Below are positions 1-64,000 of a stretch of 64,000 nucleotides of DNA, one piece after another. This DNA comes from Rhodospirillum sp. Its GTDB lineage: Bacteria > Pseudomonadota > Alphaproteobacteria > Rhodospirillales > Rhodospirillaceae. The position numbers and the translations under genes are program-made. Every line of letters starts with the position of its first letter. Positions within the stretch are counted from its first letter, which is position 1. The DNA lies in NCBI GenBank assembly GCA_021741145.1, contig JAIOYK010000018.1, positions 1 through 64,000 on the forward strand, given 5' to 3'. Under the pieces are notes generated by a model. The model searched no databases. It saw nothing but the letters and a program-made list of their open reading frames with translations, and was not told where the DNA came from.

Positions 1-73
1 ACACCTTCGCCTTCTGCGCTTCCGTGAGGTGATCGATCTCGCATAGCCAGCGGTGAAAGCTCTTGTGGTCCAT
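1..73 (-). CDS. IS1595-family transposase, N-terminal fragment (runs off the window)
   Basis: Reading from ATG at 73 towards position 1 gives 24 codons beginning MDHKSFHRWLCEIDHLTEAQ. This resembles the start of IS1595-family transposases, which open with a short helical segment containing the pattern W-L-x-x-I-D-x-L-x-x-x-Q before a zinc-ribbon. An AGGAG Shine-Dalgarno sits just upstream of the ATG. Only the first 24 residues are visible, so the catalytic domain and the intactness of the gene cannot be judged. Confidence 0.6.
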   Translation of the reverse strand, partial: MDHKSFHRWLCEIDHLTEAQKAKV

Positions 74-136
74 GGTGCCTAAACTCCTGCATTTCTCTCA
101 CTTTATAGCAATTCAATGCGATCTGCGAATAGAGCC
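1..136 (-). mobile_element. End of an IS1595-like insertion sequence (rest outside the window)
   Basis: The transposase start lies at 73 on the minus strand. The leader between it and about position 136 reads, on the minus strand, GGCTCTATTCGCAGATCGC at its outer edge, which looks like an IS terminal repeat. The element therefore seems to end near 136, only about 7 bp before the chemoreceptor start codon at 144. The outer boundary is inferred, because the other end and any target duplication are outside the window. Confidence 0.5.
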
Positions 137-143
137 ATAAAAT

Positions 144-1625
144 ATGAGTTGGATTGCGTCGAATGGTGGTCATGAAAACGCTGAGATCGTCTCTGCTATT
201 CGTCGGAGCCAGGGTGTTATCGAGTTCGATCCATCTGGCAAGGTTCTCGCGGCGAACCAGAACTTTCTGGATATCCTTGGATATCGGCTGGAGGACGTGG
301 TTGGCAAACATCACTCCATGTTCGTTGATCCCGAAGAAGTCCGAAGCCAAGCCTACAAGGATTTCTGGGTGGCGCTGAACCGTGGCGAGTCGCAAATCGC
401 CCAATTCAAGCGGTTGGGAAAAGGGGGCAAGGAAGTCTGGATCGAGGCATCCTATAACCCGCTTCGGGATCGGGGAGGAAAGGTCTCGAAGGTCATCAAA
501 TTCGCCATTGATGTCACCAATCAGCGGCAGTCCGAAGCCGACTTGAAAGGACAAGTGGACGCCATCGGCAAATCCCAGGCCATGATCGCCTTCGATCTCG
601 ACGGGACAATCCGCGACGCCAACCAAGCCTTTCTGGATGCCTTGGGCTATCGTCTCGAAGAAATCGTTGGCCGGAAGCACGCGATGTTCATGTCGGCGGC
701 GGAGGGCAACAGCCAAGATTACAAGGTATTTTGGGACCGTTTGCGCAAGGGCGAATTCCAGAAGGGCCGGTTCCCGCGCAAGGCCAAGGGAGGTCAGGAT
801 GTGTGGATCGAGGGGGCTTACAATCCCATCCTTGATGCCAACGGACGTCCGTCCAAGGTCGTGAAATACGCCCAGGATGTAACCCCACAAATGAAGCTTT
901 TGGGTGATTTGAGGGTGTTGATCGAGGAGAATTTCGGAGAAATCGGCCAAGCGGTCAATTATACCGAGAGTCGGACCCAAGCCGCCGCCGCCGCGGTCGC
1001 GCAAACGGCTTCGACGGTGCAGATGGTGGCTTCCGCCTCCGAGGAACTGGCCGCCTCCATCCGCGAGATCTCCGAAAGCATGGCCCGCTCCCGGGAGACC
1101 GCCGACAATGCCTTCGATCAGGCGGAGCGGACGGGCAATTCCACCCAGCGTCTGCTGGCCGCGTCGGAGGCGATGAACGGCATCGTTGGTTTGATCCAGG
1201 ATATCGCCGGTCAGATCAACCTGCTGGCCTTGAACGCCACGATCGAGGCGGCCCGGGCCGGGGACGCGGGCAAGGGCTTCGCCGTCGTCGCCAACGAGGT
1301 CAAGAATCTGGCCAACCAAGCCGCCAAGGCGACCGATCAGATCACCAGGGAAATCCAGGGCATTCAGCAAGTGTCCGACGAGGTCGACCAGTCCCTGGGC
1401 CAGATCCGGTTGTCCATCGATGCCGTGCGGGAATATGTCGGGGCCACGGCCGCGGCGGTGGACGAGCAAAGCGCCGTCACCCAGTCCATGTCGCGAAACA
1501 TGCAAGAGGGCGCCACCTCGGTGGAAAGCATCGGCGACAATATTAATGGGATCGTGTCCGCCATGTCGCAGGTGGTCGCCGCGGTCGACAAAACCCGGAA
1601 AGCCGCCGAGGTGTTGTCCCAGTAG
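144..1625 (+). CDS. Soluble PAS-PAS methyl-accepting chemotaxis protein
   Basis: A 493-residue chemoreceptor without membrane segments or HAMP, so probably cytoplasmic. Two homologous PAS domains lie at about 14-125 and 135-250; both carry the pattern A-N-Q-x-F-L-D-x-L-G-Y-R-L-E-[DE]. The methyl-accepting signalling region follows from about 265 to the end, with the conserved hairpin tip [18 protein letters not shown] that docks CheA and CheW. The architecture resembles BdlA-type sensors that read redox or small ligands through PAS. The ATG has no clear Shine-Dalgarno, and the IS end lies only about 7 bp upstream, so the native leader was probably lost. The stop codon lies inside a 26-bp repeat. 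The ligand cannot be told. Confidence 0.88.
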
Positions 1626-1710
1626 GGACACGGAAAGATGTGTCCCAGTAGGGACACGGAAAGATGTGTCCCAGGTGGGACACGGAAAGATGTGTCCCAG
1701 GTGGGATGGG
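1615..1710. repeat. 26-bp palindromic tandem repeat, 3.7 copies
   Basis: Head-to-tail units start at 1615, 1641, 1667 and 1693 (the last partial). Units 1 and 2 contain TGTCCCAGTAGGGACA; units 3 and 4 carry the variant TGTCCCAGGTGGGA, which in unit 3 completes a perfect palindrome with 7-bp arms around GG. Each full unit ends CGGAAAGATG. The TAG inside unit 1 is the stop codon of the chemoreceptor, so the array overlaps the end of that gene. The units touch with no spacers, so this is not CRISPR. Function is unknown; a leftover of a mobile element or a binding array is possible. Confidence 0.9.
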
Positions 1711-1825
1711 GAACAAGGTCGCGTATTGAGGATGGAGGGGGCCACCTATCATGTCCGCGAAGACAATAGAAAGCGGCGCCCGGTCCAACGGACCTGGCGC
1801 CTTTCCCTTTGGGCGATGGCGGGAC

Positions 1826-2551
1826 CTAATTCCAGGCGGGTAGGGCCAGGAGTTCGGCCTTGGTCATGGTGGTTTGGAAAGCATTTTGGGTTGGTTCATA
1901 GGTGACGTGGGTCAGGGGCAGCACCACGTCCTGGGTGCCCAGATTCAAGTTCATGAACCCTTCTGGATCGGCGATGATAGCCACGATCTCCCCCTTCCCG
2001 TTGGCGAGCATGCCATTGACTTCGGCCAAGCCCTCCTCGCCATGGTTGATTTTCATATCGACGAGGTCCTGTGGCATGCTAGCTGGGCCGGTCCAACCGG
2101 CTGGATAGGCTGTGGTCTCGCCCTTGATCACTTCATGCAGGGGACTGGACAGGTTCTGGGCGGACAATTCCTCGCCACTGGGCTCTTCGGCGGGCGCCAT
2201 CATATCCTCGGCCTTGGCTTTCGCGGTCTGGGCGGCTTCGGAGATTTCATTTTTCGCGGCTTTGGCGGCGTCACTGATCGTATCGCCCGCCGTCTTAGCC
2301 GTTTCGGCGATGGTGTCACCCGCCGATTTGGCGGTGTCGGCGATCTTGTCGCCGACGCTCTCCGCGTCGGTCCGCATCTGGTCCGCGGCCCCCTCCAAGG
2401 TTTGGGGCGACGGTGCTTGGGCATCCGCCGCGAAGGCGCCGGACAGGGGCAGGGTGGTCAAGGTCAGGACGGATACCAGCGCCGTCGCCGTGGCCACCTT
2501 GCCGAGGGGGTGGTTTCGGCTTCGGGTATGGGGGCGGAAGTAGGAAGACAT
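1826..2551 (-). CDS. Secreted alanine-rich protein with PRC-barrel-like C-terminus
   Basis: A 241-residue protein with a Sec signal peptide (about residues 1-42, hydrophobic run ending SGAFA-AD). Residues about 55-120 are an amphipathic Ala/Asp/Lys repeat built on an 11-residue theme (AKSAGDTIAET, AKTAGDTISDA), as in LEA or apolipoprotein-like stress proteins. Residues about 150-241 look like a PRC-barrel domain ending in the typical E-L-L-A-L-P-A-W. The ATG at 2551 is chosen because GGAGA lies about 9 nt upstream; an in-frame ATG at 2572 has no ribosome site. A periplasmic or envelope stress role is inferred. Confidence 0.7.
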   Translation of the reverse strand: MSSYFRPHTRSRNHPLGKVATATALVSVLTLTTLPLSGAFAADAQAPSPQTLEGAADQMRTDAESVGDKIADTAKSAGDTIAETAKTAGDTISDAAKAAKNEISEAAQTAKAKAEDMMAPAEEPSGEELSAQNLSSPLHEVIKGETTAYPAGWTGPASMPQDLVDMKINHGEEGLAEVNGMLANGKGEIVAIIADPEGFMNLNLGTQDVVLPLTHVTYEPTQNAFQTTMTKAELLALPAWN

Positions 2552-2848
2552 GGTGCGTTCTCCAAAGCGCAATGGTTATTGTGTCAGCGATGCCCGGGGT
2601 GTCTCCGGCTCCGCGTTTCGTGGAGAGGCAACGGAATGACGAGCCAGAAGTTGCAGCGATTTTTTCGTTTAAAAAGCGCGGGGGTTACCATGGTTTTTGG
2701 AAATGAAATCGGGACCTTGGCGCAAGATTAAGACTCGGTCTCGGGGCCGGACCCGCGAAAGGATGGACCAAAGGATTCTTTACCTGCGGCCAAGGATCCA
2801 CTATTCCCGATAGGAGGTACTCCCTCGCACTAGGGCCAAACGCGCGCC

Positions 2849-3517
2849 ATGAATACCCCTTTAAACAGACAGACAATGTCCAGTGGCCTTACCTCCATCC
2901 TGCGGGAGGCGATTCTCAATGGGCAGATCGCCGAGGGGACGCAACTCCGCCAGGACGCCCTGGCCCGGCAATATGACGTCAGCCGCATCCCCGTGCGCGA
3001 GGCTTTGCGCCAACTGGAGGCCGAGGGCTTGATTATCGGTCAGGCTCACCGCAGCTCGGTGGTGGCCGCCCTCTCCCTGTCGGAGATCACGGAGATCTTC
3101 GAGATCCGCTCCATCCTGGAACCGCACCTGCTGACCCTGTCCCTGCCACGCATGTCACCCGCCGACCTGAAGACGGCCGAGGGGATCCTGGATGCCTACG
3201 ACAGGGCGCTGGAGGTCGGGGACGTGAAGCGGTGGGGAGAGTTGAACTGGGATTTCCATCAGTATTTCCTGATCCCCGCGGATCGGCCCCAGACCCTGGC
3301 CATCGTGGAAAGTCTGCGCCGCCGGGTGGATCGCTATACACGTATGCAAATCAGTCTGACCGATGGCGCCCAAAAGTCCCGGGTCGAGCATCGGGATATC
3401 CTCAAGCTGGCCCGGGACGGCAAGGCTGATGCCTGTGCCGCCGCGGTCGCCGAGCACATCCAGACCGCCGCCGCCGAACTGGTCGCCGTTCTGCGGGAAA
3501 ATTACGGCAAGGAATAG
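2849..3517 (+). CDS. GntR/FadR-family (FCD) transcriptional regulator
   Basis: A 222-residue regulator. Residues about 10-75 form the winged helix-turn-helix with the GntR signature (LARQYDVSRIPVREALRQLE), and residues about 85-215 form the all-helical FCD ligand domain with the usual acidic and histidine metal/ligand residues. It precedes an FAD D-amino acid dehydrogenase and a proline-racemase-family epimerase in the same direction, so it probably controls hydroxyproline or D-amino acid catabolism. FCD regulators usually repress until the substrate binds. An AGGAGG stretch lies about 30 nt before the ATG, too far for ordinary use, so an internal start near 2876 is possible. Confidence 0.85.
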   Translation: MNTPLNRQTMSSGLTSILREAILNGQIAEGTQLRQDALARQYDVSRIPVREALRQLEAEGLIIGQAHRSSVVAALSLSEITEIFEIRSILEPHLLTLSLPRMSPADLKTAEGILDAYDRALEVGDVKRWGELNWDFHQYFLIPADRPQTLAIVESLRRRVDRYTRMQISLTDGAQKSRVEHRDILKLARDGKADACAAAVAEHIQTAAAELVAVLRENYGKE

Positions 3518-3561
3518 TCTGTCGGCGGATCCCTAAACCATCCGGAAAGGATGGACATAAT

Positions 3562-3576
3562 TGGATCCCGTATCCA
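3562..3576. promoter_or_regulatory. Candidate GntR operator: inverted repeat TGGAT-N5-ATCCA
   Basis: The perfect inverted repeat TGGATCCCGTATCCA lies 45 bp after the GntR gene and about 225 bp before the dehydrogenase. Short palindromes with about 5 bp between the arms suit the dimeric winged helices of this family. The assignment to this regulator rests on position only. Confidence 0.4.
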
Positions 3577-3610
3577 TTATGAACGGGTCGTCAAGAAACT
3601 CCTCCACAGT

Positions 3611-3781
3611 GGACCGGCGTGAGGAATCCCGTCAAGCGCCCGACCGGGCGCCGGGCGAAGCCCGCCCCGCCGGAGCTGTCCGCGGAGCGGACCGGCGTGA
3701 GGAATCCCGCCAAGCGCCCGACCGGGCGCCGGGCGAAGCCCGCCCCGCCGGAGCTGTCCGCGGAGCGGACCGGCGTGAGGC
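3611..3781 (+). repeat. Array 1 of a three-hairpin repeat (two 78-bp units plus a partial)
   Basis: Direct repeats start at 3611, 3689 and 3767 (partial), with period 78 and a single base change between the first two. Each unit holds three stem-loops: H1 GCGCCC-GACC-GGGCGC (3636-3651), H2 CGGGC-GAA-GCCCG (3652-3664) and H3 GTCCG-CGGAG-CGGAC (3678-3692), followed by GGCGTGAGG. The array ends 20 nt before the dehydrogenase start codon at 3801. A related tandem array in the same orientation precedes queF at 56750-56937. The frames that stay open across it are a by-product of the 78-bp (26-codon) period. Confidence 0.9.
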
Positions 3782-3800
3782 ATATAAAAGGACTTAAGGC

Positions 3801-5072
3801 ATGGAAAATTCCTTGGAGGGGGGGGCGCCCGAGGGCGTTCTGGTGGTTGGCGCGGGAATCATTGGTGTCTGTTGCGCCATTGCCCTGCGCGAGGCGGGAT
3901 TGTCGGTGACCTTGGTGGACCGGGGTCCGCCGGGGAACGAAGCCAGCAAGGGCAACGCCGGATGTCTGGCGGCGAGTGAGATCACCCCCATGGCGGCGCC
4001 GGGAATGCTGTGGAAGGTGCCGCGGTGGCTGCTCGATCCCCTGGGTCCCCTGTCCCTGCGTCCGGCCCATTTGCTCAAGGCTCTGCCCTGGTTCCTGCGG
4101 TTCCTGGCCACCGGCCGGACGGAGACCGTGAGCCGTCTGACGGCGGGGCTGGCGCCCCTGTCCCAGGCGAGTTGGGAGCTGTGGCCCGGGTTGGCCGAAC
4201 GGGCGGGGATCGCCGACCAGATTACCACCAAGGGCAGTTTGACCGTTTACGAGACCGAGGCCGCCTTCCAGGCCGATGCCGAGGACCGGGCCTTGAAGGC
4301 ACGCCACGGCGTGCCCCACCAGGTTCTGACCGCGGCCGAACTGGCGGAACTGGAGCCCGACCTAGCGCCCCGCTTTAAGCGTGCGGTGCTTTTCCCGCGC
4401 TGGGCCCATGTGACCGATCCCTATCGCATTGTCCTGAAGTTGCTTGCCCATGCCTTGGAACTGGGGGTGACTCTGGAAAGCGGTGAGGTCGCCGCCATCG
4501 AGAAGAACGGCAAGGCCCGCCACCTCCGCCTGACCGATGGCCGCATCCTCGCCGGATCCAAGGTGGTGATCGCTGGCGGCGTCTGGTCCAAACCCCTGTG
4601 CGAGGCCCTGGGGGCGTCGGTGCTGCTTGAAAGCGAGCGGGGGTACAACACCACTCTGCCGACGCCAGGGATCACCCTGAACCACCCCATCACTTCCGCC
4701 GAGGGCAAATTCGTGCTCACCCCCCTGGCCATCGGGCTGCGGGTCGGCGGCGCCGCGGAATTCGCCGGGACGGAGGCGCCGCCCAATTACAAACGGTCCG
4801 ATGCTCTGCTCACCTTGGCCCGACGTTTGGTGCCCGGGGTGAAGGAGGAGGGCGCCGTCCAATGGATGGGCCATCGCCCGTCCACCCCCGATAGCCTGCC
4901 GGTAATCGGGCGCCACCCAGCGGACCCCAAGGGCGTGCTGCTGGCCTTCGGCCATGGCCACCTGGGGCTAACCAACGCGCCGGGGACCGCGGCCCTGATC
5001 GCGGCCCTGGCGACGGATGGGGAGCCGCCCTTCAACCCCGCTCCCTTCATCGTCGAGCGCTTTGCCTCCTGA
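3801..5072 (+). CDS. FAD-dependent D-amino acid (probably D-hydroxyproline) dehydrogenase
   Basis: A 423-residue DadA-like oxidoreductase. The Rossmann dinucleotide motif GAGIIGVCCAIALREAG is at about residues 17-33, followed by the acidic ribose-binding end of strand 2 (VTLVDRG) and the family sequence ASKGNAG. The C-terminus has the second FAD stretch (GHGHLGLTNAPGTA) after the W-M-G-x-R-P-S-T-P-D block typical of D-amino acid and sarcosine oxidases. It sits 54 nt before a hydroxyproline epimerase, which points to oxidation of cis-4-hydroxy-D-proline with electrons passed to the respiratory chain. TTAAGG lies just before the ATG. The exact substrate is inferred from context. Confidence 0.82.
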   Translation: MENSLEGGAPEGVLVVGAGIIGVCCAIALREAGLSVTLVDRGPPGNEASKGNAGCLAASEITPMAAPGMLWKVPRWLLDPLGPLSLRPAHLLKALPWFLRFLATGRTETVSRLTAGLAPLSQASWELWPGLAERAGIADQITTKGSLTVYETEAAFQADAEDRALKARHGVPHQVLTAAELAELEPDLAPRFKRAVLFPRWAHVTDPYRIVLKLLAHALELGVTLESGEVAAIEKNGKARHLRLTDGRILAGSKVVIAGGVWSKPLCEALGASVLLESERGYNTTLPTPGITLNHPITSAEGKFVLTPLAIGLRVGGAAEFAGTEAPPNYKRSDALLTLARRLVPGVKEEGAVQWMGHRPSTPDSLPVIGRHPADPKGVLLAFGHGHLGLTNAPGTAALIAALATDGEPPFNPAPFIVERFAS

Positions 5073-5126
5073 TCCCTTTTTCTCCCCCTCTCCCTGCTCT
5101 TCCCTCGCCTCACCGGAGCGTAGTCC

Positions 5127-6131
5127 ATGGCTCGCCATACCTTTTCCTGCATCGACGCCCATACCTGTGGCAACCCCGTGCGTCTGGTCTCCGGTGGGGG
5201 ACCCCTGCTGGAGGGGGCGACCATGATGGAGAAACGGGCCCATTTCCTGCGGGCGTTCGATTGGATCCGCACCGGGTTGATGTTCGAGCCCAGGGGCCAT
5301 GACGCCATGAGCGGATCCATCCTCTATCCGCCGACCCGGCCCGACTGTGACATCGCCATTCTGTTCATCGAAACCAGTGGCTGCCTGCCCATGTGTGGCC
5401 ATGGCACCATCGGTACGGTGACCGTCGCCCTGGAGCATGGGTTGGTTCATCCCCGGGAGCCGGGGCTGCTCCGCCTGGATGTGCCCGCCGGGGTGGTCGA
5501 GGCCCGGTACGAGACCGAGGGGGATAAGGTCACCAGCGTGCGCATTCGCAATATCGCCAGCTACCTGCACGGCACGGGCTACCGTGTGGAGGTGCCGGGT
5601 CTTGGGCCGTTGACCTTTGACGTCGCCTATGGGGGCAATTTTTACGCCATCATCGAGCCCCAACCCGGTTATGGGGACCTGGACGAACTGTCGGTGATGG
5701 ATATTCAGCGCTTTAGCCCCGTCATCCGCCGTCTGGTGAACGAAGCCTATGACGATATTGTCCATCCGGAGACTCCGGATATCCGGGGGCTGTCCCATGT
5801 CATGTGGACCGGAAAGCCTCGCGTCGCGGGTGCAAGCGCCAGGAATGCCGTGTTTTACGGGGACCGGGGCGTTGACCGCAGCCCCTGCGGGACGGGAACC
5901 TCGGCGCGCATGGCCCAACTCGCCGCCCGGGGGGTGCTCAAGCCCGGAGACGATTTCATCCATGAAAGTATCATCGGTAGCCTGTTTCATGGCCGGGTGG
6001 AGGCCGAAGCCACCCTTGGGGACAGGACGGGCATCATCCCCAGCGTGGCCGGATCGGCCTGGGTGACGGGGATCAATACGCTGTTCCTCTATGACGACGA
6101 ACCCTATGCCAAGGGTTTTCTGCTGCCTTGA
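5127..6131 (+). CDS. 4-hydroxyproline 2-epimerase (proline racemase family)
   Basis: A 334-residue member of the proline racemase family. Both catalytic cysteines are present: Cys90 in MCGHGTIG and Cys254 in SPCGTGTSAR. Family members with Cys/Cys are racemases or epimerases, while a Thr at the second site marks the dehydratases; so this should convert trans-4-hydroxy-L-proline to cis-4-hydroxy-D-proline. That product would feed the dehydrogenase immediately upstream. The N-terminal DAHTCGNP block is also typical. Deaminase and semialdehyde dehydrogenase genes that complete the pathway are not in the window. Proline racemase itself is less likely given the neighbouring gene. Confidence 0.85.
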   Translation: MARHTFSCIDAHTCGNPVRLVSGGGPLLEGATMMEKRAHFLRAFDWIRTGLMFEPRGHDAMSGSILYPPTRPDCDIAILFIETSGCLPMCGHGTIGTVTVALEHGLVHPREPGLLRLDVPAGVVEARYETEGDKVTSVRIRNIASYLHGTGYRVEVPGLGPLTFDVAYGGNFYAIIEPQPGYGDLDELSVMDIQRFSPVIRRLVNEAYDDIVHPETPDIRGLSHVMWTGKPRVAGASARNAVFYGDRGVDRSPCGTGTSARMAQLAARGVLKPGDDFIHESIIGSLFHGRVEAEATLGDRTGIIPSVAGSAWVTGINTLFLYDDEPYAKGFLLP

Positions 6132-6334
6132 GGGGAATTTCGGGCGGCAAGGGGCCCGGATCGGAAGGCCCGGAGAAAGAACCCAGGAGCATGGAATACC
6201 CATTGACGGAATGTGGTAGTCGACTGGGAAAACCCTTTCCCTGATGTGGGATTGACGATCCGCAATGCGATGGCGTAGGGTTCGGGCCTACCCCTATGGG
6301 CACAGCAAACGCCGGATTCCCAAAGGGAAACCAA

Positions 6335-6766
6335 ATGGTTCGAGCCGCCTTCCATTCCCTGAGCAGACCCCGGGGCCGCGCCTATGTCGCGGCCTGGATG
6401 GGCGTGCTTTGCATGGCCTTTCTGTTGGGTCTGGGTGGGTTTGGTGGCTTGAGTTTGCCCGCGGTTGGAACCGAAACCCTGGGCATTGGTGGCCCCTTGG
6501 TCATTTGTAGCGGAACCGGATTCACGGTGATCGATCCCACCGATGGGGAGGGCAAGGGCGCGATCCAGGATCCGGGCCTTTGCCTGATGTGCCTGCCGAT
6601 CATGGGGAACGCTTCCTTCTCCGCGGTCCTGGCCCTTATTGTCTTCATGGTTTGGGGCTTGGTCCCGGTTCGTCTGGGCCTGGCGCCGGTCCCCGCGGTC
6701 GAGCGTCCTCAATTGCAGGCCTTTCTGACGGTCCGCGCGGCCCGGGCTCCCCCGGTCCTCGTCTGA
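6335..6766 (+). CDS. DUF2946-like small membrane protein
   Basis: A 143-residue protein with a hydrophobic segment near residues 15-40 and a second near 90-110. Between them is the pattern LVICSG...C-L-M-C-L-P, resembling DUF2946 proteins, which carry a C-S-x(n)-C-x-x-C cluster and often lie near copper or TonB uptake genes. The ATG at 6335 has AAAGGGAAA in front of it; an ATG at 6296 in the same frame lacks one. It lies 154 nt upstream of cydA in the same direction. A role in metal supply to the oxidase is only a guess. Confidence 0.55.
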   Translation: MVRAAFHSLSRPRGRAYVAAWMGVLCMAFLLGLGGFGGLSLPAVGTETLGIGGPLVICSGTGFTVIDPTDGEGKGAIQDPGLCLMCLPIMGNASFSAVLALIVFMVWGLVPVRLGLAPVPAVERPQLQAFLTVRAARAPPVLV

Positions 6767-6805
6767 CCCGGACCGCGCCCGCGGTCCCTTTGCTCTCCGG
6801 TCCCT

Positions 6806-6819
6806 TTGACCGGCTTCAA
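6806..6819. promoter_or_regulatory. FNR/FixK-like box upstream of cydA
   Basis: TTGACCGGCTTCAA matches TTGAT-N4-ATCAA at 8 of 10 defined bases and lies about 100 bp before the cydA start. Cytochrome bd operons are commonly switched on by Fnr-type regulators under low oxygen, so the position is sensible. No -10 element could be fixed with confidence. Confidence 0.4.
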
Positions 6820-6920
6820 GCCTTTTCTATCCGGATCCCGAACCTGTCGCCGTCCGCCTTCGAAATGGGGCGGTGCGCCTGGGTGTTCGCGGCTGTCCGG
6901 ACACATAAGGAGCGTTCCCC

Positions 6921-8507
6921 ATGGAACTCGCCATTGATCCGCTATTCGTGGCCCTCTCGCGGTGGCAATTCGCCGCGACGGCTCTCTACCACTTTCTCTT
7001 CGTGCCCCTGACCCTGGGGCTATCCTGGATCCTGTTCATCATGGAGGCGGTCTATGTGATGACCGGCCAGGAAATCTACCGGGACATGACCAAGTTCTGG
7101 GGCAAGCTGTTCGGTATCAACTTCGCCCTGGGCGTCACCACCGGCTTGACCATGGAGTTCCAGTTCGGAACCAACTGGTCCTATTACTCCCACTATGTGG
7201 GCGACATCTTTGGCGCGCCGCTGGCCATCGAGGGCCTGATGGCCTTCTTCCTGGAATCGACCTTCATCGGTCTGTTCTTCCTGGGATGGGACAAGCTGAC
7301 CAAGCGCCAGCACTTGGCGGTGACCTTCTTCACCGCCCTGGGGTCAAGCCTCTCGGCCCTGTGGATCCTGGTGGCCAATGGCTGGATGCAAAACCCCGTG
7401 GGGGCGGAGTTCTCCTACGAGACCATGCGCATGGAAATGACCAGCTTCGTGGATCTGGTGCTCAATCCCGTGGCCCAGGTGAAGTTCGTCCATACGGTCG
7501 CGGCGGGCTACGTCACGGGGAGCATGTTCGTTCTCGGCATCAGCGCCTACTACCTGCTGAAGCGCCGGGACATGGAATTCGCCAAGCGCTCCATCGCCAT
7601 CGCCTCGGGCTTCGGTCTGGCCGCCGCCCTGTCGGTGATCGTGCTGGGGGATGAAAGTGGTTACGAACTGGGCGATGTGCAGAAGGTCAAGCTGGCGGTC
7701 ATCGAGGCTGAATACGACACCCAGCCCGCGCCCGCCGATTTCACCCTGTTCGGCTTGCCCAACGATGAAACCCAGGAGACCGACTACGCGGTGAAAATAC
7801 CCTACCTCATGGGGCTCATCGCCACCCGATCCACGGACAAGCAAGTCACGGGCATCAAGGATTTGATCGCCCATAATGAAACACGCATCCGCTCGGGCCT
7901 GGTCGCCTACGAGGACCTGCTGAAACTGCGGGCGGGCGACAGGTCCGCCGACACCCTTGCCCGTTTCGAGGAGCATAAGGACGACCTGGGTTATGGGTTG
8001 CTGCTCAAGGCCCAGACCGACAGGGTGGTCGATGCCAGCGAAGCCCAGATCGCCGCGGCCGCCAAGGATACCATTCCCGCCGTGGCGCCCCTGTTCTGGG
8101 GGTTCCGGATCATGGTGCTCTTCGGTTTCACCATGCTGGCACTGATCGGCGCCTCCTTCTATTTCACCCTGCGGCGGACCATCGACAAGCAGGTGTGGCT
8201 GCAAAGGGCACTGCTCTGGTGCATCCCCATGCCCTGGCTGGCCTGTGAACTGGGGTGGTTCATCGCCGAATATGGTCGCCAGCCCTGGGCCATCGGCGAG
8301 ATCCTGCCGACCTTCCTGGCGACCTCCAGCCTGACCACGGGGGACCTGATCTTCAGCCTGGGCGGCTTCCTTGGCTTTTACACCTTCCTCTTGGTCATCG
8401 AGATTTATCTGATGTTCAAGTTCGCCCGAAAGGGCCCGGCCTCCCTGGGCACCGGCCGGTACCACGGGGAAACATCCCCCGCCGCGACCTTCTCCCCCGC
8501 CGAATAA
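6921..8507 (+). CDS. cydA: Cytochrome bd ubiquinol oxidase subunit I
   Basis: A 528-residue integral membrane subunit that carries hemes b558, b595 and d and oxidises quinol while reducing oxygen. Expected ligands are present: His24 (Y-H-F-L-F near the N-terminus), His191 ([10 protein letters not shown]) and Met398 (GFRIMVLFG). The family block [12 protein letters not shown] is at about 75-86 and GRQPW near 450. The stretch between about 245 and 385 is hydrophilic and long, as in the long Q-loop class typified by E. coli. AAGGAG precedes the ATG. It is first in the order cydA-B-X-D-C. Confidence 0.97.
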
Positions 8508-8522
8508 CAGGAGCACAGGACG

Positions 8523-9677
8523 ATGATTCTCGATTATGAGGTTCTCAAATTCATCTGGTGGATCCTGGTCGGCACCCTGCTGATCGGCTTCGCCATCTCC
8601 GATGGCATGGACATGGGGGTGGGCAGTCTTCTGCCCTTCCTCGGCAAGACCGACGCGGAACGGCGGGTCATGATCAACACCGTCGGACCCCATTGGGACG
8701 GCAACCAAGTTTGGCTGATCACCGCGGGCGGCGCCATCTTCGCCGCCTGGCCCGCGGTCTACGCCGCGGCCTTCTCGGGCTTCTACATGGCGATGCTGCT
8801 GGTGCTCTTCGCCCTGTTCTTCCGGCCCGTGGGCTTCGACTACCGGTCCAAGATCGGCGACGCCCGCTGGCGCCGGGCCTGGGACTGGGGTCTCTTCGCT
8901 GGGGGGGCGGTCCCCTCGTTGATCTTCGGCGTGGCCTTCGGCAACCTGCTCCAGGGTGTGCCCTTCCACCTGGACGAACTGCTGCGCGTCTCCTACCAGG
9001 GCTCCCTGCTGACGGCCCTTCTGCCGCTGCTCAACCCCTTTGCCCTGTTGGCTGGCGTGATCAGTTTCGCCATGCTGACCATGCATGGGGCGGTTTGGCT
9101 GCAGATCCGCACCGTCGACCCCCTGGCTTCGCGGGCCAAGGCCGCGGTGGGGATCATGGGGGCCATCGCCTTCGTGGGCTTCGCCCTGGGGGGTGTCTGG
9201 GTGGCATTGGGGATTGATGGGTACCGCGTCGTGTCCCAGCCCGCCCTTGATGCCCTGCCCAATCCGCTGGCCAAGGAGGTGGTCATGGCGCCCGGTGCGT
9301 GGCTGGACATCTACTCGGCCTATCCCATCGCCATGCTCGCCCCCATCGTGGGATTGGCCGGGGTCGCCTTGACGGTCCTGCTGTCTCGCCTGAACCGTCC
9401 GGGCCTGGGCTTCGTCACCAGCGGCCTGGGCATGGCCGGTATCGTGGGCACCGCCGGCTTGTCCATGTTCCCGTTCATCATGCCGTCGAGCATCGATCCG
9501 CGATCGAGCCTCACCATCTGGGACGCGCCGTCGAGCCATCTGACTCTGACGGTCATGTTCTGGGCCGTGGTGATCTTCCTACCCATCGTCCTCTCCTACA
9601 CGGTGTGGTGCTATACCCGCATGTGGGGGAAGGTCACGGTGGAAGAGATCCAGGCGCGATCCCATTCGGCTTATTAA
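8523..9677 (+). CDS. cydB: Cytochrome bd ubiquinol oxidase subunit II
   Basis: A 384-residue polytopic protein that begins 15 nt after cydA. It has the CydB hallmarks: a first helix with W-W-I-L-V-G-T-L-L-I-G-F, the D-G-M-D-M-G-V-G motif at about 28-35, and GPHWDGNQVWLI at about 56-67. The C-terminal helices contain the conserved S-x-x-H-L-T-L-x-V-M block. It forms the heterodimer with CydA and is needed for heme insertion. An AGGAG site lies before the ATG. Confidence 0.97.
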   Translation: MILDYEVLKFIWWILVGTLLIGFAISDGMDMGVGSLLPFLGKTDAERRVMINTVGPHWDGNQVWLITAGGAIFAAWPAVYAAAFSGFYMAMLLVLFALFFRPVGFDYRSKIGDARWRRAWDWGLFAGGAVPSLIFGVAFGNLLQGVPFHLDELLRVSYQGSLLTALLPLLNPFALLAGVISFAMLTMHGAVWLQIRTVDPLASRAKAAVGIMGAIAFVGFALGGVWVALGIDGYRVVSQPALDALPNPLAKEVVMAPGAWLDIYSAYPIAMLAPIVGLAGVALTVLLSRLNRPGLGFVTSGLGMAGIVGTAGLSMFPFIMPSSIDPRSSLTIWDAPSSHLTLTVMFWAVVIFLPIVLSYTVWCYTRMWGKVTVEEIQARSHSAY

Positions 9678-9695
9678 GCAAAGGATATCAATGCA

Positions 9696-9836
9696 ATGTG
9701 GTACTTCACCTGGATCCTCGGCCTCACCGCGGCGCTGTCGTTCGGCGTGATCAACGCGATGTGGTACGAGGCCGAGTATGCCTTTAATGGCGTCTCCAAG
9801 GGCGAGGCTGGATCCGAGCCGACCCGGCGGTCCTGA
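9696..9836 (+). CDS. cydX: Cytochrome bd small subunit CydX (46 residues)
   Basis: A 46-residue protein starting MWYFTWILGLTAALSFGVIN and continuing A-M-W-Y-E. It matches the CydX/YbgT pattern: a single transmembrane helix that begins with M-W-Y-F-x-W-I-L-G and ends near N-A-x-W-Y-E. It lies 18 nt after cydB and has AAGGAT about 10 nt before the ATG. CydX stabilises the CydAB complex and is needed for full oxidase activity in the enterics studied. Its small size means it is easily left out of automatic annotation. Confidence 0.93.
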   Translation: MWYFTWILGLTAALSFGVINAMWYEAEYAFNGVSKGEAGSEPTRRS

Positions 9837-9865
9837 TCCATCCGACCGTGATCCATACCCCATGC

Positions 9866-9895
9866 CCGGCTCCCCCTCCACCAGGGGGGAGCCGG
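9866..9895. terminator. Strong stem-loop between cydX and cydD
   Basis: CCGGCTCCCCC (9866-9876) pairs perfectly with GGGGGAGCCGG (9885-9895) around an 8-base loop. No long T-run follows, so it is either a weak terminator that lowers cydDC expression relative to cydABX or a structure that protects the upstream mRNA. Confidence 0.55.
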
Positions 9896-9922
9896 TTCCC
9901 CTTCCGTTGAAGCGGTCTTCCC

Positions 9923-11662
9923 ATGTCCCATCCCACCCTGACCCCCGCCGCCTTTCTGAAGTCCCGCCGTCCCCTGGCCGGAGGTCTGTTTCCCGCGACG
10001 GTTCTGATCGCGACCTGTAACGGCGCGCTCCTCATCCCCCAGGCCTGGCTGGTGGCTTCCATCGCCGAGGCGGCCCTGTTCCGCGACGTCCCCCTGGAGG
10101 CCCTCTGGCCCCGGTTTTGGGGGTTGCTTGCCCTTTTCCTGCTCCGCGCGGTTTTGACCTGGACCGGGGAGCGGGTGGCCTTCGCCATGGCCCAGCGGGT
10201 GGGCACCGCGGCGCGGGCCGAACTGCTCGACCACGCCCGTGCCCTGGGGCCGGTGGCCCTGGCCGGGGAACGCGTGGGCGCGCTGGCCACCTCCCTGGTC
10301 GAGGGGGTCGAGGCCCTGGAGGGGTATTTCGCCCGCTTCCTTCCGGCGATGATCACCACCGTCCTGATTCCCCTGGCCGTCCTGGTGGCGGTCCTCCCCC
10401 TGGATTGGATCTCGGCCCTGGTGCTGGCCGTCACCGCCCCCCTGATTCCCTTTTTCATGATCCTTATCGGCAAGGGCGCCGAGCGGCTGAATCAGCGGCA
10501 ATGGGCACGGTTGACGCGCATGGGTGCCCGCTTTCTGGACGCCATCCAGGGGCTGACCACCCTGAAGCTGTTCAACGCCAGTCGCCGGGAGGCGGAAACC
10601 GTTTCGCGCATGGCCGAGGCCTATCGGCGGGATACCATGTCGGTCCTCCGGGTGGCCTTCCTGTCCTCCCTGGTCCTGGAGTTCCTGGCCACGGTGTCCA
10701 TCGCGCTGATCGCCGTCTTTATCGGCTTCCGCCTGTTCTGGGGGGAGATGGCGTTCCATAGGGGTCTGTTCATCTTGCTGCTGGCCCCCGAGTTCTACCT
10801 GCCCCTGCGGAACCTGGGCATCCATTACCACGCCCGCATGGATGCCATCGGAGCGGCGGATGGCATGATCCGTCTGCTGAATCGCTCTCCTGCCTCCCGT
10901 CCCGCCCAGGGCGCGCCCTACCAGGCGAACACCCCCGTGGGCCTGTCCTTCGAGGAGGTGACCGTGACCTATGACAACGGGGTCAAAGGCTTGACGGGCG
11001 CCACCTTCACCGTTTCTCCGGGGGAGCATGTCGCCCTGGCCGGACCGAGTGGCGCGGGGAAGAGCACCCTGGTCAACCTGCTGCTCCGCTTCGTCGATCC
11101 CTCGGCGGGGCGGGTGTTGGCCGATGGCTTTCCCCTGGACGGTCTCTCCGTGGAGGATTGGCGGCGCTCGCTGGCCTGGGTGCCCCAGCGTCCCCATTTG
11201 TTCCAAGGCTCCATCGCCGACGCCATCCGCCTGGGTTCCCCGGACGCGTCCTTGAACTTGGTGGAGGAAGCCGCCCGCCAGGCCAACGCCCATGGCTTCA
11301 TCCGCGCCCTGCCCGAGGGCTATGACCAGCCCATCGGCGAGGGGGGAAACCGCCTGTCCGGTGGGCAGGTCCGCCGCCTCGCCCTCGCCAGGGCCTTTCT
11401 GCGGGACGCGCCCCTTCTGTTGCTGGACGAACCCACCGCCAGCCTGGATGGGGAGAGCGAGGCCGCGGTGCTCGACGCCCTGGGGCGCCTGACGGTCGGG
11501 CGCACCGTGCTGACCATCGCCCACCGTCCCGAGACCCTGCGCGCCGCCGACCGGGTGGTATGGCTCGAGGGCGGACGGGTCGTCGAGGGGAGCGGACGCC
11601 GTCCGCTCTCCGGAATAACCGATCCACGCGAGGCGGAAAGCCAGAAGGGGGGCGTGGCATGA
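9923..11662 (+). CDS. cydD: Thiol/heme-linked ABC exporter CydD
   Basis: A 579-residue half-transporter with an N-terminal six-helix membrane domain (about 20-320) and a C-terminal ATPase. Walker A is GPSGAGKSTL, the signature is LSGGQVRRLALARA, and Walker B is LLLLDEPTAS. CydDC exports cysteine and glutathione to the periplasm (heme has also been proposed as a ligand) and is required for assembly of cytochrome bd. The stop overlaps the start of cydC as ATGA, so the two halves are translationally coupled. The gene order with cydDC downstream of cydABX differs from E. coli, where cydDC is unlinked. Confidence 0.94.
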   Translation: MSHPTLTPAAFLKSRRPLAGGLFPATVLIATCNGALLIPQAWLVASIAEAALFRDVPLEALWPRFWGLLALFLLRAVLTWTGERVAFAMAQRVGTAARAELLDHARALGPVALAGERVGALATSLVEGVEALEGYFARFLPAMITTVLIPLAVLVAVLPLDWISALVLAVTAPLIPFFMILIGKGAERLNQRQWARLTRMGARFLDAIQGLTTLKLFNASRREAETVSRMAEAYRRDTMSVLRVAFLSSLVLEFLATVSIALIAVFIGFRLFWGEMAFHRGLFILLLAPEFYLPLRNLGIHYHARMDAIGAADGMIRLLNRSPASRPAQGAPYQANTPVGLSFEEVTVTYDNGVKGLTGATFTVSPGEHVALAGPSGAGKSTLVNLLLRFVDPSAGRVLADGFPLDGLSVEDWRRSLAWVPQRPHLFQGSIADAIRLGSPDASLNLVEEAARQANAHGFIRALPEGYDQPIGEGGNRLSGGQVRRLALARAFLRDAPLLLLDEPTASLDGESEAAVLDALGRLTVGRTVLTIAHRPETLRAADRVVWLEGGRVVEGSGRRPLSGITDPREAESQKGGVA

Positions 11663-13338
11663 GATCCCTGTTTCATCTGCTCGCCCTGCTGAAACCCTAT
11701 TGGCTTTGGGTGCTGGCAGGGATCCTGCTCTCCCTGGTGACGATGGTGGCCAATATCGCCCTGATGGCCACCTCGGGCTGGTTCATCACCGCCATGGGAT
11801 TGGCGGGGGTGGCCGGGGCGGGCATGAACTATTTCTCCCCGGCGGCCTTGATCCGGGCTTGCGCCATCCTCCGTACCGGGGGGCGCTACCTGGAACGGCT
11901 GGTGACCCACGAGGCGACCTTTCGCCTTCTCGCCGCCCTGCGCCGTTGGTTTTACGACCACCTGGAGCCCCTGGCCCCGGGCGGGCTGGAGGCCTACCAC
12001 AGCGGCGATTTGGTCGCCCGCCTTCAGGGGGATATCGACCGACTCCAGGGCGTCATCACCCGCGTGGTCACACCGATCCTCGCCGGCGGGCTGGCCGCGG
12101 CGATCTGTCTGGTCTTCGTCGCCCGTTATGACCTCCGGCTGGCGCTGGTTCTGGCGGTCCTTCTGGCCTTGGCGGGTCTGGGTCTGCCCCTGCTGGTCTG
12201 GATCCTCGGTCGGGAGCCGGGGCGGGCGGCGGTGGAGAGCGCCGCGGCCCTGCGGGTCCAGGCCATCGACCATGTCCAGGGGATGGCCGAACTGTTGGCC
12301 TTTTCCGCCGACGAGAACCACCGGAGCCACTTTTTGGCGGAAAACCGGCGGTGGACCAAGGCCAAGACGGCCACCGCCAGTCTTACCTATCTTGGACAGG
12401 CGGGGAGTGGTCTGTTAGCCAATCTGGCCCTCTGGAGCGCCCTGGTCCTAACCCTGCCCCTGACCATGGGTGGAGGGGCGGGAGGAGGGGCGGCGGGAGG
12501 GATACTCGCCCGGCCCGACGTGGTGATGCTTGCCCTGCTGGCCATGGCCCTGTTCGAGACCGTCGCGCCCCTGCCCGCGGCGGTCCTGGGGCTGACCGAT
12601 TTGGTGACCTCGGCCCGGCGTTTGTTCGCCATCGCCGATCTTCGGTCGGACTCGGCGCGGCGCGAGGGGCTGGACGCGCCGACACCGGATCGCTGTCCCC
12701 TCGTCCTCGAGAGGGTGCGCTTCACCTATAATTCAGGCCCTCCGATCCTGGAGGATTTTTCCCTGACCCTGGAGCCGGGAGAGCGGTTGGCCCTTGTCGG
12801 TTCCTCCGGATCGGGCAAAAGCACCCTCGTGGCCCTGCTGGTGGGGCTGTGCATGCCGACGGCGGGGCGTATCATTCTGGCCGGACGGTCGGCGCGGGAC
12901 TGGAATCCCGAGGCCCAACGGCGGCTCTTCGCCGTGGCGCCCCAGGACGCCCGTCTGTTCACCGGATCCCTGCGGGAGAACCTGACCCTGGGTCACCCCG
13001 ACGCGGGCGAGGAGGCCATTGCCCGGGTCTGTCGAACGGCCCTGCTGGAGGACGTGCTGGCGACTCTGCCCGAGGGATTGGACACGCCCATTGGCGCGGC
13101 GGGGGCGACACTATCCGGCGGGCAGGCGCGGCGCGTCGGTGTCGCCCGAGCCCTGCTCAAACCCGCGCCGGTGGTCCTCCTCGACGAACCCACGGAGGGT
13201 CTGGATTCGGCCATGGGGCGCGAACTGCTCACCCGGGTCCTGGCGGACCTGGAGGGGCGGAGCCTGCTGGTCATCACCCACGACGCGGTCGATGGATTGG
13301 AGTTCGATCGGGTGGTCGAAATCGGCGGGAGGGAATGA
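11659..13338 (+). CDS. cydC: Thiol/heme-linked ABC exporter CydC
   Basis: A 559-residue half-transporter that pairs with CydD. The start is placed at 11659 because the ATG overlaps the cydD stop and the protein then begins with the normal first helix (MRSLFHLLALLKPYW); the frame stays open further upstream only inside cydD. The membrane domain covers about 1-310. Walker A is GSSGSGKSTL, the signature is LSGGQARRVGVARAL, and Walker B is VVLLDEPTEG. A glycine-rich stretch (about 270-280) sits in an external loop. It ends the cyd transcript and faces the CDF gene convergently. Confidence 0.94.
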   Translation: MRSLFHLLALLKPYWLWVLAGILLSLVTMVANIALMATSGWFITAMGLAGVAGAGMNYFSPAALIRACAILRTGGRYLERLVTHEATFRLLAALRRWFYDHLEPLAPGGLEAYHSGDLVARLQGDIDRLQGVITRVVTPILAGGLAAAICLVFVARYDLRLALVLAVLLALAGLGLPLLVWILGREPGRAAVESAAALRVQAIDHVQGMAELLAFSADENHRSHFLAENRRWTKAKTATASLTYLGQAGSGLLANLALWSALVLTLPLTMGGGAGGGAAGGILARPDVVMLALLAMALFETVAPLPAAVLGLTDLVTSARRLFAIADLRSDSARREGLDAPTPDRCPLVLERVRFTYNSGPPILEDFSLTLEPGERLALVGSSGSGKSTLVALLVGLCMPTAGRIILAGRSARDWNPEAQRRLFAVAPQDARLFTGSLRENLTLGHPDAGEEAIARVCRTALLEDVLATLPEGLDTPIGAAGATLSGGQARRVGVARALLKPAPVVLLDEPTEGLDSAMGRELLTRVLADLEGRSLLVITHDAVDGLEFDRVVEIGGRE

Positions 13339-13407
13339 AAACAGGTTCAATTCCCTTCCGTCCGGGACTTGGAAATTCGGCCCTGTTCCGCTCCGTCAAT
13401 AACCCCG

Positions 13408-14382
13408 TCAGTGGCCTCCGGCCCGCGCCAACAAACGCTTGTGCGCCTTGGATCCCTGGGCCTCCACGAAGACCCGGGCCACCAGGGGGAAGGCCTTGCG
13501 CAGACGCTTTTCCGCCTCCGTGCTCACCGCCTCGATCTGGCCGCTGTCCATGGCTTCGCGGTAATCCACGCTGATCAGGACCAACATGTCGTCGGCGCCC
13601 ATGAACAGGGTGACAATCTCGTTCACCGCCACCACGCCGGGCAGGCCGGCGACGATGGCGGCCATGCGGGTCCGGGTGTCCGGGTCCGCCGCCTCGCCGA
13701 TCAACAGACCCTTGCATTTGATGGCCAGGAACACCGAGACCACCGCCAGGATCACACCGATACAAATCGAGGCCACCCCGTCGAGCATCGGCATTTCCAG
13801 GGTATAGGCGAGGAAAACACCGATGAAGGCGATGATCAGGCCCAGCACCGCGGCGCTGTCCTCGAACAGCACCACCAAGACCGTGGGATCCCGGGTGTCG
13901 CGGAGGGCCTGGAAGACGGAGCGTCCGGCCCGCTGAACCTTGAAAATAGTCCAGGCCGCCAACAGGGACCAGCCCTCCAACAGAATGGAAAAGGCAAGGA
14001 TTCCCAGGACCAAATCGCGGAAGGACATGGATAGACCCAAAAAGGCGAAGCTGGCGTTCTCCATGGCATGGGGATGGAGCACCTTTTCCACCCCCTCATA
14101 GAGGCTCACGGTTGCCCCCAGGCCGAAAATCAGCATGGCCACCAGGAAGGACCAGAAATAGGTCTCCTTGCCATAGCCCAGGGGGTGGCGCTCGTCCGGC
14201 ACCTTTTCCGAGCGGGCCATGCCCAAAAGGAGGAGTCCCTGGTTGCCGCTGTCCACCAGGGAGTGCACGCCCTCGGAGAACATGGCCGCGGACCCGGTGA
14301 CGGACGCGCCGCCAAACTTGGCCACCGCGATTCCCATGTTGGCGATCAACGCCTTGATAATCGCGCCCTTGCCACTGGCCAT
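13408..14382 (-). CDS. Cation diffusion facilitator, ZnT9 (SLC30A9)-like
   Basis: A 324-residue metal/proton antiporter with about six transmembrane helices and a C-terminal cytoplasmic metal-sensing domain (about 240-310). The first intramembrane metal site is the usual H-S-L-V-D in helix 2 (EGVHSLVDSGNQ), but the equivalent site in helix 5 reads FEDSAAVLG, with E-D where zinc transporters normally have H-x-x-x-D. That substitution is typical of the ZnT9-like branch and suggests a metal other than zinc or an altered coupling. It lies 18 nt after moeA on the same strand. Confidence 0.85.
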   Translation of the reverse strand: MASGKGAIIKALIANMGIAVAKFGGASVTGSAAMFSEGVHSLVDSGNQGLLLLGMARSEKVPDERHPLGYGKETYFWSFLVAMLIFGLGATVSLYEGVEKVLHPHAMENASFAFLGLSMSFRDLVLGILAFSILLEGWSLLAAWTIFKVQRAGRSVFQALRDTRDPTVLVVLFEDSAAVLGLIIAFIGVFLAYTLEMPMLDGVASICIGVILAVVSVFLAIKCKGLLIGEAADPDTRTRMAAIVAGLPGVVAVNEIVTLFMGADDMLVLISVDYREAMDSGQIEAVSTEAEKRLRKAFPLVARVFVEAQGSKAHKRLLARAGGH

Positions 14383-14400
14383 GTCGGAGATGTCCTTGCG

Positions 14401-15660
14401 TCAGGAAAGAAGTTCTGAAAAGGGAAGGAAGGGCACGAGGTCGCCCTTGGCGATCTCGGTCCGATCCTCGGCCAGATCGACCAGCCCATCGGACCGGGTC
14501 AGGGAACTGATCAGGTTGGAGGATTGGCTGGGGAACAGTTCGGCCCTGGCGCGCCCGTCCCCGTCGGTGGAAATCCGGCCCCGGGGGAATTCCCGCCGCC
14601 CGGCCTTGCGCGTCAAGTCGAAGCCCGCGGCCACGGGGTAACGGTGGGGGGTGAGTTGTCCGCCCTCCACCCCGGATAGACGCAGGACCACGGGGCGCCC
14701 CACCAGACAGAAGGTCACGAAGGTGGACACCGGGTTGCCCGGGAAGCCCAGGAAGGGTTTGCCCTTGAGGGTGCCGAAGGCCAGTGGCTTGCCCGGCTTC
14801 AGGGCCAACCGCCAGAAATTGATGGTGCCCAGCGCCGCCACGGCGTCCTTCACATGGTCCTCGCCCCCGACCGAGACTCCGCCGGAGGTCATGACCAGAT
14901 CCGCGCGGTCCGCGGCCATGTCCAAGGCGTCGCGGATCAAGGTGGGCTTGTCGGGCAGATTGCCCAGGTCGACGATGTCGACGCCCAGGCCCGCCAACAG
15001 GGTCAGAAGCGCCCGGCGGTTGGCGTTGTATAGGGCCCCCGGGGGCAGCGGATCGCCCGGTTCGACGATCTCGTCCCCCGTGGTGAAGACGGCCACGGTC
15101 AGAGGGGTGAACACGGCCAATTCGCCTCGCCCCACCTGGGCGGCCATGGCCAGATCCGCGGGACCCAGACGCCGCCCCCGGGTAAGCACCCGTTGACCCA
15201 CGGTGACGTCACCGCCCGCGGGCCGGACGTTATCGCCCCGCTTCGGATCGGCGGGAAGGGTCACCTTGCCGTCCACTTCCTCGCAGACCTCCTGCATGAT
15301 CACCGTGTCGGCGCCCTCGGGTACGGGGGCGCCGGTGAAGATACGCGCGGCTTCGCCAGGACCAAGGGGCCGCTCGGCGGGATGTCCCGCCGGAACGCGC
15401 AAACCCACGGGCAGGGTCGTGGCCTGCCCCGGGGTCAAGTCGGAATGGCGCAGGGCATAGCCATCCATGGCCGAATTGTCGTCGGGGGGAACGACGATGG
15501 CGCTGACCACGTCCTCCGCCAGCACTCGCCCCGCGGCGCGGCCCAAGGGTACCCGCTCGACGCCGGTCGCGGGACCCAGGCGCACCATCAGCAGGGCAAT
15601 AGCCTCGTCCAGGGGCATCAAGGATTTGGTGGTCTCGAAACAATCGGCGGGCAGGGACAT
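14401..15660 (-). CDS. moeA: Molybdopterin molybdotransferase
   Basis: A 419-residue MoeA, which inserts molybdate into adenylated molybdopterin in the last step of Moco synthesis. The N-terminal motif PPDDNSAMDGYA is at about 58-69, and the MPT-binding domain carries TSGGVSVGGEDHVKDAV near 255-271. The C-terminal domain IV is present, so the length is normal. It is read from pgsA and followed closely by the metal exporter. No moaD or moaE genes, which often sit beside uvrC-pgsA in alphaproteobacteria, are visible here. Confidence 0.93.
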   Translation of the reverse strand: MSLPADCFETTKSLMPLDEAIALLMVRLGPATGVERVPLGRAAGRVLAEDVVSAIVVPPDDNSAMDGYALRHSDLTPGQATTLPVGLRVPAGHPAERPLGPGEAARIFTGAPVPEGADTVIMQEVCEEVDGKVTLPADPKRGDNVRPAGGDVTVGQRVLTRGRRLGPADLAMAAQVGRGELAVFTPLTVAVFTTGDEIVEPGDPLPPGALYNANRRALLTLLAGLGVDIVDLGNLPDKPTLIRDALDMAADRADLVMTSGGVSVGGEDHVKDAVAALGTINFWRLALKPGKPLAFGTLKGKPFLGFPGNPVSTFVTFCLVGRPVVLRLSGVEGGQLTPHRYPVAAGFDLTRKAGRREFPRGRISTDGDGRARAELFPSQSSNLISSLTRSDGLVDLAEDRTEIAKGDLVPFLPFSELLS

Positions 15661-15699
15661 GAGGGAGTGGGACTCCAGTGGGAGGGATGCGGGATCCGC

Positions 15700-16281
15700 T
15701 CAGCGGGAGGGCACCATATGACGCAGACCCACGCGCAGATAGTCGTAGCCGGTGACCATGGTCATGACCGCCGCGCCCCAGAGCAGGATTTCGCCCAACA
15801 GGGTGATCGGCAGGGGAAGCCACTGGAGATCACCGACGATGAGCACTGGTAGGGCAACGAGTTGGACCGTCGTCTTCCACTTGGCGAGAGTGGTGACAGG
15901 CATGCTGACTTGGATTTCCGCCAGGTATTCCCGCAGGCCGGAGACCAGAATCTCGCGCATCAGGATAATTACGGCGGCTGGGTAGCTCCAGACACTGACT
16001 TGACCGAATCCAACCAACAGCATTAGGACCGCGGCGACCAGAAGCTTGTCGGCGATGGGATCAAGGAACCGGCCCAGGGCCGAGACCTGATTGCTGCGCC
16101 GGGCCAACCAGCCATCGAAGAAATCGGTGATGGCCGCGGCGGTGAAAAGCCCGCAATTGATCCAGCGGACCGTCTCTCCGTCCAAATAGAACAGAACCAC
16201 CATGACCGGGATCACGGCGATGCGCAGTAGGGTCAGGATATTGGGCAGGGTCAACAAGGCGAGGTCCCGAGTAGGAGGCAT
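15700..16281 (-). CDS. pgsA: CDP-diacylglycerol-glycerol-3-phosphate 3-phosphatidyltransferase
   Basis: A 193-residue integral membrane enzyme that makes phosphatidylglycerol phosphate. The CDP-alcohol phosphotransferase motif D-G-x2-A-R-x8-G-x3-D-x3-D is complete at about residues 59-81 (DGWLARR...GRFLDPIAD). Several hydrophobic helices follow, as expected. It lies downstream of uvrC and an SDR gene on the same strand; uvrC-pgsA is a common alphaproteobacterial pairing. Confidence 0.93.
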   Translation of the reverse strand: MPPTRDLALLTLPNILTLLRIAVIPVMVVLFYLDGETVRWINCGLFTAAAITDFFDGWLARRSNQVSALGRFLDPIADKLLVAAVLMLLVGFGQVSVWSYPAAVIILMREILVSGLREYLAEIQVSMPVTTLAKWKTTVQLVALPVLIVGDLQWLPLPITLLGEILLWGAAVMTMVTGYDYLRVGLRHMVPSR

Positions 16282-16355
16282 CTGGGGCGCACTCTAGATC
16301 AAATGGCCCCCAGTCGGAAAGCCCTTGGAGAGGGAAGGCGCCGCGTGGGAGGTCC

Positions 16356-17117
16356 TTAGTGGAGCAAACGATAATAGAGCCAGTCGGGCAAGGCCCGAAG
16401 AACCTTGGCCGCCAGGACCACGGGCCGGGGAAAGGAGATTTCAAAATGATGGGTCCCCAACCCGGCGACGATCCGCCGGGCCGCCGTCTCCGCGCTGATT
16501 TGATAGGGAATCGGCGAAGGGCAATCGGCGAGGATGGGGGTTCGGACGACCCCCGGATTGATCACCTGGATCCGCACTCCCGCCGGGTCGAGATCGAATT
16601 TCAAACTCTCGGCCAGACTGACCAACCCCGCCTTGGACGCGCCGTAGGCTCCCATGCGGGGCAATCCCCGATAGGTGCCCATGCTCGCGGTCAGAGCCAA
16701 TTGCCCCCGGCCGCGGAGAAGCAACCGGGGAAGAACCGCCTCGATACAATGGACCGTGCCCATCAGATTGGTCTCGACCTGGGCGCGGACGACGGCTACG
16801 GAAAAGGTCTCCGCGGTCATCAGCTCCAGGATCCCGGCGTTGAGGACCGCGAGTGCCACCGGTCCCATCCGCTCCTCGATGGTTGGAACAATTCCGGCAA
16901 CGGCCGCGGCATCCGTGATATCGAGGGCAAAGGCCTGGATCCTCCCCGGAGAGGCCTGAGCCACCACCCGAGCCAGCCCGTCCTCTCGCCGGTCGCTGGC
17001 GGCGACCGTCCACCCGTTTCGGGCCAAGAGGAGGGCGAGGGCGGCCCCCATGCCGGAGGCGGCGCCGGTGACCCAGGCGCATCCATCGCGGGGCGTCGCC
17101 GTCCTGGGTTTCGTCAT
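16356..17117 (-). CDS. Short-chain dehydrogenase/reductase, unknown substrate
   Basis: A 253-residue classical SDR. The cofactor motif TGAASGMG is at about 17-24, followed by N-A-G (VLNAGI), the catalytic Ser (TASMGTY) and Tyr-x-x-x-Lys (YGASK). The start at 17117 is chosen because GGGGGTAAG lies just upstream; a longer reading frame up to 17225 would run into uvrC. The C-terminus is hydrophobic (VLAAKVLRALPDWLYYRLL), suggesting membrane association. Its place between uvrC and pgsA does not reveal the substrate. Confidence 0.8.
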   Translation of the reverse strand: MTKPRTATPRDGCAWVTGAASGMGAALALLLARNGWTVAASDRREDGLARVVAQASPGRIQAFALDITDAAAVAGIVPTIEERMGPVALAVLNAGILELMTAETFSVAVVRAQVETNLMGTVHCIEAVLPRLLLRGRGQLALTASMGTYRGLPRMGAYGASKAGLVSLAESLKFDLDPAGVRIQVINPGVVRTPILADCPSPIPYQISAETAARRIVAGLGTHHFEISFPRPVVLAAKVLRALPDWLYYRLLH

Positions 17118-17211
17118 CGTCTTACCCCCATTTTTTGGATCGGATCCCTCCTTGAACCCCCGGCACCCTTGGGCATATCGGGGCGGAGCGGAAAAGTCGA
17201 AGACTTCGGTG

Positions 17212-19122
17212 TCACCCTTCCCCATGGAAGTGCCCGTAGATCTTTTTGGCCAGGGCCGCGCTGATGCCTTCCACGGCCTCCAGATCGGTCAGCCCGGCCT
17301 GCCCCACGGCCTTGGCGGATCCGAAATGGTGGAGCAGCGCTTTCTTCCGCCCGGTTCCGATTCCCGGGATGGCGTCCAGGGGCGATCCGGCGATGGCCTT
17401 GGACCGCCGCGCCCGGTGGGAGCCGATGGCGAAGCGGTGGGCCTCGTCCCGCAGGCGCTGGATGAAGTAGAGCACCGGATTGTTCGGCGGCAGCATGAAA
17501 GGGCTTCGGTCGGGCAGGAAAAAGCGCTCCCGCCCCGCGTCCCGGTCCGGCCCCTTGGCGACGCCCACCAGGGGCACGTCGTCCACGCCGATCTCGGCCA
17601 GGGCCTCGCGCACGGCGTTGAGCTGGCCCAACCCGCCATCAATCAGCACCAGATCCGGCCATTGGCCCTTGTCCCGGTCCGGATCCTCCTGGCGGGCGCG
17701 GGAAAAGCGGCGGGTCATGACCTCGCGCATCATGCCGTAGTCGTCGCCGGGCTCCAGGTCCTTGGAGCGGATGTTGAACTTGCGGTAGGCGTTTTTCAGG
17801 AACCCCTCCGGCCCGGCGACGACCATGCCGCCCACCGGATGACTGCCTTGGATATGGCTGTTGTCGTAAATTTCCACCCGTCGCGGCGCGGCCTCCAGGG
17901 CGAAGACCTCGGCGAGTCCTTCCAGCAATTCCCTCTGGGCGGAGCTTTCCGCCATGCGCCGCCCCAGGGCTTCCCGGGCGTTGAGGTGGGCATGTTCGAT
18001 CAGCTTGCGTTTGGCGCCCCGTTGGGGAGTCGCCAGGGTGACCTTGCGGTCGGCCCGGATGGTCAGGGCCTGTTCGACCAGGTCCCGGTTGGGGATCTCC
18101 TCGGACAGGAAGATCTCCCGGGGGGGCTCGACGCCCGCGTAGAACTGGCCGAGGAAGGCCTCCAGCACCTCGCCGGAACCCAATTCCGCGGCATGGCTGG
18201 GGAAGAAGGAGCGGTTTCCGTTGTTCCGTCCGCCCCGAAAGAAGAAGACCTGCACGCAGGATTTTCCCCCGGCCTGGTGGATGGCGATGATATCCGCCTC
18301 GGGCACGGTCGGCAGGTTGATGTCCTGGTGGGATTGGACGTTGGTCAGGGCCTTGATGCGGTCCCGGTAGAGGGCCGCGGCCTCGAAATCCAAGGCCTCC
18401 GAGGCCTCTTCCATCCGTTGGGCGAACTCCTTTTGCATGGCTTGGCTCTCCCCGGACAGGAAAGCCCGGGATTCCTCCACCATGCCCAGGTAGGTCTCCT
18501 GGTCGACCCGGTCCACGCAGGGCGCGCAGCAGCGCTTGATTTGGTGCAGAAGACAGGGCCGCGAGCGGTTGGCGAAGACACTGTCCGAACAGGTTCGCAG
18601 GAGGAAGATCTTCTGGAGGGTGATCAGGGTCCGGTTCACCGCCCCGGCCGAGGCGAAGGGGCCGTAATATTCCCCCCCTTTCTTGCGCTGTCCCCGGAAC
18701 TTGACGATGCGCGGATAGGGGTGGTCGCGGGTGACCTCGATGTGGGGGAAGGATTTGTCGTCCCGCAGCAGGATGTTGTAGCGGGGCTTCAGTTTTTTGA
18801 TGAGGTTGGATTCCAGCAGGAGGGCTTCGGCCTCCGTATGGGTGGTCACCACCTCCATGGACCGCGTAAGAACTACCATGCGTTGAATTCTGGCGGGCAG
18901 TCGGGGCAGTTGGGTATAGTTGGTGACCCGTCGCTTCAGGTCCCGGGCCTTCCCCACGTACAGCACATCTCCCTTGCCATCGAACATGCGATAGACCCCC
19001 GGAGAGGAGGGCATGGTCCGCAGGGCCGCGCGAATGGCGTCGACACCCTCGGGCTGGGGAGACCCGGATTGGGGGGAGCTTGGGGAGTCTCCTGTCGGGT
19101 CCTGGGTCTTGGGGTCGTCCAC
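17212..19122 (-). CDS. uvrC: UvrABC excinuclease subunit C
   Basis: A 636-residue UvrC that makes both incisions during nucleotide excision repair. The GIY-YIG nuclease is near residues 37-120 (GVYRMF, VLYVGKA), a conserved four-cysteine region follows near 165-190, and the UVR motif that contacts UvrB lies near 215-250. The RNase-H-like C-terminal nuclease contains YDNSHIQG and [12 protein letters not shown], and the tail has the helix-hairpin-helix ([13 protein letters not shown]). It starts with GTG at 19122, with GAGGA upstream. A 390-bp intergenic region with a DnaA box precedes it. Confidence 0.96.
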
Positions 19123-19514
19123 GGAAGGGGTCCTCGGTCCATTTCAGTCCCTCGAATCCGGGCAGGGGCGAGTCCCCAAAAACCGGTCGAGCACGACAGT
19201 CTTGTCAAGAATCAAGCTATCCACGAAACCTGTGGATAAGGATGTGCAAAAGGTTTTTCGCCAGGGTCCGAATCGGCGGAAACCCGTGGGTGGAACCTGC
19301 TTGATCGTTTTTTGGGCAGAAATGCCAAGCTGTTGTTTTGTATATAAAAAAAATTAACGGTGTCTCTTCCATGGCCACTTTGTGTCCCAATTGAGTCGGT
19401 CTCGCGGCGGGATGGAATCTGGGGATAGCCTGTGCACAAATGATACCTTTCCCGCCCTTACGTCCCCCCTTGTAGGTCGTAAGGGATGTATACCTTCTTC
19501 TAAAGAAACGATAA
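19123..19514. promoter_or_regulatory. Intergenic region with a DnaA box and an AT-rich tract
   Basis: No gene is visible here. TGTGGATAA at 19231-19239 is a perfect DnaA box on the minus strand, a near match (CTATCCACG) lies about 14 bp to its left, and a weaker one (TGTGCACAA) lies near 19432. Between them is an AT-rich tract around 19335-19365. A perfect 8-bp inverted repeat, CCCTTACG / CGTAAGGG, occupies 19455-19462 and 19478-19485. The region must hold the uvrC promoter. DnaA control of uvrC is possible; nothing else here marks it as oriC. Confidence 0.5.
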
Positions 19515-19925
19515 TCAGAGCCGGTCTCCAATGGCGGGGGCCTGGGCGGAGCGACGGAGGATTTCCACGCCGACCGATTCGGTCTCGGGAAAGATATCGG
19601 GCTTCTCCACCCGGACACGGGCCTCCACCACCCGAGGGTCGGAGAGGGCCAGGGCGGCGATCCGTTCGGCCAGGGTCTCGACCAGGTTCACATGGCCCTC
19701 CGTCACGATGGCGCGGGTGCCCGTGACCAGCGTTTCGTAACTCACCACATTGTCGATGTCATCTCCGGGATCCGCCCCGTCCTCCCGCACGCAAAGGTTT
19801 ATGGAGATCCGGATCCGCTGGGGCGCCTCCCTTTCCTGGGGGTAAACACCGATGCGGGCCATCAGCTCCAACCCGTTGACGAACAGGTGACGGAGACCGG
19901 GGGCGGCCAAGGGAGGAATCGACAT
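19515..19925 (-). CDS. folB: Dihydroneopterin aldolase
   Basis: A 136-residue FolB, which splits 7,8-dihydroneopterin to 6-hydroxymethyl-dihydropterin in folate synthesis. Seen are L-F-V-N-G-L-E-L-M-A-R-I-G-V-Y-P-x-E-R near the N-terminus, D-x-V-x-S-Y-E in the middle (NVVSYETLV), and the conserved V-E-T-L-A-E-R-I-A and V-E-K-P blocks. The ATG at 19925 gives the standard family length. It follows the pteridine-reductase-like SDR by 11 nt, forming a small pterin unit. Confidence 0.9.
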   Translation of the reverse strand: MSIPPLAAPGLRHLFVNGLELMARIGVYPQEREAPQRIRISINLCVREDGADPGDDIDNVVSYETLVTGTRAIVTEGHVNLVETLAERIAALALSDPRVVEARVRVEKPDIFPETESVGVEILRRSAQAPAIGDRL

Positions 19926-19936
19926 GGTCCGGAGCC

Positions 19937-20743
19937 CTATTCGCAGGGGGTGGGGATTTGACCGGGTTGCGCCCACCCCAAGTGTTGACCCCCATCAAGG
20001 GCGATCATCTGTCCGGTCAGGGAGGGGGTTTCGAGGATGAAGCGGAGGGCGCGGGCCACTTCGTCGGGGGTGGTGCCATGGCCCAGGGGCATGGAGGCCG
20101 CCTGACGGGCGAACTGCTCCATGGTTTGTTGGGGCGCGGGCAGGGCGGGACCGGGTCCGATGCCCATGACCCGGATCCGGGGCGCCAGCGCCAGCGCCAG
20201 GGTCTGGGTGAGGGTCCAGAGCCCGGCCTTGGTCAAGGTGTAGCTCATAAAGTAGGGGGTCAGGTTCCAGACACGCTGGTCCAGCAGATTGACGATCAGC
20301 CCGGTGGAGTCCTCGGGCAGGGCCTCGGCCAGGGCCTGGGAGAGGACAAAGGGCGCCCGCAGGTTGGTTTCCATATGGGTGTCCCAGGTGTCCCGGGTCG
20401 CCGTTTCCACCATGTCCAGCTCGAAAATCGAGGCGTTGTTGACCAGCACGCCCACCGGTCCCAGGGCATCCTCGGCCGCGGGGAGTAGGCCCTGGGTTTC
20501 GGCCTCGCGGGACAGGTCGGCGCGCAGGGTCACCGCCCGGCGGCCCAGGGCCCGGATGTCCTGGGCTGTCCGCTGGGCGTCCTGGTCCGAGTGGTTGTGG
20601 TGGATGGCCAGGTCGAAGCCCCGGGCGGCCAGTTCCAGGGCCATGGCCCGTCCCAGGCGCTTGGCCGCGCCGGTGACCAGGGCCACCGGCGGCAGAGTCT
20701 CCGGCCCGGGGGCGGTGGGGATGAGGGGGGCGCCGTCGCTCAT
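19937..20743 (-). CDS. Pteridine reductase-like SDR (FolM/PTR1 type)
   Basis: A 268-residue SDR. The cofactor motif is TGAAKRLG, the Arg-containing TGx3RxG form typical of NADPH-dependent pteridine reductases. In place of the usual catalytic Ser there is Asp in NLLDQRVWN, followed exactly 13 residues later by the Tyr of YTLTK. This D-x12-Y-x3-K arrangement matches PTR1. With folB directly downstream, reduction of dihydropterins (dihydromonapterin or dihydrofolate) is the best reading. It starts 24 nt after the antiporter gene. Confidence 0.8.
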   Translation of the reverse strand: MSDGAPLIPTAPGPETLPPVALVTGAAKRLGRAMALELAARGFDLAIHHNHSDQDAQRTAQDIRALGRRAVTLRADLSREAETQGLLPAAEDALGPVGVLVNNASIFELDMVETATRDTWDTHMETNLRAPFVLSQALAEALPEDSTGLIVNLLDQRVWNLTPYFMSYTLTKAGLWTLTQTLALALAPRIRVMGIGPGPALPAPQQTMEQFARQAASMPLGHGTTPDEVARALRFILETPSLTGQMIALDGGQHLGWAQPGQIPTPCE

Positions 20744-20767
20744 GCCGGGGATCCGCCGCGCCGCCCG

Positions 20768-21742
20768 CTAGGACGCCGCGATCACTCCGCTGGCATTGTA
20801 GACGGTGAAAATGAAGGCGACATACCCGGCGACGAACGCCACCCCCACGACGCGCCCCATGCGGATGCCGAAGAGAAACAGGGGCATCAGGATCAGCGCG
20901 GAAATGACCATCACCCACATGTCGAAGGCAAGGATGCCCGGGGAAATGGGAAGCGGCGTTACCACCGATGTGATGCCCAGGATCGCCAGGATATTGAAGA
21001 TATTCGACCCGATGATGTTGCCGACGGCCAGTTCCGCGTGGCGCTTCATGGCCGCGGCCACGGCGGTTGCCAGTTCCGGCAGACTGGTACCGAAGGCGAC
21101 CATGGTCAGACCGATCACTTCCTCGGGGACGCCGAAGCCCCGGGCGATGGAGACGGCGCCGGTCACCAGCAACTCGGCGCCCACCATGACGCCAATCAAG
21201 CCGCCGACCGTGGCGACGAGGATCATCCCCCAGGACTTTCCGGCCATGCCCTCCATTTCCGTCACTTCGTCGGCGAATCCTGGGCCTTCTCCCTGCTTTT
21301 CCCGCCAATAGGACCAGACAAGATAGGCCACCAGCAGGGCGATCATGGCCAGGCCCTGCCACCAGACCACGGTGCCGGACAGGGCCAGGGGGATGAACAG
21401 CAGGGTCACCCCACACATGATGGTCCCGTCGGAAACGTAGTGTCCCTTTTTCACGGTAATCGGCGACAGGACGGCCGCGACGCCCAGGATCAGCAGGATG
21501 TTGGCGATATTCGATCCCACCACATTGCCGATGGCGATCCCTTCGGAGCCGGACAGGGCGGCCCGCAAGGAGACCACCAACTCGGGCAGGCTGGTGCCAA
21601 AGGCCACGACCGTCAGCCCCACGACCAGGGGCGAAACGCCCATCCGCTCCGATATGGCGACGGCGCCTCGGACCATGATTTCCGCGCCCAGGGGCAGAAG
21701 GACCAGGCCCGCGACGAAAAAGCCGATATCGATGGGGTCCAA
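20768..21742 (-). CDS. Calcium/sodium (CaCA family) antiporter, YrbG-like
   Basis: A 324-residue membrane protein with about ten helices and the two inverted alpha-repeats that form the ion path. Repeat 1 has AFGTSLPELVVS and GNVVGSNIANILLILG; repeat 2 has AFGTSLPELATA and GNIIGSNIFNILAILG. These are the signature motifs of the K+-dependent or YrbG-like Ca2+/cation antiporters. It lies 131 nt after the CBS gene in the same direction, so it may be part of the adjoining DUF1538/PII/CBS ion locus. Confidence 0.88.
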   Translation of the reverse strand: MDPIDIGFFVAGLVLLPLGAEIMVRGAVAISERMGVSPLVVGLTVVAFGTSLPELVVSLRAALSGSEGIAIGNVVGSNIANILLILGVAAVLSPITVKKGHYVSDGTIMCGVTLLFIPLALSGTVVWWQGLAMIALLVAYLVWSYWREKQGEGPGFADEVTEMEGMAGKSWGMILVATVGGLIGVMVGAELLVTGAVSIARGFGVPEEVIGLTMVAFGTSLPELATAVAAAMKRHAELAVGNIIGSNIFNILAILGITSVVTPLPISPGILAFDMWVMVISALILMPLFLFGIRMGRVVGVAFVAGYVAFIFTVYNASGVIAAS

Positions 21743-21873
21743 GGAAGGTCTCTCCCGGTTGTGGTCAAGAAGGGTGACGGCATGTGGAAAGGCGGAATGT
21801 GGTTGGCCCGGCGGTCACGCGCAACCAGAATCTCATCGACAGGCCCTTTGGCCATGAAACGATGTCGGCGGGG

Positions 21874-22281
21874 TTACGCCTCGGCCGCGGGATCCAGATA
21901 GGCCAGAACCAGCTCCCGCTGGGTGACCAAACCGACCAACTCCCCCCGGTCCAGGACCAGGGAGCGGGACAGGTCGAAGCGGGTCAGCATACGGATGGCG
22001 TAGCGAATGTCCATATCCGCCTCGACGGTCAGCACGGGTTTGGACATGATCTCGTAGACGTTCGTTCGATCCGGGGACTTGTCCAGGATGATCAACCGCT
22101 TGGCCAAGTCGGTCACGACCAGGACACCATATTCATCGGTCTCGTCGCGCCGGTTGATGACCAGGGAACTGACGTGCTTCTCGCGCATGATGGCCACGGC
22201 CTGGGCCACGGTCGCGAGGCCGTCGATCATGAGGGGCCGCGCGGTCATGACGGCGCGGACAGGGATATAGGCGCGGTTCAT
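21874..22281 (-). CDS. CBS-domain pair protein
   Basis: A 135-residue protein made of two CBS motifs (about 10-65 and 75-130), the Bateman fold that binds adenosine nucleotides. Typical patterns are T-x-x-P-L-x-I-x-G (TARPLMIDGLATV), the G-V-L-V-V-T-D-L-A-K turn and G-L-V-T-Q-R-E-L. It has no catalytic domain. Its ATG overlaps the stop of the PII-like gene by 4 bp, so the two are translationally coupled. It most likely senses AMP/ATP state for the DUF1538 transporter pair. Confidence 0.85.
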   Translation of the reverse strand: MNRAYIPVRAVMTARPLMIDGLATVAQAVAIMREKHVSSLVINRRDETDEYGVLVVTDLAKRLIILDKSPDRTNVYEIMSKPVLTVEADMDIRYAIRMLTRFDLSRSLVLDRGELVGLVTQRELVLAYLDPAAEA

Positions 22282-22628
22282 ATCTCGTCCTTGATCTCGG
22301 TTGAAATGGTGCCGATTTGGCTTGCCAGCCCGACGGCGTCCTCCACGTCGAGCATGAAGGCCACGCCGGAGCCGGGTTTCTCTTCGAAGGACCCAACCTT
22401 GGCCATGGTTTCCAGGATGCCCTTGGCCAAGTGCTGTTCCACCACGGTCAGGATTAGATCCCGAGCCCCGGATAGGTCCAGCCCAAGGAAGGTCTTGGTT
22501 TTCCGCAGTCCCTCGCCCCGGGCGTTGGTCAGGACAGTGCAGCCGGTCGCCCCGCTTTCCCGGGCGGCCTTCACGACCTTGTCCGTCACATCGTCCGAGA
22601 CCAGGGCGATGATCATCTTGAACTTCAT
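22278..22628 (-). CDS. PII-like signalling protein
   Basis: A 116-residue protein with the ferredoxin-like PII fold pattern: strand MKFKMIIALV at the start, a helix, then GATGCTVLTNARGEGL, and V-V-E-Q-H-L-A-K-G-I-L near the canonical second helix. The usual T-loop with Tyr51 and the G-x-x-K-G-H-T-E sequence is replaced by a short RKTKTFLGLDLSG, so it is not GlnB or GlnK and cannot be uridylylated in the standard way. It lies 3 nt after the second DUF1538 gene and overlaps the CBS gene. It probably gates the transporter in response to a nucleotide. Confidence 0.8.
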   Translation of the reverse strand: MKFKMIIALVSDDVTDKVVKAARESGATGCTVLTNARGEGLRKTKTFLGLDLSGARDLILTVVEQHLAKGILETMAKVGSFEEKPGSGVAFMLDVEDAVGLASQIGTISTEIKDEI

Positions 22629-22631
22629 GGC

Positions 22632-23465
22632 TTACTCCTTTGGAGGCTTCCCTCCGTCCTCGGAAACGCTCGCCTCTTCCGCGCGACGGAGCCGCGCGGC
22701 CCGGCGCCGCACATAGTCACCGACCTGGGCATAGCCCATCACGGTGATCATGGGAAACAGACTGGCCAGCGCGATCAAGCCAAACCCGTCGATCAAGGGT
22801 GACCGCCCGGGAATGCTCGAGGCCAGCCCCAGCCCCAGGGCCGTCACCAGGGGCACGGTCACCGTCGAGGTGGTCACCCCGCCCGAATCATAGGCCAGGG
22901 GAATGATTGCCTTTGGCGCGAAGAAGGTCTGCCCGATGACCACGACGTAGCCCGCGACGATGAACCAGGGCAGGGGGGCGCCGATGACGATGCGCAGGGT
23001 TCCCAGGGCCACGCCGATCGAGACCCCCAGGGCCACGGCGGCCCGCAGGCCCCAGGCGCGGATGGCGCCGCCGGAGACCTCCTCCACCTTGATGGCGACG
23101 GCGATCAGGGCCGGTTCGGCGACCGTGGTGGCGAATCCCACGGCCGCGGCGAAGACATAGACCCACAGGTAATCGGTCCAGACCACCATGGGTTCCCCCC
23201 CTGGCCCAGGGGTCGCGCCAAGAAAGGCCGGGTCGGTCAATTGGGCGGCCATCAGGCGGCCCAAGGGAAAGAGGGCCAAATCCAGCCCAACCAGGAACAG
23301 GTCCAGGCCAATCACCACGTAGACGAACCCCAGGACCATGCGCTTCAGGTTGGGAATGGTCTGGCGCAGGACGAAGACCTGAAACAGGATCAACACCAGC
23401 AGGATCGGCGCCACGTCGAGCACCGTACTCCAGAGGGTGTCCATGATCCGAACGAAGGTCTCCAT
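22632..23465 (-). CDS. DUF1538 membrane protein (second of pair; UmpB-like)
   Basis: A 277-residue polytopic protein with about eight hydrophobic segments. It carries the DUF1538 motifs A-T-T-V-A-E-P-A-L-I and [20 protein letters not shown], then [15 protein letters not shown], which recur almost unchanged in the upstream gene. DUF1538 pairs have been reported as two-component Na+/H+ antiporters (UmpA/UmpB in halophilic bacteria), and that is the best functional guess here. It lies 18 nt after its partner. The C-terminal tail is basic, then acidic, and cytoplasmic. Confidence 0.8.
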   Translation of the reverse strand: METFVRIMDTLWSTVLDVAPILLVLILFQVFVLRQTIPNLKRMVLGFVYVVIGLDLFLVGLDLALFPLGRLMAAQLTDPAFLGATPGPGGEPMVVWTDYLWVYVFAAAVGFATTVAEPALIAVAIKVEEVSGGAIRAWGLRAAVALGVSIGVALGTLRIVIGAPLPWFIVAGYVVVIGQTFFAPKAIIPLAYDSGGVTTSTVTVPLVTALGLGLASSIPGRSPLIDGFGLIALASLFPMITVMGYAQVGDYVRRRAARLRRAEEASVSEDGGKPPKE

Positions 23466-23483
23466 GGTGGCGCGCCCCCTTGT

Positions 23484-24218
23484 CTAGATCATCATGCCAT
23501 AGACCATGACGAAGATCATGGGCGTCAGGCTGGCGAAGGCGATCAGGCCAAAGCCGTCGATCAGCGGATTGCGCCCGCCGAGCGACGAGGCGAGCCCCAC
23601 CCCCAAGGCGGTGACGAGCGGCACGGTGATGGTCGAGGTGGTCACCCCCCCGGAATCATAGGCCACGCCCACCACCTCCGGCGGGGCGAAAAAGGTCAGG
23701 CAGACGACGATCAGATAGCCGCCGATGATGAAAACCTGCACCGGCCAGCCCTTGAGGATGCGGAAGACGCCGAGGACGATGGCCAGGCCGACCGAGAGGG
23801 CCACCGTGTAGCGTAGGCCCAGGGCGTAGGTTTCCCTGGCCTCGGGGGTATTGGCGATGGCCTGGGCCTCGCCCGCGGCCTTGGCGGCCTCGTCGGCGAC
23901 GGCGATCAGTGCGGGCTCGGCGATGGTCGTGCCAAATCCGAGCGCGAAGGAGAAGAGCAGCAGCCAGACCAGACTGCCCCGGCGGGCGAAGGCCCGGGCC
24001 ATGGATTCCCCCAGGGGAAACAGCCCCATCTCGAGGCCCTGGATGAACAGGGCCAGACCGAGGACCACCAGAACCAAGCCCGCGAGGATCGGACCCGGAC
24101 GCGGCAGGGGGGCCTGGACCACGACCAGTTGGAAGAACAGGATGACCCCGACAATGGGTGCCAAATCCCGCGCGGCGCCGAGCAAAAGGCCGAGAAAAGA
24201 GCGCAGGGCGCGGGGCAT
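23484..24218 (-). CDS. DUF1538 membrane protein (first of pair; UmpA-like)
   Basis: A 244-residue polytopic protein and the promoter-proximal gene of the operon. It shares with its downstream partner the blocks [17 protein letters not shown] and [20 protein letters not shown], plus [16 protein letters not shown]. The acidic residue in A-E-P-A-L and the S-G-G-V-T-T-S run inside membrane segments are candidates for the ion path. Pairing suggests a heteromeric cation/proton antiporter. Upstream DNA to about 24.4 kb should hold its promoter, but no clear -35/-10 pair could be chosen. Confidence 0.8.
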
Positions 24219-24449
24219 GGGGTGTCCGGATCAGGGGTGGGGGCGGGCGAGGCCCGACAATGCCGGTCCCCGGGGAACCTGTCAACGACACCCCGGAGAC
24301 AAAGGGTCGATGAAACATCGTAACGAAAAAACCACGATCGGTGGAGGTCTGTTGTCGTTTCGCAATGAAAGGCGCGGCGGCGACGACCGTTGGTCCCGTC
24401 CGCCTTCGGGCGGGATTCCGTCGAAATGGGCCGGGTGGACGGTGTTACC

Positions 24450-24569
24450 CGGGACTTCGCCGAGGACTTCCCCCCGGGCGATCAGCCCCCGGATTCCACC
24501 GCCGTCGATGGACAGGATCGGCTTTTGGCCCTCCGGCTTCAGCAAGGCGGTCCTGGTCCCCGGCCCCAC
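24450..24569 (-). pseudogene. Patatin-like phospholipase, N-terminal fragment
   Basis: On the minus strand from 24569 the frame reads KPILSIDGGGIRGLIARGE, which contains the oxyanion-hole motif D-G-G-G-x-R-G of patatin phospholipases in its normal N-terminal setting. After about 40 residues the similarity stops: the G-x-S-x-G nucleophile and the D-G dyad are missing, and the frame ends near 24282. No Shine-Dalgarno is visible. It looks like the broken-off start of a patatin gene inserted in decayed DNA. Confidence 0.55.
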
Positions 24570-24629
24570 GCCCCTGGCGGGGCTGCGCGCCTACCTCTCC
24601 GACCGGCGGCGCCCCGTGCCCCTGGCCTG

Positions 24630-25307
24630 TCTCTCTGGATTACCATCCTGGGAAAGCGCCGCCAATGGCACCGCCATTGGCTGGAGGACCGGGAACTGGC
24701 CGAACGCCTACGCCGCCCGCGGGTCCAGATCCTGGTCGGCGCCTCCGGCGGCGCCGACCGCCCCCTGGCGCCGGAGCGGATCCCGACGAGTGAAGCGGCC
24801 AGTGGCGAGCCCGACTGGATCACCTGGATCCCGCGGGAAGAGGAAATCGATTCGCAGATCGGCTACCACCGCGCCAACCATGGTCGATCCCATCGCCTGG
24901 AGCACGGATTGCATGGACTGGGCGCGGTGCTGTTTTTTTCCACCCTGGGGATTTGCGGGCTGTTCGCCCTGCTGTATTTCCCCGTTCTGGACCATCTGGA
25001 CCATCTGGACCATCCGGACCGGTCTTCGGATGCCTATGATGTGATCGCCAAGATCGTCACCCTCGTGACCGCCCTGTTCCCGGCCTTCGCCGGCATTCAT
25101 GCCCAATCGGACTTGGGGACCCTGGTTCGCCGGTCCTGGGAAACGAAAACGCGGCTGGAGCGTCTCGCGGCCTCCATGGACGGGCAGAAAACCCACTCCC
25201 TGGCCGCCCTCTCCGAACGGGTCACCATGGCGTCCGAAATTCTGGTGAGTGATCTGGACTCCTGGCGGACCATCTTCGTCGCCCGGCCCTTGGTTCTGCC
25301 CAGTTGA
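24630..25307 (+). pseudogene. C-terminal part of a SLATT/DUF4231-like two-TM protein
   Basis: The frame stays open from 24390, but only the part from about 24630 looks like protein. It has W-H-R-H-W-L-E-D-R-E-L-A-E-R-L-R, then IDSQIGYHRANHGRSHRLEH, two hydrophobic segments (about 24925-24990 and 25040-25110), and a helical tail ending L-D-S-W-R-T-I-F-V-A-R-P-L-V-L-P-S. This resembles the C-terminal half of large two-transmembrane proteins of the SLATT/DUF4231 type. The N-terminal region is unlike any protein I know and overlaps the antisense patatin fragment, so the gene is probably truncated. A His-Leu-Asp triplet repeat sits between the two membrane segments. Confidence 0.5.
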
Positions 25308-25458
25308 TCCACCGCGATTTGAGTGACTTCAAACCGGTATAAAGGACCACAAACCCCTTGGCGTCTGCGCGGGAAGGATCAACCTCGAAAGGCCAAATCC
25401 GGGACCGTAATCAAAAAACCACCATCGCGTTCAGACCATTGTGATTCCGGAATGTCCC

Positions 25459-26883
25459 CTACAACGGCAGACGCACCCGGGCGCGGAGGCCACCCAGGGG
25501 GCTGTCCTCCAAGGTGATATCGCCGCCCATGGCGCGAACCACGTCCCGGGCGATGGTCAGACCCAGGCCGGTCCCCCCGGTGCGGGGGTTGCGGGAGCTT
25601 TCGATGCGGACGAAGGCGCGGAAGACATCTTCCCGCCGGTCCGCGGGGATGCCGGGGCCGTCGTCATCCACCAGGATCTCCACGCTGTGGTCCCGCAGGC
25701 CCAGGCGGATGGAGATATGGTTGGCGAAGCGGTGGGCATTGCCCAGGATGTTCACCAAACACCGTTCGAGGGCCTGGGGTTTGACCGGAACCGTCACCGG
25801 TGCCTCGGCGTGCATGTCGATCTCCGCCCCATTGCGGCGCATGCGCTGGACCACGCCAGCGACCAGTTCCACCAGGGGCGTGGCCACCAGGTCCTCGGTG
25901 CCTTCGCCCCGGGCGAAGGCCAGATAGCCCTCGACCATGCGTTCCATGTCCGAAATGTCCTGGGCCAGTTCCACGGTCCCCTCCTGGCCCTCCATGAAGG
26001 CCAGTTGCAGGCGCATGCGGGTGAGTGGCGTGCGCAGGTCATGGCTGACCCCGGCGAGCATTTCCGTGCGCTGGGCGATCTGGCGGTTGATCCGTTCGCG
26101 CATGCGGGTGAACGCCAGGCCCGCCTGACGGACTTCCGCGGCGCCCTCGGATTTGAAATCGGCCACGTCGCGGCCCTTGCCCAGGGCGTCCGCGGCCATG
26201 GCCAAACGGCGGATGGGACGCACTTGATTGCGCATGAAGACCGTCGCCACGGCGAACAGGATCACCGAGGAAATGGTCATCCAGCCCATGAAAATATAGG
26301 TGGTTACGCTGAACAGGCGCTTGCGCGGCACCTCCACCCGCAACAGGCCGTCCCGGGTCTGGATGGTGATCTCCAGGGTCCTGTCGTCGACCACGTCCAC
26401 CTGATAGGGCAGATCCGTATGGTCGGCCAGGGTCCGGTAGAGGGTTTCGGCGACGAAGTCCTCGGATTGGTCCGGGGGCGCCCGCATGGGCAGCATGCCG
26501 TGGGGCTCGAAGGTGGTCTTCAACTGCTCGCGCATATGGGCCAGGGCGAACATCCATTGGCGGTCCGCGGGATCCGGATGAACGTCCATGTAATCCAGGA
26601 TCATGCCGATTTCGGCGGAGACGGCGTTGTTCAGCCGTCGGCTCATGGTGTCCCAATGGCGGTCGAAGAAGATGGTCGCGGTGATCACCTGCAGCAGGAT
26701 CAGGGGAACGACGATGATCAACAACGACCGTGCCAACAGACTGTTGGGCATCATCGCTTTCAGAACCCGCCCGATGGGCCGCAACCAGGGGGTTTCCAGC
26801 CGGATAATCCGACGGATGGTCCGCAGGGGTTCGGGCAGGGACCGCCGCCGGGGCCACGGGACCGTGGGAGGGAGAGTGGTCAT
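25459..26883 (-). CDS. EnvZ-like sensor histidine kinase
   Basis: A 474-residue membrane kinase. Two transmembrane segments (about 48-70 and 185-208) flank a periplasmic domain of about 115 residues; HAMP follows at about 210-262. The phosphoacceptor is His281 in VSHDLRTPLTRM, and the ATPase has the N box (NILGNAHRFA), G1 (DDDGPGIP) and G2 (GTGLGLTIARDV). It lies 10 nt after the OmpR-type regulator in a MarR-OmpR-EnvZ transcript. The EnvZ-like layout suggests envelope or osmotic sensing, and the tandem porins at 36.7 kb are possible targets. The start codon position is uncertain by a few residues. Confidence 0.9.
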   Translation of the reverse strand: MTTLPPTVPWPRRRSLPEPLRTIRRIIRLETPWLRPIGRVLKAMMPNSLLARSLLIIVVPLILLQVITATIFFDRHWDTMSRRLNNAVSAEIGMILDYMDVHPDPADRQWMFALAHMREQLKTTFEPHGMLPMRAPPDQSEDFVAETLYRTLADHTDLPYQVDVVDDRTLEITIQTRDGLLRVEVPRKRLFSVTTYIFMGWMTISSVILFAVATVFMRNQVRPIRRLAMAADALGKGRDVADFKSEGAAEVRQAGLAFTRMRERINRQIAQRTEMLAGVSHDLRTPLTRMRLQLAFMEGQEGTVELAQDISDMERMVEGYLAFARGEGTEDLVATPLVELVAGVVQRMRRNGAEIDMHAEAPVTVPVKPQALERCLVNILGNAHRFANHISIRLGLRDHSVEILVDDDGPGIPADRREDVFRAFVRIESSRNPRTGGTGLGLTIARDVVRAMGGDITLEDSPLGGLRARVRLPL

Positions 26884-26893
26884 CGCGCGCCCC

Positions 26894-27655
26894 TCAACCG
26901 GGCCGCAACAGATAGCCCTTGCCCCGCACCGTCTGCAGGTGGCGGGGCATGCGCGGATCGTCCTCGATCTTCTTGCGCAGGCGGGTGACCTGCACGTCGA
27001 TGGCCCGGGCGTTGCCCTCGGCCCCGGTCAGATCGGCCAGCTCTTCCCGGCTGATCGCCTCGCCGACGCGGGCGGCCAGGGTCGCCAGAAGGGCCTGTTC
27101 CGCCGTGGTCAGATGGACCGGCGCGCCATCGCGGGTCAGTTCCTGCCGTTGGGGGTCGAAGACGCAGGCCCCCAGGGACAGCGGTCCCTCTCCACCCGCG
27201 GGGGAGACCTCGACCACCGGGTCCCGCCGGGTCCGGCGGAGAATGCCGTTAAGGCGAAGGACCAGTTCCCGGGGGTCGAAGGGTTTGGCCAGATAGTCGT
27301 CGGCTCCGCTTTCCAGGCCGAGGATTCGGTCTTCGGCCTGGTCCATGGCGGTGAGCATCAGAATGGGAACCTCCGAGGTTTCCCGCAGACCGCGGGTCAA
27401 CTCCACGCCCGATTCGCCGGGCATCATCACGTCGACGACCAGGATATCGAATTCCAAGGCGGAAAGATGGCGCCGTGCCTCCCCGGCGTCCTCAGCGGTG
27501 GTGACCAGAAAGCCCCGGTCCATCAGATAGCGTTTCAGCAGGGCCAGGATCCGGGTGTCGTCGTCCACGACCAAGATGTGCGGAGGCTCGCCCTCGAGAG
27601 CCGCGGCCTTGCCCGGGAGGGCGGGGATGGGAATCGTTCCGCCAGGGTCGCTCAT
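26894..27655 (-). CDS. OmpR/PetR-family response regulator
   Basis: A 253-residue two-domain regulator. The receiver domain (about 25-140) has the acidic pocket VDDD, phosphoacceptor Asp75 in VVDVMMPGESG, and Lys in YLAKPFDPREL. The C-terminal winged helix (about 160-250) ends VRGKGYLLRPG, as in OmpR. The N-terminus carries about 25 extra residues. Its ATG overlaps the stop of the MarR gene by 4 bp. A MarR gene fused by overlap to an OmpR-type gene is the arrangement of petP-petR in Rhodobacter, so PetR is a reasonable name, though the downstream kinase makes an OmpR/EnvZ role equally plausible. Confidence 0.9.
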   Translation of the reverse strand: MSDPGGTIPIPALPGKAAALEGEPPHILVVDDDTRILALLKRYLMDRGFLVTTAEDAGEARRHLSALEFDILVVDVMMPGESGVELTRGLRETSEVPILMLTAMDQAEDRILGLESGADDYLAKPFDPRELVLRLNGILRRTRRDPVVEVSPAGGEGPLSLGACVFDPQRQELTRDGAPVHLTTAEQALLATLAARVGEAISREELADLTGAEGNARAIDVQVTRLRKKIEDDPRMPRHLQTVRGKGYLLRPG

Positions 27656-28176
27656 TGATCCCGCTCCCGCCCGCCGTCCCGCCCACCATCCCGCCGAGAT
27701 TGGGCGAAGCGTTCCCGGGCGGGGTCGTCGACGATGCCCAGCATGACCTTGCGGAACCCCTCCACGGCCTCCGCTCCCGCTTCCCGGTAGGCCCGGGCGA
27801 AGCGGCGGCGCTGGGCCTCGGTCAGTTGGCGCTCCATCTCCACCCCCTTCTCGGTCAGTTCCAACAGTCGCTGCCGCCCGTCCCGGGGACCCCGATGCTG
27901 GATGATGAAGCCATCGGTCACCAGTTGGGACAGCACGCGGGACAGGCTTTGCTTGGTGATGGCCAAGATGTCCAGGAGATCACTGACGCTGATCCGCGGA
28001 TGGCGCCCCACGAAATAGATCACCCGGTGGTGGGCTCGGCCAAACTTGTGTTTGGCCAACATGGCGTCGGCCTCGCTGGTGAAATCCCGATAGGCGAAGA
28101 ACAACAGCTCGATGCCTTGACGCAGCTCTTCCTCTCTTAGGAACAGGGGGTTGGCGCTGGTTTTGGCTTCGCTCAT
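27652..28176 (-). CDS. MarR-family regulator, PetP-like
   Basis: A 174-residue winged-helix regulator. The recognition region I-S-V-S-D-L-L-D-I-L-A-I-T-K-Q-S-L-S-R-V-L is at about 65-85, followed by the wing with RGPRDGRQRLLELTEKG. The start at 28176 is chosen over a longer frame because the residues upstream are low-complexity Trp-Gln-Pro repeats and GGAAAG precedes this ATG. It is the first gene of the transcript, divergent from ilvE. In Rhodobacter the homologous PetP is needed together with PetR; the target genes here are unknown. The C-terminus is Arg/Gly/Asp-rich. Confidence 0.85.
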   Translation of the reverse strand: MSEAKTSANPLFLREEELRQGIELLFFAYRDFTSEADAMLAKHKFGRAHHRVIYFVGRHPRISVSDLLDILAITKQSLSRVLSQLVTDGFIIQHRGPRDGRQRLLELTEKGVEMERQLTEAQRRRFARAYREAGAEAVEGFRKVMLGIVDDPARERFAQSRRDGGRDGGRERDQ

Positions 28177-28372
28177 CGGGTTTTGCTTTCCAGGTTGCCA
28201 CGGGCCAGGTTGCCATGGGGTCGCGCCTCGGACAGGCGACAAGATCATAACTGTATGATTTAGACCAAAAGCGGGACCCGAAATCGAGTCCCATTTCCAC
28301 CTTTTCGCACCGCGTCCAATGCCTTTAAGGGGGGGTCCCCCGAAGAAATTCCGTCCTTTTGGGTCAGCCTTG

Positions 28373-28401
28373 TTGACATAGTTAGAGGAAGGATGTTACG
28401 T
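28373..28401 (+). promoter_or_regulatory. Candidate sigma-70 promoter for ilvE
   Basis: A consensus -35 TTGACA at 28373-28378 is followed after 17 bp by TTACGT (28396-28401), a weak -10. It would start transcription about 65 bp before the aminotransferase ATG. The 28177-28471 spacer must also serve the divergent MarR operon. Confidence 0.4.
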
Positions 28402-28471
28402 AGTCGCAGGATCGGCGGTAAGAATTGTTCGACAAATGGCCGATCACCCTAATTCTAGGAAAGGTTTCGCT

Positions 28472-29383
28472 ATGTCTCTCGTTCCGTTCGATGATCGCGA
28501 CGGCACCATTTGGGTCAATGGGGAACTGGTCCCCTGGCGCGACGCGAAAGTGCATGTTCTGACCCATGGTCTGCACTACGGAAGCTGCGTATTCGAGGGG
28601 GAGCGAGTCTACGACGGCAAGGTGTTCAAGCTGGCCGAGCACACGGAGCGCCTGCATTTTTCCGGCAAGGTTCTGGGGTTCGACATCCCTTATTCCGTCG
28701 CCGAGCTGAACGCGGCCACCAACGAGGTGCTGAAAGCCAACGCCATCATTGATGGCTATGTCCGTCCGGTGGCTTGGCGGGGCAGCGAGATGATGGGGGT
28801 TTCGGCCCAGCATAACCGGATCAATGTCGCCATCGCGTCCTGGCAATGGCCCAGCTACTTTTCGCCGGAAGCGCGTCTCGCGGGTATTCGCCTGACGGTT
28901 TCCAAATGGCGCCGCCCGGCGCCGGACACGGCGCCGACCCAGTCCAAGGCGGCGGGCCTATACATGATCTGCACCATGTCCAAGCATGACGCGGAGAACA
29001 AAGGGTATGACGACGCCCTGATGCTGGACTACCGAGGTCAGGTGGCCGAGGCCACCGGGGCGAACATCTTCCTGATCCAGGATGGCGTGATCCACACCCC
29101 GACGCCGGATTGCTTCCTTGACGGCATCACGCGGCGCACGGTGATTGATCTGGCCAAGCGCCGGGGGTACGAGGTGGTCGAGCGGGCCATCCAGCCCGAG
29201 GAGTTCGCCAAGACCCAGGAGGTTTTCCTGACCGGCACCGCGGCCGAGGTCACCCCCGTTCGTCAGATCGGGGACTGGACCTTTGTTCCGGGCGAGATGA
29301 CCAAGGCCCTGGTCGAGGACTACGACAAGGAAGTGGGTCGCACTCATGACAAGGCCGCCTCGGCCCGCGACAGCGCGTCCTGA
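28472..29383 (+). CDS. ilvE: Branched-chain amino acid aminotransferase
   Basis: A 303-residue fold-type IV PLP aminotransferase that makes valine, leucine and isoleucine from their keto acids. Conserved features are THGLHYGSCVFEGERVY near the N-terminus, the PLP lysine in QSKAAGLY at about 150, and the phosphate-binding G-I-T-R-R-T-V-I and T-G-T-A-A-E-V-T-P-V blocks near the end. The start at 28472 has AGGAAAGG upstream. D-amino acid transaminases and ADC lyases share the fold, but the sequence and length fit IlvE. Confidence 0.92.
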   Translation: MSLVPFDDRDGTIWVNGELVPWRDAKVHVLTHGLHYGSCVFEGERVYDGKVFKLAEHTERLHFSGKVLGFDIPYSVAELNAATNEVLKANAIIDGYVRPVAWRGSEMMGVSAQHNRINVAIASWQWPSYFSPEARLAGIRLTVSKWRRPAPDTAPTQSKAAGLYMICTMSKHDAENKGYDDALMLDYRGQVAEATGANIFLIQDGVIHTPTPDCFLDGITRRTVIDLAKRRGYEVVERAIQPEEFAKTQEVFLTGTAAEVTPVRQIGDWTFVPGEMTKALVEDYDKEVGRTHDKAASARDSAS

Positions 29384-29459
29384 TCTTCTGGCTGATCTTC
29401 TGGATGTGGTAAGGCGCTCCCATGGTTCCTTCTGTCGGAGGGGATCCATGGGGGGCCGA

Positions 29460-30203
29460 TCAATGCCGGGTCGGAGTCGCCGACCCGGTTTGGTCCGCCC
29501 GCGACGGTATGGTAACGCGCAGGGGCGTGGCGCTCTCTCCGGACCGGTCCAGGCGATTGGGGATGGGGAGCGCGAAGGGCGGGCGCGGCGGCTGGGTTCG
29601 GAGCAGTTTGGCTTCCTCGGTCAAGCCTAGGCTCTCGGCCAGATCAGCAAGGGCGCGTGGGCTGGCCGAACGGTCCTTGGCGAAGGTCCGGATTCCCTCG
29701 GCCACGTCCATTTCCAAGGTCTTCAGGGTGTCCGCGAGTCCGGCGTATTCGCGCTCCAACCGTTCCCGTTCCGCTTCCACGGCGAGGGCGGCATCGGCTA
29801 GGGTATTCATCTGATGGCGGACTTCCTGGGCTTCCCGCGCCTCCTGGGCGATCCGCGCGGGCAGGAGGGCGGGAGACGGGTGGCCCGAATCCCGGGCCGC
29901 GTCGGTCAGGGCGCGGGCGCGGGAGGAGATCCGGGCCGCGACCGCTTGGTAAAACAGGGGGCGGGAGCCGGTCTCGGGCAGCAGGCCCAAGGCGCGGAGG
30001 GCGCCCGTCCTCTGGTCGTCCCGGGAGAGACGGCCGAGAAGGACGGGCAGATCGCAGAGGATTGTCGAATCAGGGATATCCCCACAGAGAACCATCCATT
30101 CGGACAAGGAATCGGCGCTTTGCCCATCCCCAAGGAAGACCCCGTCGTCCAAAGCCTGGAGCAGTCGGGAGTCCAATATCCGTTTTGGATCGGGAGCGGT
30201 CAT
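29460..30203 (-). CDS. Hypothetical protein with a central coiled coil
   Basis: A 247-residue soluble protein that I do not recognise. Residues 1-80 look globular and contain two cysteines (VLCGDIPDSTILCDL). Residues about 110-185 are charged heptad-like sequence (RIAQEAREAQEVRHQMN, AVEAERERLEREYAGL), predicted to be a coiled coil. The last 50 residues are proline- and arginine-rich and probably disordered. No signal peptide or membrane segment is seen. AGGAG lies 10 nt before the ATG, and codon use resembles the neighbours, so it is a real gene. It is convergent with ilvE. Confidence 0.65.
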   Translation of the reverse strand: MTAPDPKRILDSRLLQALDDGVFLGDGQSADSLSEWMVLCGDIPDSTILCDLPVLLGRLSRDDQRTGALRALGLLPETGSRPLFYQAVAARISSRARALTDAARDSGHPSPALLPARIAQEAREAQEVRHQMNTLADAALAVEAERERLEREYAGLADTLKTLEMDVAEGIRTFAKDRSASPRALADLAESLGLTEEAKLLRTQPPRPPFALPIPNRLDRSGESATPLRVTIPSRADQTGSATPTRH

Positions 30204-30312
30204 CGGTCGGGAAACTCCTGTTCAAGGTCAATCCGGAAGCCCCCCGGTTTACCCCTCCCTGGTTGCCGACCGGTTAACGCCGTTCATGAACCCATGGCTA
30301 TAACATCCCGCG

Positions 30313-30786
30313 CTAAAGCTGTTTTTCGGATTTCAGGTCTTCGCGAACCCTGGTCAATGCCAGACCCAGCCAGTTCCGCCCGGTCCATTGGGCCGGATCG
30401 TGTGACTTGGGATCCCCTTCCATAAATCCGATTCCCCACCGTTGGTCCGCGCTGGCGTAGGCGAGCGTGTTGGATCCGGTGGCCAGAAGCATCTCGGCGA
30501 GCTTTGGGTCGGCGAAAAATTTCGCCCGATTGCCCCGGTAGACGGCCTCGGGGCCCTCTTCGTCCCAGCGGTCTGGATCGAAGGGGGTGACCTGACGGCC
30601 AAGTGCCTGGTGATCGTGGGAGTAGCGGCTTTTCAGGATTTTCCCGGCCGTGGCCGAGTCTCCGAACAGGGTTGCCTTGGACCACATCATGTAGTGCTCG
30701 GCGGAGGCATAGGCCACCCCCTCCACCGTGAAGGGGGTGGGGGTATATTGGTTGAAGGGGCCGTTCAGGAAAAAGGTGATGTCCAT
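30313..30786 (-). CDS. NADAR-family protein (YbiA-like ADP-ribose glycosidase)
   Basis: A 157-residue protein with the NADAR pattern: GPFNQYTPTPFTVEG near the N-terminus, then A-S-A-E-H-Y-M-M-W-S-K-A, a central R-G-N-R-A-K-F, and the C-terminal W-G-I-G-F-x-x-G-D-P-x-x-x-D-x-x-x-W-x-G-x-N-W-L-G. NADAR domains act on N-glycosidic bonds of ADP-ribose or riboflavin intermediates, and some reverse guanine ADP-ribosylation. The start at 30786 gives the normal domain length; the frame continues upstream without a plausible ribosome site. It stands alone, with no toxin gene beside it. Confidence 0.8.
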   Translation of the reverse strand: MDITFFLNGPFNQYTPTPFTVEGVAYASAEHYMMWSKATLFGDSATAGKILKSRYSHDHQALGRQVTPFDPDRWDEEGPEAVYRGNRAKFFADPKLAEMLLATGSNTLAYASADQRWGIGFMEGDPKSHDPAQWTGRNWLGLALTRVREDLKSEKQL

Positions 30787-30972
30787 GCCGGATCCAATTG
30801 CCTCGAGAAAAATGTGGTTTTCTGGATTGAGGTGACCATCGGATCGGATGTCAAGGCAAGCGCGACCTGTTGTGGCAGCGGAAAGTGGCCGCCGCGGCTT
30901 ACGGCGCGAAAAATGCCGCGTGCCGTTTGAGTGCAAGGCAAACCCGAGGGATGAAATCCCTCGGGCTTCGAG

Positions 30973-31596
30973 TCACGGAGTCGCCCGGCTGGTGAGGACG
31001 ACGTGGTGGGGCAGGGCCTCCATGCGCGCGATCCAAGCGAGGATGGCCGGCGTGCGGGACAGGTCGAACCCCCCTTCCGGCGCCACGTGGGTATAGGCGA
31101 ACAGTGAGATGTCGGCGATGGTCGGCCCGTCGCCCACGAACCAGTCGGTCCGGGACAGGTGCCTTTCCATGACGTCCAGGGCCACATAGCCCTTGGGCAT
31201 CTTTTCGGTCTCCAGCAGGGTGGTCCGCTCCGGCGTCATCTCCTGGAAATGGCGCATGAAGCGGGCCACGGCGATGAAGGGCTCGTGGCTGTACTGCTCG
31301 AAGAACTGCCATTGCAGCACCCGCGCCCGGTCCAATCGGTCGGTGGGCAGATAGGGCGTGCCCTCGGCCAGATAGTTCAGGATCGCGTTGCTCTCCCACA
31401 GCATGTGTCCGTCTTCCAACTCCAGGGTGGGAATGCGGCCGTTGGGATTTTTGCGTGACAGAAATTCCGGGGTACGGGTCTCCCCCTTCAGAATGTCATG
31501 TTCCACCAGGGTGAAGGGCCGCTGAAGCCAATGGAGCAGGAGGCGAACCTTATAACCGTTTCCGCTTTCCAAAAAGTCATGGAGAATCAAGGGCAA
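30973..31596 (-). CDS. Glutathione S-transferase family protein
   Basis: A 207-residue two-domain GST. The thioredoxin-like N-terminal domain has a Ser-rich active-site loop (FLESGNGYKVRLLL), the cis-proline glutathione site NGRIPTLE and E-S-N-A-I-L-N-Y-L. The all-helical C-terminal domain includes the N-capping motif in GPTIADISLFAY. The substrate is unknown. It lies between the NADAR gene and a pair of stem-loops, on the same strand as both neighbours but with gaps that suggest its own promoter. Confidence 0.88.
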   Translation of the reverse strand: MPLILHDFLESGNGYKVRLLLHWLQRPFTLVEHDILKGETRTPEFLSRKNPNGRIPTLELEDGHMLWESNAILNYLAEGTPYLPTDRLDRARVLQWQFFEQYSHEPFIAVARFMRHFQEMTPERTTLLETEKMPKGYVALDVMERHLSRTDWFVGDGPTIADISLFAYTHVAPEGGFDLSRTPAILAWIARMEALPHHVVLTSRATP

Positions 31597-31675
31597 GTGC
31601 TCCTAAAAGAGAGGATAAGGAAGAGAATAGGGGAGAATAAGGAGGGGGAGGGAGGAAAATATGGACACACACGAA

Positions 31676-31704
31676 GGGCGGGGTTCCGTTCTGGAACCCC
31701 GCCC
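31676..31704. terminator. Perfect 12-bp stem-loop between DUF1127 and GST genes
   Basis: GGGCGGGGTTCC pairs with GGAACCCCGCCC around the loop GTTCT. It lies 64 bp past the DUF1127 stop and would be the stronger of two tandem hairpins. There is no T-run on either side, so termination is inferred from stem strength only. Confidence 0.55.
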
Positions 31705-31709
31705 GGCGG

Positions 31710-31749
31710 ATGGGCGTCCGTGGTGGTGGGGAGTGGGGGGGACGCCCAT
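31710..31749. terminator. Second stem-loop downstream of the DUF1127 gene
   Basis: ATGGGCGTCC (31710-31719) pairs with GGACGCCCAT (31740-31749) around a G-rich 20-nt loop. It lies 19 bp past the DUF1127 stop. Together with the next hairpin it probably ends or stabilises that short transcript. Confidence 0.45.
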
Positions 31750-31767
31750 GGGTGTCGATGGGTCGTG

Positions 31768-32046
31768 TTACCGCCCGTAAATATCCGGGTGACGGATCAG
31801 ATCGGCCGGGGAATGCCGCTCCAGGCCATGGACCTGTCCGGGGTTGAGGCCGAGGTCACGCAGCATCCGGTCGTCCAGGCTCGCGAGTTGCCGCATCTGC
31901 CGACGCTGCTCCATGCGGGTCCAAGCCTTGTCGACGATCTTGTCCACCCAGGCCAGTAGGCGGATGCTCAGGGAAGCGGGGCGCTCGTCCGTCCGGATGA
32001 CGGACGCGGCATCCGCGGAAGCGATATCGCACGTCCGTGAGGTCAT
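31768..32046 (-). CDS. DUF1127 small protein
   Basis: A 92-residue protein whose C-terminal half carries the DUF1127 motif RQLASLDDRMLRDLGL, followed by a short tail ending I-R-H-P-D-I-Y-G-R. DUF1127 proteins are small, arginine-rich and often strongly expressed; in several alphaproteobacteria they affect RNA turnover or phosphate and stress responses. A strong AGGAG lies before the ATG at 32046, which decides the start over a longer frame. It is divergent from two LysR genes, which may regulate it. Confidence 0.8.
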   Translation of the reverse strand: MTSRTCDIASADAASVIRTDERPASLSIRLLAWVDKIVDKAWTRMEQRRQMRQLASLDDRMLRDLGLNPGQVHGLERHSPADLIRHPDIYGR

Positions 32047-32208
32047 GGCGTGATCTCCTGTCTTGTTTCGATCCCGGGGCCGATCCCCGGTGGTGTCTGG
32101 TGACAAGGAGAAGATGGACCCCTTGACCTTTCCCGACAAACGAGGCTTTCTCGGTGGATGGTTTAGGAAATCTTGGCCTTCATACAGGTGTCACACAAAG
32201 GAGGATTC

Positions 32209-33150
32209 ATGGTCCGGCGTTTGCCTCCCCTGAATGCCCTGCGTGCCTTCGAGGCGGCGGCCCGCCATGGGGGCTTCACCGGGGCGGCCAAGGAGTTGAA
32301 TGTGACCCCGGCCGCGGTCAGCCATCAGGTCAAGGGGTTGGAGGATTTTCTGGGCCAAGTCCTGTTCCACCGCCTCGCCCGGGGGCTGGATCTGACGGAG
32401 GCGGGGCGGTCCTACCTGCCGGAGTTGACCGCCGGGTTCGACCAATTGGCCCGGGCCGCGGACTGCCTGCGCGGTGGTGACTTGGCCGGGCGTCTGGTGG
32501 TCTCGGTTCTGCCCAGCTTCTGCGCTGGGTGGCTCGCGCCACGGATCGGTGGTTTTAATGCCCGTCATCCGGAGATCCGCCTGGAACTCCTCTCCCAGAA
32601 CCGCAATACGGATTTCGAGACCGAGGACGTCGACATGGGCCTACGCTATGGCCGGGGTGTCTATCCCGGTTTGGAGGTGGTCCGGGTGCTGGACGAGGAG
32701 GTCTTTCCCATCTGCTCCCCGGCCCTGATGACGGGTCCCTTGCCTCTGCGCGGGTTCGAGGACCTGCGGCACCACGTCTTGTTGCACGATCCATCGGCCC
32801 TGCCGGACGAGCCCTGGAATCTGTGGAGCACCTGGTTGGATTCGGCGGGGGTCGAGGGGTTGGACCTGGATCGGGGGCATGGCTTCTCCGATACCACGGC
32901 CATGATCGCCGCCTGTGTGTCCGGGTTGGGTGTGGGAATCGGGCGGTCGGCTCTGGTGCGGGAACACCTGCGCGCGGGCCGTCTGGTGCGGCCCTTCACG
33001 GTCTCGCGCCCGGCCGACTATGCCTACTGGGCGGCCTTCCTTCCCAAAACCCGAGAGAATCCGAAGGCCATGGCCTTTCTCGACTGGGTGCTGTCGATCC
33101 CGGGCACGGCGTCTCCGTCCAAACTCCTCCGGGAGGGCAAGGAGCCATGA
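32209..33150 (+). CDS. LysR-family regulator, GcvA-like (copy 1)
   Basis: A 313-residue LysR protein with an N-terminal winged helix (RRLPPLNALRAFEAAARHGG, then VTPAAVSHQVKGLE) and a periplasmic-binding-like effector domain from about 90. The opening sequence is typical of the GcvA/AmpR subgroup. A perfect AGGAGG lies 6 nt before the ATG. Its stop overlaps the start of a second, closely related LysR gene as ATGA. The co-inducer is unknown. It is divergent from the DUF1127 gene. Confidence 0.9.
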   Translation: MVRRLPPLNALRAFEAAARHGGFTGAAKELNVTPAAVSHQVKGLEDFLGQVLFHRLARGLDLTEAGRSYLPELTAGFDQLARAADCLRGGDLAGRLVVSVLPSFCAGWLAPRIGGFNARHPEIRLELLSQNRNTDFETEDVDMGLRYGRGVYPGLEVVRVLDEEVFPICSPALMTGPLPLRGFEDLRHHVLLHDPSALPDEPWNLWSTWLDSAGVEGLDLDRGHGFSDTTAMIAACVSGLGVGIGRSALVREHLRAGRLVRPFTVSRPADYAYWAAFLPKTRENPKAMAFLDWVLSIPGTASPSKLLREGKEP

Positions 33151-34136
33151 ACCGCCGCCTGCCCCCCCTGAACGCCCTGCGCGCCTTCGAGACCGCCGCC
33201 CGTCATGGGGGCTTCACCAAGGCTGCGGAGGAACTGGGCGTGACTCCAGCCGCGGTCAGTCACCAAGTCAAGGCCCTGGAGGATATCCTGGGGGTGCCCC
33301 TGTTCCGTCGCCTGTCCCGGGGGCTTGACCTGACCGACGCGGGACGGGCCTACCTGCCTGCCCTGACCCGGGGGTTTGATCGCCTTGCCCGGGCGGGGGA
33401 GCGTCTGCGCGAAGGAGGGTTGGCCGGGCGATTGACGGTCTCGATCCTACCCAGCCTCTGTGCCGGATGGCTGGCGCCCCGGTTGGTGGATTTCCAGGGC
33501 CTTTGCCCCGAAGTGGGACTGAGCCTCGTGTCCGATCCCGGCTTGGTCAGCTTCGGCCGGGGAGATGTCGACATGGCGATCCGTTATGGCCGGGGGATCT
33601 ATCCGGGGCTCCGCTCCATCCGAATCCTGGGGGAGGAGATCTTTCCCGTCTGCGCACCCTCGTTGCTCAATGGGGAGCGTCCCCTGCGGACGCTCTCGGA
33701 CCTACGCCACCACACGATTTTGCGGAATGTGGACGTTCTGTCGGGGGAGGCCTGGCTGTACTGGCGGAATTGGCTGGCCGTGGCCGGTGTGGACGACGTG
33801 GACCCCGAAAGTGGCCTGGGATTCACGGAGGGGTCGGCCATGTACGCCGCCTGTCTGGCCGGGGCGGGAGTGGCCATCGGTCGGGCGGCCCTGGTGGAAT
33901 CCGACCTGCGGAGCGGACGCCTGGTCCGTCCCTTCGCTGGCCTGTCCCGCCCCGCGGATTTTTCCTATTTCGCTGTCATGCCCCCGGCCAACCTGGAAAA
34001 CCCCCGGGTCGCGGCCTTCGTTGACTGGCTGCGCGTCGCCGGCGGGGTGGAGGAGGGGGGAGAGGAGGGGGCGGACGAGGGGGCGCGGGAGGATTGGGGG
34101 GCGCGGCCCGGAGGGGACGCCTGGGGTGACGGGTGA
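33147..34136 (+). CDS. LysR-family regulator, GcvA-like (copy 2)
   Basis: A 329-residue paralogue of the preceding gene. It begins NRRLPPLNALRAFETAARHG and shares the helix-turn-helix block VTPAAVSHQVKALEDILG, the A-G-W-L-A-P-R and D-V-D-M-x-x-R-Y-G-R-G-x-Y-P-G-L motifs, and the end of the effector domain. The last 35 residues are a glycine- and glutamate-rich tail not found in copy 1. The start is fixed by the ATGA overlap. A tandem duplication that kept translational coupling suggests that the two products act together, possibly as a heteromer. Confidence 0.88.
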   Translation: MNRRLPPLNALRAFETAARHGGFTKAAEELGVTPAAVSHQVKALEDILGVPLFRRLSRGLDLTDAGRAYLPALTRGFDRLARAGERLREGGLAGRLTVSILPSLCAGWLAPRLVDFQGLCPEVGLSLVSDPGLVSFGRGDVDMAIRYGRGIYPGLRSIRILGEEIFPVCAPSLLNGERPLRTLSDLRHHTILRNVDVLSGEAWLYWRNWLAVAGVDDVDPESGLGFTEGSAMYAACLAGAGVAIGRAALVESDLRSGRLVRPFAGLSRPADFSYFAVMPPANLENPRVAAFVDWLRVAGGVEEGGEEGADEGAREDWGARPGGDAWGDG

Positions 34137-34333
34137 GTGATATGTGCCTTGAGTTCGGTGCCGGCTTGGGGTCAGTCCGGGCCATGGACCGGCTTCCGGC
34201 GGGGTAGTGACGGGGGAGCGCTCCATTCCCCCCGTGCCGTGGCTGATCATTGGGGTGGCCGCGGTTGACGGACGGGGTTCCGGGCGCCGAAGATGCCGTC
34301 TTCTCGGAATTCATGCCAAGGAAGTCGACCGTC

Positions 34334-36463
34334 ATGCCCCGTTGGCCACAGCCCGGCGCGCCCAGCGCCCCGCAAACCGCTCAAGGATCCGAAACCCTGT
34401 TGGTCCAGGCTCGTGCGTTCCATGGGCAGGGAAAGCTCCGTGAAGCGGAAGGGCTCTATCGTCGGGTCATGGCGGCGCGGCCGACCCTGGTCGAACCCTA
34501 TCTCGCCTTGGCCGATATCGCGGGCCGCGCTGGCAACTCCGCCATGGCCGCGTCACTTCTGACCAAGGCGACGGAGCTTGATCCCCGCAACGCCCAGGCG
34601 TTTCTGTTTCTCGCCAACAATCGAATGACGGTCCGGGATTTTGACAATGCCCGTAAGGCCGTGGCGCATGCCCTGAGCCTGAAGCCCCGATATCCGGAGG
34701 CCTTTCTCCTGTCTGGTTTGGTTGAACAGGAAGAGGGTAACCCGGAGGCCGCGGTCGAATGCTTTCGCAAAGCGGTCAAGGCGCGGAAGGACTATCCCGA
34801 GGCCCATCTGAATCTTGGAAGTTCGTTGATGGCCCTGGACCGGTCCGACGAGGCGATCAAACACTTTCGAAAGGCGGTGGTCCTCCAGCCGCGTTGGCCA
34901 ATGGGACGCTTCAACCTCGCGCAGGCCCTGTTTAACGGAGGGCGGTATCTTGATGCCAAGGTGGAATGCCTGAGAGCCCTTGAAAGCGATCCAGGCCTCT
35001 ATCCCGCCATGATGCTTTTGCCCAAGGTGCTTGAGGCGCTGGAGGATTATTCTCGGGCGCGTGCCGCCTGGGAACAGGTGGTCGCTCGCCATCCCCATGA
35101 CGCGGGCGTGGCCAACGACGCCGGATTGTTCATGATGTTGGAGGGGAACGTCGGTCGGTCCGAAGAGCTGGCGAGGCAAGCCACCACCCTGGCGCCGGAA
35201 AACGTTGAATTTCGTAAGAATTTGATCCGCTTGCTGCTGAATACCGGTCAGGTGAGCGAGGCGGAGGACGCGGCGCGGTCCTGGATGGCGCGATTCGGCG
35301 CGCATCCGGAGATCCTTCGGTCCCTCGCCGATGTGCTTGCCCGCGACGGGGATTTCGAAACCGCCACCGGTCTTTACCTCAAGGCCTGGGATGAACGGCC
35401 CAACGACGACGTGATTCCCTATTCCCTGGCGTCAACGGGCAAAATGCGGGAGGGGAACGCCTCGGGGGATCGGATCCTCGCCTCTTATCGCGTCAGCCTG
35501 GAAGAGGGGCGTCTGTCCTCGGACATGGCTTATGCCGCGGGAAAGGTCTTGGATGATCGTAAGGACTGGGATCGGGCTTTCGACGCCTATGCAAGGGCGA
35601 ACAACCTGCAAATGGGGGGGCGGGCCTTCGATATTGATGGGCATGAAGCCCTGGTGGAGGCCCTTCGTGGACTGTTTAAGCGGGGCTATTGGGACGCGCA
35701 TGCCGGCCTGGGAGATCCAACCGATGTTCCGGTCCTGGTCGTTGGTCTGCCCCGCTCGGGGACCACATTGACGGAACGCATTATCGCCAGTCACCCCGAA
35801 GCCGCGGGCGCGGGGGAGCTCATTCATTTCGGTCGTCTGGAGAAATCCTTGCGCTGGATCGTCGATCCAACGGGCAAGACGACCTATCCCGATTGCGTGC
35901 CTAAAACCACCCGGGACATGGTGCGAGACTTCGTGGACAGCTATAAGGCCGAATTGAAGCGGGTCGATGGCCGGGCCAGCCGCGTCGTGGATAAGATGCC
36001 CCAAAATTTCCTGCGTGTGGGGCTGTTCACCCTTCTGTTTCCGCGGGGCCGGATCGTTCATTGTTCCCGGGATGTGATGGATACCTGTGTGTCCATCTTC
36101 TTTCAGAATTTCTCCCGGGGGCATGCCTACAAAAATGATCTCGAAGTCCTGGGGCGATACGCGCGCTCCTATTTGACACTCATGGACCATTGGCGGGCCG
36201 TGTTGCCCAAGCCCCTGGTCGAGGTGAACTACGCCACCCTCGTGGGAGATCAAGAGGGGGAAAGTCGTGCCCTTATTTCCGCCTTGGGGCTGGACTGGGA
36301 CGACGCGGTTTTGGGGTTCCATGAAAGCAAGGGTGCCGTCGCCACGGTCAGCCGGTGGCAGGTGCGTCAGCCCATTTACACGGATTCCCTCGCGCGCTGG
36401 AAACGCTACGAAAAGCACCTTGTGCCCTTGTTGCGAGGATTGGGGGAAGCAAATGGTCCTTAA
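34334..36463 (+). CDS. TPR-repeat sulfotransferase family protein
   Basis: A 709-residue protein. Residues about 15-340 are tetratricopeptide repeats (for example P-E-A-H-L-N-L-G-S-S-L and A-I-K-H-F-R-K-A-V-V-L-Q-P). Residues about 465-709 form a sulfotransferase domain: the 5'-phosphosulfate loop is GLPRSGTTLTERII, and the 3'-phosphate site is the region VHCSRDVMDTCVS. PAPS would be the donor; the acceptor could be a protein, a glycan or a small metabolite. AGGAAG lies 9 nt before the ATG at 34334, which decides the start. No secretion signal is seen. It ends about 200 bp before the porin genes. Confidence 0.82.
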   Translation: MPRWPQPGAPSAPQTAQGSETLLVQARAFHGQGKLREAEGLYRRVMAARPTLVEPYLALADIAGRAGNSAMAASLLTKATELDPRNAQAFLFLANNRMTVRDFDNARKAVAHALSLKPRYPEAFLLSGLVEQEEGNPEAAVECFRKAVKARKDYPEAHLNLGSSLMALDRSDEAIKHFRKAVVLQPRWPMGRFNLAQALFNGGRYLDAKVECLRALESDPGLYPAMMLLPKVLEALEDYSRARAAWEQVVARHPHDAGVANDAGLFMMLEGNVGRSEELARQATTLAPENVEFRKNLIRLLLNTGQVSEAEDAARSWMARFGAHPEILRSLADVLARDGDFETATGLYLKAWDERPNDDVIPYSLASTGKMREGNASGDRILASYRVSLEEGRLSSDMAYAAGKVLDDRKDWDRAFDAYARANNLQMGGRAFDIDGHEALVEALRGLFKRGYWDAHAGLGDPTDVPVLVVGLPRSGTTLTERIIASHPEAAGAGELIHFGRLEKSLRWIVDPTGKTTYPDCVPKTTRDMVRDFVDSYKAELKRVDGRASRVVDKMPQNFLRVGLFTLLFPRGRIVHCSRDVMDTCVSIFFQNFSRGHAYKNDLEVLGRYARSYLTLMDHWRAVLPKPLVEVNYATLVGDQEGESRALISALGLDWDDAVLGFHESKGAVATVSRWQVRQPIYTDSLARWKRYEKHLVPLLRGLGEANGP

Positions 36464-36518
36464 GTATTGGATTTGGGCGAGTGACATCGTACCAACAGTT
36501 TAAGGTCCGTCTCGTTCT

Positions 36519-36579
36519 GTGCTTTTTGTGCAACTGCACCATGGGAATGTAAGAGACGTGTCACGGTGGGTGATTGACC
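36519..36579 (+). promoter_or_regulatory. Upstream element of porin 1
   Basis: GTGCTTTTTGTGCAAC at 36519-36534, followed by GGAATGT ending at 36550 and GATTGACC at 36572-36579. The same three blocks precede porin 2. The GGAATGT block ends exactly 122 bp before each porin start, and GATTGACC begins 100 or 101 bp before. TTGACC may be the -35; the -10 is not obvious for this copy. Confidence 0.5.
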
Positions 36580-36671
36580 CGATGCATCCAGGGTGAGAAG
36601 ACAGTCGTGTCTTAAAAAGAAGGCGCGGATTTCCCCGTGCTCTTTGTTAACCGTTAAAGGGGATTACTCTC

Positions 36672-37691
36672 ATGAAAAAGGTTCTTTTCGGAACCACCAC
36701 CCTGGTGGCCGCCGGCCTCATCTCCGGTACCGCCTTCGCTGGCAACGTGACCTCCAAGGACAACCTGGAGCTCTCCATCGGTGGTAAGATGGAGCAGTAC
36801 TTCGGTGGCGTGGGCACCTTCGAAGACGGCGGCCGTGAGGATGGGTTCGGTATCAACACCGACACCGAGCTGTACTTCACCGGCAAGACCACCCTGGACA
36901 ACGGCATCACCGTGAAGGCCGTCATCCAGCTGGAAGCCCAGACCTCCAACACCACCAACGCCGACGAGCAGTACGTCGAGCTGTCCGGTTCCTTCGGTAA
37001 GATCCAGGCCGGTCAGAAGGAAGACGCGGCCACGCAGCTGGCCGTGACCGCTCCGACCGTTGGGTCCGTTGGCGTCAACGACACCTACGTCTGGCTGGGC
37101 GCTCCGACCTCCGGTTCCTTCGCCGGTGGTGACACCACGTGGTCCTCCGACGACGCGACCGTGTCTTACTTCACGCCGTCCTTCTTTGGCTTCAGCGGCG
37201 CGGTGTCCTACACCCCGACCCCCGGTTCCGCCCTGGTTCCCGCCGGCACCACCGGTCGTGACAACGTCTACCTGAGCGTTGGTTTCTCCAACGAGTTCTC
37301 TGGCGTTGGCATCGACGCGGACGTCGGTTCCGTCATCGATACCTCCCAGGACTCCTGGGGCATCCGCTCCGGTCTGAACCTGTCCTACGCCGGGTTCACC
37401 GCTGGTGGTTCCTTCTTGACCATGCAGGGTAGCGACAACGGCGCCAACGAGACCTACATCTGGGATGCCGGCGTGTCCTACGCTGTTGGCCCCTACGCTG
37501 TTGGCTTCACCTACGGCGCCAACGACACCACCACCAGCGACCAGCAGTCCTACAAGCTGGGCGGTTCCTACAACATGGGCGCCGGTATCGATCTGGTTGG
37601 CAACGTGTTCTACGCGGACTCCGACTCCTCGGGTGCCAACGGCCAGCGCGATGGCGTCGGCGCCGTCGCCGGTGTGGTTCTGTCCTTCTAA
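36672..37691 (+). CDS. Outer-membrane porin (copy 1)
   Basis: A 339-residue precursor with a signal peptide (MKKVLFGTTTLVAAG..., cleavage after AFA at 23). The mature part is a beta-barrel sequence with alternating hydrophobic and polar residues and short turns, ending in the aromatic beta-signal V-V-L-S-F recognised by the BAM complex. It belongs to the general porin superfamily of Gram-negatives. Codon use is strongly biased towards a few codons, as expected for a very abundant protein. A strong terminator follows. It shares nearly its whole N-terminal third with copy 2. Confidence 0.9.
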   Translation: MKKVLFGTTTLVAAGLISGTAFAGNVTSKDNLELSIGGKMEQYFGGVGTFEDGGREDGFGINTDTELYFTGKTTLDNGITVKAVIQLEAQTSNTTNADEQYVELSGSFGKIQAGQKEDAATQLAVTAPTVGSVGVNDTYVWLGAPTSGSFAGGDTTWSSDDATVSYFTPSFFGFSGAVSYTPTPGSALVPAGTTGRDNVYLSVGFSNEFSGVGIDADVGSVIDTSQDSWGIRSGLNLSYAGFTAGGSFLTMQGSDNGANETYIWDAGVSYAVGPYAVGFTYGANDTTTSDQQSYKLGGSYNMGAGIDLVGNVFYADSDSSGANGQRDGVGAVAGVVLSF

Positions 37692-37739
37692 TCAAGGGCT
37701 TGTCCAGTCCGGGATCCATCCGGGTTGGATCGCGAATGG

Positions 37740-37767
37740 GGAGGAGGGGCTTGCCCCTCCTCCTTTT
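37740..37767 (+). terminator. Rho-independent terminator of porin 1
   Basis: GGAGGAGGGGC (37740-37750), loop TT, GCCCCTCCTCC (37753-37763), then TTTT. An 11-bp GC-rich stem with a T-run 48 bp past the stop codon is a textbook intrinsic terminator. Confidence 0.85.
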
Positions 37768-37824
37768 CGTTTCCGGCTTCCGCTTTGGCCCGATGAGGGT
37801 GCCCGCTTCCGACCCTCGGATCAT

Positions 37825-37886
37825 TTGTGCTTTTTTGGCAACAGTGTACGTGGAATGTCACGCCGAACCTGTCCGCTCGATTGACC
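37825..37886 (+). promoter_or_regulatory. Upstream element of porin 2
   Basis: TTGTGCTTTTTTGGCAAC at 37825-37842, GGAATGT ending at 37858 and GATTGACC at 37879-37886, the same blocks and the same distance to the ATG as in porin 1. Here TTGACC (37881-37886) is followed after 17 bp by CTTATT (37904-37909), a plausible -35/-10 pair. Confidence 0.5.
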
Positions 37887-37979
37887 GTCCGGGCGAATAA
37901 TGGCTTATTCCTTCTTGTCTTGAGCCCAAAGCGGTGTTCACACCGCGATCAAAAACTGGTTTATAGAGGAAATAAGCAC

Positions 37980-39011
37980 ATGAAAAAGGTTCTGTTCGGA
38001 ACCACCACCCTGGTGGCCGCCGGCCTGATTTCCGGTACCGCCTTCGCTGGTAACGTGACCTCCAAGGACAACCTGGAACTCTCCATCGGTGGTAAGATGG
38101 AGCAGTACTTTGGTGGCGTTGGCACCTTCAAGGACGGCGGTCGTGAGGATGGCTTCGGTATCAACACCGACACCGAGCTGTACTTCACCGGCAAGACCAC
38201 CCTGGACAACGGCATCACCGTGAAGGCCGTCATCCAGCTGGAAGCCCAGACCTCCAACACCACCAACGCCGACGAGCAATACGTCGAGCTGTCCGGTTCC
38301 TTCGGTAAGATCCAGGCCGGTCAGAAGGAAGACGCCGCCACTCAGGTGGCCGTTGTCGCTCCGACCGTTGGAGCCGTTGGCGTGAATGACACCTATGTTT
38401 GGTTGGGTGCTCCGAACAACGGGTCCTTCCTGGGCGGTGACACCACCTGGGGTTCCGATGACGCGAGCGTGGCTTACTTCACGCCGTCTTTCTTCGGTTT
38501 CACCGGCGCGGTGTCCTACACCCCGACCCCCGGTTCCGCCCTGGTGCCCGCCGGCACCTCCGGTCGTGACCAGATTGACTTCGGTGTTGGCTTCTCCAAC
38601 GAATTCGGTGGGGTTGGCATCGACGCCGACGCCGGCGCTCACTTCGTCACCTCCGACGACGCCTACATGATCCGGTCTGGCCTGAAGCTGTCCTACGCCG
38701 GGTTCGCCGTTGGCGGCTCCATGCGCACCATCCAGGGCAACGACAATGCCGGCGACGGCACCTGGCAGTGGGATGCCGGTGTCACCTACGGTGTCGGTCC
38801 CTACGCCGTTGGCTTCACCCACGGCGGTGTGCTGGGTGCTGGCACCCTGGGCGATCAGCAGTCCTACAAGCTGGGCGGTTCCTACGCCATGGGTCCCGGC
38901 GTCAGCCTGGTTGGCAACGTCTTCTACGCCAATGAGGACGCCAACTCCGCCGCGGCCAACGACTCCCGCGATGGTATCGGCGCCGTCGCCGGTGTGGTTC
39001 TGTCCTTCTAA
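37980..39011 (+). CDS. Outer-membrane porin (copy 2)
   Basis: A 343-residue precursor, tandem paralogue of the previous gene. Residues 1-122 differ from copy 1 at one position only (Glu51 to Lys), and the last residues (GAVAGVVLSF) are the same; the middle differs in the loop regions, as for surface-exposed porin loops. The start is at 37980, where the protein begins with the same signal peptide; the open frame upstream to 37827 is leader. It has its own promoter element and its own terminator, so the two genes can be expressed separately. Confidence 0.9.
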   Translation: MKKVLFGTTTLVAAGLISGTAFAGNVTSKDNLELSIGGKMEQYFGGVGTFKDGGREDGFGINTDTELYFTGKTTLDNGITVKAVIQLEAQTSNTTNADEQYVELSGSFGKIQAGQKEDAATQVAVVAPTVGAVGVNDTYVWLGAPNNGSFLGGDTTWGSDDASVAYFTPSFFGFTGAVSYTPTPGSALVPAGTSGRDQIDFGVGFSNEFGGVGIDADAGAHFVTSDDAYMIRSGLKLSYAGFAVGGSMRTIQGNDNAGDGTWQWDAGVTYGVGPYAVGFTHGGVLGAGTLGDQQSYKLGGSYAMGPGVSLVGNVFYANEDANSAAANDSRDGIGAVAGVVLSF

Positions 39012-39042
39012 TCCACCCGTCTTCGGACGATTGGATCAGGGT

Positions 39043-39070
39043 AAGGGGTGGCCTTCGGGCCACCCCTTTT
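39043..39070 (+). terminator. Rho-independent terminator of porin 2
   Basis: AAGGGGTGGCC (39043-39053), tetraloop TTCG, GGCCACCCCTT (39058-39068), with the stem running into a short T-run. The extra-stable UUCG loop makes this a strong terminator. Confidence 0.85.
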
Positions 39071-39175
39071 CCGTTTGGATGGGGTGGTATTGGCAATTCG
39101 CTCTGTCGAAAAGGGATGCCTTGCTTCCCAGGGATCGGTACCCTACCGGTTCGATTCACCGCGCTGGGTTCCCCC

Positions 39176-39766
39176 ATGCCTTTCACATGTCCATCCTCCC
39201 ATCCCGCGCCCTTGTTTCGGGGGCCGTTTCTGTTTCTCCGCCATGGGGAAAGCACCACCAATCGCGCGGGCATCATCGCCGGTTGGCGAGATCCGGAGTT
39301 GACGGAGTTGGGGCGGGAGCAGGCGCTCCAGGCCATGGCGGTCTTGGCGCATCACCCCGTGACCAGCATTTTTTCCAGCCCCCTGCGACGGGCCTGGGAC
39401 ACCGCGGCGCCCACGTCCCGGGTTCTGGGTCTTCCCGTCGAGGCTGTCGAGGGGCTCAAGGAGCGCAATTGGGGGGATTTGGAGGGGCGCCCCTTGTCGG
39501 AGCGACCCCATATGTACATGATCCCAGAGGGCGGCGAATCCTGGGAGGCCTTTGGAGTCCGCATCTGGGCGGCCCTGGAGAGCCTGGACCCCGTTCCCGG
39601 GATGCCCCTGATCGTGGCTCATTCCGGGGTGATGCGGGTGATCCGTGCCCGTCTGGGGCTGTCCGAGGGCGCGGAGCGGGTGGCCAACGCCCAACCCATT
39701 CGCCTCGACCCCCCTGGCCCGGGGGAAATGGCCTGGCGGGAAACGCCTCTCGACCATTCCTTGTAG
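39176..39766 (+). CDS. Histidine phosphatase (phosphoglycerate mutase-like) family protein
   Basis: A 196-residue protein with the phosphohistidine motif LRHGES at about 21-26, a second Arg in S-S-P-L-R-R-A, E-x-x-W-G-D-L-E-G after it, and the second catalytic His in VAHSGVMRVI. The set and length fit the dPGM/CobC-like phosphatase branch and not glycolytic phosphoglycerate mutase, which is longer. The substrate is unknown. The start at 39176 is the ATG nearest the domain; an upstream in-frame ATG at 39116 is possible. Confidence 0.82.
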   Translation: MPFTCPSSHPAPLFRGPFLFLRHGESTTNRAGIIAGWRDPELTELGREQALQAMAVLAHHPVTSIFSSPLRRAWDTAAPTSRVLGLPVEAVEGLKERNWGDLEGRPLSERPHMYMIPEGGESWEAFGVRIWAALESLDPVPGMPLIVAHSGVMRVIRARLGLSEGAERVANAQPIRLDPPGPGEMAWRETPLDHSL

Positions 39767-39910
39767 GACGCGCGCCTTTGGATGGTCCCGGTTCCTCGCC
39801 TGTTGTAGGATGGCGTCGCGTTCCCACCCTTCGCGGCGAGACGCTCCCGGGTTATGGGGAGTCTCGGTCGCCTTGTTTTCCTCGTAGTCCGAACCCCGGA
39901 GACCGATGGC

Positions 39911-42900
39911 ATGCGGAATTTTTTGATCGGATTGGGTTTATCCCTGGTGATTTTGGTGGCGGCGGTCCTGATCGTGCCATCCTTCATCGACTGGAACCAG
40001 TACCGAGACCAATTGACCGCTCAGGTCCAGGGCGCCACGGGACGGAGCCTGACCATCGAGGGGGACTTGTCCCTATCCATTCTGCCAACCCCGGCCTTGG
40101 CCGCCGACGGCGTTACACTGGCCAATATGCAGGGCGGATCCGACCCTGTGATGGCCAAGGTGAAGGCGGTGCGGGTCAATATGGCCATAGCGCCCCTGCT
40201 TCGGGGAAATCTGGTCGTTACGTCCGTGGACATCATCGAGCCGGACATCCTGCTGGAGCGGTTGGCCGATGGACGGGTCAACTGGGAGATGACCGCGGGA
40301 GGATCCGGTCAGGGCCAGGCGGAAGGGGCCTTACCTTCGGCCAAGGGAGGGGACGACGCCGGGACCACGGTGGCTGATTCCGGGTCCGAGTCGGGGGCCG
40401 ATCCCGCGGGACAGGGATCCGGAGGGGGCCTCTCCATTTCCGTGGACGAGGTGAATGTTGTCGATGGAACGCTGCGCTACCGGGATTCCCAAAGCGGTCA
40501 GTCGGAGGACGTGGGCGATATCAATCTGGTTTTGACCGCCAAGAGCCTCGCTGGCCCCTTCTCCGCTCGGGGAAATCTCTCGCCCCGGGGCGTGCCGCTG
40601 TCCCTGCAGGCCGCCGTGGGGATCATTGGGCAGGGTAAGGCGACTTCCCTTGCCCTGCGCGTGGCCCAGGGAGACCGTGAAGAAACACCGGCCGCCCTTG
40701 AATTCAATGGATTGCTCTCCGATCTGGCCAGTCTGCCCATCCTACGAGGTGATTTGGCGGTGACCGTGGCGGATCCCACCGCCCTGGCCGCGGCCCTCGA
40801 GCCAGCCATGGGCGCGATCACGATCCCTTCCGGACCCCTGGCGCGGCCCATATCCCTCAAGGGCAAGATCCAGGCCACGCCCACCAGTGGGACCCTCCGG
40901 GATTTGGTTCTGACCGGCGCGGATACGGAAGCGACAGGTATCCTGACAGCGGACTTGGGGGAGATCCCCAAGCTGGACCTCTCCCTGGCCTTCACGCGGA
41001 TCGACCTGAATGGTTGGGTCGAGGCCGCCCAGGAGGGGGCTTCCGGAGGGCCGGTCAAAAAGGCTGATTTGGAGACGGTCCTCATTCCGTCGGCCCATGC
41101 GCAAGGAACGGATCAGGCGGTTGCTCCGGCGGCGGTCGCCGACGGTCTGGCCACATTCGCTCTACCCACGGGTGTGGACCTGTCCCTGGACCTGTCCGCC
41201 GACGCCGCCACTTTCAACGACTCCGCCCTGCGTGATCTGCGGGTGAACGCTGTCCTGTCCGGGGGCGAGGTGACGGTCAACGAACTGTCCTCCCGCCTGC
41301 CCGGCGCCTCGGACCTGTCGGCCTTCGGCTTCGTTCGGAACAGCGCGGATGGTCCGGCGATCGACATGACCCTAAACGCCAATTCCAAGGACCTGCGCGC
41401 CTTGCTGGATTGGCTGAAGGTGGACGTGGGACGCGTTCCGGGGGATCGTCTGCGGGCCCTGACCGGTCAGGCGAACCTGTCGGGAACAGCCGCTCTATTG
41501 AAAGTCACCGGCGTCGATCTGACCCTGGATACGACTCGCTTGAAGGGGGCCTTCACCCTACGGCCCGGGGATCGCTTCGGTATTGGGGCGACCCTGCGGG
41601 TGGGATCCCTCAACCTGGATGCCTATCTGCCCCGGGAGGCACCGGCCTCCGGAGGCAGTCCCGCGACCGATGGAGAGACCAGCGCGGCGACACCACCGTC
41701 CCCCTCGAAGGAAGCCGCGGACGGAGCGGTGGATCCGACAGCCAAGCCGCCCAAGGTCGAGCCGCGCCTTTTGGCTGGCTTGGAGGCTCTGAATGACTTC
41801 GATGCCAGTTTTGATCTGGCGGTTGAGAGATTAACCCTGAAAGGCGAGGAATACGCGGCCCTGGCGGCCAAGGGGACGCTGGTCAATGGCCTGCTGACGG
41901 TGACCGAGGGGGGGCTTGGCGAGGGCTTCGGCGGCCTGCGCGCGGGCATCTCCGGCGGCGTGAGCGGATTCGGCGGTGTGCCGGACCTGCGGGAATTCTC
42001 CTATGACCTACGGGTGGCCGACCCCGGCCGGGTCGCCCGAACGTTGCGGGTGACCCTGCCCGTTCCGGCGGAGCAACTGGGATCCGTCGCCCTGCTTGGC
42101 ACCTTGTCCGGCACTCCCAATGCCTTGACCGTGGACAGCCGCGTGATCGCCGCACGGGCCGACATCCAAGCCAAGGGGCGCGTGGATGGAGCCGCCACGG
42201 GCCTGCCGACGGTGGATCTGGAGATGGCCCTGCGCCATCCCGACTTCGTCTCCCTGGTTCGTCTTGTCCAGCCGGATTACGCGCCAAAGGGTGCCCCCGG
42301 CGCGGTGGACATCGTCGGCCATGCACGGGGAGGCCTCGACCAGATGACCCTGTCCGGCCTGGGCGGAACCCTGGGAAAAACGGCCATTGGTGGAACGGTC
42401 ACGGTAACACCGGGATTGGCGGTGCCGAAGGTGGTGGCCGACCTGGATCTTGGGGATCTGGTCCTGGATGATTTTCTCCCAGCGGAGAAGGCGGCTTTCC
42501 TGAAAGAAGGTCCTCCGATCCGCGAGGCCGTGGGGCGGGGCCGGGGGCTTCGCCCTGGACCGAGCGAAATGGTCCAGCGGGCCGCGGCCGTGGTTTTGGC
42601 TCCGGAGGGCGTTGAGCGCCGCCGGTTGGTGGCGGACCTCGCCTCCGCGCCGTGGAGTTCCGATCCCATCGACCTATCGGCTCTTGATGCCGTGGATGCC
42701 GATGTGACCTTGAAGGCGAAGAGCCTGACCCATGATGGTTGGACCCTTGGGAACGCCGACATCAAGGCCCTGGCCCGGGGTGGTGTCCTGGACCTGTCGC
42801 GGCTGGACGGAGAGCTGTTTGGGGGCGCCTTGACCGGGACGGGCAAGGTGGTCGGGGGAAGCGATCCGACCTATGACCTCGACCTGAGTTTGAAGAACCT

Positions 42901-43672
42901 GCAAGTGGCCCGGTACCTGAGCCTGTTTGGGGGTGCCGCCGGTGCCCAGGGCGCCGGAGATCTGTCGATGGCGGTCAAGTCCCAAGGCGCGACCGTCCTC
43001 GACATTGTTCAGGCTCTGGCGGGCAATGGCGGGGTCGACCTGCAAGGCGTGGACCTGCGGGTGGGGAAATTGAAGGGACAGGGGCTCGCGGGCCTTTTCG
43101 AATTGATTGGCTTGCTTAACCAAGCCACCAGCTTGGGCCTGGACAACGGGGGATTGGCGGACCTGAAGGGGACCTTCAGCATCGACCAGGGCGTGGTCTC
43201 CTTCGATCCCTTCTCTCTTGTGTCCCGGTTGTACGAGGGCGCGGTGTCGGGCAAGGTCGATCTGGCCAATTGGACCATTGACGCCGAAGGAAGCGCCGAC
43301 ATCGCCCAATCGGCCCTCGGCGGGTTGGTTGGCAAAGCCATCAAACTCCCCGACAAAATTCCCTTCAGTCTGAAGGGAAACATTGATAACCCAATCATCA
43401 AGGTGGCCACGGGGAGTTTGCCGAAGTCCGGTGGCGCGGGCTCGGTCGTCGACCAAATCGCGCCCGACGCGGGCAAGGCTCTGGAAGAGGTATTACCCGG
43501 GGCGGGGTCCCTGCTGAATGGCATTCTCGGGGGACAGTCCGGCGCGGCGGACGGGGAGGCCGTCCCCAAGGAGGGGGATGAAAGCTCCAAGGCGACGGAT
43601 GAAGGGACCAAGGCCAAGGAAGACCCGGCGCAACAATTGATGCGAGGCCTCATCAAGGGATTTGGAGGCTGA
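39911..43672 (+). CDS. AsmA-family envelope protein
   Basis: A 1253-residue protein with an N-terminal membrane anchor (about 5-25) and the AsmA opening V-P-S-F-I-D-W-N-x-Y-x-x-x-L, then E-G-D-L-S-L-S-I-L-P-T-P. The long middle is repetitive beta-strand sequence with a Gly/Ser/Asp-rich linker (about 135-180) and a Pro/Lys linker (about 575-615). The C-terminal AsmA domain contains V-D-L-Q-G-V-D-L-R-V-G-K-L. AsmA-like proteins form hydrophobic-groove bridges that move phospholipid to the outer membrane. GGAGA precedes the ATG at 39911. It is followed by a 15-bp hairpin. Confidence 0.88.
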   Translation: MRNFLIGLGLSLVILVAAVLIVPSFIDWNQYRDQLTAQVQGATGRSLTIEGDLSLSILPTPALAADGVTLANMQGGSDPVMAKVKAVRVNMAIAPLLRGNLVVTSVDIIEPDILLERLADGRVNWEMTAGGSGQGQAEGALPSAKGGDDAGTTVADSGSESGADPAGQGSGGGLSISVDEVNVVDGTLRYRDSQSGQSEDVGDINLVLTAKSLAGPFSARGNLSPRGVPLSLQAAVGIIGQGKATSLALRVAQGDREETPAALEFNGLLSDLASLPILRGDLAVTVADPTALAAALEPAMGAITIPSGPLARPISLKGKIQATPTSGTLRDLVLTGADTEATGILTADLGEIPKLDLSLAFTRIDLNGWVEAAQEGASGGPVKKADLETVLIPSAHAQGTDQAVAPAAVADGLATFALPTGVDLSLDLSADAATFNDSALRDLRVNAVLSGGEVTVNELSSRLPGASDLSAFGFVRNSADGPAIDMTLNANSKDLRALLDWLKVDVGRVPGDRLRALTGQANLSGTAALLKVTGVDLTLDTTRLKGAFTLRPGDRFGIGATLRVGSLNLDAYLPREAPASGGSPATDGETSAATPPSPSKEAADGAVDPTAKPPKVEPRLLAGLEALNDFDASFDLAVERLTLKGEEYAALAAKGTLVNGLLTVTEGGLGEGFGGLRAGISGGVSGFGGVPDLREFSYDLRVADPGRVARTLRVTLPVPAEQLGSVALLGTLSGTPNALTVDSRVIAARADIQAKGRVDGAATGLPTVDLEMALRHPDFVSLVRLVQPDYAPKGAPGAVDIVGHARGGLDQMTLSGLGGTLGKTAIGGTVTVTPGLAVPKVVADLDLGDLVLDDFLPAEKAAFLKEGPPIREAVGRGRGLRPGPSEMVQRAAAVVLAPEGVERRRLVADLASAPWSSDPIDLSALDAVDADVTLKAKSLTHDGWTLGNADIKALARGGVLDLSRLDGELFGGALTGTGKVVGGSDPTYDLDLSLKNLQVARYLSLFGGAAGAQGAGDLSMAVKSQGATVLDIVQALAGNGGVDLQGVDLRVGKLKGQGLAGLFELIGLLNQATSLGLDNGGLADLKGTFSIDQGVVSFDPFSLVSRLYEGAVSGKVDLANWTIDAEGSADIAQSALGGLVGKAIKLPDKIPFSLKGNIDNPIIKVATGSLPKSGGAGSVVDQIAPDAGKALEEVLPGAGSLLNGILGGQSGAADGEAVPKEGDESSKATDEGTKAKEDPAQQLMRGLIKGFGG

Positions 43673-43680
43673 TCCTCGGT

Positions 43681-43720
43681 CCGGTCCGGTGGGGTAGCGG
43701 GCGCGACCCCACCGGACCGG
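43681..43720 (+). terminator. 15-bp perfect stem-loop after the AsmA gene
   Basis: CCGGTCCGGTGGGGT (43681-43695) pairs perfectly with ACCCCACCGGACCGG (43706-43720) around a 10-nt loop. It begins 9 bp past the stop codon. No T-run follows, so termination may be Rho-assisted or the stem may simply protect the transcript. Confidence 0.6.
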
Positions 43721-44033
43721 GACCCTCAAGGAGTCGAGCCGAGGTCACATAGAGGAACAGGCCAATAATTTGAATTTTTATACCGCAATCATGAATTTTA
43801 GACCCAAGTTTTTGGGTTCAGGTGCCAAGAGTGAGGTCATTCGCGGATCCGAGAAATGCACCAGAGCGGATTACGTCTCATTTTGGGTCAAACAATCCGC
43901 TCTGGACATTTGATCTTGGTGAAAGCCGCCAGGCCGTAAGCCTGCGGACTGCCCGTTTCAATCTGCTTTAGAGTGCTCGGGATGTGCCCTAATCGTCATG
44001 ACGTGACGTGACGGGCGGGCGCCGAGCGGTGTC
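43721..44033. other. Gene-free, AT-richer spacer with two inverted repeats
   Basis: No coding sequence is seen. ACCCAA-N4-TTGGGT lies at 43802-43817. A perfect 12-bp inverted repeat, CCAGAGCGGATT / AATCCGCTCTGG, lies at 43861-43872 and 43894-43905 with 21 bp between the arms. It is not followed by T residues. It could be a dispersed palindromic element; no second copy is present in this window. Confidence 0.5.
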
Positions 44034-44288
44034 TTAACCCGTGATATTGAAGGGCGCCATGGCGCGATAGCTGTCCAGGACATGGATGCGAATGGCGCTG
44101 GATAAGTTCCCGGACCGTTCGGTGTCGATTTCGGTAACCATGTCGTTGACTGATTTTCCCTTCATGCGAGCAAGATCCTTCAAGGCATCCCAGAATGGCT
44201 CTTCTAGGGAAACACTGGTTCGATGCCCGGCTATTGTAACGGAACGCTTGCGCACGACTGGCGCTTGGGCGTGCATGACTTGGTCCAT
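44034..44288 (-). CDS. Ribbon-helix-helix domain protein
   Basis: An 84-residue protein. The core R-T-S-V-S-L-E-E-P-F-W-D-A-L-K-D-L-A followed by S-V-N-D-M-V-T-E-I-D is the ribbon-helix-helix fold of small alphaproteobacterial proteins usually assigned to the RHH_4 family; the strand R-x-S-V-S-L would contact DNA as a dimer. The N-terminus is basic (VVRKRSVTIAGHR). No toxin gene is next to it, so it is not obviously an antitoxin. It stands alone between gene-poor stretches. Confidence 0.8.
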   Translation of the reverse strand: MDQVMHAQAPVVRKRSVTIAGHRTSVSLEEPFWDALKDLARMKGKSVNDMVTEIDTERSGNLSSAIRIHVLDSYRAMAPFNITG

Positions 44289-44718
44289 GGGTTCGGTGAC
44301 TCCTCAAACTCTTGCCAAAAGGGACTGGTACGCCCTGCGGCGAGCCAGTTGCCTTGGATCTTCACCCTCAACCGTCATCGTTAGTATGTCAGTGCCCTTG
44401 ATGGGATCTTTTCGACATGTCAGGAGTTACCTCCATCGACCGATGAACGGACGCATGCCCCGATTGGTTAATTTTTTTGTTTACAACCTTCAGCGCCGGA
44501 AAAAGAATCTTTCCTTCCAGCGTCCATGGGATTCGTCTGTCGCGCGGGGCATCGCGACAGAATAGTTCCATATAGCCCGTGTGTCCCCAGGCTGGCTAGA
44601 AGATACTCGACAAGATGTTTGTTTTTCTAGACGGGATTGTATTTTTAGGTGTGGAAATATGAGATGAGACAAGTATTAGGGGCGAAATCGATGAAACAAA
44701 AATCACCCTCCGTTGTCT
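44289..44718. other. 430-bp AT-rich region without a recognised gene
   Basis: Base composition drops clearly compared with the rest of the window. The short frames in it have no family features. A perfect 8-bp inverted repeat CTGTCGCG / CGCGACAG lies at 44537-44544 and 44553-44560. The region should contain the promoter of the RHH gene and the end of the hydrolase transcript. Recent insertion or a regulatory RNA cannot be excluded. Confidence 0.4.
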
Positions 44719-45372
44719 TTAAGTTTCGACTTCTAATATAAATTGGTGAATTGCCTCCAAGGCGCACAGGAGGTTGACGGCTTCGGTACGGCCACTTGCC
44801 TTGCGCGGCTTCAAGGAATGGTCTCCATCTTCCAGCCAATGGAGGCGTATGGCTGGCGATAGGGGCACCTTCGATATGGACTCCCGGCTCCCCAGGCTGT
44901 CGCGGGTTCCCTGGCAGAACAGGCTGGGCGTGGCCAAATGGGCCAAATGGGCGCAACGGGTGGTTGCTTTTTCTGGTTTGCCGGGGGGATGGAAGGGGAA
45001 ACCAAGGCCTAAAAGTCCCGCCACGCCGAAGTCATCGGCGAGCAGGGAGGCCATACGTCCACCCATCGACTTTCCCCCGATAACCAAGCGGCCTGGACCG
45101 CTGGGGCCGGATTCCGCGGCCACGATTGCCTTCCAGGTTTCCAGAAGCTTGGGTTGTCTGTCTGGTGGTGCTTTCACCCCCTCGGTTCGGCGCCGGGCCA
45201 TGTAGGGGAATTCGAAGCGGACGACTCGCCAACCCCGGCTTCCGAGGCCCTGGGCGATGGCGTCCATGAAGGGGCTGTCCATCGGTGCGCCAGCCCCATG
45301 GGCCAGGATGACGGTCAGCGGGGCATTCGCCGGGCCATCGTTGAGGGTCGGAAGGGCAAAGGCCGTGGACAT
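44719..45372 (-). CDS. Alpha/beta hydrolase family protein (KANL3/Tex30-like)
   Basis: A 217-residue alpha/beta hydrolase. The oxyanion strand is ILAHGAGAPMDSPFM, the nucleophile elbow is GGKSMGGRMAS (Ser in G-x-S-x-G), and the likely acid and base lie in QGTRDSLG and EDGDHSLKP near the C-terminus. The H-G-A-G-A-x-M-D-S-P-F-M pattern is typical of the KANL3/Tex30-like group, whose substrates are unknown. AAGGAA precedes the ATG at 45372; the open frame continues upstream over the divergent gene but has no ribosome site. Confidence 0.82.
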   Translation of the reverse strand: MSTAFALPTLNDGPANAPLTVILAHGAGAPMDSPFMDAIAQGLGSRGWRVVRFEFPYMARRRTEGVKAPPDRQPKLLETWKAIVAAESGPSGPGRLVIGGKSMGGRMASLLADDFGVAGLLGLGFPFHPPGKPEKATTRCAHLAHLATPSLFCQGTRDSLGSRESISKVPLSPAIRLHWLEDGDHSLKPRKASGRTEAVNLLCALEAIHQFILEVET

Positions 45373-45474
45373 GGGGGTTCCTTGAAAGTTGGGGAGGGGG
45401 CACGATCTTAACGAGATTGGTCCCGGCTGTCCGACCGGATTGCCTCGGGTTGACGGCTTCCCTGGAATGGAAAA

Positions 45475-46191
45475 ATGATGCTTCAAGCCTGTTTGAATGG
45501 AGGGCTGTCCCGTAAGGCTCACGCCCGCGTGCCCGAAAGCCCAAGGGAATTGGCGGAGGATGCCCGGTTGGCGCGAACCCTGGGGGTCGAGGCTCTGCAT
45601 GTTCATCCGCGGGGAGCCGATGGCCGCGAGAGTGTCTGTCCCGAGGACGTGGTTGCCTGCCTGAAGGCGATTAGCGAGGCGGTTCCTGGGATGCCGGTTG
45701 GCGTGGGCACGGGAATTTGGATCCGCCCCACGGGTACGGCCCGCTTGCGGTTGATTGAACGCTGGTCAGAGTGTCCTGACTATGCCTCGGTCAATCTCAA
45801 CGAACCCGATGCATCGGAGACCATGGCGATTCTCCGCGCCAAGGGAATTGGGATCGAAGCGGGCCTCTGGTCCCGGTCCGATGCCGAGCGGTTCGTCGCC
45901 TTGGGCTTGCCCGCTTGTACGCGGGTCCTGATCGAAATGCCGGACGGGGATCCGGTCGCGGTGGCGCGGGAATACGGCCAGATGATGGCGATCCTGGTGG
46001 AGGCCGCCTATGACGGGTCCATCCTGCTTCACGGCGAGGGAAAAAGCGCCTGGACCATGGTGGCTCTGGCCCGAACCAAGGGTCACGACACGCGGATCGG
46101 ATTGGAAGACACGCAAACCCTGCCCGATGGTCGGCCCGTGACGGGCAATGGCGACCTCATCGCGGCGGCGGCCGCGATCCTGTGGGGGTAG
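45475..46191 (+). CDS. BKACE/DUF849 family protein (beta-keto acid cleavage type)
   Basis: A 238-residue TIM-barrel protein that begins QACLNGGLSRKAHARVPESP. The first strand with its conserved N-G and the zinc-binding H-V-H-P-R are BKACE features; such enzymes cleave beta-keto acids with acetyl-CoA. It is 30-60 residues shorter than the experimentally known members, and the sequence after H-V-H-P differs (R-G-A-D-G-R-E-S). It may be the shorter subclass with an unknown substrate. It is divergent from the hydrolase gene and convergent with the TfoX-like gene. Confidence 0.7.
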   Translation: MMLQACLNGGLSRKAHARVPESPRELAEDARLARTLGVEALHVHPRGADGRESVCPEDVVACLKAISEAVPGMPVGVGTGIWIRPTGTARLRLIERWSECPDYASVNLNEPDASETMAILRAKGIGIEAGLWSRSDAERFVALGLPACTRVLIEMPDGDPVAVAREYGQMMAILVEAAYDGSILLHGEGKSAWTMVALARTKGHDTRIGLEDTQTLPDGRPVTGNGDLIAAAAAILWG

Positions 46192-46200
46192 GGGAGACGC

Positions 46201-46578
46201 TTATACGCTCGCCTTATGGGCTCTTTTCGCCGATTCCCAGGCTCGTTTGCCCCATTCGGCCATGCTGTCCTCGGTATCGAGGACGAAGGGCGGCACGACG
46301 CGGAACTTCAGTCCGCCGGTGGGCATGCCGTGGGAGAACATATCCTTGGTGTCTTCTTCTTCCTCTCCCTCCTTGATCGCCTGTTCCCAGGTGTCGTAGG
46401 GGGCGGAAGTCTGTTGGTCGACGCGGAAGTGGAGCAGTCCTGCGGAGAGAATGCCGAACAGGACACCATCCAGATAGAAACCGGTGGCGTCGGACATGTC
46501 GCGGGCCTCCACCTTGCCGAGCGCGGCGCGCATCAGGGGCAGCAGGGCCTGGACAATGGATGTACGGTCGTTGTCCAT
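46201..46578 (-). CDS. TfoX N-terminal-domain-like protein
   Basis: A 125-residue protein resembling the N-terminal domain of TfoX/Sxy. Seen are A-T-G-F-Y-L-D-G-V-L-F-G-I-L-S, then L-L-H-F-R-V-D, and the end D-S-M-A-E-W-G-K-R-A-W-E-S-A-K. An acidic insert (KEGEEEEDTKD) sits in the middle. In gammaproteobacteria Sxy activates competence genes; the single-domain alphaproteobacterial versions are uncharacterised. GGGAGG precedes the ATG at 46578. It lies downstream of fumarase on the same strand, separated by 118 bp. Confidence 0.65.
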   Translation of the reverse strand: MDNDRTSIVQALLPLMRAALGKVEARDMSDATGFYLDGVLFGILSAGLLHFRVDQQTSAPYDTWEQAIKEGEEEEDTKDMFSHGMPTGGLKFRVVPPFVLDTEDSMAEWGKRAWESAKRAHKASV

Positions 46579-46696
46579 CGGGCCGTGGGCCTCCCATGGG
46601 GGGCGGGTCGGAAAGAGGTGCCGGTTCCGCCACGAAATGAGAAGGAAAGGGAGTGGGGCGGACCGGGATCCGCCCCTCGGGGTCGATCGCTCTGGA

Positions 46697-48313
46697 TCAG
46701 AGCTGCTTGAAGAAGTCGTTCCCCTTGTCGTCGACAATAATGAAGGCCGGGAAGTCCTCCACCTCGATCTTCCAGATGGCTTCCATGCCCAGCTCCGGAT
46801 ACTCCAGAACCTCGATTTTTCGGATGCTGTTGAGCGCCAGTTGGGCGGCGGCGCCGCCAATGGAGCCCAGATAGAAGCCGCCGTGTTCGTGGCAGGCGTC
46901 GGTCACGGCCTTGGAGCGGTTGCCCTTGGCGATCATGACCATGGATCCGCCGTTGGCCTGGAACAGGTCCACATAGGCGTCCATGCGCCCCGCCGTGGTG
47001 GGGCCAAAGGATCCGGACGCATACCCTTCGGGGGTCTTGGCCGGACCCGCGTAGTAAACGGCCATGTCCTTGAAGTACTGGGGCAGGCCCTCGCCCGCGT
47101 CCAGACGTTCTTTCAGCTTGGCATGGGCGATGTCCCGGGCCACGATCATGGGGCCGGACAGCGACACCCGGGTCTTGGTCGGGTATTGGGCCAGGGTCTT
47201 GCGGATCTCGTCCATGGGCTTGGACAGGTCGATTTTGACCACGTCCTCGGAAAGCTTGTCTGTCCGGACTTCGGGCAGGTATTTCGCGGGATCCGACTCC
47301 AGGCGTTCCAGAAAAAGGCCCTTCTCGGTGATCTTGCCCAGCATCTGCCGGTCGGCGGAGCAGGAAACGCCGATACCCACGGGGCAGGAGGCGCCATGGC
47401 GGGGCAGGCGGATAACGCGGACGTCGTGGCAGAAGTACTTGCCACCGAATTGGGCACCGATGCCCATATCCTGGGTCATCTTGAGGATTTGGGCTTCCAT
47501 GTCCAGGTCGCGGAAGGCGTGGCCCGCCTTGGATCCTTCCGTGGGCAAGGTGTCCAGGTAGTGAGCACTGCCCAGCTTGACCGCCTTGAGGCAGGCCTCG
47601 GCGCTGGTGCCGCCGATGGCGATGGACAGGTGGTAGGGCGGGCAAGCCGCGGTCCCCAGGGTCCGGATCTGCTCGTCCATGAAAGCGGCGAAGGTGGCCG
47701 GATTCAGGAGAGCCTTGGTCTGCTGGTACAGGTAGACCTTATTGGCCGAGCCCCCGCCCTTGGCCATGAACATGAACTTATAGGCCGCGCCCGGTTCGGC
47801 GTAGAGGTCGATCTGGGCGGGCAGATTGTTGCCGGTATTGACCTCCTCGAACAGACTCAGTGGAGCCATCTGGGAGTAGCGCAGGTTCAGGGACCCATAG
47901 GCCTTGGCCACGCCCTCGGACAGGGCCAGGGTATCGGTATCACCGGAGAAAATCCGCTGACCCTTCTTGCCCATGATGATGGCGGTGCCGGTATCCTGAC
48001 ACATGGGCAGGATCATGCCCGCGGAGATATTGGCGTTCTTCAGCAGTTCCAGGGCGACGAAGCGGTCGTTGGGGGAGGCCTCGGGGTCGTCGAGGATGGC
48101 GCGGACCTGCTTCAGGTGCGCCGGGCGCAACAGGTGGGAAATGTCGCGGAAGGCCTCCTCGGCGAGGCGGGTCAGGGCCTCGGGTTTGACCACCACGATG
48201 GGCTGGCCCCGGAAGGTGTCCGTCTCCACCAGCCCTTCGCCGCCCTCGACGGGGCGGTATTCGGTGGTGTCATTGGACAACGGAAACAGGTCCGCGAACG
48301 CGGCGTCGATCAT
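46697..48313 (-). CDS. fumA: Class I fumarate hydratase (iron-sulfur)
   Basis: A 538-residue homodimeric class I fumarase that interconverts fumarate and malate with an oxygen-sensitive [4Fe-4S] cluster. Candidate cluster cysteines are in [13 protein letters not shown] (about 104-116), in T-A-A-C-P-P-Y-H and in CPVGIGVSC. The C-terminal beta domain has [18 protein letters not shown] precedes the ATG at 48313; a TTG six codons earlier is less likely. Class II FumC would be unrelated in sequence. sspB lies directly upstream on the same strand. Confidence 0.95.
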
Positions 48314-48421
48314 GGTCGTCTTCTCCCCCAAGCTTTTGGCCCGAAACTTTTGGAATCCGGTCGTGATGGAGCGGGGACCGGTCTCTCATTCCGGTCCTCG
48401 TTCCCATGCAAGGGTCCTTTA

Positions 48422-48928
48422 TTAGGGCTTCTTGCGGAAGGTATCCAGTGTGATGACGTTATCTTCGGGGGCGGTTACGCCGTCCTGGGCATCGACGTCA
48501 TCCTGATCGTCCTCGGCCATGGGGTCGGGGAACAGATCGTCGTCGTCCTCGTCATCCTCCAGGGCCACGCCCGTCTGGAATTGCAGGCCGAAGGAGGCAT
48601 GGGGATCGGCGAAGGCGCTGACCGCGTCGAAAGGCACGACCAAGCGTTCTCGGATACCGCCGAAGGATAGAACCACGGCGAAGAACGTGTCCCGGACCTC
48701 CAGGTCCCAGAACTGGTTCTGCAGCACGATGGTCATGGCCTCGGGGTGCTGGCTTTTCAGGCGAGGGGACAGTACGGCGCCGTCATGGTTGGTATCGAAT
48801 GTGATGTAGAAATGGTGCTCGCCGGGCAGGCCCTGTTTCTGGGTGATTTCCAGGGCCTCGCGGAGAACGCCCCGCAAGGCGCTTTCCACCATGCGGTCAT
48901 AGGCGAAGTGTTCGGTCATGTCGTCCAC
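48422..48928 (-). CDS. sspB: ClpXP adaptor SspB (alphaproteobacterial type)
   Basis: A protein of about 168 residues. It has the SspB core L-P-G-E-H-H-F-Y-I-T-F-D-T, then S-P-R-L-K-x-x-x-P-E-x-M-T-I-V-L-Q-x-Q-F-W-D-L and F-G-G-I-x-E-R-L-V-V-P-F-D-A-V. After an acidic linker (DDEDDDDLFPD) comes the C-terminal ClpX-binding tail (ITLDTFRKK). It brings ssrA-tagged proteins to ClpXP. GTG at 48928 has AAGGA 6 nt upstream and is preferred; ATG at 48919 is the alternative. The tmRNA gene that makes the tag lies directly upstream on the same strand. Confidence 0.93.
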   Translation of the reverse strand: MDDMTEHFAYDRMVESALRGVLREALEITQKQGLPGEHHFYITFDTNHDGAVLSPRLKSQHPEAMTIVLQNQFWDLEVRDTFFAVVLSFGGIRERLVVPFDAVSAFADPHASFGLQFQTGVALEDDEDDDDLFPDPMAEDDQDDVDAQDGVTAPEDNVITLDTFRKKP

Positions 48929-49099
48929 AGGCAATCCTTCGTCCCTCGTGATGGGTGATTAGGTCGTCCTGACCGCATAGCATAAACGGAACCACGGGCA
49001 ACACAATCCCGTCCCGCGGAGGAGACATGGAATTCCCTGGTCTGAAGTCGCGATGCGGTCGGAACCGGATCGCATGGGGAGAAGTGGAGGGCTTCTTGT

Positions 49100-49417
49100 T
49101 GCCCGGCGCCCCCCGAACCGCGCCTAGACGTGCGACGGCCTAGGACTTAATTGAGATTGTGACACTGCTTACGCAGCGGCACGCACCTCGGCAAAGTTGT
49201 CATTGGCAACTGTTGCAATGGCCCGGTAACGGTGGTGCCATGCCGAACACAGTCTCCGTCTTTACCACGCGCGTCGATCCTATTTCGCCCCCAGGGGACC
49301 GACCGATGGTGTGAGTCGGTGGCCGGTCTTGAAACTGGTGGAGGCGCCGGGTACCGCCCCCGGGTCCGCAACGCTTATTCCACGAAGGGTTTAGCGTCAT
49401 AGCCGGGCAAGCCCGGC
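49100..49417 (-). ncRNA. ssrA: tmRNA, circularly permuted two-piece form
   Basis: On the minus strand the acceptor piece comes first (about 49417 to 49336): stem GCCGGGC-TT-GCCCGGC, then a T-arm-like CCGGG-N7-CCCGG, the 3' acceptor strand CGCCTCC and ACCA at 49339-49336. After a 43-nt intervening segment the coding piece starts at 49292 with GGGGGCGAAATAGGATCGAC, whose first seven bases pair with CGCCTCC. The tag frame runs from 49207 to the TAA at 49171-49169 and encodes ANDNFAEVRAAA. The 3' end near 49100 is approximate. Permuted tmRNA is characteristic of alphaproteobacteria. It rescues stalled ribosomes and tags products for ClpXP. Confidence 0.93.
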
Positions 49418-49423
49418 ACCTCC

Positions 49424-49452
49424 AATATAAGGGGACCGTCGCCGGAATGCAA
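49424..49452 (-). promoter_or_regulatory. Promoter of the tmRNA gene
   Basis: On the minus strand, TTGCAT (49452-49447) and TTATAT (49429-49424) are separated by 17 bp. The predicted start, 6-7 bp further on, falls at the first stem of the acceptor piece, which supports the 5' end given for ssrA. Confidence 0.65.
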
Positions 49453-49480
49453 AGGGTGTACGATGGTTTCTTCCCGATGA

Positions 49481-49709
49481 ATTGGAGACGCCCGGCAGGG
49501 GGCGACTCGGGGCCAGATCGAGGCGGTGCGTGTCGCCATCTCCCATCGGGGCCATCGTCTGGGGTCGGCCATGCGTCTCCGGGCCGTCGAGGACTGCCGT
49601 CGCCGGGACCGGGCCTTGGTGCGACTGACCTCGGACAAGGCGCGGGAGGATGCCCACCGGTTCTAGGATCGACTGGGCCTCGAGGCCAGTCCTGTGGGTT
49701 ACAAGATGG
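49481..49709 (+). pseudogene. GNAT N-acetyltransferase remnant
   Basis: Codons in phase with position 49664 read Q-I-E-A-V-R-V-A-I-S-H-R-G-H-R-L-G-S-A-M, the acetyl-CoA-binding motif A of GNAT enzymes (R-x-x-x-x-H-R-G-x-G). Then come L-T-S-D-K-A-R-E-D-A-H-R-F, a TAG stop at 49664-49666 where a Tyr is expected, and D-R-L-G-L-E-A-S-P-V-G-Y-K-M-A-L-Q. The N-terminal half is missing. It lies just upstream of ssrA on the opposite strand and is convergent with the deaminase gene. Confidence 0.75.
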
Positions 49710-49755
49710 CGCTGCAATGGTGTAACGCTACGAGGGGGCGCTATGAGGGGGCGCT

Positions 49756-50784
49756 TCAGGAGGTCGTCAAATGGGCGTTCAACTCATCAAGCAGCGCCGC
49801 TTTTCGCTCCGGAGTCGAAAAAGCTCCTTCGATCCCATTGCGGGCCAGTTGGGCCAAATCGTCTCGGCCCAGGTCGAGCGCTTGGGCGACCGCGCGGTAA
49901 TTTTCACCGATGGTGCCACCGAAATAGGACGGGTCGTCCGAATTCACCGTGACCTTTAGACCCAAGTCCAGCATGCTCTTTAGGGGGTGCTTGGTCAGGT
50001 CGTTAACCACGCGGAGCTTCAGGTTGGAGAGCGGGCAGACCGTGAGCGTCATCCCCTCGGTCACCAGTCGCGCCACCAGGGCGGGGTCTTCGAGGGACCG
50101 GTTGCCATGGTCGACGCGGTCCACCTTCAGCAGGTCGAGGGCCTCCCACAGATAGGCGGGGGGACCTTCCTCCCCGGCGTGGGCCATGACCTTCAGACCC
50201 AGGTCCCGGGCCTTTTCGAACACCCGGATGAACTTGGAGGGGGGATGCCCCACTTCCGAGGAATCCAGCCCAAGGCCCAGAAGGCGGTCCCGGTAGGGCA
50301 GGGCGGCCTCCAGGGTTTTCAGCGCGTCTTCCTCGGGCAGGTGGCGCAGAATACTGAGGACGAGGCCCGAGGAAATGCCCAGATCCCGTTCCCCCTCGGC
50401 CAGGGCGTCGAGGATGCCCTCGATCACATCGGTGAAGGGGACGCCCCGCTCGGTGTGCCCTTGGGGGTCGAAGAAGATCTCCACATGACGGACATTGTCC
50501 TGGGCCACCCGCTCCAGATAAGCCCGGGTCAGGTCATGGAAATCCTGGCGAGTCCGCAGCACGGCCATGCCTTGGTAATAGAGGTCCAGGAATTCCTGGA
50601 GATTGGCGAACTGGTAAGCCGCCCGGATCTCCTCCACCGAGTCGTAGGGGAGGGTGACGCCATTGCGGCGGGCCAGTTCGAACATCAATTCGGGCTCAAG
50701 GCTGCCTTCGATATGCAGGTGCAGTTCGACCTTGGGCAGACCTTGGATGAAGACGGCGAGGTCGGTTTGGCGTGCCTGTTCCAT
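49756..50784 (-). CDS. Adenine deaminase (Aah1/PA0148 type)
   Basis: A 342-residue amidohydrolase of the adenosine deaminase superfamily. Metal ligands are in V-E-L-H-L-H-I-E-G-S near the N-terminus, H-A-G-E-E, D-H-G-N-R and NSDDPSYF. The stretch E-I-F-F-D-P-Q-G-H-T and the segment LDSSEVGHPPSKF are typical of the adenine-deaminase branch, where true adenosine deaminases have D-L-A-G-x-E. So it should convert adenine to hypoxanthine in purine salvage. Its ATG overlaps the ftsY stop by one base, which makes it the last gene of the dapF-mtaB-ftsY operon. Confidence 0.87.
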   Translation of the reverse strand: MEQARQTDLAVFIQGLPKVELHLHIEGSLEPELMFELARRNGVTLPYDSVEEIRAAYQFANLQEFLDLYYQGMAVLRTRQDFHDLTRAYLERVAQDNVRHVEIFFDPQGHTERGVPFTDVIEGILDALAEGERDLGISSGLVLSILRHLPEEDALKTLEAALPYRDRLLGLGLDSSEVGHPPSKFIRVFEKARDLGLKVMAHAGEEGPPAYLWEALDLLKVDRVDHGNRSLEDPALVARLVTEGMTLTVCPLSNLKLRVVNDLTKHPLKSMLDLGLKVTVNSDDPSYFGGTIGENYRAVAQALDLGRDDLAQLARNGIEGAFSTPERKAALLDELNAHLTTS

Positions 50785-51992
50785 TACAGCCCCATCAAGC
50801 CGTTGGCGAAGTCCTGGGCATTGAAGGGGCGGAGGTCGTCGATGCCCTCGCCCACGCCCACGTAGTGGACGGGCAGGCCGAATTTGTCGGCGAGCGCCAC
50901 GACCACCCCCCCCTTGGCCGTGCCGTCCAGCTTGGTCATGACCAGCCCGGAGACATTGGTCATTTCCTGGAAGACCTTCACCTGCTGGTGGGCGTTCTGA
51001 CCCACCGTGGCGTCGAGCACCTGCAGACAGACATGGGGCGCCCCGGGTTCCAGCTTCTTGATGACCCGCACGACCTTCTTCAACTCGTCCATCAGTTCGG
51101 CCTTGTTGTGGAGGCGCCCCGCGGTGTCGATCAGCAGCACGTCGTAGTTTTCCGCCCGGGCCCTTTGCAGGGCGTCATAGGCCAGACCGGCGGCGTCGGC
51201 GCCGATATCCCGGGCGATCACCGGGCATCCGGTCCGGTCGCCCCAGACCTTGAGCTGTTCCACCGCGGCGGCGCGAAAGGTGTCACCCGCGGCGAGGAGG
51301 ACGGATTTGCCCTCCCGCTTCAATTGGTTGGCGATCTTGCCAATGGTCGTGGTCTTGCCCGAGCCGTTGACACCCACAACCAACACCACATGGGGGCGGT
51401 TGGCCGGGTCGATGGGCATGGGCCGGGCCACCGGTGCCAGGATTTCGGCGATATCCTGGGCGAAATGGGCGCGCACCTCGTCGCCGGTCACGTCCTTGCC
51501 GAAGCGTTCCTTGGACAGGGATTGGGTCAACTTCATGGCCGTCTCGACACCCAGGTCGGCGGTGATCAGCAGATCCTCCAACTCCTCCAGGGCCGCGTCG
51601 TCCAGCTTGCGCTCGGTGAAGAGCCCCATGATCCCGCCGACAAGGCGGGAGGAGGACCGGGTCAGCCCAGCCCGCAGGCGGGCGAAAAAGCCTTCCTTTT
51701 TCGGAGCATCGTCTCCGGACGGGAGGGCGATGGCCGGTGCTCGTCCCTCATCCGGTTCGGCGTCAGGCTCGGGGATGATGTCTTGCTTCGGAGGGGGCTC
51801 GGGAATTGGTGGGGACAGGGGCTCCGGAATGGGGGTTGGTTCCGGGGTGGCGGTTGTCGGTTCGGTGGGAGCGTCTTCCGCGTCCTCTTCCGGGACGGGC
51901 GGCGGTTCGGGCTGGCGCTTGGCTTGGTCGAAGGTGGTCGGGCCGACGATCCGGGACCAGAAGCCCTTCTTATCCTTGTCGCGTTCGCTCAC
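50784..51992 (-). CDS. ftsY: Signal recognition particle receptor FtsY
   Basis: A 402-residue SRP receptor GTPase that docks ribosomes making membrane proteins. The N-terminal region (about 20-95) is Pro/Glu/Asp-rich, followed by the NG domain: G1 VGVNGSGKTTT, the I-box region GDTFRAAAVEQL, G3 DTAGRLHNKAEL, G4 TKLDGTAKGG. Its ATG overlaps the mtaB stop as ATGA. The partner protein Ffh is encoded in this window at 59.2 kb. Confidence 0.96.
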   Translation of the reverse strand: MSERDKDKKGFWSRIVGPTTFDQAKRQPEPPPVPEEDAEDAPTEPTTATPEPTPIPEPLSPPIPEPPPKQDIIPEPDAEPDEGRAPAIALPSGDDAPKKEGFFARLRAGLTRSSSRLVGGIMGLFTERKLDDAALEELEDLLITADLGVETAMKLTQSLSKERFGKDVTGDEVRAHFAQDIAEILAPVARPMPIDPANRPHVVLVVGVNGSGKTTTIGKIANQLKREGKSVLLAAGDTFRAAAVEQLKVWGDRTGCPVIARDIGADAAGLAYDALQRARAENYDVLLIDTAGRLHNKAELMDELKKVVRVIKKLEPGAPHVCLQVLDATVGQNAHQQVKVFQEMTNVSGLVMTKLDGTAKGGVVVALADKFGLPVHYVGVGEGIDDLRPFNAQDFANGLMGL

Positions 51993-53317
51993 GAAACCGG
52001 TTCTCCAATCAAATGGGTACCGTCCCCGGCCCGCAGCCGGACCGGAAGAATGTGACCCGCCGGATAGTCCATTGGGACGCGCACGGGCAGAAACCCCTCG
52101 TCATGGCCCTCGCCCGGCTTTTCGACAAGCACCCGGTCCAGTTGGCCAACTCGGCGGGTCATATGGGCGGCGAGCACGGCCTCGCCCTTGTCGCGCAGAC
52201 GCTTGGCCCGGTCCTTGATCGTGGCCTTGTCCACCTGGGGCATGCGCGCCGCGGGGGTCCCCGGGCGGGAACTGTAGGGGAAGACATGCAGATGGGTCAG
52301 TCCGGCCTCGTCCACCAGATCGAGGGTGTCCTGGAACTGCGCTTCCGTCTCGGTGGGAAAGCCGACGATGATATCGGCGCCGAGCGCCATGTCCGGGCGG
52401 AGAGTCCGCAGACGCTTGGCGAGCGTGATCACGTCATCGCGCAGGTGGCGGCGTTTCATGCGCTTCAGGATCATGTCGGCGCCCGCCTGGACGGACAGGT
52501 GCATATGGGGCAATAGGCGCGGGTCCTTGGCGATCAGGGCGAACAGGTCCTCGTCCACCTCCACCGGATCCAGGCTGGACAGGCGCAGGCGAGGCAAGGC
52601 GGGCACCGCGGCCAGCAGACGGCGGACCATCTGTCCCAGGGACGGCGCGCCGGGCAGGTCGGGGCCATAGGCGGTGATGTCCACGCCGGTCAGGACGACC
52701 TCCCCATAGCCATTGGCCACCAGGGCGCGGACCTGTTCGGTGATCTGACCCATGGGCACGGACCGGCTGTTGCCCCGGCCATAGGGAATGACGCAGAAGG
52801 TGCAGCGGTGGTCGCAACCCTGCTGGACCTGGACGAAGGCTCGGGCTCGTCCCTCGAACCCACCGATCAGGTGACCGGCGGTTTCGGTGACGGTCATGAT
52901 GTCCTCGACCAGGATCTTGGCGGGCTCGCCGAGGGAGAAGGCGTCCACCACCGCCTTATAACTCTCCGCTTTCAGCTTTTCCTCGTTGCCCAGGACCGTG
53001 TCCACCTCGGGCATGGACCCCCAGGCCTGGGGGTCGATTTGGGCGCCGCAGCCGGTGACGATGACCTTGGCGTCCGGGTTCTCCCGGCGCAATCGGCGGA
53101 TGGTCTGGCGGGCCTGACGCTCCGCCTCCTTGGTCACGGCGCAGGTGTTGACGATGATGGCGTCCGTGAGACCGGCCTGGGTGGCCTGATCGCGCATGAC
53201 CTCCGACTCATAGGTGTTGAGGCGGCATCCGAAGGTGATGATCCGCGGACCCGTCGTCGCGGGAGCGCTTGCGGTGGGAGCGCTTTCGGCGGGATTCTTC
53301 TCGGCGGGAGTGCTCAT
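51989..53317 (-). CDS. mtaB: tRNA t6A37 methylthiotransferase
   Basis: A 442-residue radical-SAM enzyme that converts t6A37 to ms2t6A37 in tRNAs reading ANN codons. The N-terminal MTTase domain has cysteines in FGCRLNTYE, NTCAVTKEAE and VTGCGAQ. The radical-SAM motif is C-x3-C-x2-C in QGCDHRCTFCVIPYGRG, and a C-terminal TRAM domain follows. The start at 53317 overlaps the dapF stop as ATGA; upstream frame is dapF antisense-free overlap and not protein-like. The N-terminus has a Ser/Thr/Ala-rich extension of about 22 residues. Confidence 0.94.
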   Translation of the reverse strand: MSTPAEKNPAESAPTASAPATTGPRIITFGCRLNTYESEVMRDQATQAGLTDAIIVNTCAVTKEAERQARQTIRRLRRENPDAKVIVTGCGAQIDPQAWGSMPEVDTVLGNEEKLKAESYKAVVDAFSLGEPAKILVEDIMTVTETAGHLIGGFEGRARAFVQVQQGCDHRCTFCVIPYGRGNSRSVPMGQITEQVRALVANGYGEVVLTGVDITAYGPDLPGAPSLGQMVRRLLAAVPALPRLRLSSLDPVEVDEDLFALIAKDPRLLPHMHLSVQAGADMILKRMKRRHLRDDVITLAKRLRTLRPDMALGADIIVGFPTETEAQFQDTLDLVDEAGLTHLHVFPYSSRPGTPAARMPQVDKATIKDRAKRLRDKGEAVLAAHMTRRVGQLDRVLVEKPGEGHDEGFLPVRVPMDYPAGHILPVRLRAGDGTHLIGEPVS

Positions 53318-54174
53318 CGCCAGCCCCCTTCCTCCAGCACGCCCCGGTAGGCCAGGGTGGCCGAGCCCGTCATGAGGATCCGGTTGTCGCTGTCGCGCCA
53401 AGAGATGTGGAGAGGACCGCCATCCAGCTCGACGATCCCCTCGCGGCCTTCGATCAGTCCGCGGCGCACCGCGGCGACCAGCGTGGCGCAGGCGCCGGTG
53501 CCACAGGCTTGGGTGATGCCCACGCCCCGCTCCCAGACACGCATGCGGATGCGACCGGCTTCCAGGCGGTGGATGACCTCGACGTTGACCCGCTTGGGGA
53601 ACAGGGGATGGGTCTCCACCCGGGGACCCCAGGTGGTCAGGTCGATGGCCTCGGCGTCCTCGACGAGGAAGACCGCATGGGGATTGCCGACCGAGACACC
53701 GCACGGCCCAGACAGGGGGCCGACGGTCAGGTCCAGCGCGCGGGTGTCCATGGGGCCGGAGAGGGGCAGGTCCGACCAGTTCAAACGGGCGGGACCCATG
53801 TCCACGGTGACGGCCTCGCTCAGGTCCTTGCCGGGGACGCGGAAAGCCTCGATGGGGCCGCCCAGGGTGTCGATGCGCACCGAGTCCCCGCCGGTCTCCT
53901 CCAACAGCAGACGGCCCACGCAGCGGGCGGCGTTGCCGCAGCTCTCCACCACGCCGCCGTCACCGTTGCGGATGCCCATGGTGGCATGGCCGTCCCCGGT
54001 GGGGGGCTCAATGGTGATGAACTGGTCGCAGCCGGGGCCGGAACGGCGGTTGGCCGCGGCCCGCACGGCCTCTTCCGTCAGGGCGAGCGGATGGGTCCGG
54101 GCATCGATCACGATAAAATCGTTGCCCAGGCCGTGCATTTTTTGGAAAGGCGTGCCCATCAAATTGCTGCTCAT
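53314..54174 (-). CDS. dapF: Diaminopimelate epimerase
   Basis: A 286-residue enzyme that converts LL- to meso-diaminopimelate for lysine and peptidoglycan. The two catalytic cysteines are present in ESCGNAARCVG (about 79-89) and QACGTGACATL near the C-terminus. The opening KMHGLGNDFIVID is standard. It is the first gene of the operon dapF-mtaB-ftsY-ade, with 4-bp overlaps at the first two junctions. It is divergent from a small membrane protein gene. Confidence 0.95.
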   Translation of the reverse strand: MSSNLMGTPFQKMHGLGNDFIVIDARTHPLALTEEAVRAAANRRSGPGCDQFITIEPPTGDGHATMGIRNGDGGVVESCGNAARCVGRLLLEETGGDSVRIDTLGGPIEAFRVPGKDLSEAVTVDMGPARLNWSDLPLSGPMDTRALDLTVGPLSGPCGVSVGNPHAVFLVEDAEAIDLTTWGPRVETHPLFPKRVNVEVIHRLEAGRIRMRVWERGVGITQACGTGACATLVAAVRRGLIEGREGIVELDGGPLHISWRDSDNRILMTGSATLAYRGVLEEGGWR

Positions 54175-54322
54175 GGTGACGCCTTATATGGGGTGAACGG
54201 GGGCAAGTCCAGAAGAGCGCAGAGATGGATCCGGGGAAATGTCATGGATTCGTCCCTGGTTCGGCGACGCGGGGGGCGCCAGTTTCCTCCGTCCCGCTCC
54301 GCGAACCCCCGAGAGTCGCCCC

Positions 54323-54598
54323 ATGGCCCCGTCCTCTCCCGTCGCGCGCACCAAGCGCGCCATCCTTTTTTGTCTGTTCATGGGCGCGATCTTCACCGCG
54401 TCCGTCATCCCCTTCAGGGGGTCTTTCGTGGTGGAGGGATTGGGTGAGGACCCCTGGACATTCAGACTTTCCCCCATCCTGTCGGCCCTGGTCCCGATCC
54501 TGGTCAATCGGGCGTTCGGCGAGCGGGTGGACCGGGGCGCGCGGCCCTATCCCCATATCCTGATCGCCGACCAATGGCCTTGGACTTCCGATCGGTGA
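54323..54598 (+). CDS. Small hypothetical membrane protein
   Basis: A 91-residue protein starting MAPSSPVARTKRAILF. Two hydrophobic segments are seen (about 13-32 and 50-68), separated by a short loop with FRGSFVVEGLGEDPW. The C-terminus has Y-P-H-I-L-I-A-D-Q-W-P-W. I do not recognise the family. No clear ribosome site precedes this ATG, and the frame is open further upstream to 54239, so the start is uncertain. It lies between dapF (divergent) and the nitroreductase promoter. Confidence 0.45.
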   Translation: MAPSSPVARTKRAILFCLFMGAIFTASVIPFRGSFVVEGLGEDPWTFRLSPILSALVPILVNRAFGERVDRGARPYPHILIADQWPWTSDR

Positions 54599-54614
54599 TT
54601 TCGACAATTATAAA

Positions 54615-54662
54615 GTTAGACATCTAACCAAAAAATGGATACTATTTAGTTAGACATCAAAC
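54615..54662 (+). promoter_or_regulatory. Twin palindromic operators in the nitroreductase-MarR promoter
   Basis: GTTAGACATCTAAC (54615-54628) is a perfect palindrome with 6-bp arms, and GTTAGACATCAAAC (54649-54662) is the same site with one mismatch; their starts are 34 bp apart. A plausible promoter is TTAGAC (54616-54621), 18 bp, TACTAT (54640-54645), so the operators cover the -35 and the start region. The second one ends 15 bp before the nitroreductase ATG. This suits autorepression by the MarR protein encoded downstream. Confidence 0.7.
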
Positions 54663-54677
54663 TATGAGAGGCGAGTC

Positions 54678-55823
54678 ATGAAACGGAGACATGTTCTGTC
54701 CATAGTCGGCGGCGGTGTGATCGCCGCGGCCGGGCTCTTTTATGGAACCCGGGAACCGACGCGGGCGCGGGCGCCTTGGCGCGAAGCCGGAGTGGGGTAT
54801 TTGGATCCTCGTAAGCGGGCTCTCTCCCACGCGATTCTCGCGCCCAATCCCCATAACCGACAGCCCTGGATGGTGGACCTTTCCGAGGCGGGGCGGGTTC
54901 TCCTTTACGTGGATACGGACCGCATGCTTCCCCAGACCGACCCCTTCAATCGGCAGATCACGGTTGGCCTGGGGTGTTTCCTGGAATTGATGGATATGGC
55001 CGCGGCGGCCGATGGCTATCGGGTCGACCTGGATCTGTTTCCCGAGGGATCCAATCCGGACCACCTGACCAAGGCGCCGGTGGCGGTCGCCACCTTTGTC
55101 AGGCGGGAAGGGATCGCGGTGGATCCCCTCTTCGCCCATGTGTTTGATCGGCGGTCCCACAAGCGGCCTTTCGATATGGACCGTCCGGTCTCCGCGGCGC
55201 ATATGGACGGCCTTCTCGCCAGTGGACGCCACGGGACCCGGATTGGCGGCACCAATGATGGCGCGGTGGTGGCCGCGTTGCGGCGTCTAACCCACGACGC
55301 CTTGGCCTTGGAGATCGAGACCTCCCGGACCTACCGGGAAAGCGTGGACCTGTTCCGCATCGGCAAGCGGGAGATCGAGGCCAATCCGGACGGGATCGAC
55401 TTTTCCGGACCACTGTTCGAGACCTTGGCGCTCCTGGGCCTGTTCAATCGGAAGACCGCGCTGGACCCCACCTCCAGCACCTATGCGGAAGGCGTCGGCG
55501 CCGTGCTTAAAAATACCGACACGGCGATGGCCCATGTCTGGGTGGTGACGGAGGCCAATGACCGGGAAAGCCAGATCGCCGCCGGGCGCGATTGGTTGCG
55601 TGTCAACCTGGCCGCGACCGGTTTTGGTCTTGGCCTACAGCCTCTGAGTCAGGCCTTGCAGGAATATCCGGAGATGGGGGAGTATTTCGCCCGCGCGCAC
55701 GGAATCCTGTCCCCGGATGGGGGCGTGATCCAGATGCTGGGGCGTCTGGGCCATGGTCCGGAGAGTCCGCCAAGCCCCCGCTGGCCGCTGGACGCCAAGG
55801 TTTTTCGGAGGGAGAAGACATGA
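54678..55823 (+). CDS. Nitroreductase family protein with Tat-like signal
   Basis: A 381-residue protein. The N-terminus MKRRHVLSIVGGGVIAAAG has an R-R-x-x-L twin-arginine-like start and a hydrophobic stretch, so export with bound FMN is likely. The nitroreductase fold is supported by L-A-P-N-P-H-N-R-Q-P-W near residue 53, typical of Acg-like members, and by Q-P-L-S-Q-A-L-Q-E-Y-P-E near 320. The substrate is unknown. The gene overlaps a MarR gene as ATGA and is preceded by two MarR-type operators, so it probably answers a redox-active or toxic compound. Confidence 0.82.
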   Translation: MKRRHVLSIVGGGVIAAAGLFYGTREPTRARAPWREAGVGYLDPRKRALSHAILAPNPHNRQPWMVDLSEAGRVLLYVDTDRMLPQTDPFNRQITVGLGCFLELMDMAAAADGYRVDLDLFPEGSNPDHLTKAPVAVATFVRREGIAVDPLFAHVFDRRSHKRPFDMDRPVSAAHMDGLLASGRHGTRIGGTNDGAVVAALRRLTHDALALEIETSRTYRESVDLFRIGKREIEANPDGIDFSGPLFETLALLGLFNRKTALDPTSSTYAEGVGAVLKNTDTAMAHVWVVTEANDRESQIAAGRDWLRVNLAATGFGLGLQPLSQALQEYPEMGEYFARAHGILSPDGGVIQMLGRLGHGPESPPSPRWPLDAKVFRREKT

Positions 55824-56266
55824 GCGGGGAGAGCCGCGCGGACCAGGTATTCACGTTTTTCACCGAGATCAATATTCTCGCCCAGTTGTCCTCGACCCTG
55901 ATGAACCGGAACCTGCCCGACGGCCTGTCCGTCGCGCATTTTTCCATTCTGCACCATATGGTCCGGCGCGGTGATGGCCAGACGCCTCTGGATCTGGCGA
56001 CCGCCTTCCAGGTCACCAAGGCGACCATGAGCCACTCCATCGATGTCCTTTCCCGGCGTGGCTTCATTCGCGTCGAGCGCAGCGTCGAGGATGGCCGCTC
56101 CAAACGGATCTATCTGACCGAGGAGGGGCGGACTTTCCGGGAGCGGGCCATGGTCCAGGCGACCGAGGCGGTGACCGGACTCCTGGAGGAGTTGGACCTG
56201 GAGAAACTCACCGCCTTGTTGCCGACCCTGCGTGCCGTGCGCGAGGTTCTGGATCGGAAGCGGTAG
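55820..56266 (+). CDS. MarR-family regulator of the nitroreductase operon
   Basis: A 148-residue winged-helix protein with helix-turn-helix T-P-L-D-L-A-T-A-F-Q-V-T-K-A-T-M-S-H-S at about 54-72 and the wing VERSVEDGRSKRIYLTEEG. Helices at both ends form the dimer interface (FFTEINILAQLSS and EELDLEKLTALLPTL). The start is set by the ATGA overlap with the nitroreductase gene. It most likely binds the two GTTAGACATCTAAC-type sites upstream and releases them when ligand binds. It faces queF convergently with only 3 bp between the stops. Confidence 0.9.
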   Translation: MSGESRADQVFTFFTEINILAQLSSTLMNRNLPDGLSVAHFSILHHMVRRGDGQTPLDLATAFQVTKATMSHSIDVLSRRGFIRVERSVEDGRSKRIYLTEEGRTFRERAMVQATEAVTGLLEELDLEKLTALLPTLRAVREVLDRKR

Positions 56267-56269
56267 GGG

Positions 56270-56737
56270 CTATCCCCGCCCCCGATAGCCCGGCACGCCC
56301 TGCTCGGGGATCCAGACGACCTTGGGTGCTTCGCCGGTCTGATAAAAGACGTCGATGGGCATGCCGCCCCGGGGGTACCAGTAGCCGCCAATGCGCAACC
56401 ATTGGGGAGAGAGCAGGTCGATCAGCCGCTTGCCGATGGAAACGGTGCAATCCTCGTGGAAGGCCCCGTGGTCGCGGAAGGACCCCAGGTAGAGCTTCAG
56501 GGATTTGCTCTCCACCAGCCAGTCGCCGGGGACGTAGTCGATGACCAGATGGGCGAAGTCCGGTTGTCCGGTGATGGGGCAAAGGGAGGTGAACTCCGGC
56601 GCCGTGAAACGCACGCAGTAGGGGGTGCCCGCCTGGGGGTTGGGCACCTTCTCCAATTCCGCGGCCTCGGGCGAGGCGGGGAGGGCGGTCTTGCCCCCCA
56701 ACTGGGTCAGATTGGCGTAAATGTTGTCCTGGGTCAT
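56270..56737 (-). CDS. queF: NADPH-dependent preQ0 reductase (type I)
   Basis: A 155-residue QueF that reduces the nitrile of preQ0 to preQ1. The thioimide-forming Cys is Cys53 in [13 protein letters not shown], with the general acid Asp60, and the NADPH motif is E-S-K-S-L-K-L-Y followed by [11 protein letters not shown]. Its length fits the unimodular YkvM type. Its leader contains the second three-hairpin repeat array, which ends GCGTGAG 8 nt before the ATG and may supply the ribosome site. The que genes upstream make its substrate. Confidence 0.95.
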
Positions 56738-56749
56738 TTTTAGATCTCA

Positions 56750-56937
56750 CGCTTGTCCGCCGCGCGGACGCTTCGATGGGGCGCGCTGACCGCGCGGCGC
56801 CCGGTCTCCCCAAAGGGGAGCGGTCCGCCCGGGCGCCTGGGCTTTTTTCCGATCTCACGCTTGTCCGCGTCGCGGACGCTCCGATGGGGCGCGCTGACCG
56901 CGCGGCGCCCAGTCGGGCGCTTGGGTATCCTTTTCAA
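56750..56937 (-). repeat. Array 2 of the three-hairpin repeat, upstream of queF
   Basis: On the minus strand two units follow each other. The first reads GCGCCCGACTGGGCGC, then CGCGC-GGTCA-GCGCG, then GTCCGCGACGCGGAC and AAGCGTGAG. The second has the same H2, H3 and tail, but its H1 tip is enlarged by an extra hairpin (CTCCCC-TTT-GGGGAG). Compared with array 1, H2 has changed on both sides (CGGGC/GCCCG to CGCGC/GCGCG), so pairing is kept. The tail lies 8 nt before the queF ATG. Orientation relative to the downstream gene is the same as in array 1. Confidence 0.88.
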
Positions 56938-56972
56938 TCACGTTTGTTTCTGGTCGGTGCGACGGGCTGGAC

Positions 56973-57725
56973 TCAAACGCCGCGCCGGTTGCCCCAGATC
57001 AGGACATGCAGCTGAGGCAGAACCCGGGCGGAAAACCAACGGTCGGAGGTGACCCGCTCGACCAGCCAGCGGAGCCGGTCCGCGATGCCGTTCAAATCAA
57101 TGGCCGCGTCCTCGGCGTCGGGCGGCGGTGGGGTGTGGTTGCCCGGTTGCAGGATGAGGGGGAGGGCCGGGAAGCGCGTCGCCACATCCTTGGCGAAGGC
57201 ATAGTCGGCCTCGTCCATCACCACGATTTTCAGTGTCACCTCTGGCCCCGGTCCCGCCGCCTGCCCCGCCGCCTGCCCCGCCGCCTGGAGGCACTCCTCC
57301 AGTCTGTCCCAGTCCATTTCCATGCCGGAGGACGGGGGTTTGGGGCTGAGGATCAGGTGGTCGAGGTCGGCGAACCAATCCCGGGCCAGGGACCCCTGGG
57401 TCTCCAGGGCGAAGTGGTATCCCTCCGCCTTGCCCCGGGCGATCAGACCGCCCAGGGGCTGGAGGGCCGGATTGCCGCCGGAGAGGGAGACCGTCACCGG
57501 CCTTCCATGCGACAACCGGGAGACCTCGGTCCAGACGGCGCTGTCCTCCAGGGAGGTCCAGGTGTGGCGGTAGGCCGGGTCCACGGCATGGAGAGTGTCG
57601 CACCAGGCGCAGCGGTAGTCGCAGCCCCCCAGGCGGACGAAGACCGTGGGCCGGCCGATCAGCGGCCCTTCGCCCTGGATGGTCGGGCCGAAGATCTCGC
57701 TGACCGTGAGCCGTGTCCCGGTCAT
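56973..57725 (-). CDS. queE: 7-carboxy-7-deazaguanine synthase
   Basis: A 250-residue radical-SAM enzyme that forms the deazapurine ring from carboxy-tetrahydropterin. The cluster motif is C-x3-C-x2-C at Cys35, Cys39 and Cys42 ([17 protein letters not shown]). [12 protein letters not shown] precedes it, and [12 protein letters not shown] (with N-P in place of the common G) lies near 93. An insert with three A-A-G-Q repeats (about 135-150) is unusual. Its ATG overlaps the queD stop as ATGA. Confidence 0.94.
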
Positions 57726-58105
57726 GGGTGGTCATCCCGAAACACCCCTCCGGGGTGATATTCCGCCCATGTCTTGGGCGTCTCCGAGACGCGCACGGCG
57801 GCGGTTTCCGGCCATCGGGCCTTGCACCAGTCGAAGCAGGTCTTGGCGATTCGCTCCGCGGTCACGCCGTCGTCGCCCAACACATCGTTCAGATGCCGGT
57901 GGTCCAGGGTCTCGTCCAGCCAGTCCTTGAAGGGGGACAGCTCCCGATAATCCCTAACGAATCCCACGCTGTTCAACGCCGCCGACACCAATTCCACCTC
58001 CACCACGTAGTTATGGCCGTGGAAGCGGGCGCAGGGGTGGTCGTCGGGCAGTTGCTTGAGTTGGTGGGAGGCCGAGAAATGGAATTCCTTGGCGATCCGG
58101 TACAT
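57722..58105 (-). CDS. queD: 6-carboxytetrahydropterin synthase
   Basis: A 127-residue QueD that converts dihydroneopterin triphosphate to 6-carboxytetrahydropterin. Zinc ligands are His14 (SASHQL), His29 and His31 (FHGHNY), and Cys25 (HPCARFHGH) is the catalytic cysteine. D-H-R-H-L-N-D and E-T-P-K-T-W-A-E-Y are also conserved. The start at 58105 overlaps the queC stop by one base. The frame stays open far upstream inside queC, but only this start gives the family length. Confidence 0.95.
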
Positions 58106-58863
58106 CAGCCCTCTCCCCGGGCGCCCGGCCCCCCCGAACCCGCATCCCTCGAACCAAGGCCCCTTGCCTTGGCGTCGGCCACCGCGGCGACCCAGAAGTC
58201 CGGATCGGCGTAGTTGGTGGGATCCGCGACGCCAGCCATGTGAAAGGCCTCCCGCCGTTCCACGCAGGTGCCGCACCGTCCGCAATGGACGGCGCCGCCC
58301 TTGTAACAGGACCAGGTCTCGGCGAAGGGTACGCCCAGGCGGGCGCCCTCCGCGGCGATGTCGGCCTTGCTCCGGTGGACATAGGGGGTCTGGAAGGCGA
58401 CCGGACCCATGCCATCCAAGGCGTGATCCTGCATGGTGGCGAAGGCCTCGCAAAAGCCCGGGCGGCAATCGGGATAGATGAAGTGGTCTCCGCCATGGAC
58501 GGCGGCGGCCACGGCCTCGGCGCCCTGGGCCGTGGCGATGCCAAAGGCGATGGTCAACATGATGGCGTTGCGGTTGGGGACCACGGTGACGCGCATGGTC
58601 TCCTCGGCGTAATGGCCATCGGGGACGGCGACGTCATCGGAGGTGAGGGAGGACCCCGACAGCAAGGCGCCCACGGCGCGCAGATCGACGATATCGTGGG
58701 GAACGCCGAGGCGCTCGGCGCAAAGGGCGGCGAAGGTCAGTTCCTTGGCATGGCGCTGGCCATAGTCGAAGGAGACGAGGCGGGAGAGAGTCGCCTCCAG
58801 GGCGATTTTGTGCGCCAGCGTGACGGAATCCAGTCCGCCGGAGCAGATGACGATGGTTTTCAT
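58105..58863 (-). CDS. queC: 7-cyano-7-deazaguanine (preQ0) synthase
   Basis: A 252-residue ATP-dependent enzyme that makes preQ0 from carboxy-deazaguanine and ammonia. The PP-loop is CSGGLDSVTLA at the N-terminus, and the C-terminal zinc site has four cysteines in WSCYKGGAVHCGRCGTC. It is the first gene of queC-queD-queE, and a preQ1-I riboswitch candidate covers its Shine-Dalgarno. The last 15 residues are Gly/Ser/Arg-rich and vary between relatives. Confidence 0.95.
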   Translation of the reverse strand: MKTIVICSGGLDSVTLAHKIALEATLSRLVSFDYGQRHAKELTFAALCAERLGVPHDIVDLRAVGALLSGSSLTSDDVAVPDGHYAEETMRVTVVPNRNAIMLTIAFGIATAQGAEAVAAAVHGGDHFIYPDCRPGFCEAFATMQDHALDGMGPVAFQTPYVHRSKADIAAEGARLGVPFAETWSCYKGGAVHCGRCGTCVERREAFHMAGVADPTNYADPDFWVAAVADAKARGLGSRDAGSGGPGARGEG

Positions 58864-58867
58864 GGTG

Positions 58868-58905
58868 GTTCCTGTTTTTTACCGGGTAGGCCGCGACCGG
58901 GGTCC
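58868..58905 (-). promoter_or_regulatory. Candidate preQ1-I riboswitch in the queC leader
   Basis: On the minus strand the leader reads CCGG-TCGCGGCCTAC-CCGG, then T-AAAAAAC-AGG-AACCACC-ATG. P1 is the 4-bp CCGG/CCGG stem, loop 1 contains CCT (58890-58888), the conserved A-rich strand is AAAAAAC (58880-58874), and AGG (58873-58871) can pair with CCT to make the H-type pseudoknot. AGGA is also the only Shine-Dalgarno of queC, so preQ1 binding would block translation of the preQ1 synthesis operon. Layout and position fit the class I aptamer; the stem is short and was judged by eye. Confidence 0.6.
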
Positions 58906-59162
58906 GTGAATTCGGACCAGAGGGGATGTTTAGGGGAAAGGGGCGGGGAAGGGAAGCCTTGACTCCCACACCCTCCAACACTAAAACTCCCTCTTCCGGT
59001 TCCGTGGTTCATCCGCGGGGCCGGTTTCGTGTCACCCATTTCGGTTGACCCATCGCCTCCGAGGAGGTCCGCCAGTCCGCGAGTGTCGCGCACTGGCGCC
59101 ATACTCGTTTGCGTGGTGCGCGACGATCTGGGCCGGGAAAACAAACCAAGGGCTTTAATTCC

Positions 59163-60704
59163 ATGTTCGACGGACTGTCCGGTCGCCTAGGAGATGTGCT
59201 CGACAAGCTGCGCCGCCGCGGTTCCCTTTCGGAGTCCGACGTCGACGCGGCCATGCGCGAGGTGCGCGTCGCCCTTCTGGAGGCCGACGTCGCCCTGCCG
59301 GTGGTCAAGCAGTTCGTCACCCAGGTGAAGGAAAAGGCCGTCGGGCAGGAGGTTGTCCGCTCCGTTACACCGGGCCAGATGGTCGTCAAGATCGTCCACG
59401 ACGCGCTGGTGGAAATGCTCGGGGGCGAAGGCGCTTTAGAGCAGGAGGTGGATCCCCTCGCGCTCGGTATCGATCTGGGCCATACCCCACCGGTTCCGGT
59501 CCTCATGGTCGGTTTGCAGGGCTCCGGTAAGACCACGACCTCGGCCAAGTTGGCGCTTCGCATCACCAAGCGGGAGCGCAAAAAGGTCCTGATGGCCTCC
59601 TTGGACGTTTACCGTCCGGCGGCCCAGCAGCAATTGAAGATCCTCGGCGAGCAGACCGGGGTGGATGTGCTGTCCATCGTCATGGGGCAAAAGCCCGTCG
59701 ATATCGCCAAGCGCGCCATGAAGGAAGCGCGCGAGGGTGGTTACGACGTGGTGATCCTCGATACCGCGGGTCGCCTGCATATCGACGACGCCCTGATGGA
59801 GGAAGTGGCCAAGGTCCGGGAGGTCACCTCTCCCAAGGAAACCCTGCTGGTTACCGACGCCATGACCGGCCAGGACGCGGTCACCATCGCCCGGGAGTTC
59901 AACGAGAAGGTCGGTGTCACCGGCATCGTCTTGACCCGGGTGGACGGCGACAGCCGCGGCGGCGCGGCCCTGTCCATGCGCGCGGTCACCGGCGTGCCCA
60001 TCAAGCTGATGGGCATGGGCGAGAAGATGGATGCGCTCGAGGCCTTCCATGCCCAACGCATCGCCGGTCGGATCCTCGGCATGGGCGATGTGGTCTCCCT
60101 GGTGGAGAAGGCGGCGGAAACCATCGAGGTGGCCGAAGCCGAAAAGCTCGCCAAACGCATGGCCGAGGGTAAGTTCGACCTGGAAGACCTGCTGTCCCAA
60201 TTCCGCCAGATCAAGAAGATGGGCGACATGAAGGGGCTGCTCGGCATGCTGCCGGGCGTTTCGAAGATGCAGCGCCAGATGGCGGAGTCCAAGATGGACG
60301 ACAATATGATCAAGCGCCAAGAGGCCTTGATCCTGTCCATGACGATCAAGGAACGGCGCAATCCCGATCTGATCAAGGCCTCGCGCAAGAAGCGCATCGC
60401 CGCGGGCGCGGGCATGACCGTTCCCGACGTGAACAAGCTGCTGAAGCAACATCAGCAGATGGCCACGATGATGAAAAAGATGAAGCAAATGGGTGGCAAG
60501 AAGGGCCTCGCGGGCCTGCTTGGTGGTCTGGGCGGTGGCGGCGAGATGCCCCCCGACCTGGGTGGCCTGGGCGGTCCCGGTGGTGGTCTTCCCGGCGGCA
60601 TGCCGGGTGGGGGGCCGCCGCCCGGCTTCCCCGGTTTGGGTGGCCCAAGACTGGGCCTGCCCGGAGGCGTCACCGGCCGTAAGAGCGGTCGGAAGAAGAA
60701 GTAG
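59163..60704 (+). CDS. ffh: Signal recognition particle protein Ffh
   Basis: A 513-residue SRP54 homologue that binds signal sequences and SRP RNA. The N domain is at 1-90, the G domain has GLQGSGKTTTSAKLA, DTAGRLHIDD and TRVDGDSRGG, and the methionine-rich M domain spans about 300-445 (QMATMMKKMKQM). The tail (about 450-513) is a Gly/Pro-rich repeat with G-G-x-P-G-G-M-P-G-G-G, longer than in many bacteria. ATG at 59163 gives the normal MFDGLSGRLGDVL start. rpsP follows after 51 bp. Confidence 0.97.
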   Translation: MFDGLSGRLGDVLDKLRRRGSLSESDVDAAMREVRVALLEADVALPVVKQFVTQVKEKAVGQEVVRSVTPGQMVVKIVHDALVEMLGGEGALEQEVDPLALGIDLGHTPPVPVLMVGLQGSGKTTTSAKLALRITKRERKKVLMASLDVYRPAAQQQLKILGEQTGVDVLSIVMGQKPVDIAKRAMKEAREGGYDVVILDTAGRLHIDDALMEEVAKVREVTSPKETLLVTDAMTGQDAVTIAREFNEKVGVTGIVLTRVDGDSRGGAALSMRAVTGVPIKLMGMGEKMDALEAFHAQRIAGRILGMGDVVSLVEKAAETIEVAEAEKLAKRMAEGKFDLEDLLSQFRQIKKMGDMKGLLGMLPGVSKMQRQMAESKMDDNMIKRQEALILSMTIKERRNPDLIKASRKKRIAAGAGMTVPDVNKLLKQHQQMATMMKKMKQMGGKKGLAGLLGGLGGGGEMPPDLGGLGGPGGGLPGGMPGGGPPPGFPGLGGPRLGLPGGVTGRKSGRKKK

Positions 60705-60755
60705 TCCAGTTGGAAATACACAAGTCTAAGTTCAAGAACCAGGAGTAAGACGACA

Positions 60756-61145
60756 ATGTCCCTGCGAATTCGGCTCGCCCGTGGTGGCGCCAAGAAGCGC
60801 CCCTTTTATCGCATCGTGATCGCCGACTCGCGCTGCCCGCGCGATGGCAAGTTCATCGAGAAGGTCGGTATCTACGACCCCATGCTGCCCCGTGAGAACG
60901 AGAACCGCATTGTCCTGAAGGACGAGCGGATCAAGTACTGGCTGGGTGTGGGGGCCACCCCGACCGACCGCGTGCACCGCTTCCTGGCGACCGCGGGTCT
61001 GACCGGCGAGCGCGCCATTCCCAACCAGACCACGAAGGCCGAGCCCGGCGAGAAGGCCAAGGAACGTCTGCGCGAGGCCGAGGAAGCCGCCAAGGCCGCC
61101 GCCGAAGCCGCCGCCGCGGCGGAAGCCGAAGCCGCCGAGGGCTAA
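60756..61145 (+). CDS. rpsP: 30S ribosomal protein S16
   Basis: A 129-residue S16 with the standard start [20 protein letters not shown] and [15 protein letters not shown]-x-Y-D-P. S16 stabilises the 30S body during assembly. The C-terminus has an alanine/glutamate-rich extension ([17 protein letters not shown]) of about 40 residues beyond the E. coli protein, common in alphaproteobacteria. AGGAG precedes the ATG. It begins the rpsP-rimM-trmD-rplS operon. Confidence 0.97.
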
Positions 61146-61187
61146 GGCCCTCTTGGGTCTTCCCAAGGGATTCGGGACAAGAAGCCG

Positions 61188-61778
61188 ATGACGGAGCGAT
61201 TGCTCGTGGGCGTGATCGTGGGCACCCATGGCGTGCGGGGTCTTCTCCGGGTGAAGAGTTTCACCCAGGACGAGGACGCTCTGTGCGCCTATGGGACGCT
61301 GACGGACGAAGGCGGAAGCCGTTCCTTCGACCTGGTTTTCAAGAACCGGTCGAAGGGCGTGGTGATCTGCGCGCTCAAGGGGGTCGACGACCGTGACGCC
61401 GCTTTGGCCTTGAAGGGAACCCGGCTCTACATGGACCGGTCCGCCCTGCCCAAGGACGCGTTGGAGGCGGACGAGTACTACCACGCCGATTTGATTGGCC
61501 TGCCGATCGAATGGGTGGACGGGGGGGAGCTCGGGGTCGTGCGCGCGGTCCATGACTTCGGCGCGGGGGACATGCTTGAGGTGGCCCTGTCGGGCGAGTC
61601 CTCCAAGGTCGTGTTCCTGCCGTTCACCCAGGCCTGCGTGCCGGTGGTGGACATCAAGACGGGCCGTCTCGTGGCCAATCCTCCCCCAGGCCTCCTCGAT
61701 GATGGGGGCGAAGCGGAAGACGGAGAGCGGGACCTGGACCAGGATCAGGCACGGGACCAGGGGGAGGTTTTCCCATGA
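61188..61778 (+). CDS. rimM: 16S rRNA processing protein RimM
   Basis: A 196-residue RimM that helps mature the 3' domain of the 30S subunit and binds S19. The N-terminal RimM domain starts [15 protein letters not shown]; the C-terminal PRC-barrel domain includes [14 protein letters not shown] and a strand with [12 protein letters not shown]. The C-terminus is acidic ([16 protein letters not shown]). Its stop overlaps trmD as ATGA. Confidence 0.95.
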
Positions 61779-62494
61779 GTCTGCGCGCCATCGTCCTGAC
61801 CCTTTTCCCGGAGATGTTTCCCGGACCCCTAGGCCATTCCCTGGCGGGGAAAGGCCTGGAGACGGGGGCCTGGAGCCTGGAAACGGTGGATATCCGTGGT
61901 TTCGCCACGGACAAGCACCGCACGGTGGACGATACGCCCTTCGGCGGCGGGGCTGGCATGGTCATGCGCCCCGACGTGGTGGACGCGGCCATCGAGGCCT
62001 CCTGGCCCAAGGACGGTCCCCTGGTCTACCTGACCCCCCGGGGAAAGGTGCTGGACCAGGCCATGGCCTGGGACCTGTCCCGCCAACCCTCCTTGACCCT
62101 GCTCTGCGGGCGATACGAAGGGGTGGACCAACGGGTTTTGGACGCGCGCGAGATGCGGGAAATCAGCGTTGGCGATTTCGTCCTGTCCGGTGGGGAGGCC
62201 GCGGCCCAGCTTCTGCTGGACGCCGTGGTGCGTCTGCTACCCGGTGTGGTCGGCAAGACGGAATCCTTGGAAGACGAGAGTTTCGAGCGGGGACTCCTGG
62301 AGTATCCCCAGTATACGCGTCCCGCCGATTGGCGGGGCAAGACGGTGCCAGAGGTCCTGACCTCCGGACACCATGGCAATGTGGCCGCTTGGCGATTGGC
62401 CCAGGCGGAGGATATCACCCGGACGCGACGACCGGACCTGTGGGATCGGTACATCGTGGGCCGGGGTGACTTGAACAGAGGATGCGGACAATGA
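61775..62494 (+). CDS. trmD: tRNA (guanine37-N1)-methyltransferase
   Basis: A 239-residue SPOUT methyltransferase that makes m1G37 and prevents +1 frameshifting. The knotted SAM site contains [13 protein letters not shown] and [17 protein letters not shown], and catalytic Asp is expected in YTRPADWRG. The N-terminal block [12 protein letters not shown] is typical. It overlaps rimM and also rplS by 4 bp, so these three genes are translationally coupled. Confidence 0.96.
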
Positions 62495-62970
62495 ACATCA
62501 TTCAGCAGCTTGAGAAGGAGCAGATGGAAAAGCTCCTGGAGACCCGGGGCGTTCCTGAGTTCTCTCCTGGCGACACCCTTAAGGTCCACGTGAAGGTGGT
62601 CGAAGGGACCCGCCAACGCGTGCAGATCTACGAAGGCGTGTGCATCGCCCGTCGGAATGCCGCCCTGAACAGCTCCTTCACCGTGCGTAAGATCTCTTTC
62701 GGTGAAGGCGTGGAGCGTGTCTTCCCGCTTTATGCCCCGACCATCGACCGGATCGAGGTGGTCCGTCGCGGTCAGGTTCGCCGCGCGAAGCTGTACTACC
62801 TGCGTGGCCGTCAGGGCCGCTCCGCTCGTATCGTCGAGGATATCACTTCGACTCAACGGGCCCTGGCCAATGAGCGGGCCATCAGCCAGGAGCGGAAGCT
62901 GACGGCGAAGCCCGAGGACAAGCCCGCGGGCAAGCCCGACGCCAAGGCCAAGCCCAAGGGGAAGAAGTAG
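62491..62970 (+). CDS. rplS: 50S ribosomal protein L19
   Basis: A 159-residue L19 found at the 30S-50S interface. The core has [17 protein letters not shown][11 protein letters not shown] and [10 protein letters not shown]. The start at 62491 overlaps the trmD stop as ATGA. The C-terminus carries a Lys/Pro/Ala-rich tail (about 130-159), again usual for alphaproteobacteria. A stem-loop lies about 70 bp past the stop. Confidence 0.96.
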
Positions 62971-63040
62971 ACTCCCTCGGGCTTTTGAATGCCTCCTCCT
63001 GGCTCGGGGGCGTTCCATCGGCGACGACCGTCCGCACTTC

Positions 63041-63071
63041 CCCCGTCATCCTGGAACACGGGATGACGGGG
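63041..63071 (+). terminator. Stem-loop after the rplS operon
   Basis: CCCCGTCATCC (63041-63051) pairs perfectly with GGATGACGGGG (63061-63071) around a 9-nt loop, 71 bp past the rplS stop. There is no strong T-run, so it is either a weak terminator or partial read-through into leuC is allowed. Confidence 0.5.
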
Positions 63072-63238
63072 TCGGCGGTTTCGGCTTAGGCGCCAATGTC
63101 GACCATTCTCACGTTTCGCGCGTCGCATGGTGGCGAAATTCACTCTGCCATTTTCCGCGCGGACCTCTTACATTCCGAACCTTCATTGGAACCAAGACAC
63201 GGCCCCATGAAGGGGCATAGGCTAGGGAGCGTCACGGT

Positions 63239-64000
63239 ATGGGTAAGCCCACGACCCTGTTCAACAAGATCTGGCAAAGCCACCTGGTGGACCAGCAGGA
63301 CGATGGGACCTGCCTGATTTACATCGACCGGCATCTGGTGCACGAGGTCACCAGCCCCCAGGCCTTCGAAGGGCTGCGCATGACCGGCCGTCAGGTCCGT
63401 CGCCCGGAAGCGACCTTGGCCGTGGCCGACCACAACGTGCCGACCACGGACCGGTCCAAGGGGATCGAGGACGAGGAAAGCCGTATCCAGGTGGAAGCTC
63501 TGGAGACCAATACCAAGGAATTCGGCGTTCCCTATCTCGCCATGGACGATATCCGTCAGGGCATCGTGCACATCGTGGGTCCCGAACAGGGCTTTACTCT
63601 GCCCGGCGCGACCATCGTTTGTGGTGATAGCCATACCTCGACCCATGGGGCCTTTGGCGCCTTGGCGTTTGGGATTGGCACCTCGGAGGTGGAGCATGTG
63701 CTGGCCACCCAGACCCTGCGCCAATCCCCGGCCAAGGACATGTTGGTCAAGGTCGACGGAGATCTGCCCCCGGGCACGACCGCCAAGGACATCGTGCTGG
63801 CCATCATCGGGAAGATCGGCACGGCGGGCGGCACCGGGTATGTGATCGAATACGCGGGCGAGGCGATCCAAAACCTCTCCATGGAAGGCCGCATGACGGT
63901 CTGTAACATGACCATCGAGGCGGGCGCGCGTGCTGGTCTGATCGCTCCCGATGAAACGACATTCGACTACCTGAAGGGCCGTCCGGCCGCGCCGAAGGGG
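63239..64000 (+). CDS. leuC: 3-isopropylmalate dehydratase large subunit, 5' part (runs off the window)
   Basis: The visible 254 codons begin [17 protein letters not shown] and contain [25 protein letters not shown] and [14 protein letters not shown], which are aconitase-family motifs of LeuC; the first cluster cysteine region and the following [10 protein letters not shown] are intact. It isomerises isopropylmalate in leucine synthesis. AGGGAG precedes the ATG. The rest, with the other cluster cysteines, is beyond position 64000; leuD would be expected next. Confidence 0.95.

Follow-up and report, generated by a model that had tools for sequence, protein, structure and literature searches.

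Two tandem arrays of hairpins in a 64,000-nt stretch of Rhodospirillum sp. DNA (the window) end shortly before a start codon, which raises the question of whether they are leaders of the genes that follow or members of a more widely dispersed repeat family. A preliminary description had assigned both arrays an H1-H2-H3-GCGTGAG layout, and both are present as described: array 1, on the + strand, consists of two full 78-bp units after a 5'-truncated third copy (2.2 copies with 98% matches according to TRF), and array 2, on the - strand, of two units (Table 1). The general unit plan, with small departures, is AAG-H1-H2-CCCC(GCC/ATC)GGAG-H3-(N)GCGTGAG. In array 1 the stems are H1 GCGCCC/GGGCGC, H2 CGGGC/GCCCG and H3 GTCCGC/GCGGAC, followed by the GCGTGAG tail; in array 2 H2 reads CGCGC/GCGCG, confirming the earlier reading that both sides of this stem changed with pairing kept. 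The queF-proximal unit of array 2 has an extra hairpin (CTCCCCTTTGGGGAG) within its H1 loop.

Table 1. Repeat units of the two window arrays, with E-values under the covariance models R1 (built from source-genome copies) and R2 (built from units of other genomes).
Feature	Position	Strand	R1 E	R2 E	Parts and remarks
Array 1, 5'-truncated copy	3610..3627	+			end of H3 and GCGTGAG 3617-3623; read from sequence, in register with window repeat D7
Array 1, unit 1	3628..3705	+	1.6e-24	1.6e-16	H1 3636-3651, H2 3652-3664, core CCCCGCCGGAG 3665-3675, H3 3678-3692, GCGTGAG 3695-3701
Array 1, unit 2	3706..3783	+	3.2e-23	2.6e-15	H1 3714-3729, H2 3730-3742, core 3743-3753, H3 3756-3770, GCGTGAG 3773-3779
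Array 2, unit distal to queF	56850..56928	-	5.3e-22	1.3e-18	H1 56920-56905, H2 56904-56890, core 56889-56879, H3 56877-56863, GCGTGAG 56860-56854
Array 2, unit proximal to queF	56742..56844	-	8.4e-15	2e-10	GCGTGAG 56752-56746

The neighbours of array 1 are co-directional genes for a GntR/FCD-type regulator and a DAO-domain FAD oxidoreductase (nearest NCBIfam model D-amino acid dehydrogenase, with a score below its cut-off), and those of array 2 are the co-directional queE and queF. The last tails end 21 nt 5' of the oxidoreductase ATG at 3801 and 8 nt 5' of the queF ATG at 56737. The core pattern has three exact matches in the window and none in 100 shuffles; the folding energy of the arrays, taken alone, is mildly unusual (z -2.1 and -2.7) and constitutes weak evidence. 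At gathering score, Rfam returned two overlapping tmRNA matches in the window and nothing else, and a permissive scan gave a sub-threshold Xoo8 match (E 0.71) over part of array 1 and no match on the units of a further locus (L147). Two other repeats were seen in the window: a 26-bp tandem repeat of 3.3 copies at 1615-1700, itself hairpin-like, at the end of the open reading frame 144-1625, and a 300-nt repeat (36660-36959 versus 37968-38267, 95% identity, 1308 bp apart) followed by more matching stretches, in the manner of duplicated genes.

When the source genome was searched at nucleotide level with array 1, 12 matches had E<1e-4, array 1 among them, and a pattern search added one further copy. 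The covariance model and whole-genome search that had been proposed were carried out: R1, built from 14 source-genome copies, detects 22 matches below E 0.01 across the 5.47-Mb genome, where the training copies match by construction, and it also finds the repeat in relatives. Among the source-genome copies H1 occurs as GCGCCC, GCGGCC, GGGGCC and GGGTCC, each with a matching partner, and H3 as GTCCGC, GCCCAC and GTGCCC; GGAG precedes H3 in 12 of the 14 copies, with GAAG and GGAC in the other two. Copies lie at tRNA genes at L031, at L032 and L039 (one array), at L034 and, by eye, at L051, and an open reading frame ends within 150 bp of the GTGAG end at L043, L044, L047, L048 and L050. The only source-genome copies whose GTGAG end faces an open reading frame start within 150 bp are array 1, array 2 and L040, the last 55 bp before a weakly scored frame. 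The placement before start codons stressed in the preliminary description stands for the two arrays themselves, but a link to start codons is not supported for the family, and copy positions in the source genome and in the loci described below led us to reject a start-codon leader.

Across 61 relatives, R1 has matches in five genomes, the source genome included. Strong matches occur in G020 (one copy) and G042 (two copies): by eye, the G020 copy and one G042 copy abut tRNA-Ser genes, and the other G042 copy stands 78 positions past a tRNA-Arg gene and immediately next to a repeat of part of that gene's 3' end. The matches in G015 and G033 (E 0.002 and 0.007) resemble coding sequence and were taken as chance, and R1 found no match in the one same-genus genome examined. 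An exact-pattern scan of an 84,980-species collection returned 101 matches in 95 stretches, and 78 of the 80 titles listed bear alphaproteobacterial names, the exceptions being one 'Pseudomonadota' and one 'Verrucomicrobiia' bin. These stretches are referred to below as the named loci; because the scan pattern contained CATCGGAG and GTGAGATA, the tRNA-type subfamily is favoured among them. R1 finds 128 units there, 126 of them distinct. R2, a model built from named-locus units alone, is positive at E<=1e-4 in 34 of 385 genomes sampled from the class, with at most 12 candidates scored per genome, which makes copy counts lower bounds. R2, although trained solely on other genomes, also recovers all four window units (E 2e-10 to 1.3e-18). 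These repeats of ~80-115 bp with three hairpins form a real dispersed family in many Alphaproteobacteria, to which both window arrays belong as ordinary members located away from tRNAs.

Plasmid and phage records searched by blastn with one composed query gave no match at E 1e-3, and two pattern scans of IMG/VR gave one contig each. One predicted viral contig (L263) carries a unit pair with GTGAG ends outward before a portal gene, and a second viral contig also carries an outward pair, by eye. In the source genome, a perfect palindrome with 15-bp arms (L052, C85:32463-32544) lies between terminase- and portal-type phage genes, at the same place as the L263 pair, the terminase match having been tested in the source genome only. 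We read this palindrome as a putative collapsed unit pair. Some 45-140 bp to its left, two paired CGTC-type REP-like palindromes are visible by eye; they belong to a different repeat family.

The hairpins covary. In the 14 source-genome copies, 88.8% of pair cells are standard, against 30-42% paired in slid controls, and 21 cells show both-sided changes against a shuffled mean of 7.4 +- 2.2. For the 126 distinct units from other genomes, in an alignment that was fitted to the structure, 89.7% of cells are paired (slid controls 25-47%) and 398 cells show both-sided changes versus 119.6 when shuffled. The two inner pairs of H3 are both G.A/A.G in 91 of the 126 units and both standard (G-U allowed) in 28, with one of each in 1 and other combinations in 6, whereas source-genome copies of H3 are mostly fully paired. 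Tandem sheared G.A pairs are stable on the GTGAG strand, and the complementary strand would carry C.U mismatches. The all-or-none swap between standard and tandem G.A pairs suggests that the GTGAG strand folds. An energy model of the G.A-type H3 gives the GTGAG strand -2.9 kcal/mol against -2.1 for the other strand as DNA, and -6.9 against -4.8 as RNA; in isolation, this H3 folds no better than shuffles on either strand. Array L066 contains H3 of both kinds, as does the pair L098, which indicates that the switch was not a single founder event. The H3 loop is 3 nt long in 112 of the 126 units and has the form purine-N-A in 100; GCGAAGC is a very stable DNA mini-hairpin. GGAG is present in the 15 commonest strings, which together cover 118 of the 126 named-locus units, though the fetching pattern itself contained GGAG. 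Overall, the covariation counts and the H3 pair swap support the earlier proposal of selection on a folded single strand.

Placement gives a second line of evidence. Of the 128 units in the named loci, 56 have a tRNA 3' end no more than 60 bp away, compared with 94 of 25,600 (0.37%) under random placement, and the GTGAG end points toward the tRNA in all 56, the unit being antisense to it. For 47 of these the tRNA starts 5-8 positions beyond the model end, and 16 kinds of tRNA are adjoined; some of the remaining 72 are tandem neighbours or adjoin broken tRNA ends. The class sample contributes 29 loci, one from each of 29 of the 34 positive genomes. Ten of these are located at tRNA 3' ends, eight of them within 15 positions, L170 at 37 and L159 at 199 as an inner array unit; this is a raw count from a model trained on pattern-picked loci. 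The nearest feature beyond the GTGAG end of the 128 units is a tRNA 3' end for 55, another unit for 23 and, by crude calls, an open reading frame end for 18 and a start for 14, with nothing within 150 bp for 18. Within 15 nt of the GTGAG end these calls give 13 frame ends and 3 starts, or 12 and 1 once L126, L141 and L154, which are at tRNAs, are set aside. Neighbouring units within 400 bp form 24 direct pairs and 8 inverted pairs, all 8 of the latter with GTGAG outward and none inward. The preliminary description held that copies of random position and orientation, with no covariation, would reduce the family to a plain GC-rich repeat; the copies are instead placed in a strongly non-random way, though with respect to the 3' ends of genes.

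Probable traces of insertion are visible at the tRNA-distal end, where the tRNA-terminal bases (TGGNNN on the unit strand) recur in many tRNA-type units. Our test took the TGG nearest to -32, at 24-42 nt before the model start, blind to tRNA identity and in a range chosen after unit ends had been inspected. Such a TGG is found in 33 of 51 tRNA-adjacent units and is missing from 18, and positions 4-6 agree with the adjoining tRNA in 67 of 99 cells, a value reached in none of 2000 permutations. The signal comes from positions 4 and 6; position 5 carries no information, 7-8 stay close to background, and 11 and 14 are raised. In a coarser test, the best 14-base match averages 8.9 for the unit's own tRNA versus 8.1 for other tRNA types. 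Since four tRNA-Ser units match their tRNA over 13-14 bases, a duplication of about six bases is a provisional best reading.

Comparisons between loci and between sister genomes extend these observations. Near-identical units at tRNA-Lys (L126) and tRNA-Met (L101) of one MAG, the sole such pair at tRNAs with different hexamers, differ in a far-end base as the tRNAs do, and near-identical unit bodies also stand at tRNA-Ala (L113) and tRNA-Tyr (L136) of one MAG. At a tRNA-Arg locus, G349 carries a unit plus a remnant, bounded on either side by GCGCCA, and its sister G256 is unit-free; the flanks are 89 and 95% identical, and 46 bp beside the G256 tRNA have no G349 counterpart, making this a unit-free site rather than an exact empty site. 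Together with the recurring tRNA-terminal bases, this unit-free sister locus points to insertion. Tandem arrays at tRNA-Thr differ among three sister genomes, and no unit-free site was found in the genus of G370. Between a tRNA-Thr gene of G370 and the first unit behind it (L228), a 16-bp stretch (TTATTCCCTCACGGCA) recurs, a pattern that insertions might leave when aborted or excised. G001 and G020 have no unit at a tRNA-Met locus, where the alignment covers the tRNA but not the downstream flank. By eye, the ends of single units carry no terminal inverted repeats; inverted unit pairs have them.

These observations can be read in several ways. Transfer RNA 3' ends are classic integrase targets, and the units could be integration remnants, each a minimal attachment segment at which a tyrosine recombinase crosses over in the last tRNA bases, so that the shared bases would be the crossover region and not a transposase duplication. 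The short segment common to both unit ends, the near-identical units at tRNAs with the same first bases and the varying tRNA-Thr arrays agree with this. However, sixteen kinds of tRNA are used, copies also abut protein genes and occur on predicted viral contigs, and in the Lys/Met pair, albeit one pair, the far-end base changes with the target, and we regard an integration remnant as rather unlikely. The repeat also resembles tRNA-targeting integrative elements in its target and in forming arrays at one tRNA, but differs from them in being ~115 bp long, with no gene and a short shared segment.

Alternatively, the unit could be a functional RNA acting in cis as a 3' trailer or leader, kept by selection for tRNA trailer processing, mRNA stability or translational control. 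The strong covariation and the placement at gene 3' ends agree with such an RNA, and in the 14 arrays that end at a tRNA the nearest unit outscores the next in 10, ties in 1 and scores lower in 3. Against this, presence is patchy (34 of 385 genomes), the unit is absent at the same tRNA in sister genomes, the neighbouring genes are many and unrelated, and the G.A pairs speak for the strand that is antisense to the gene alongside. A cis-acting RNA is accordingly an unlikely explanation.

Two candidate mobilising enzymes, a Y1 transposase and a reverse transcriptase, were examined by gene content. Y1_Tnp, the domain of RAYT transposases, is commoner in unit-positive genomes (11 of 34 versus 61 of 351 unit-negative), and the tag before a hairpin, the inverted pairs and the gene-3' location all recall an ordinary REP mobilised by such an enzyme. 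Y1_Tnp is nevertheless absent from the source genome and from 23 of the 34 positive genomes. The 23 RAYT neighbourhoods in positive genomes, some of which run into contig ends, yielded one strong unit match, 2.2 kb away, and two weak ones (E 0.12 and 0.25), and the tag is GGAG rather than GTAG/GTGG. A RAYT partner is thus not supported, and we judge mobilisation of this kind very unlikely. RAYT-type genes at L189, L190, L192, L196, L197, L200 and L207 are flanked, by eye, by different palindromic or tag repeats of their own. A SINE-like or tRNA-primed retroelement, with an A-rich 3' end beside the target and a far end akin to a primer-binding site, would account for the A-run before TGG and the repeated tRNA end, but RVT_1 is present in 9 of 34 positive versus 88 of 351 negative genomes, and partial copies show no 5'-truncation bias: among 25 further matches, some of them surely chance, the 5' part is retained in 13 and the 3' part in 7, with 4 internal matches and 1 full one. 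With neither association nor bias, such an origin was rejected as extremely improbable.

Comparison with named repeat families gives a similar picture of partial likeness. As far as the accessible descriptions go, GTAG-tagged REPs are extragenic, carry a short tag in front of a hairpin, frequently lie at gene 3' ends and form inverted pairs (PMC2817692, PMC6006769), all of which the family shares, but it differs from them in its GGAG tag, its three hairpins and its direct tandem arrays at tRNA 3' ends. The REP definition, in the available part of its source, includes a GTAG/GTGG tag (PMC6006769). At the place of such a tag, 0-2 nt before the hairpin, these units have GGAG, and for a fully paired basal stem of 7-20 bp the 91 units with tandem G.A/A.G have an interrupted H3; a Y1 transposase gene flanked by the repeat was found neither in the source genome nor in the 23 RAYT neighbourhoods. 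The G.A-containing stem and the lack of a RAYT partner likewise separate the family from GTAG REPs with a RAYT (TnpAREP). CGTC REPs share the alphaproteobacterial hosts and the occurrence in pairs, and in the portion of their description available they have no dedicated transposase known and consist of one palindrome each (stem of 8-9 bp, loop of 4-5 nt), mostly arranged as head-to-head dimers, without mention of placement at tRNA gene ends (PMC3733652). In place of a CGTC tag and a single 8-9 bp palindrome, our units have three hairpins, with GGAG and GTGAG flanking H3.

CIR elements, CcrM-associated in Caulobacter and, in the accessible part of their description, ~110 bp long, intergenic, conserved among Alphaproteobacteria and equipped with 5' and 3' stem-loops (PMC2229807), are similar in size, site and structure but have a conserved GANTC. 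This motif is found in none of the 128 named-locus units and in 1 of the 14 source-genome copies, in its H2 region, and CIR membership is not supported. Like MITEs, ERIC and YPAL, the family is small and gene-less with a possible target duplication; unlike MITEs, a single unit has, by eye, no terminal inverted repeats and the family prefers tRNA termini. Our search of the open-licence literature found no published description, and an old name may exist in subscription papers. These repeats behave in a REP/MITE-like manner, yet lack defining features of the named families with which they were compared; we read them as a new family.

Overall, we consider it probable that the units are non-autonomous, structure-bearing mobile repeats of the REP/MITE kind, with a preference for tRNA 3' ends and an enzyme presumably supplied in trans; among the options offered by the preliminary description, the mobile palindromic element is the one supported. 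In such a scheme, the GTGAG-ending strand would fold as single-stranded DNA, H3 and its flanks would serve as the recognition end for the trans-supplied enzyme, insertion at the 3' ends of genes would duplicate some six bases of the target, and repeated insertion at one tRNA would build the arrays. At the window arrays, any effect on mRNA stability or translation would be secondary. That the units represent a new class of single-strand-DNA mobile elements, inserting exactly at the tRNA 3' terminus, recognised on the strand antisense to the target gene by a hairpin that combines tandem sheared G.A pairs with a purine-N-A triloop, and mobilised by a new enzyme family, is a possibility that we put forward tentatively. 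If the reading as a mobile repeat holds, a very small mobile element with defined ends and no genes would have seeded the tRNA 3' ends of a large bacterial class, which would explain the repeated sequence behind tRNA genes and offer a tractable system for finding the mobilising enzyme, and the natural swap between standard and tandem G.A pairs would reveal which strand folds.
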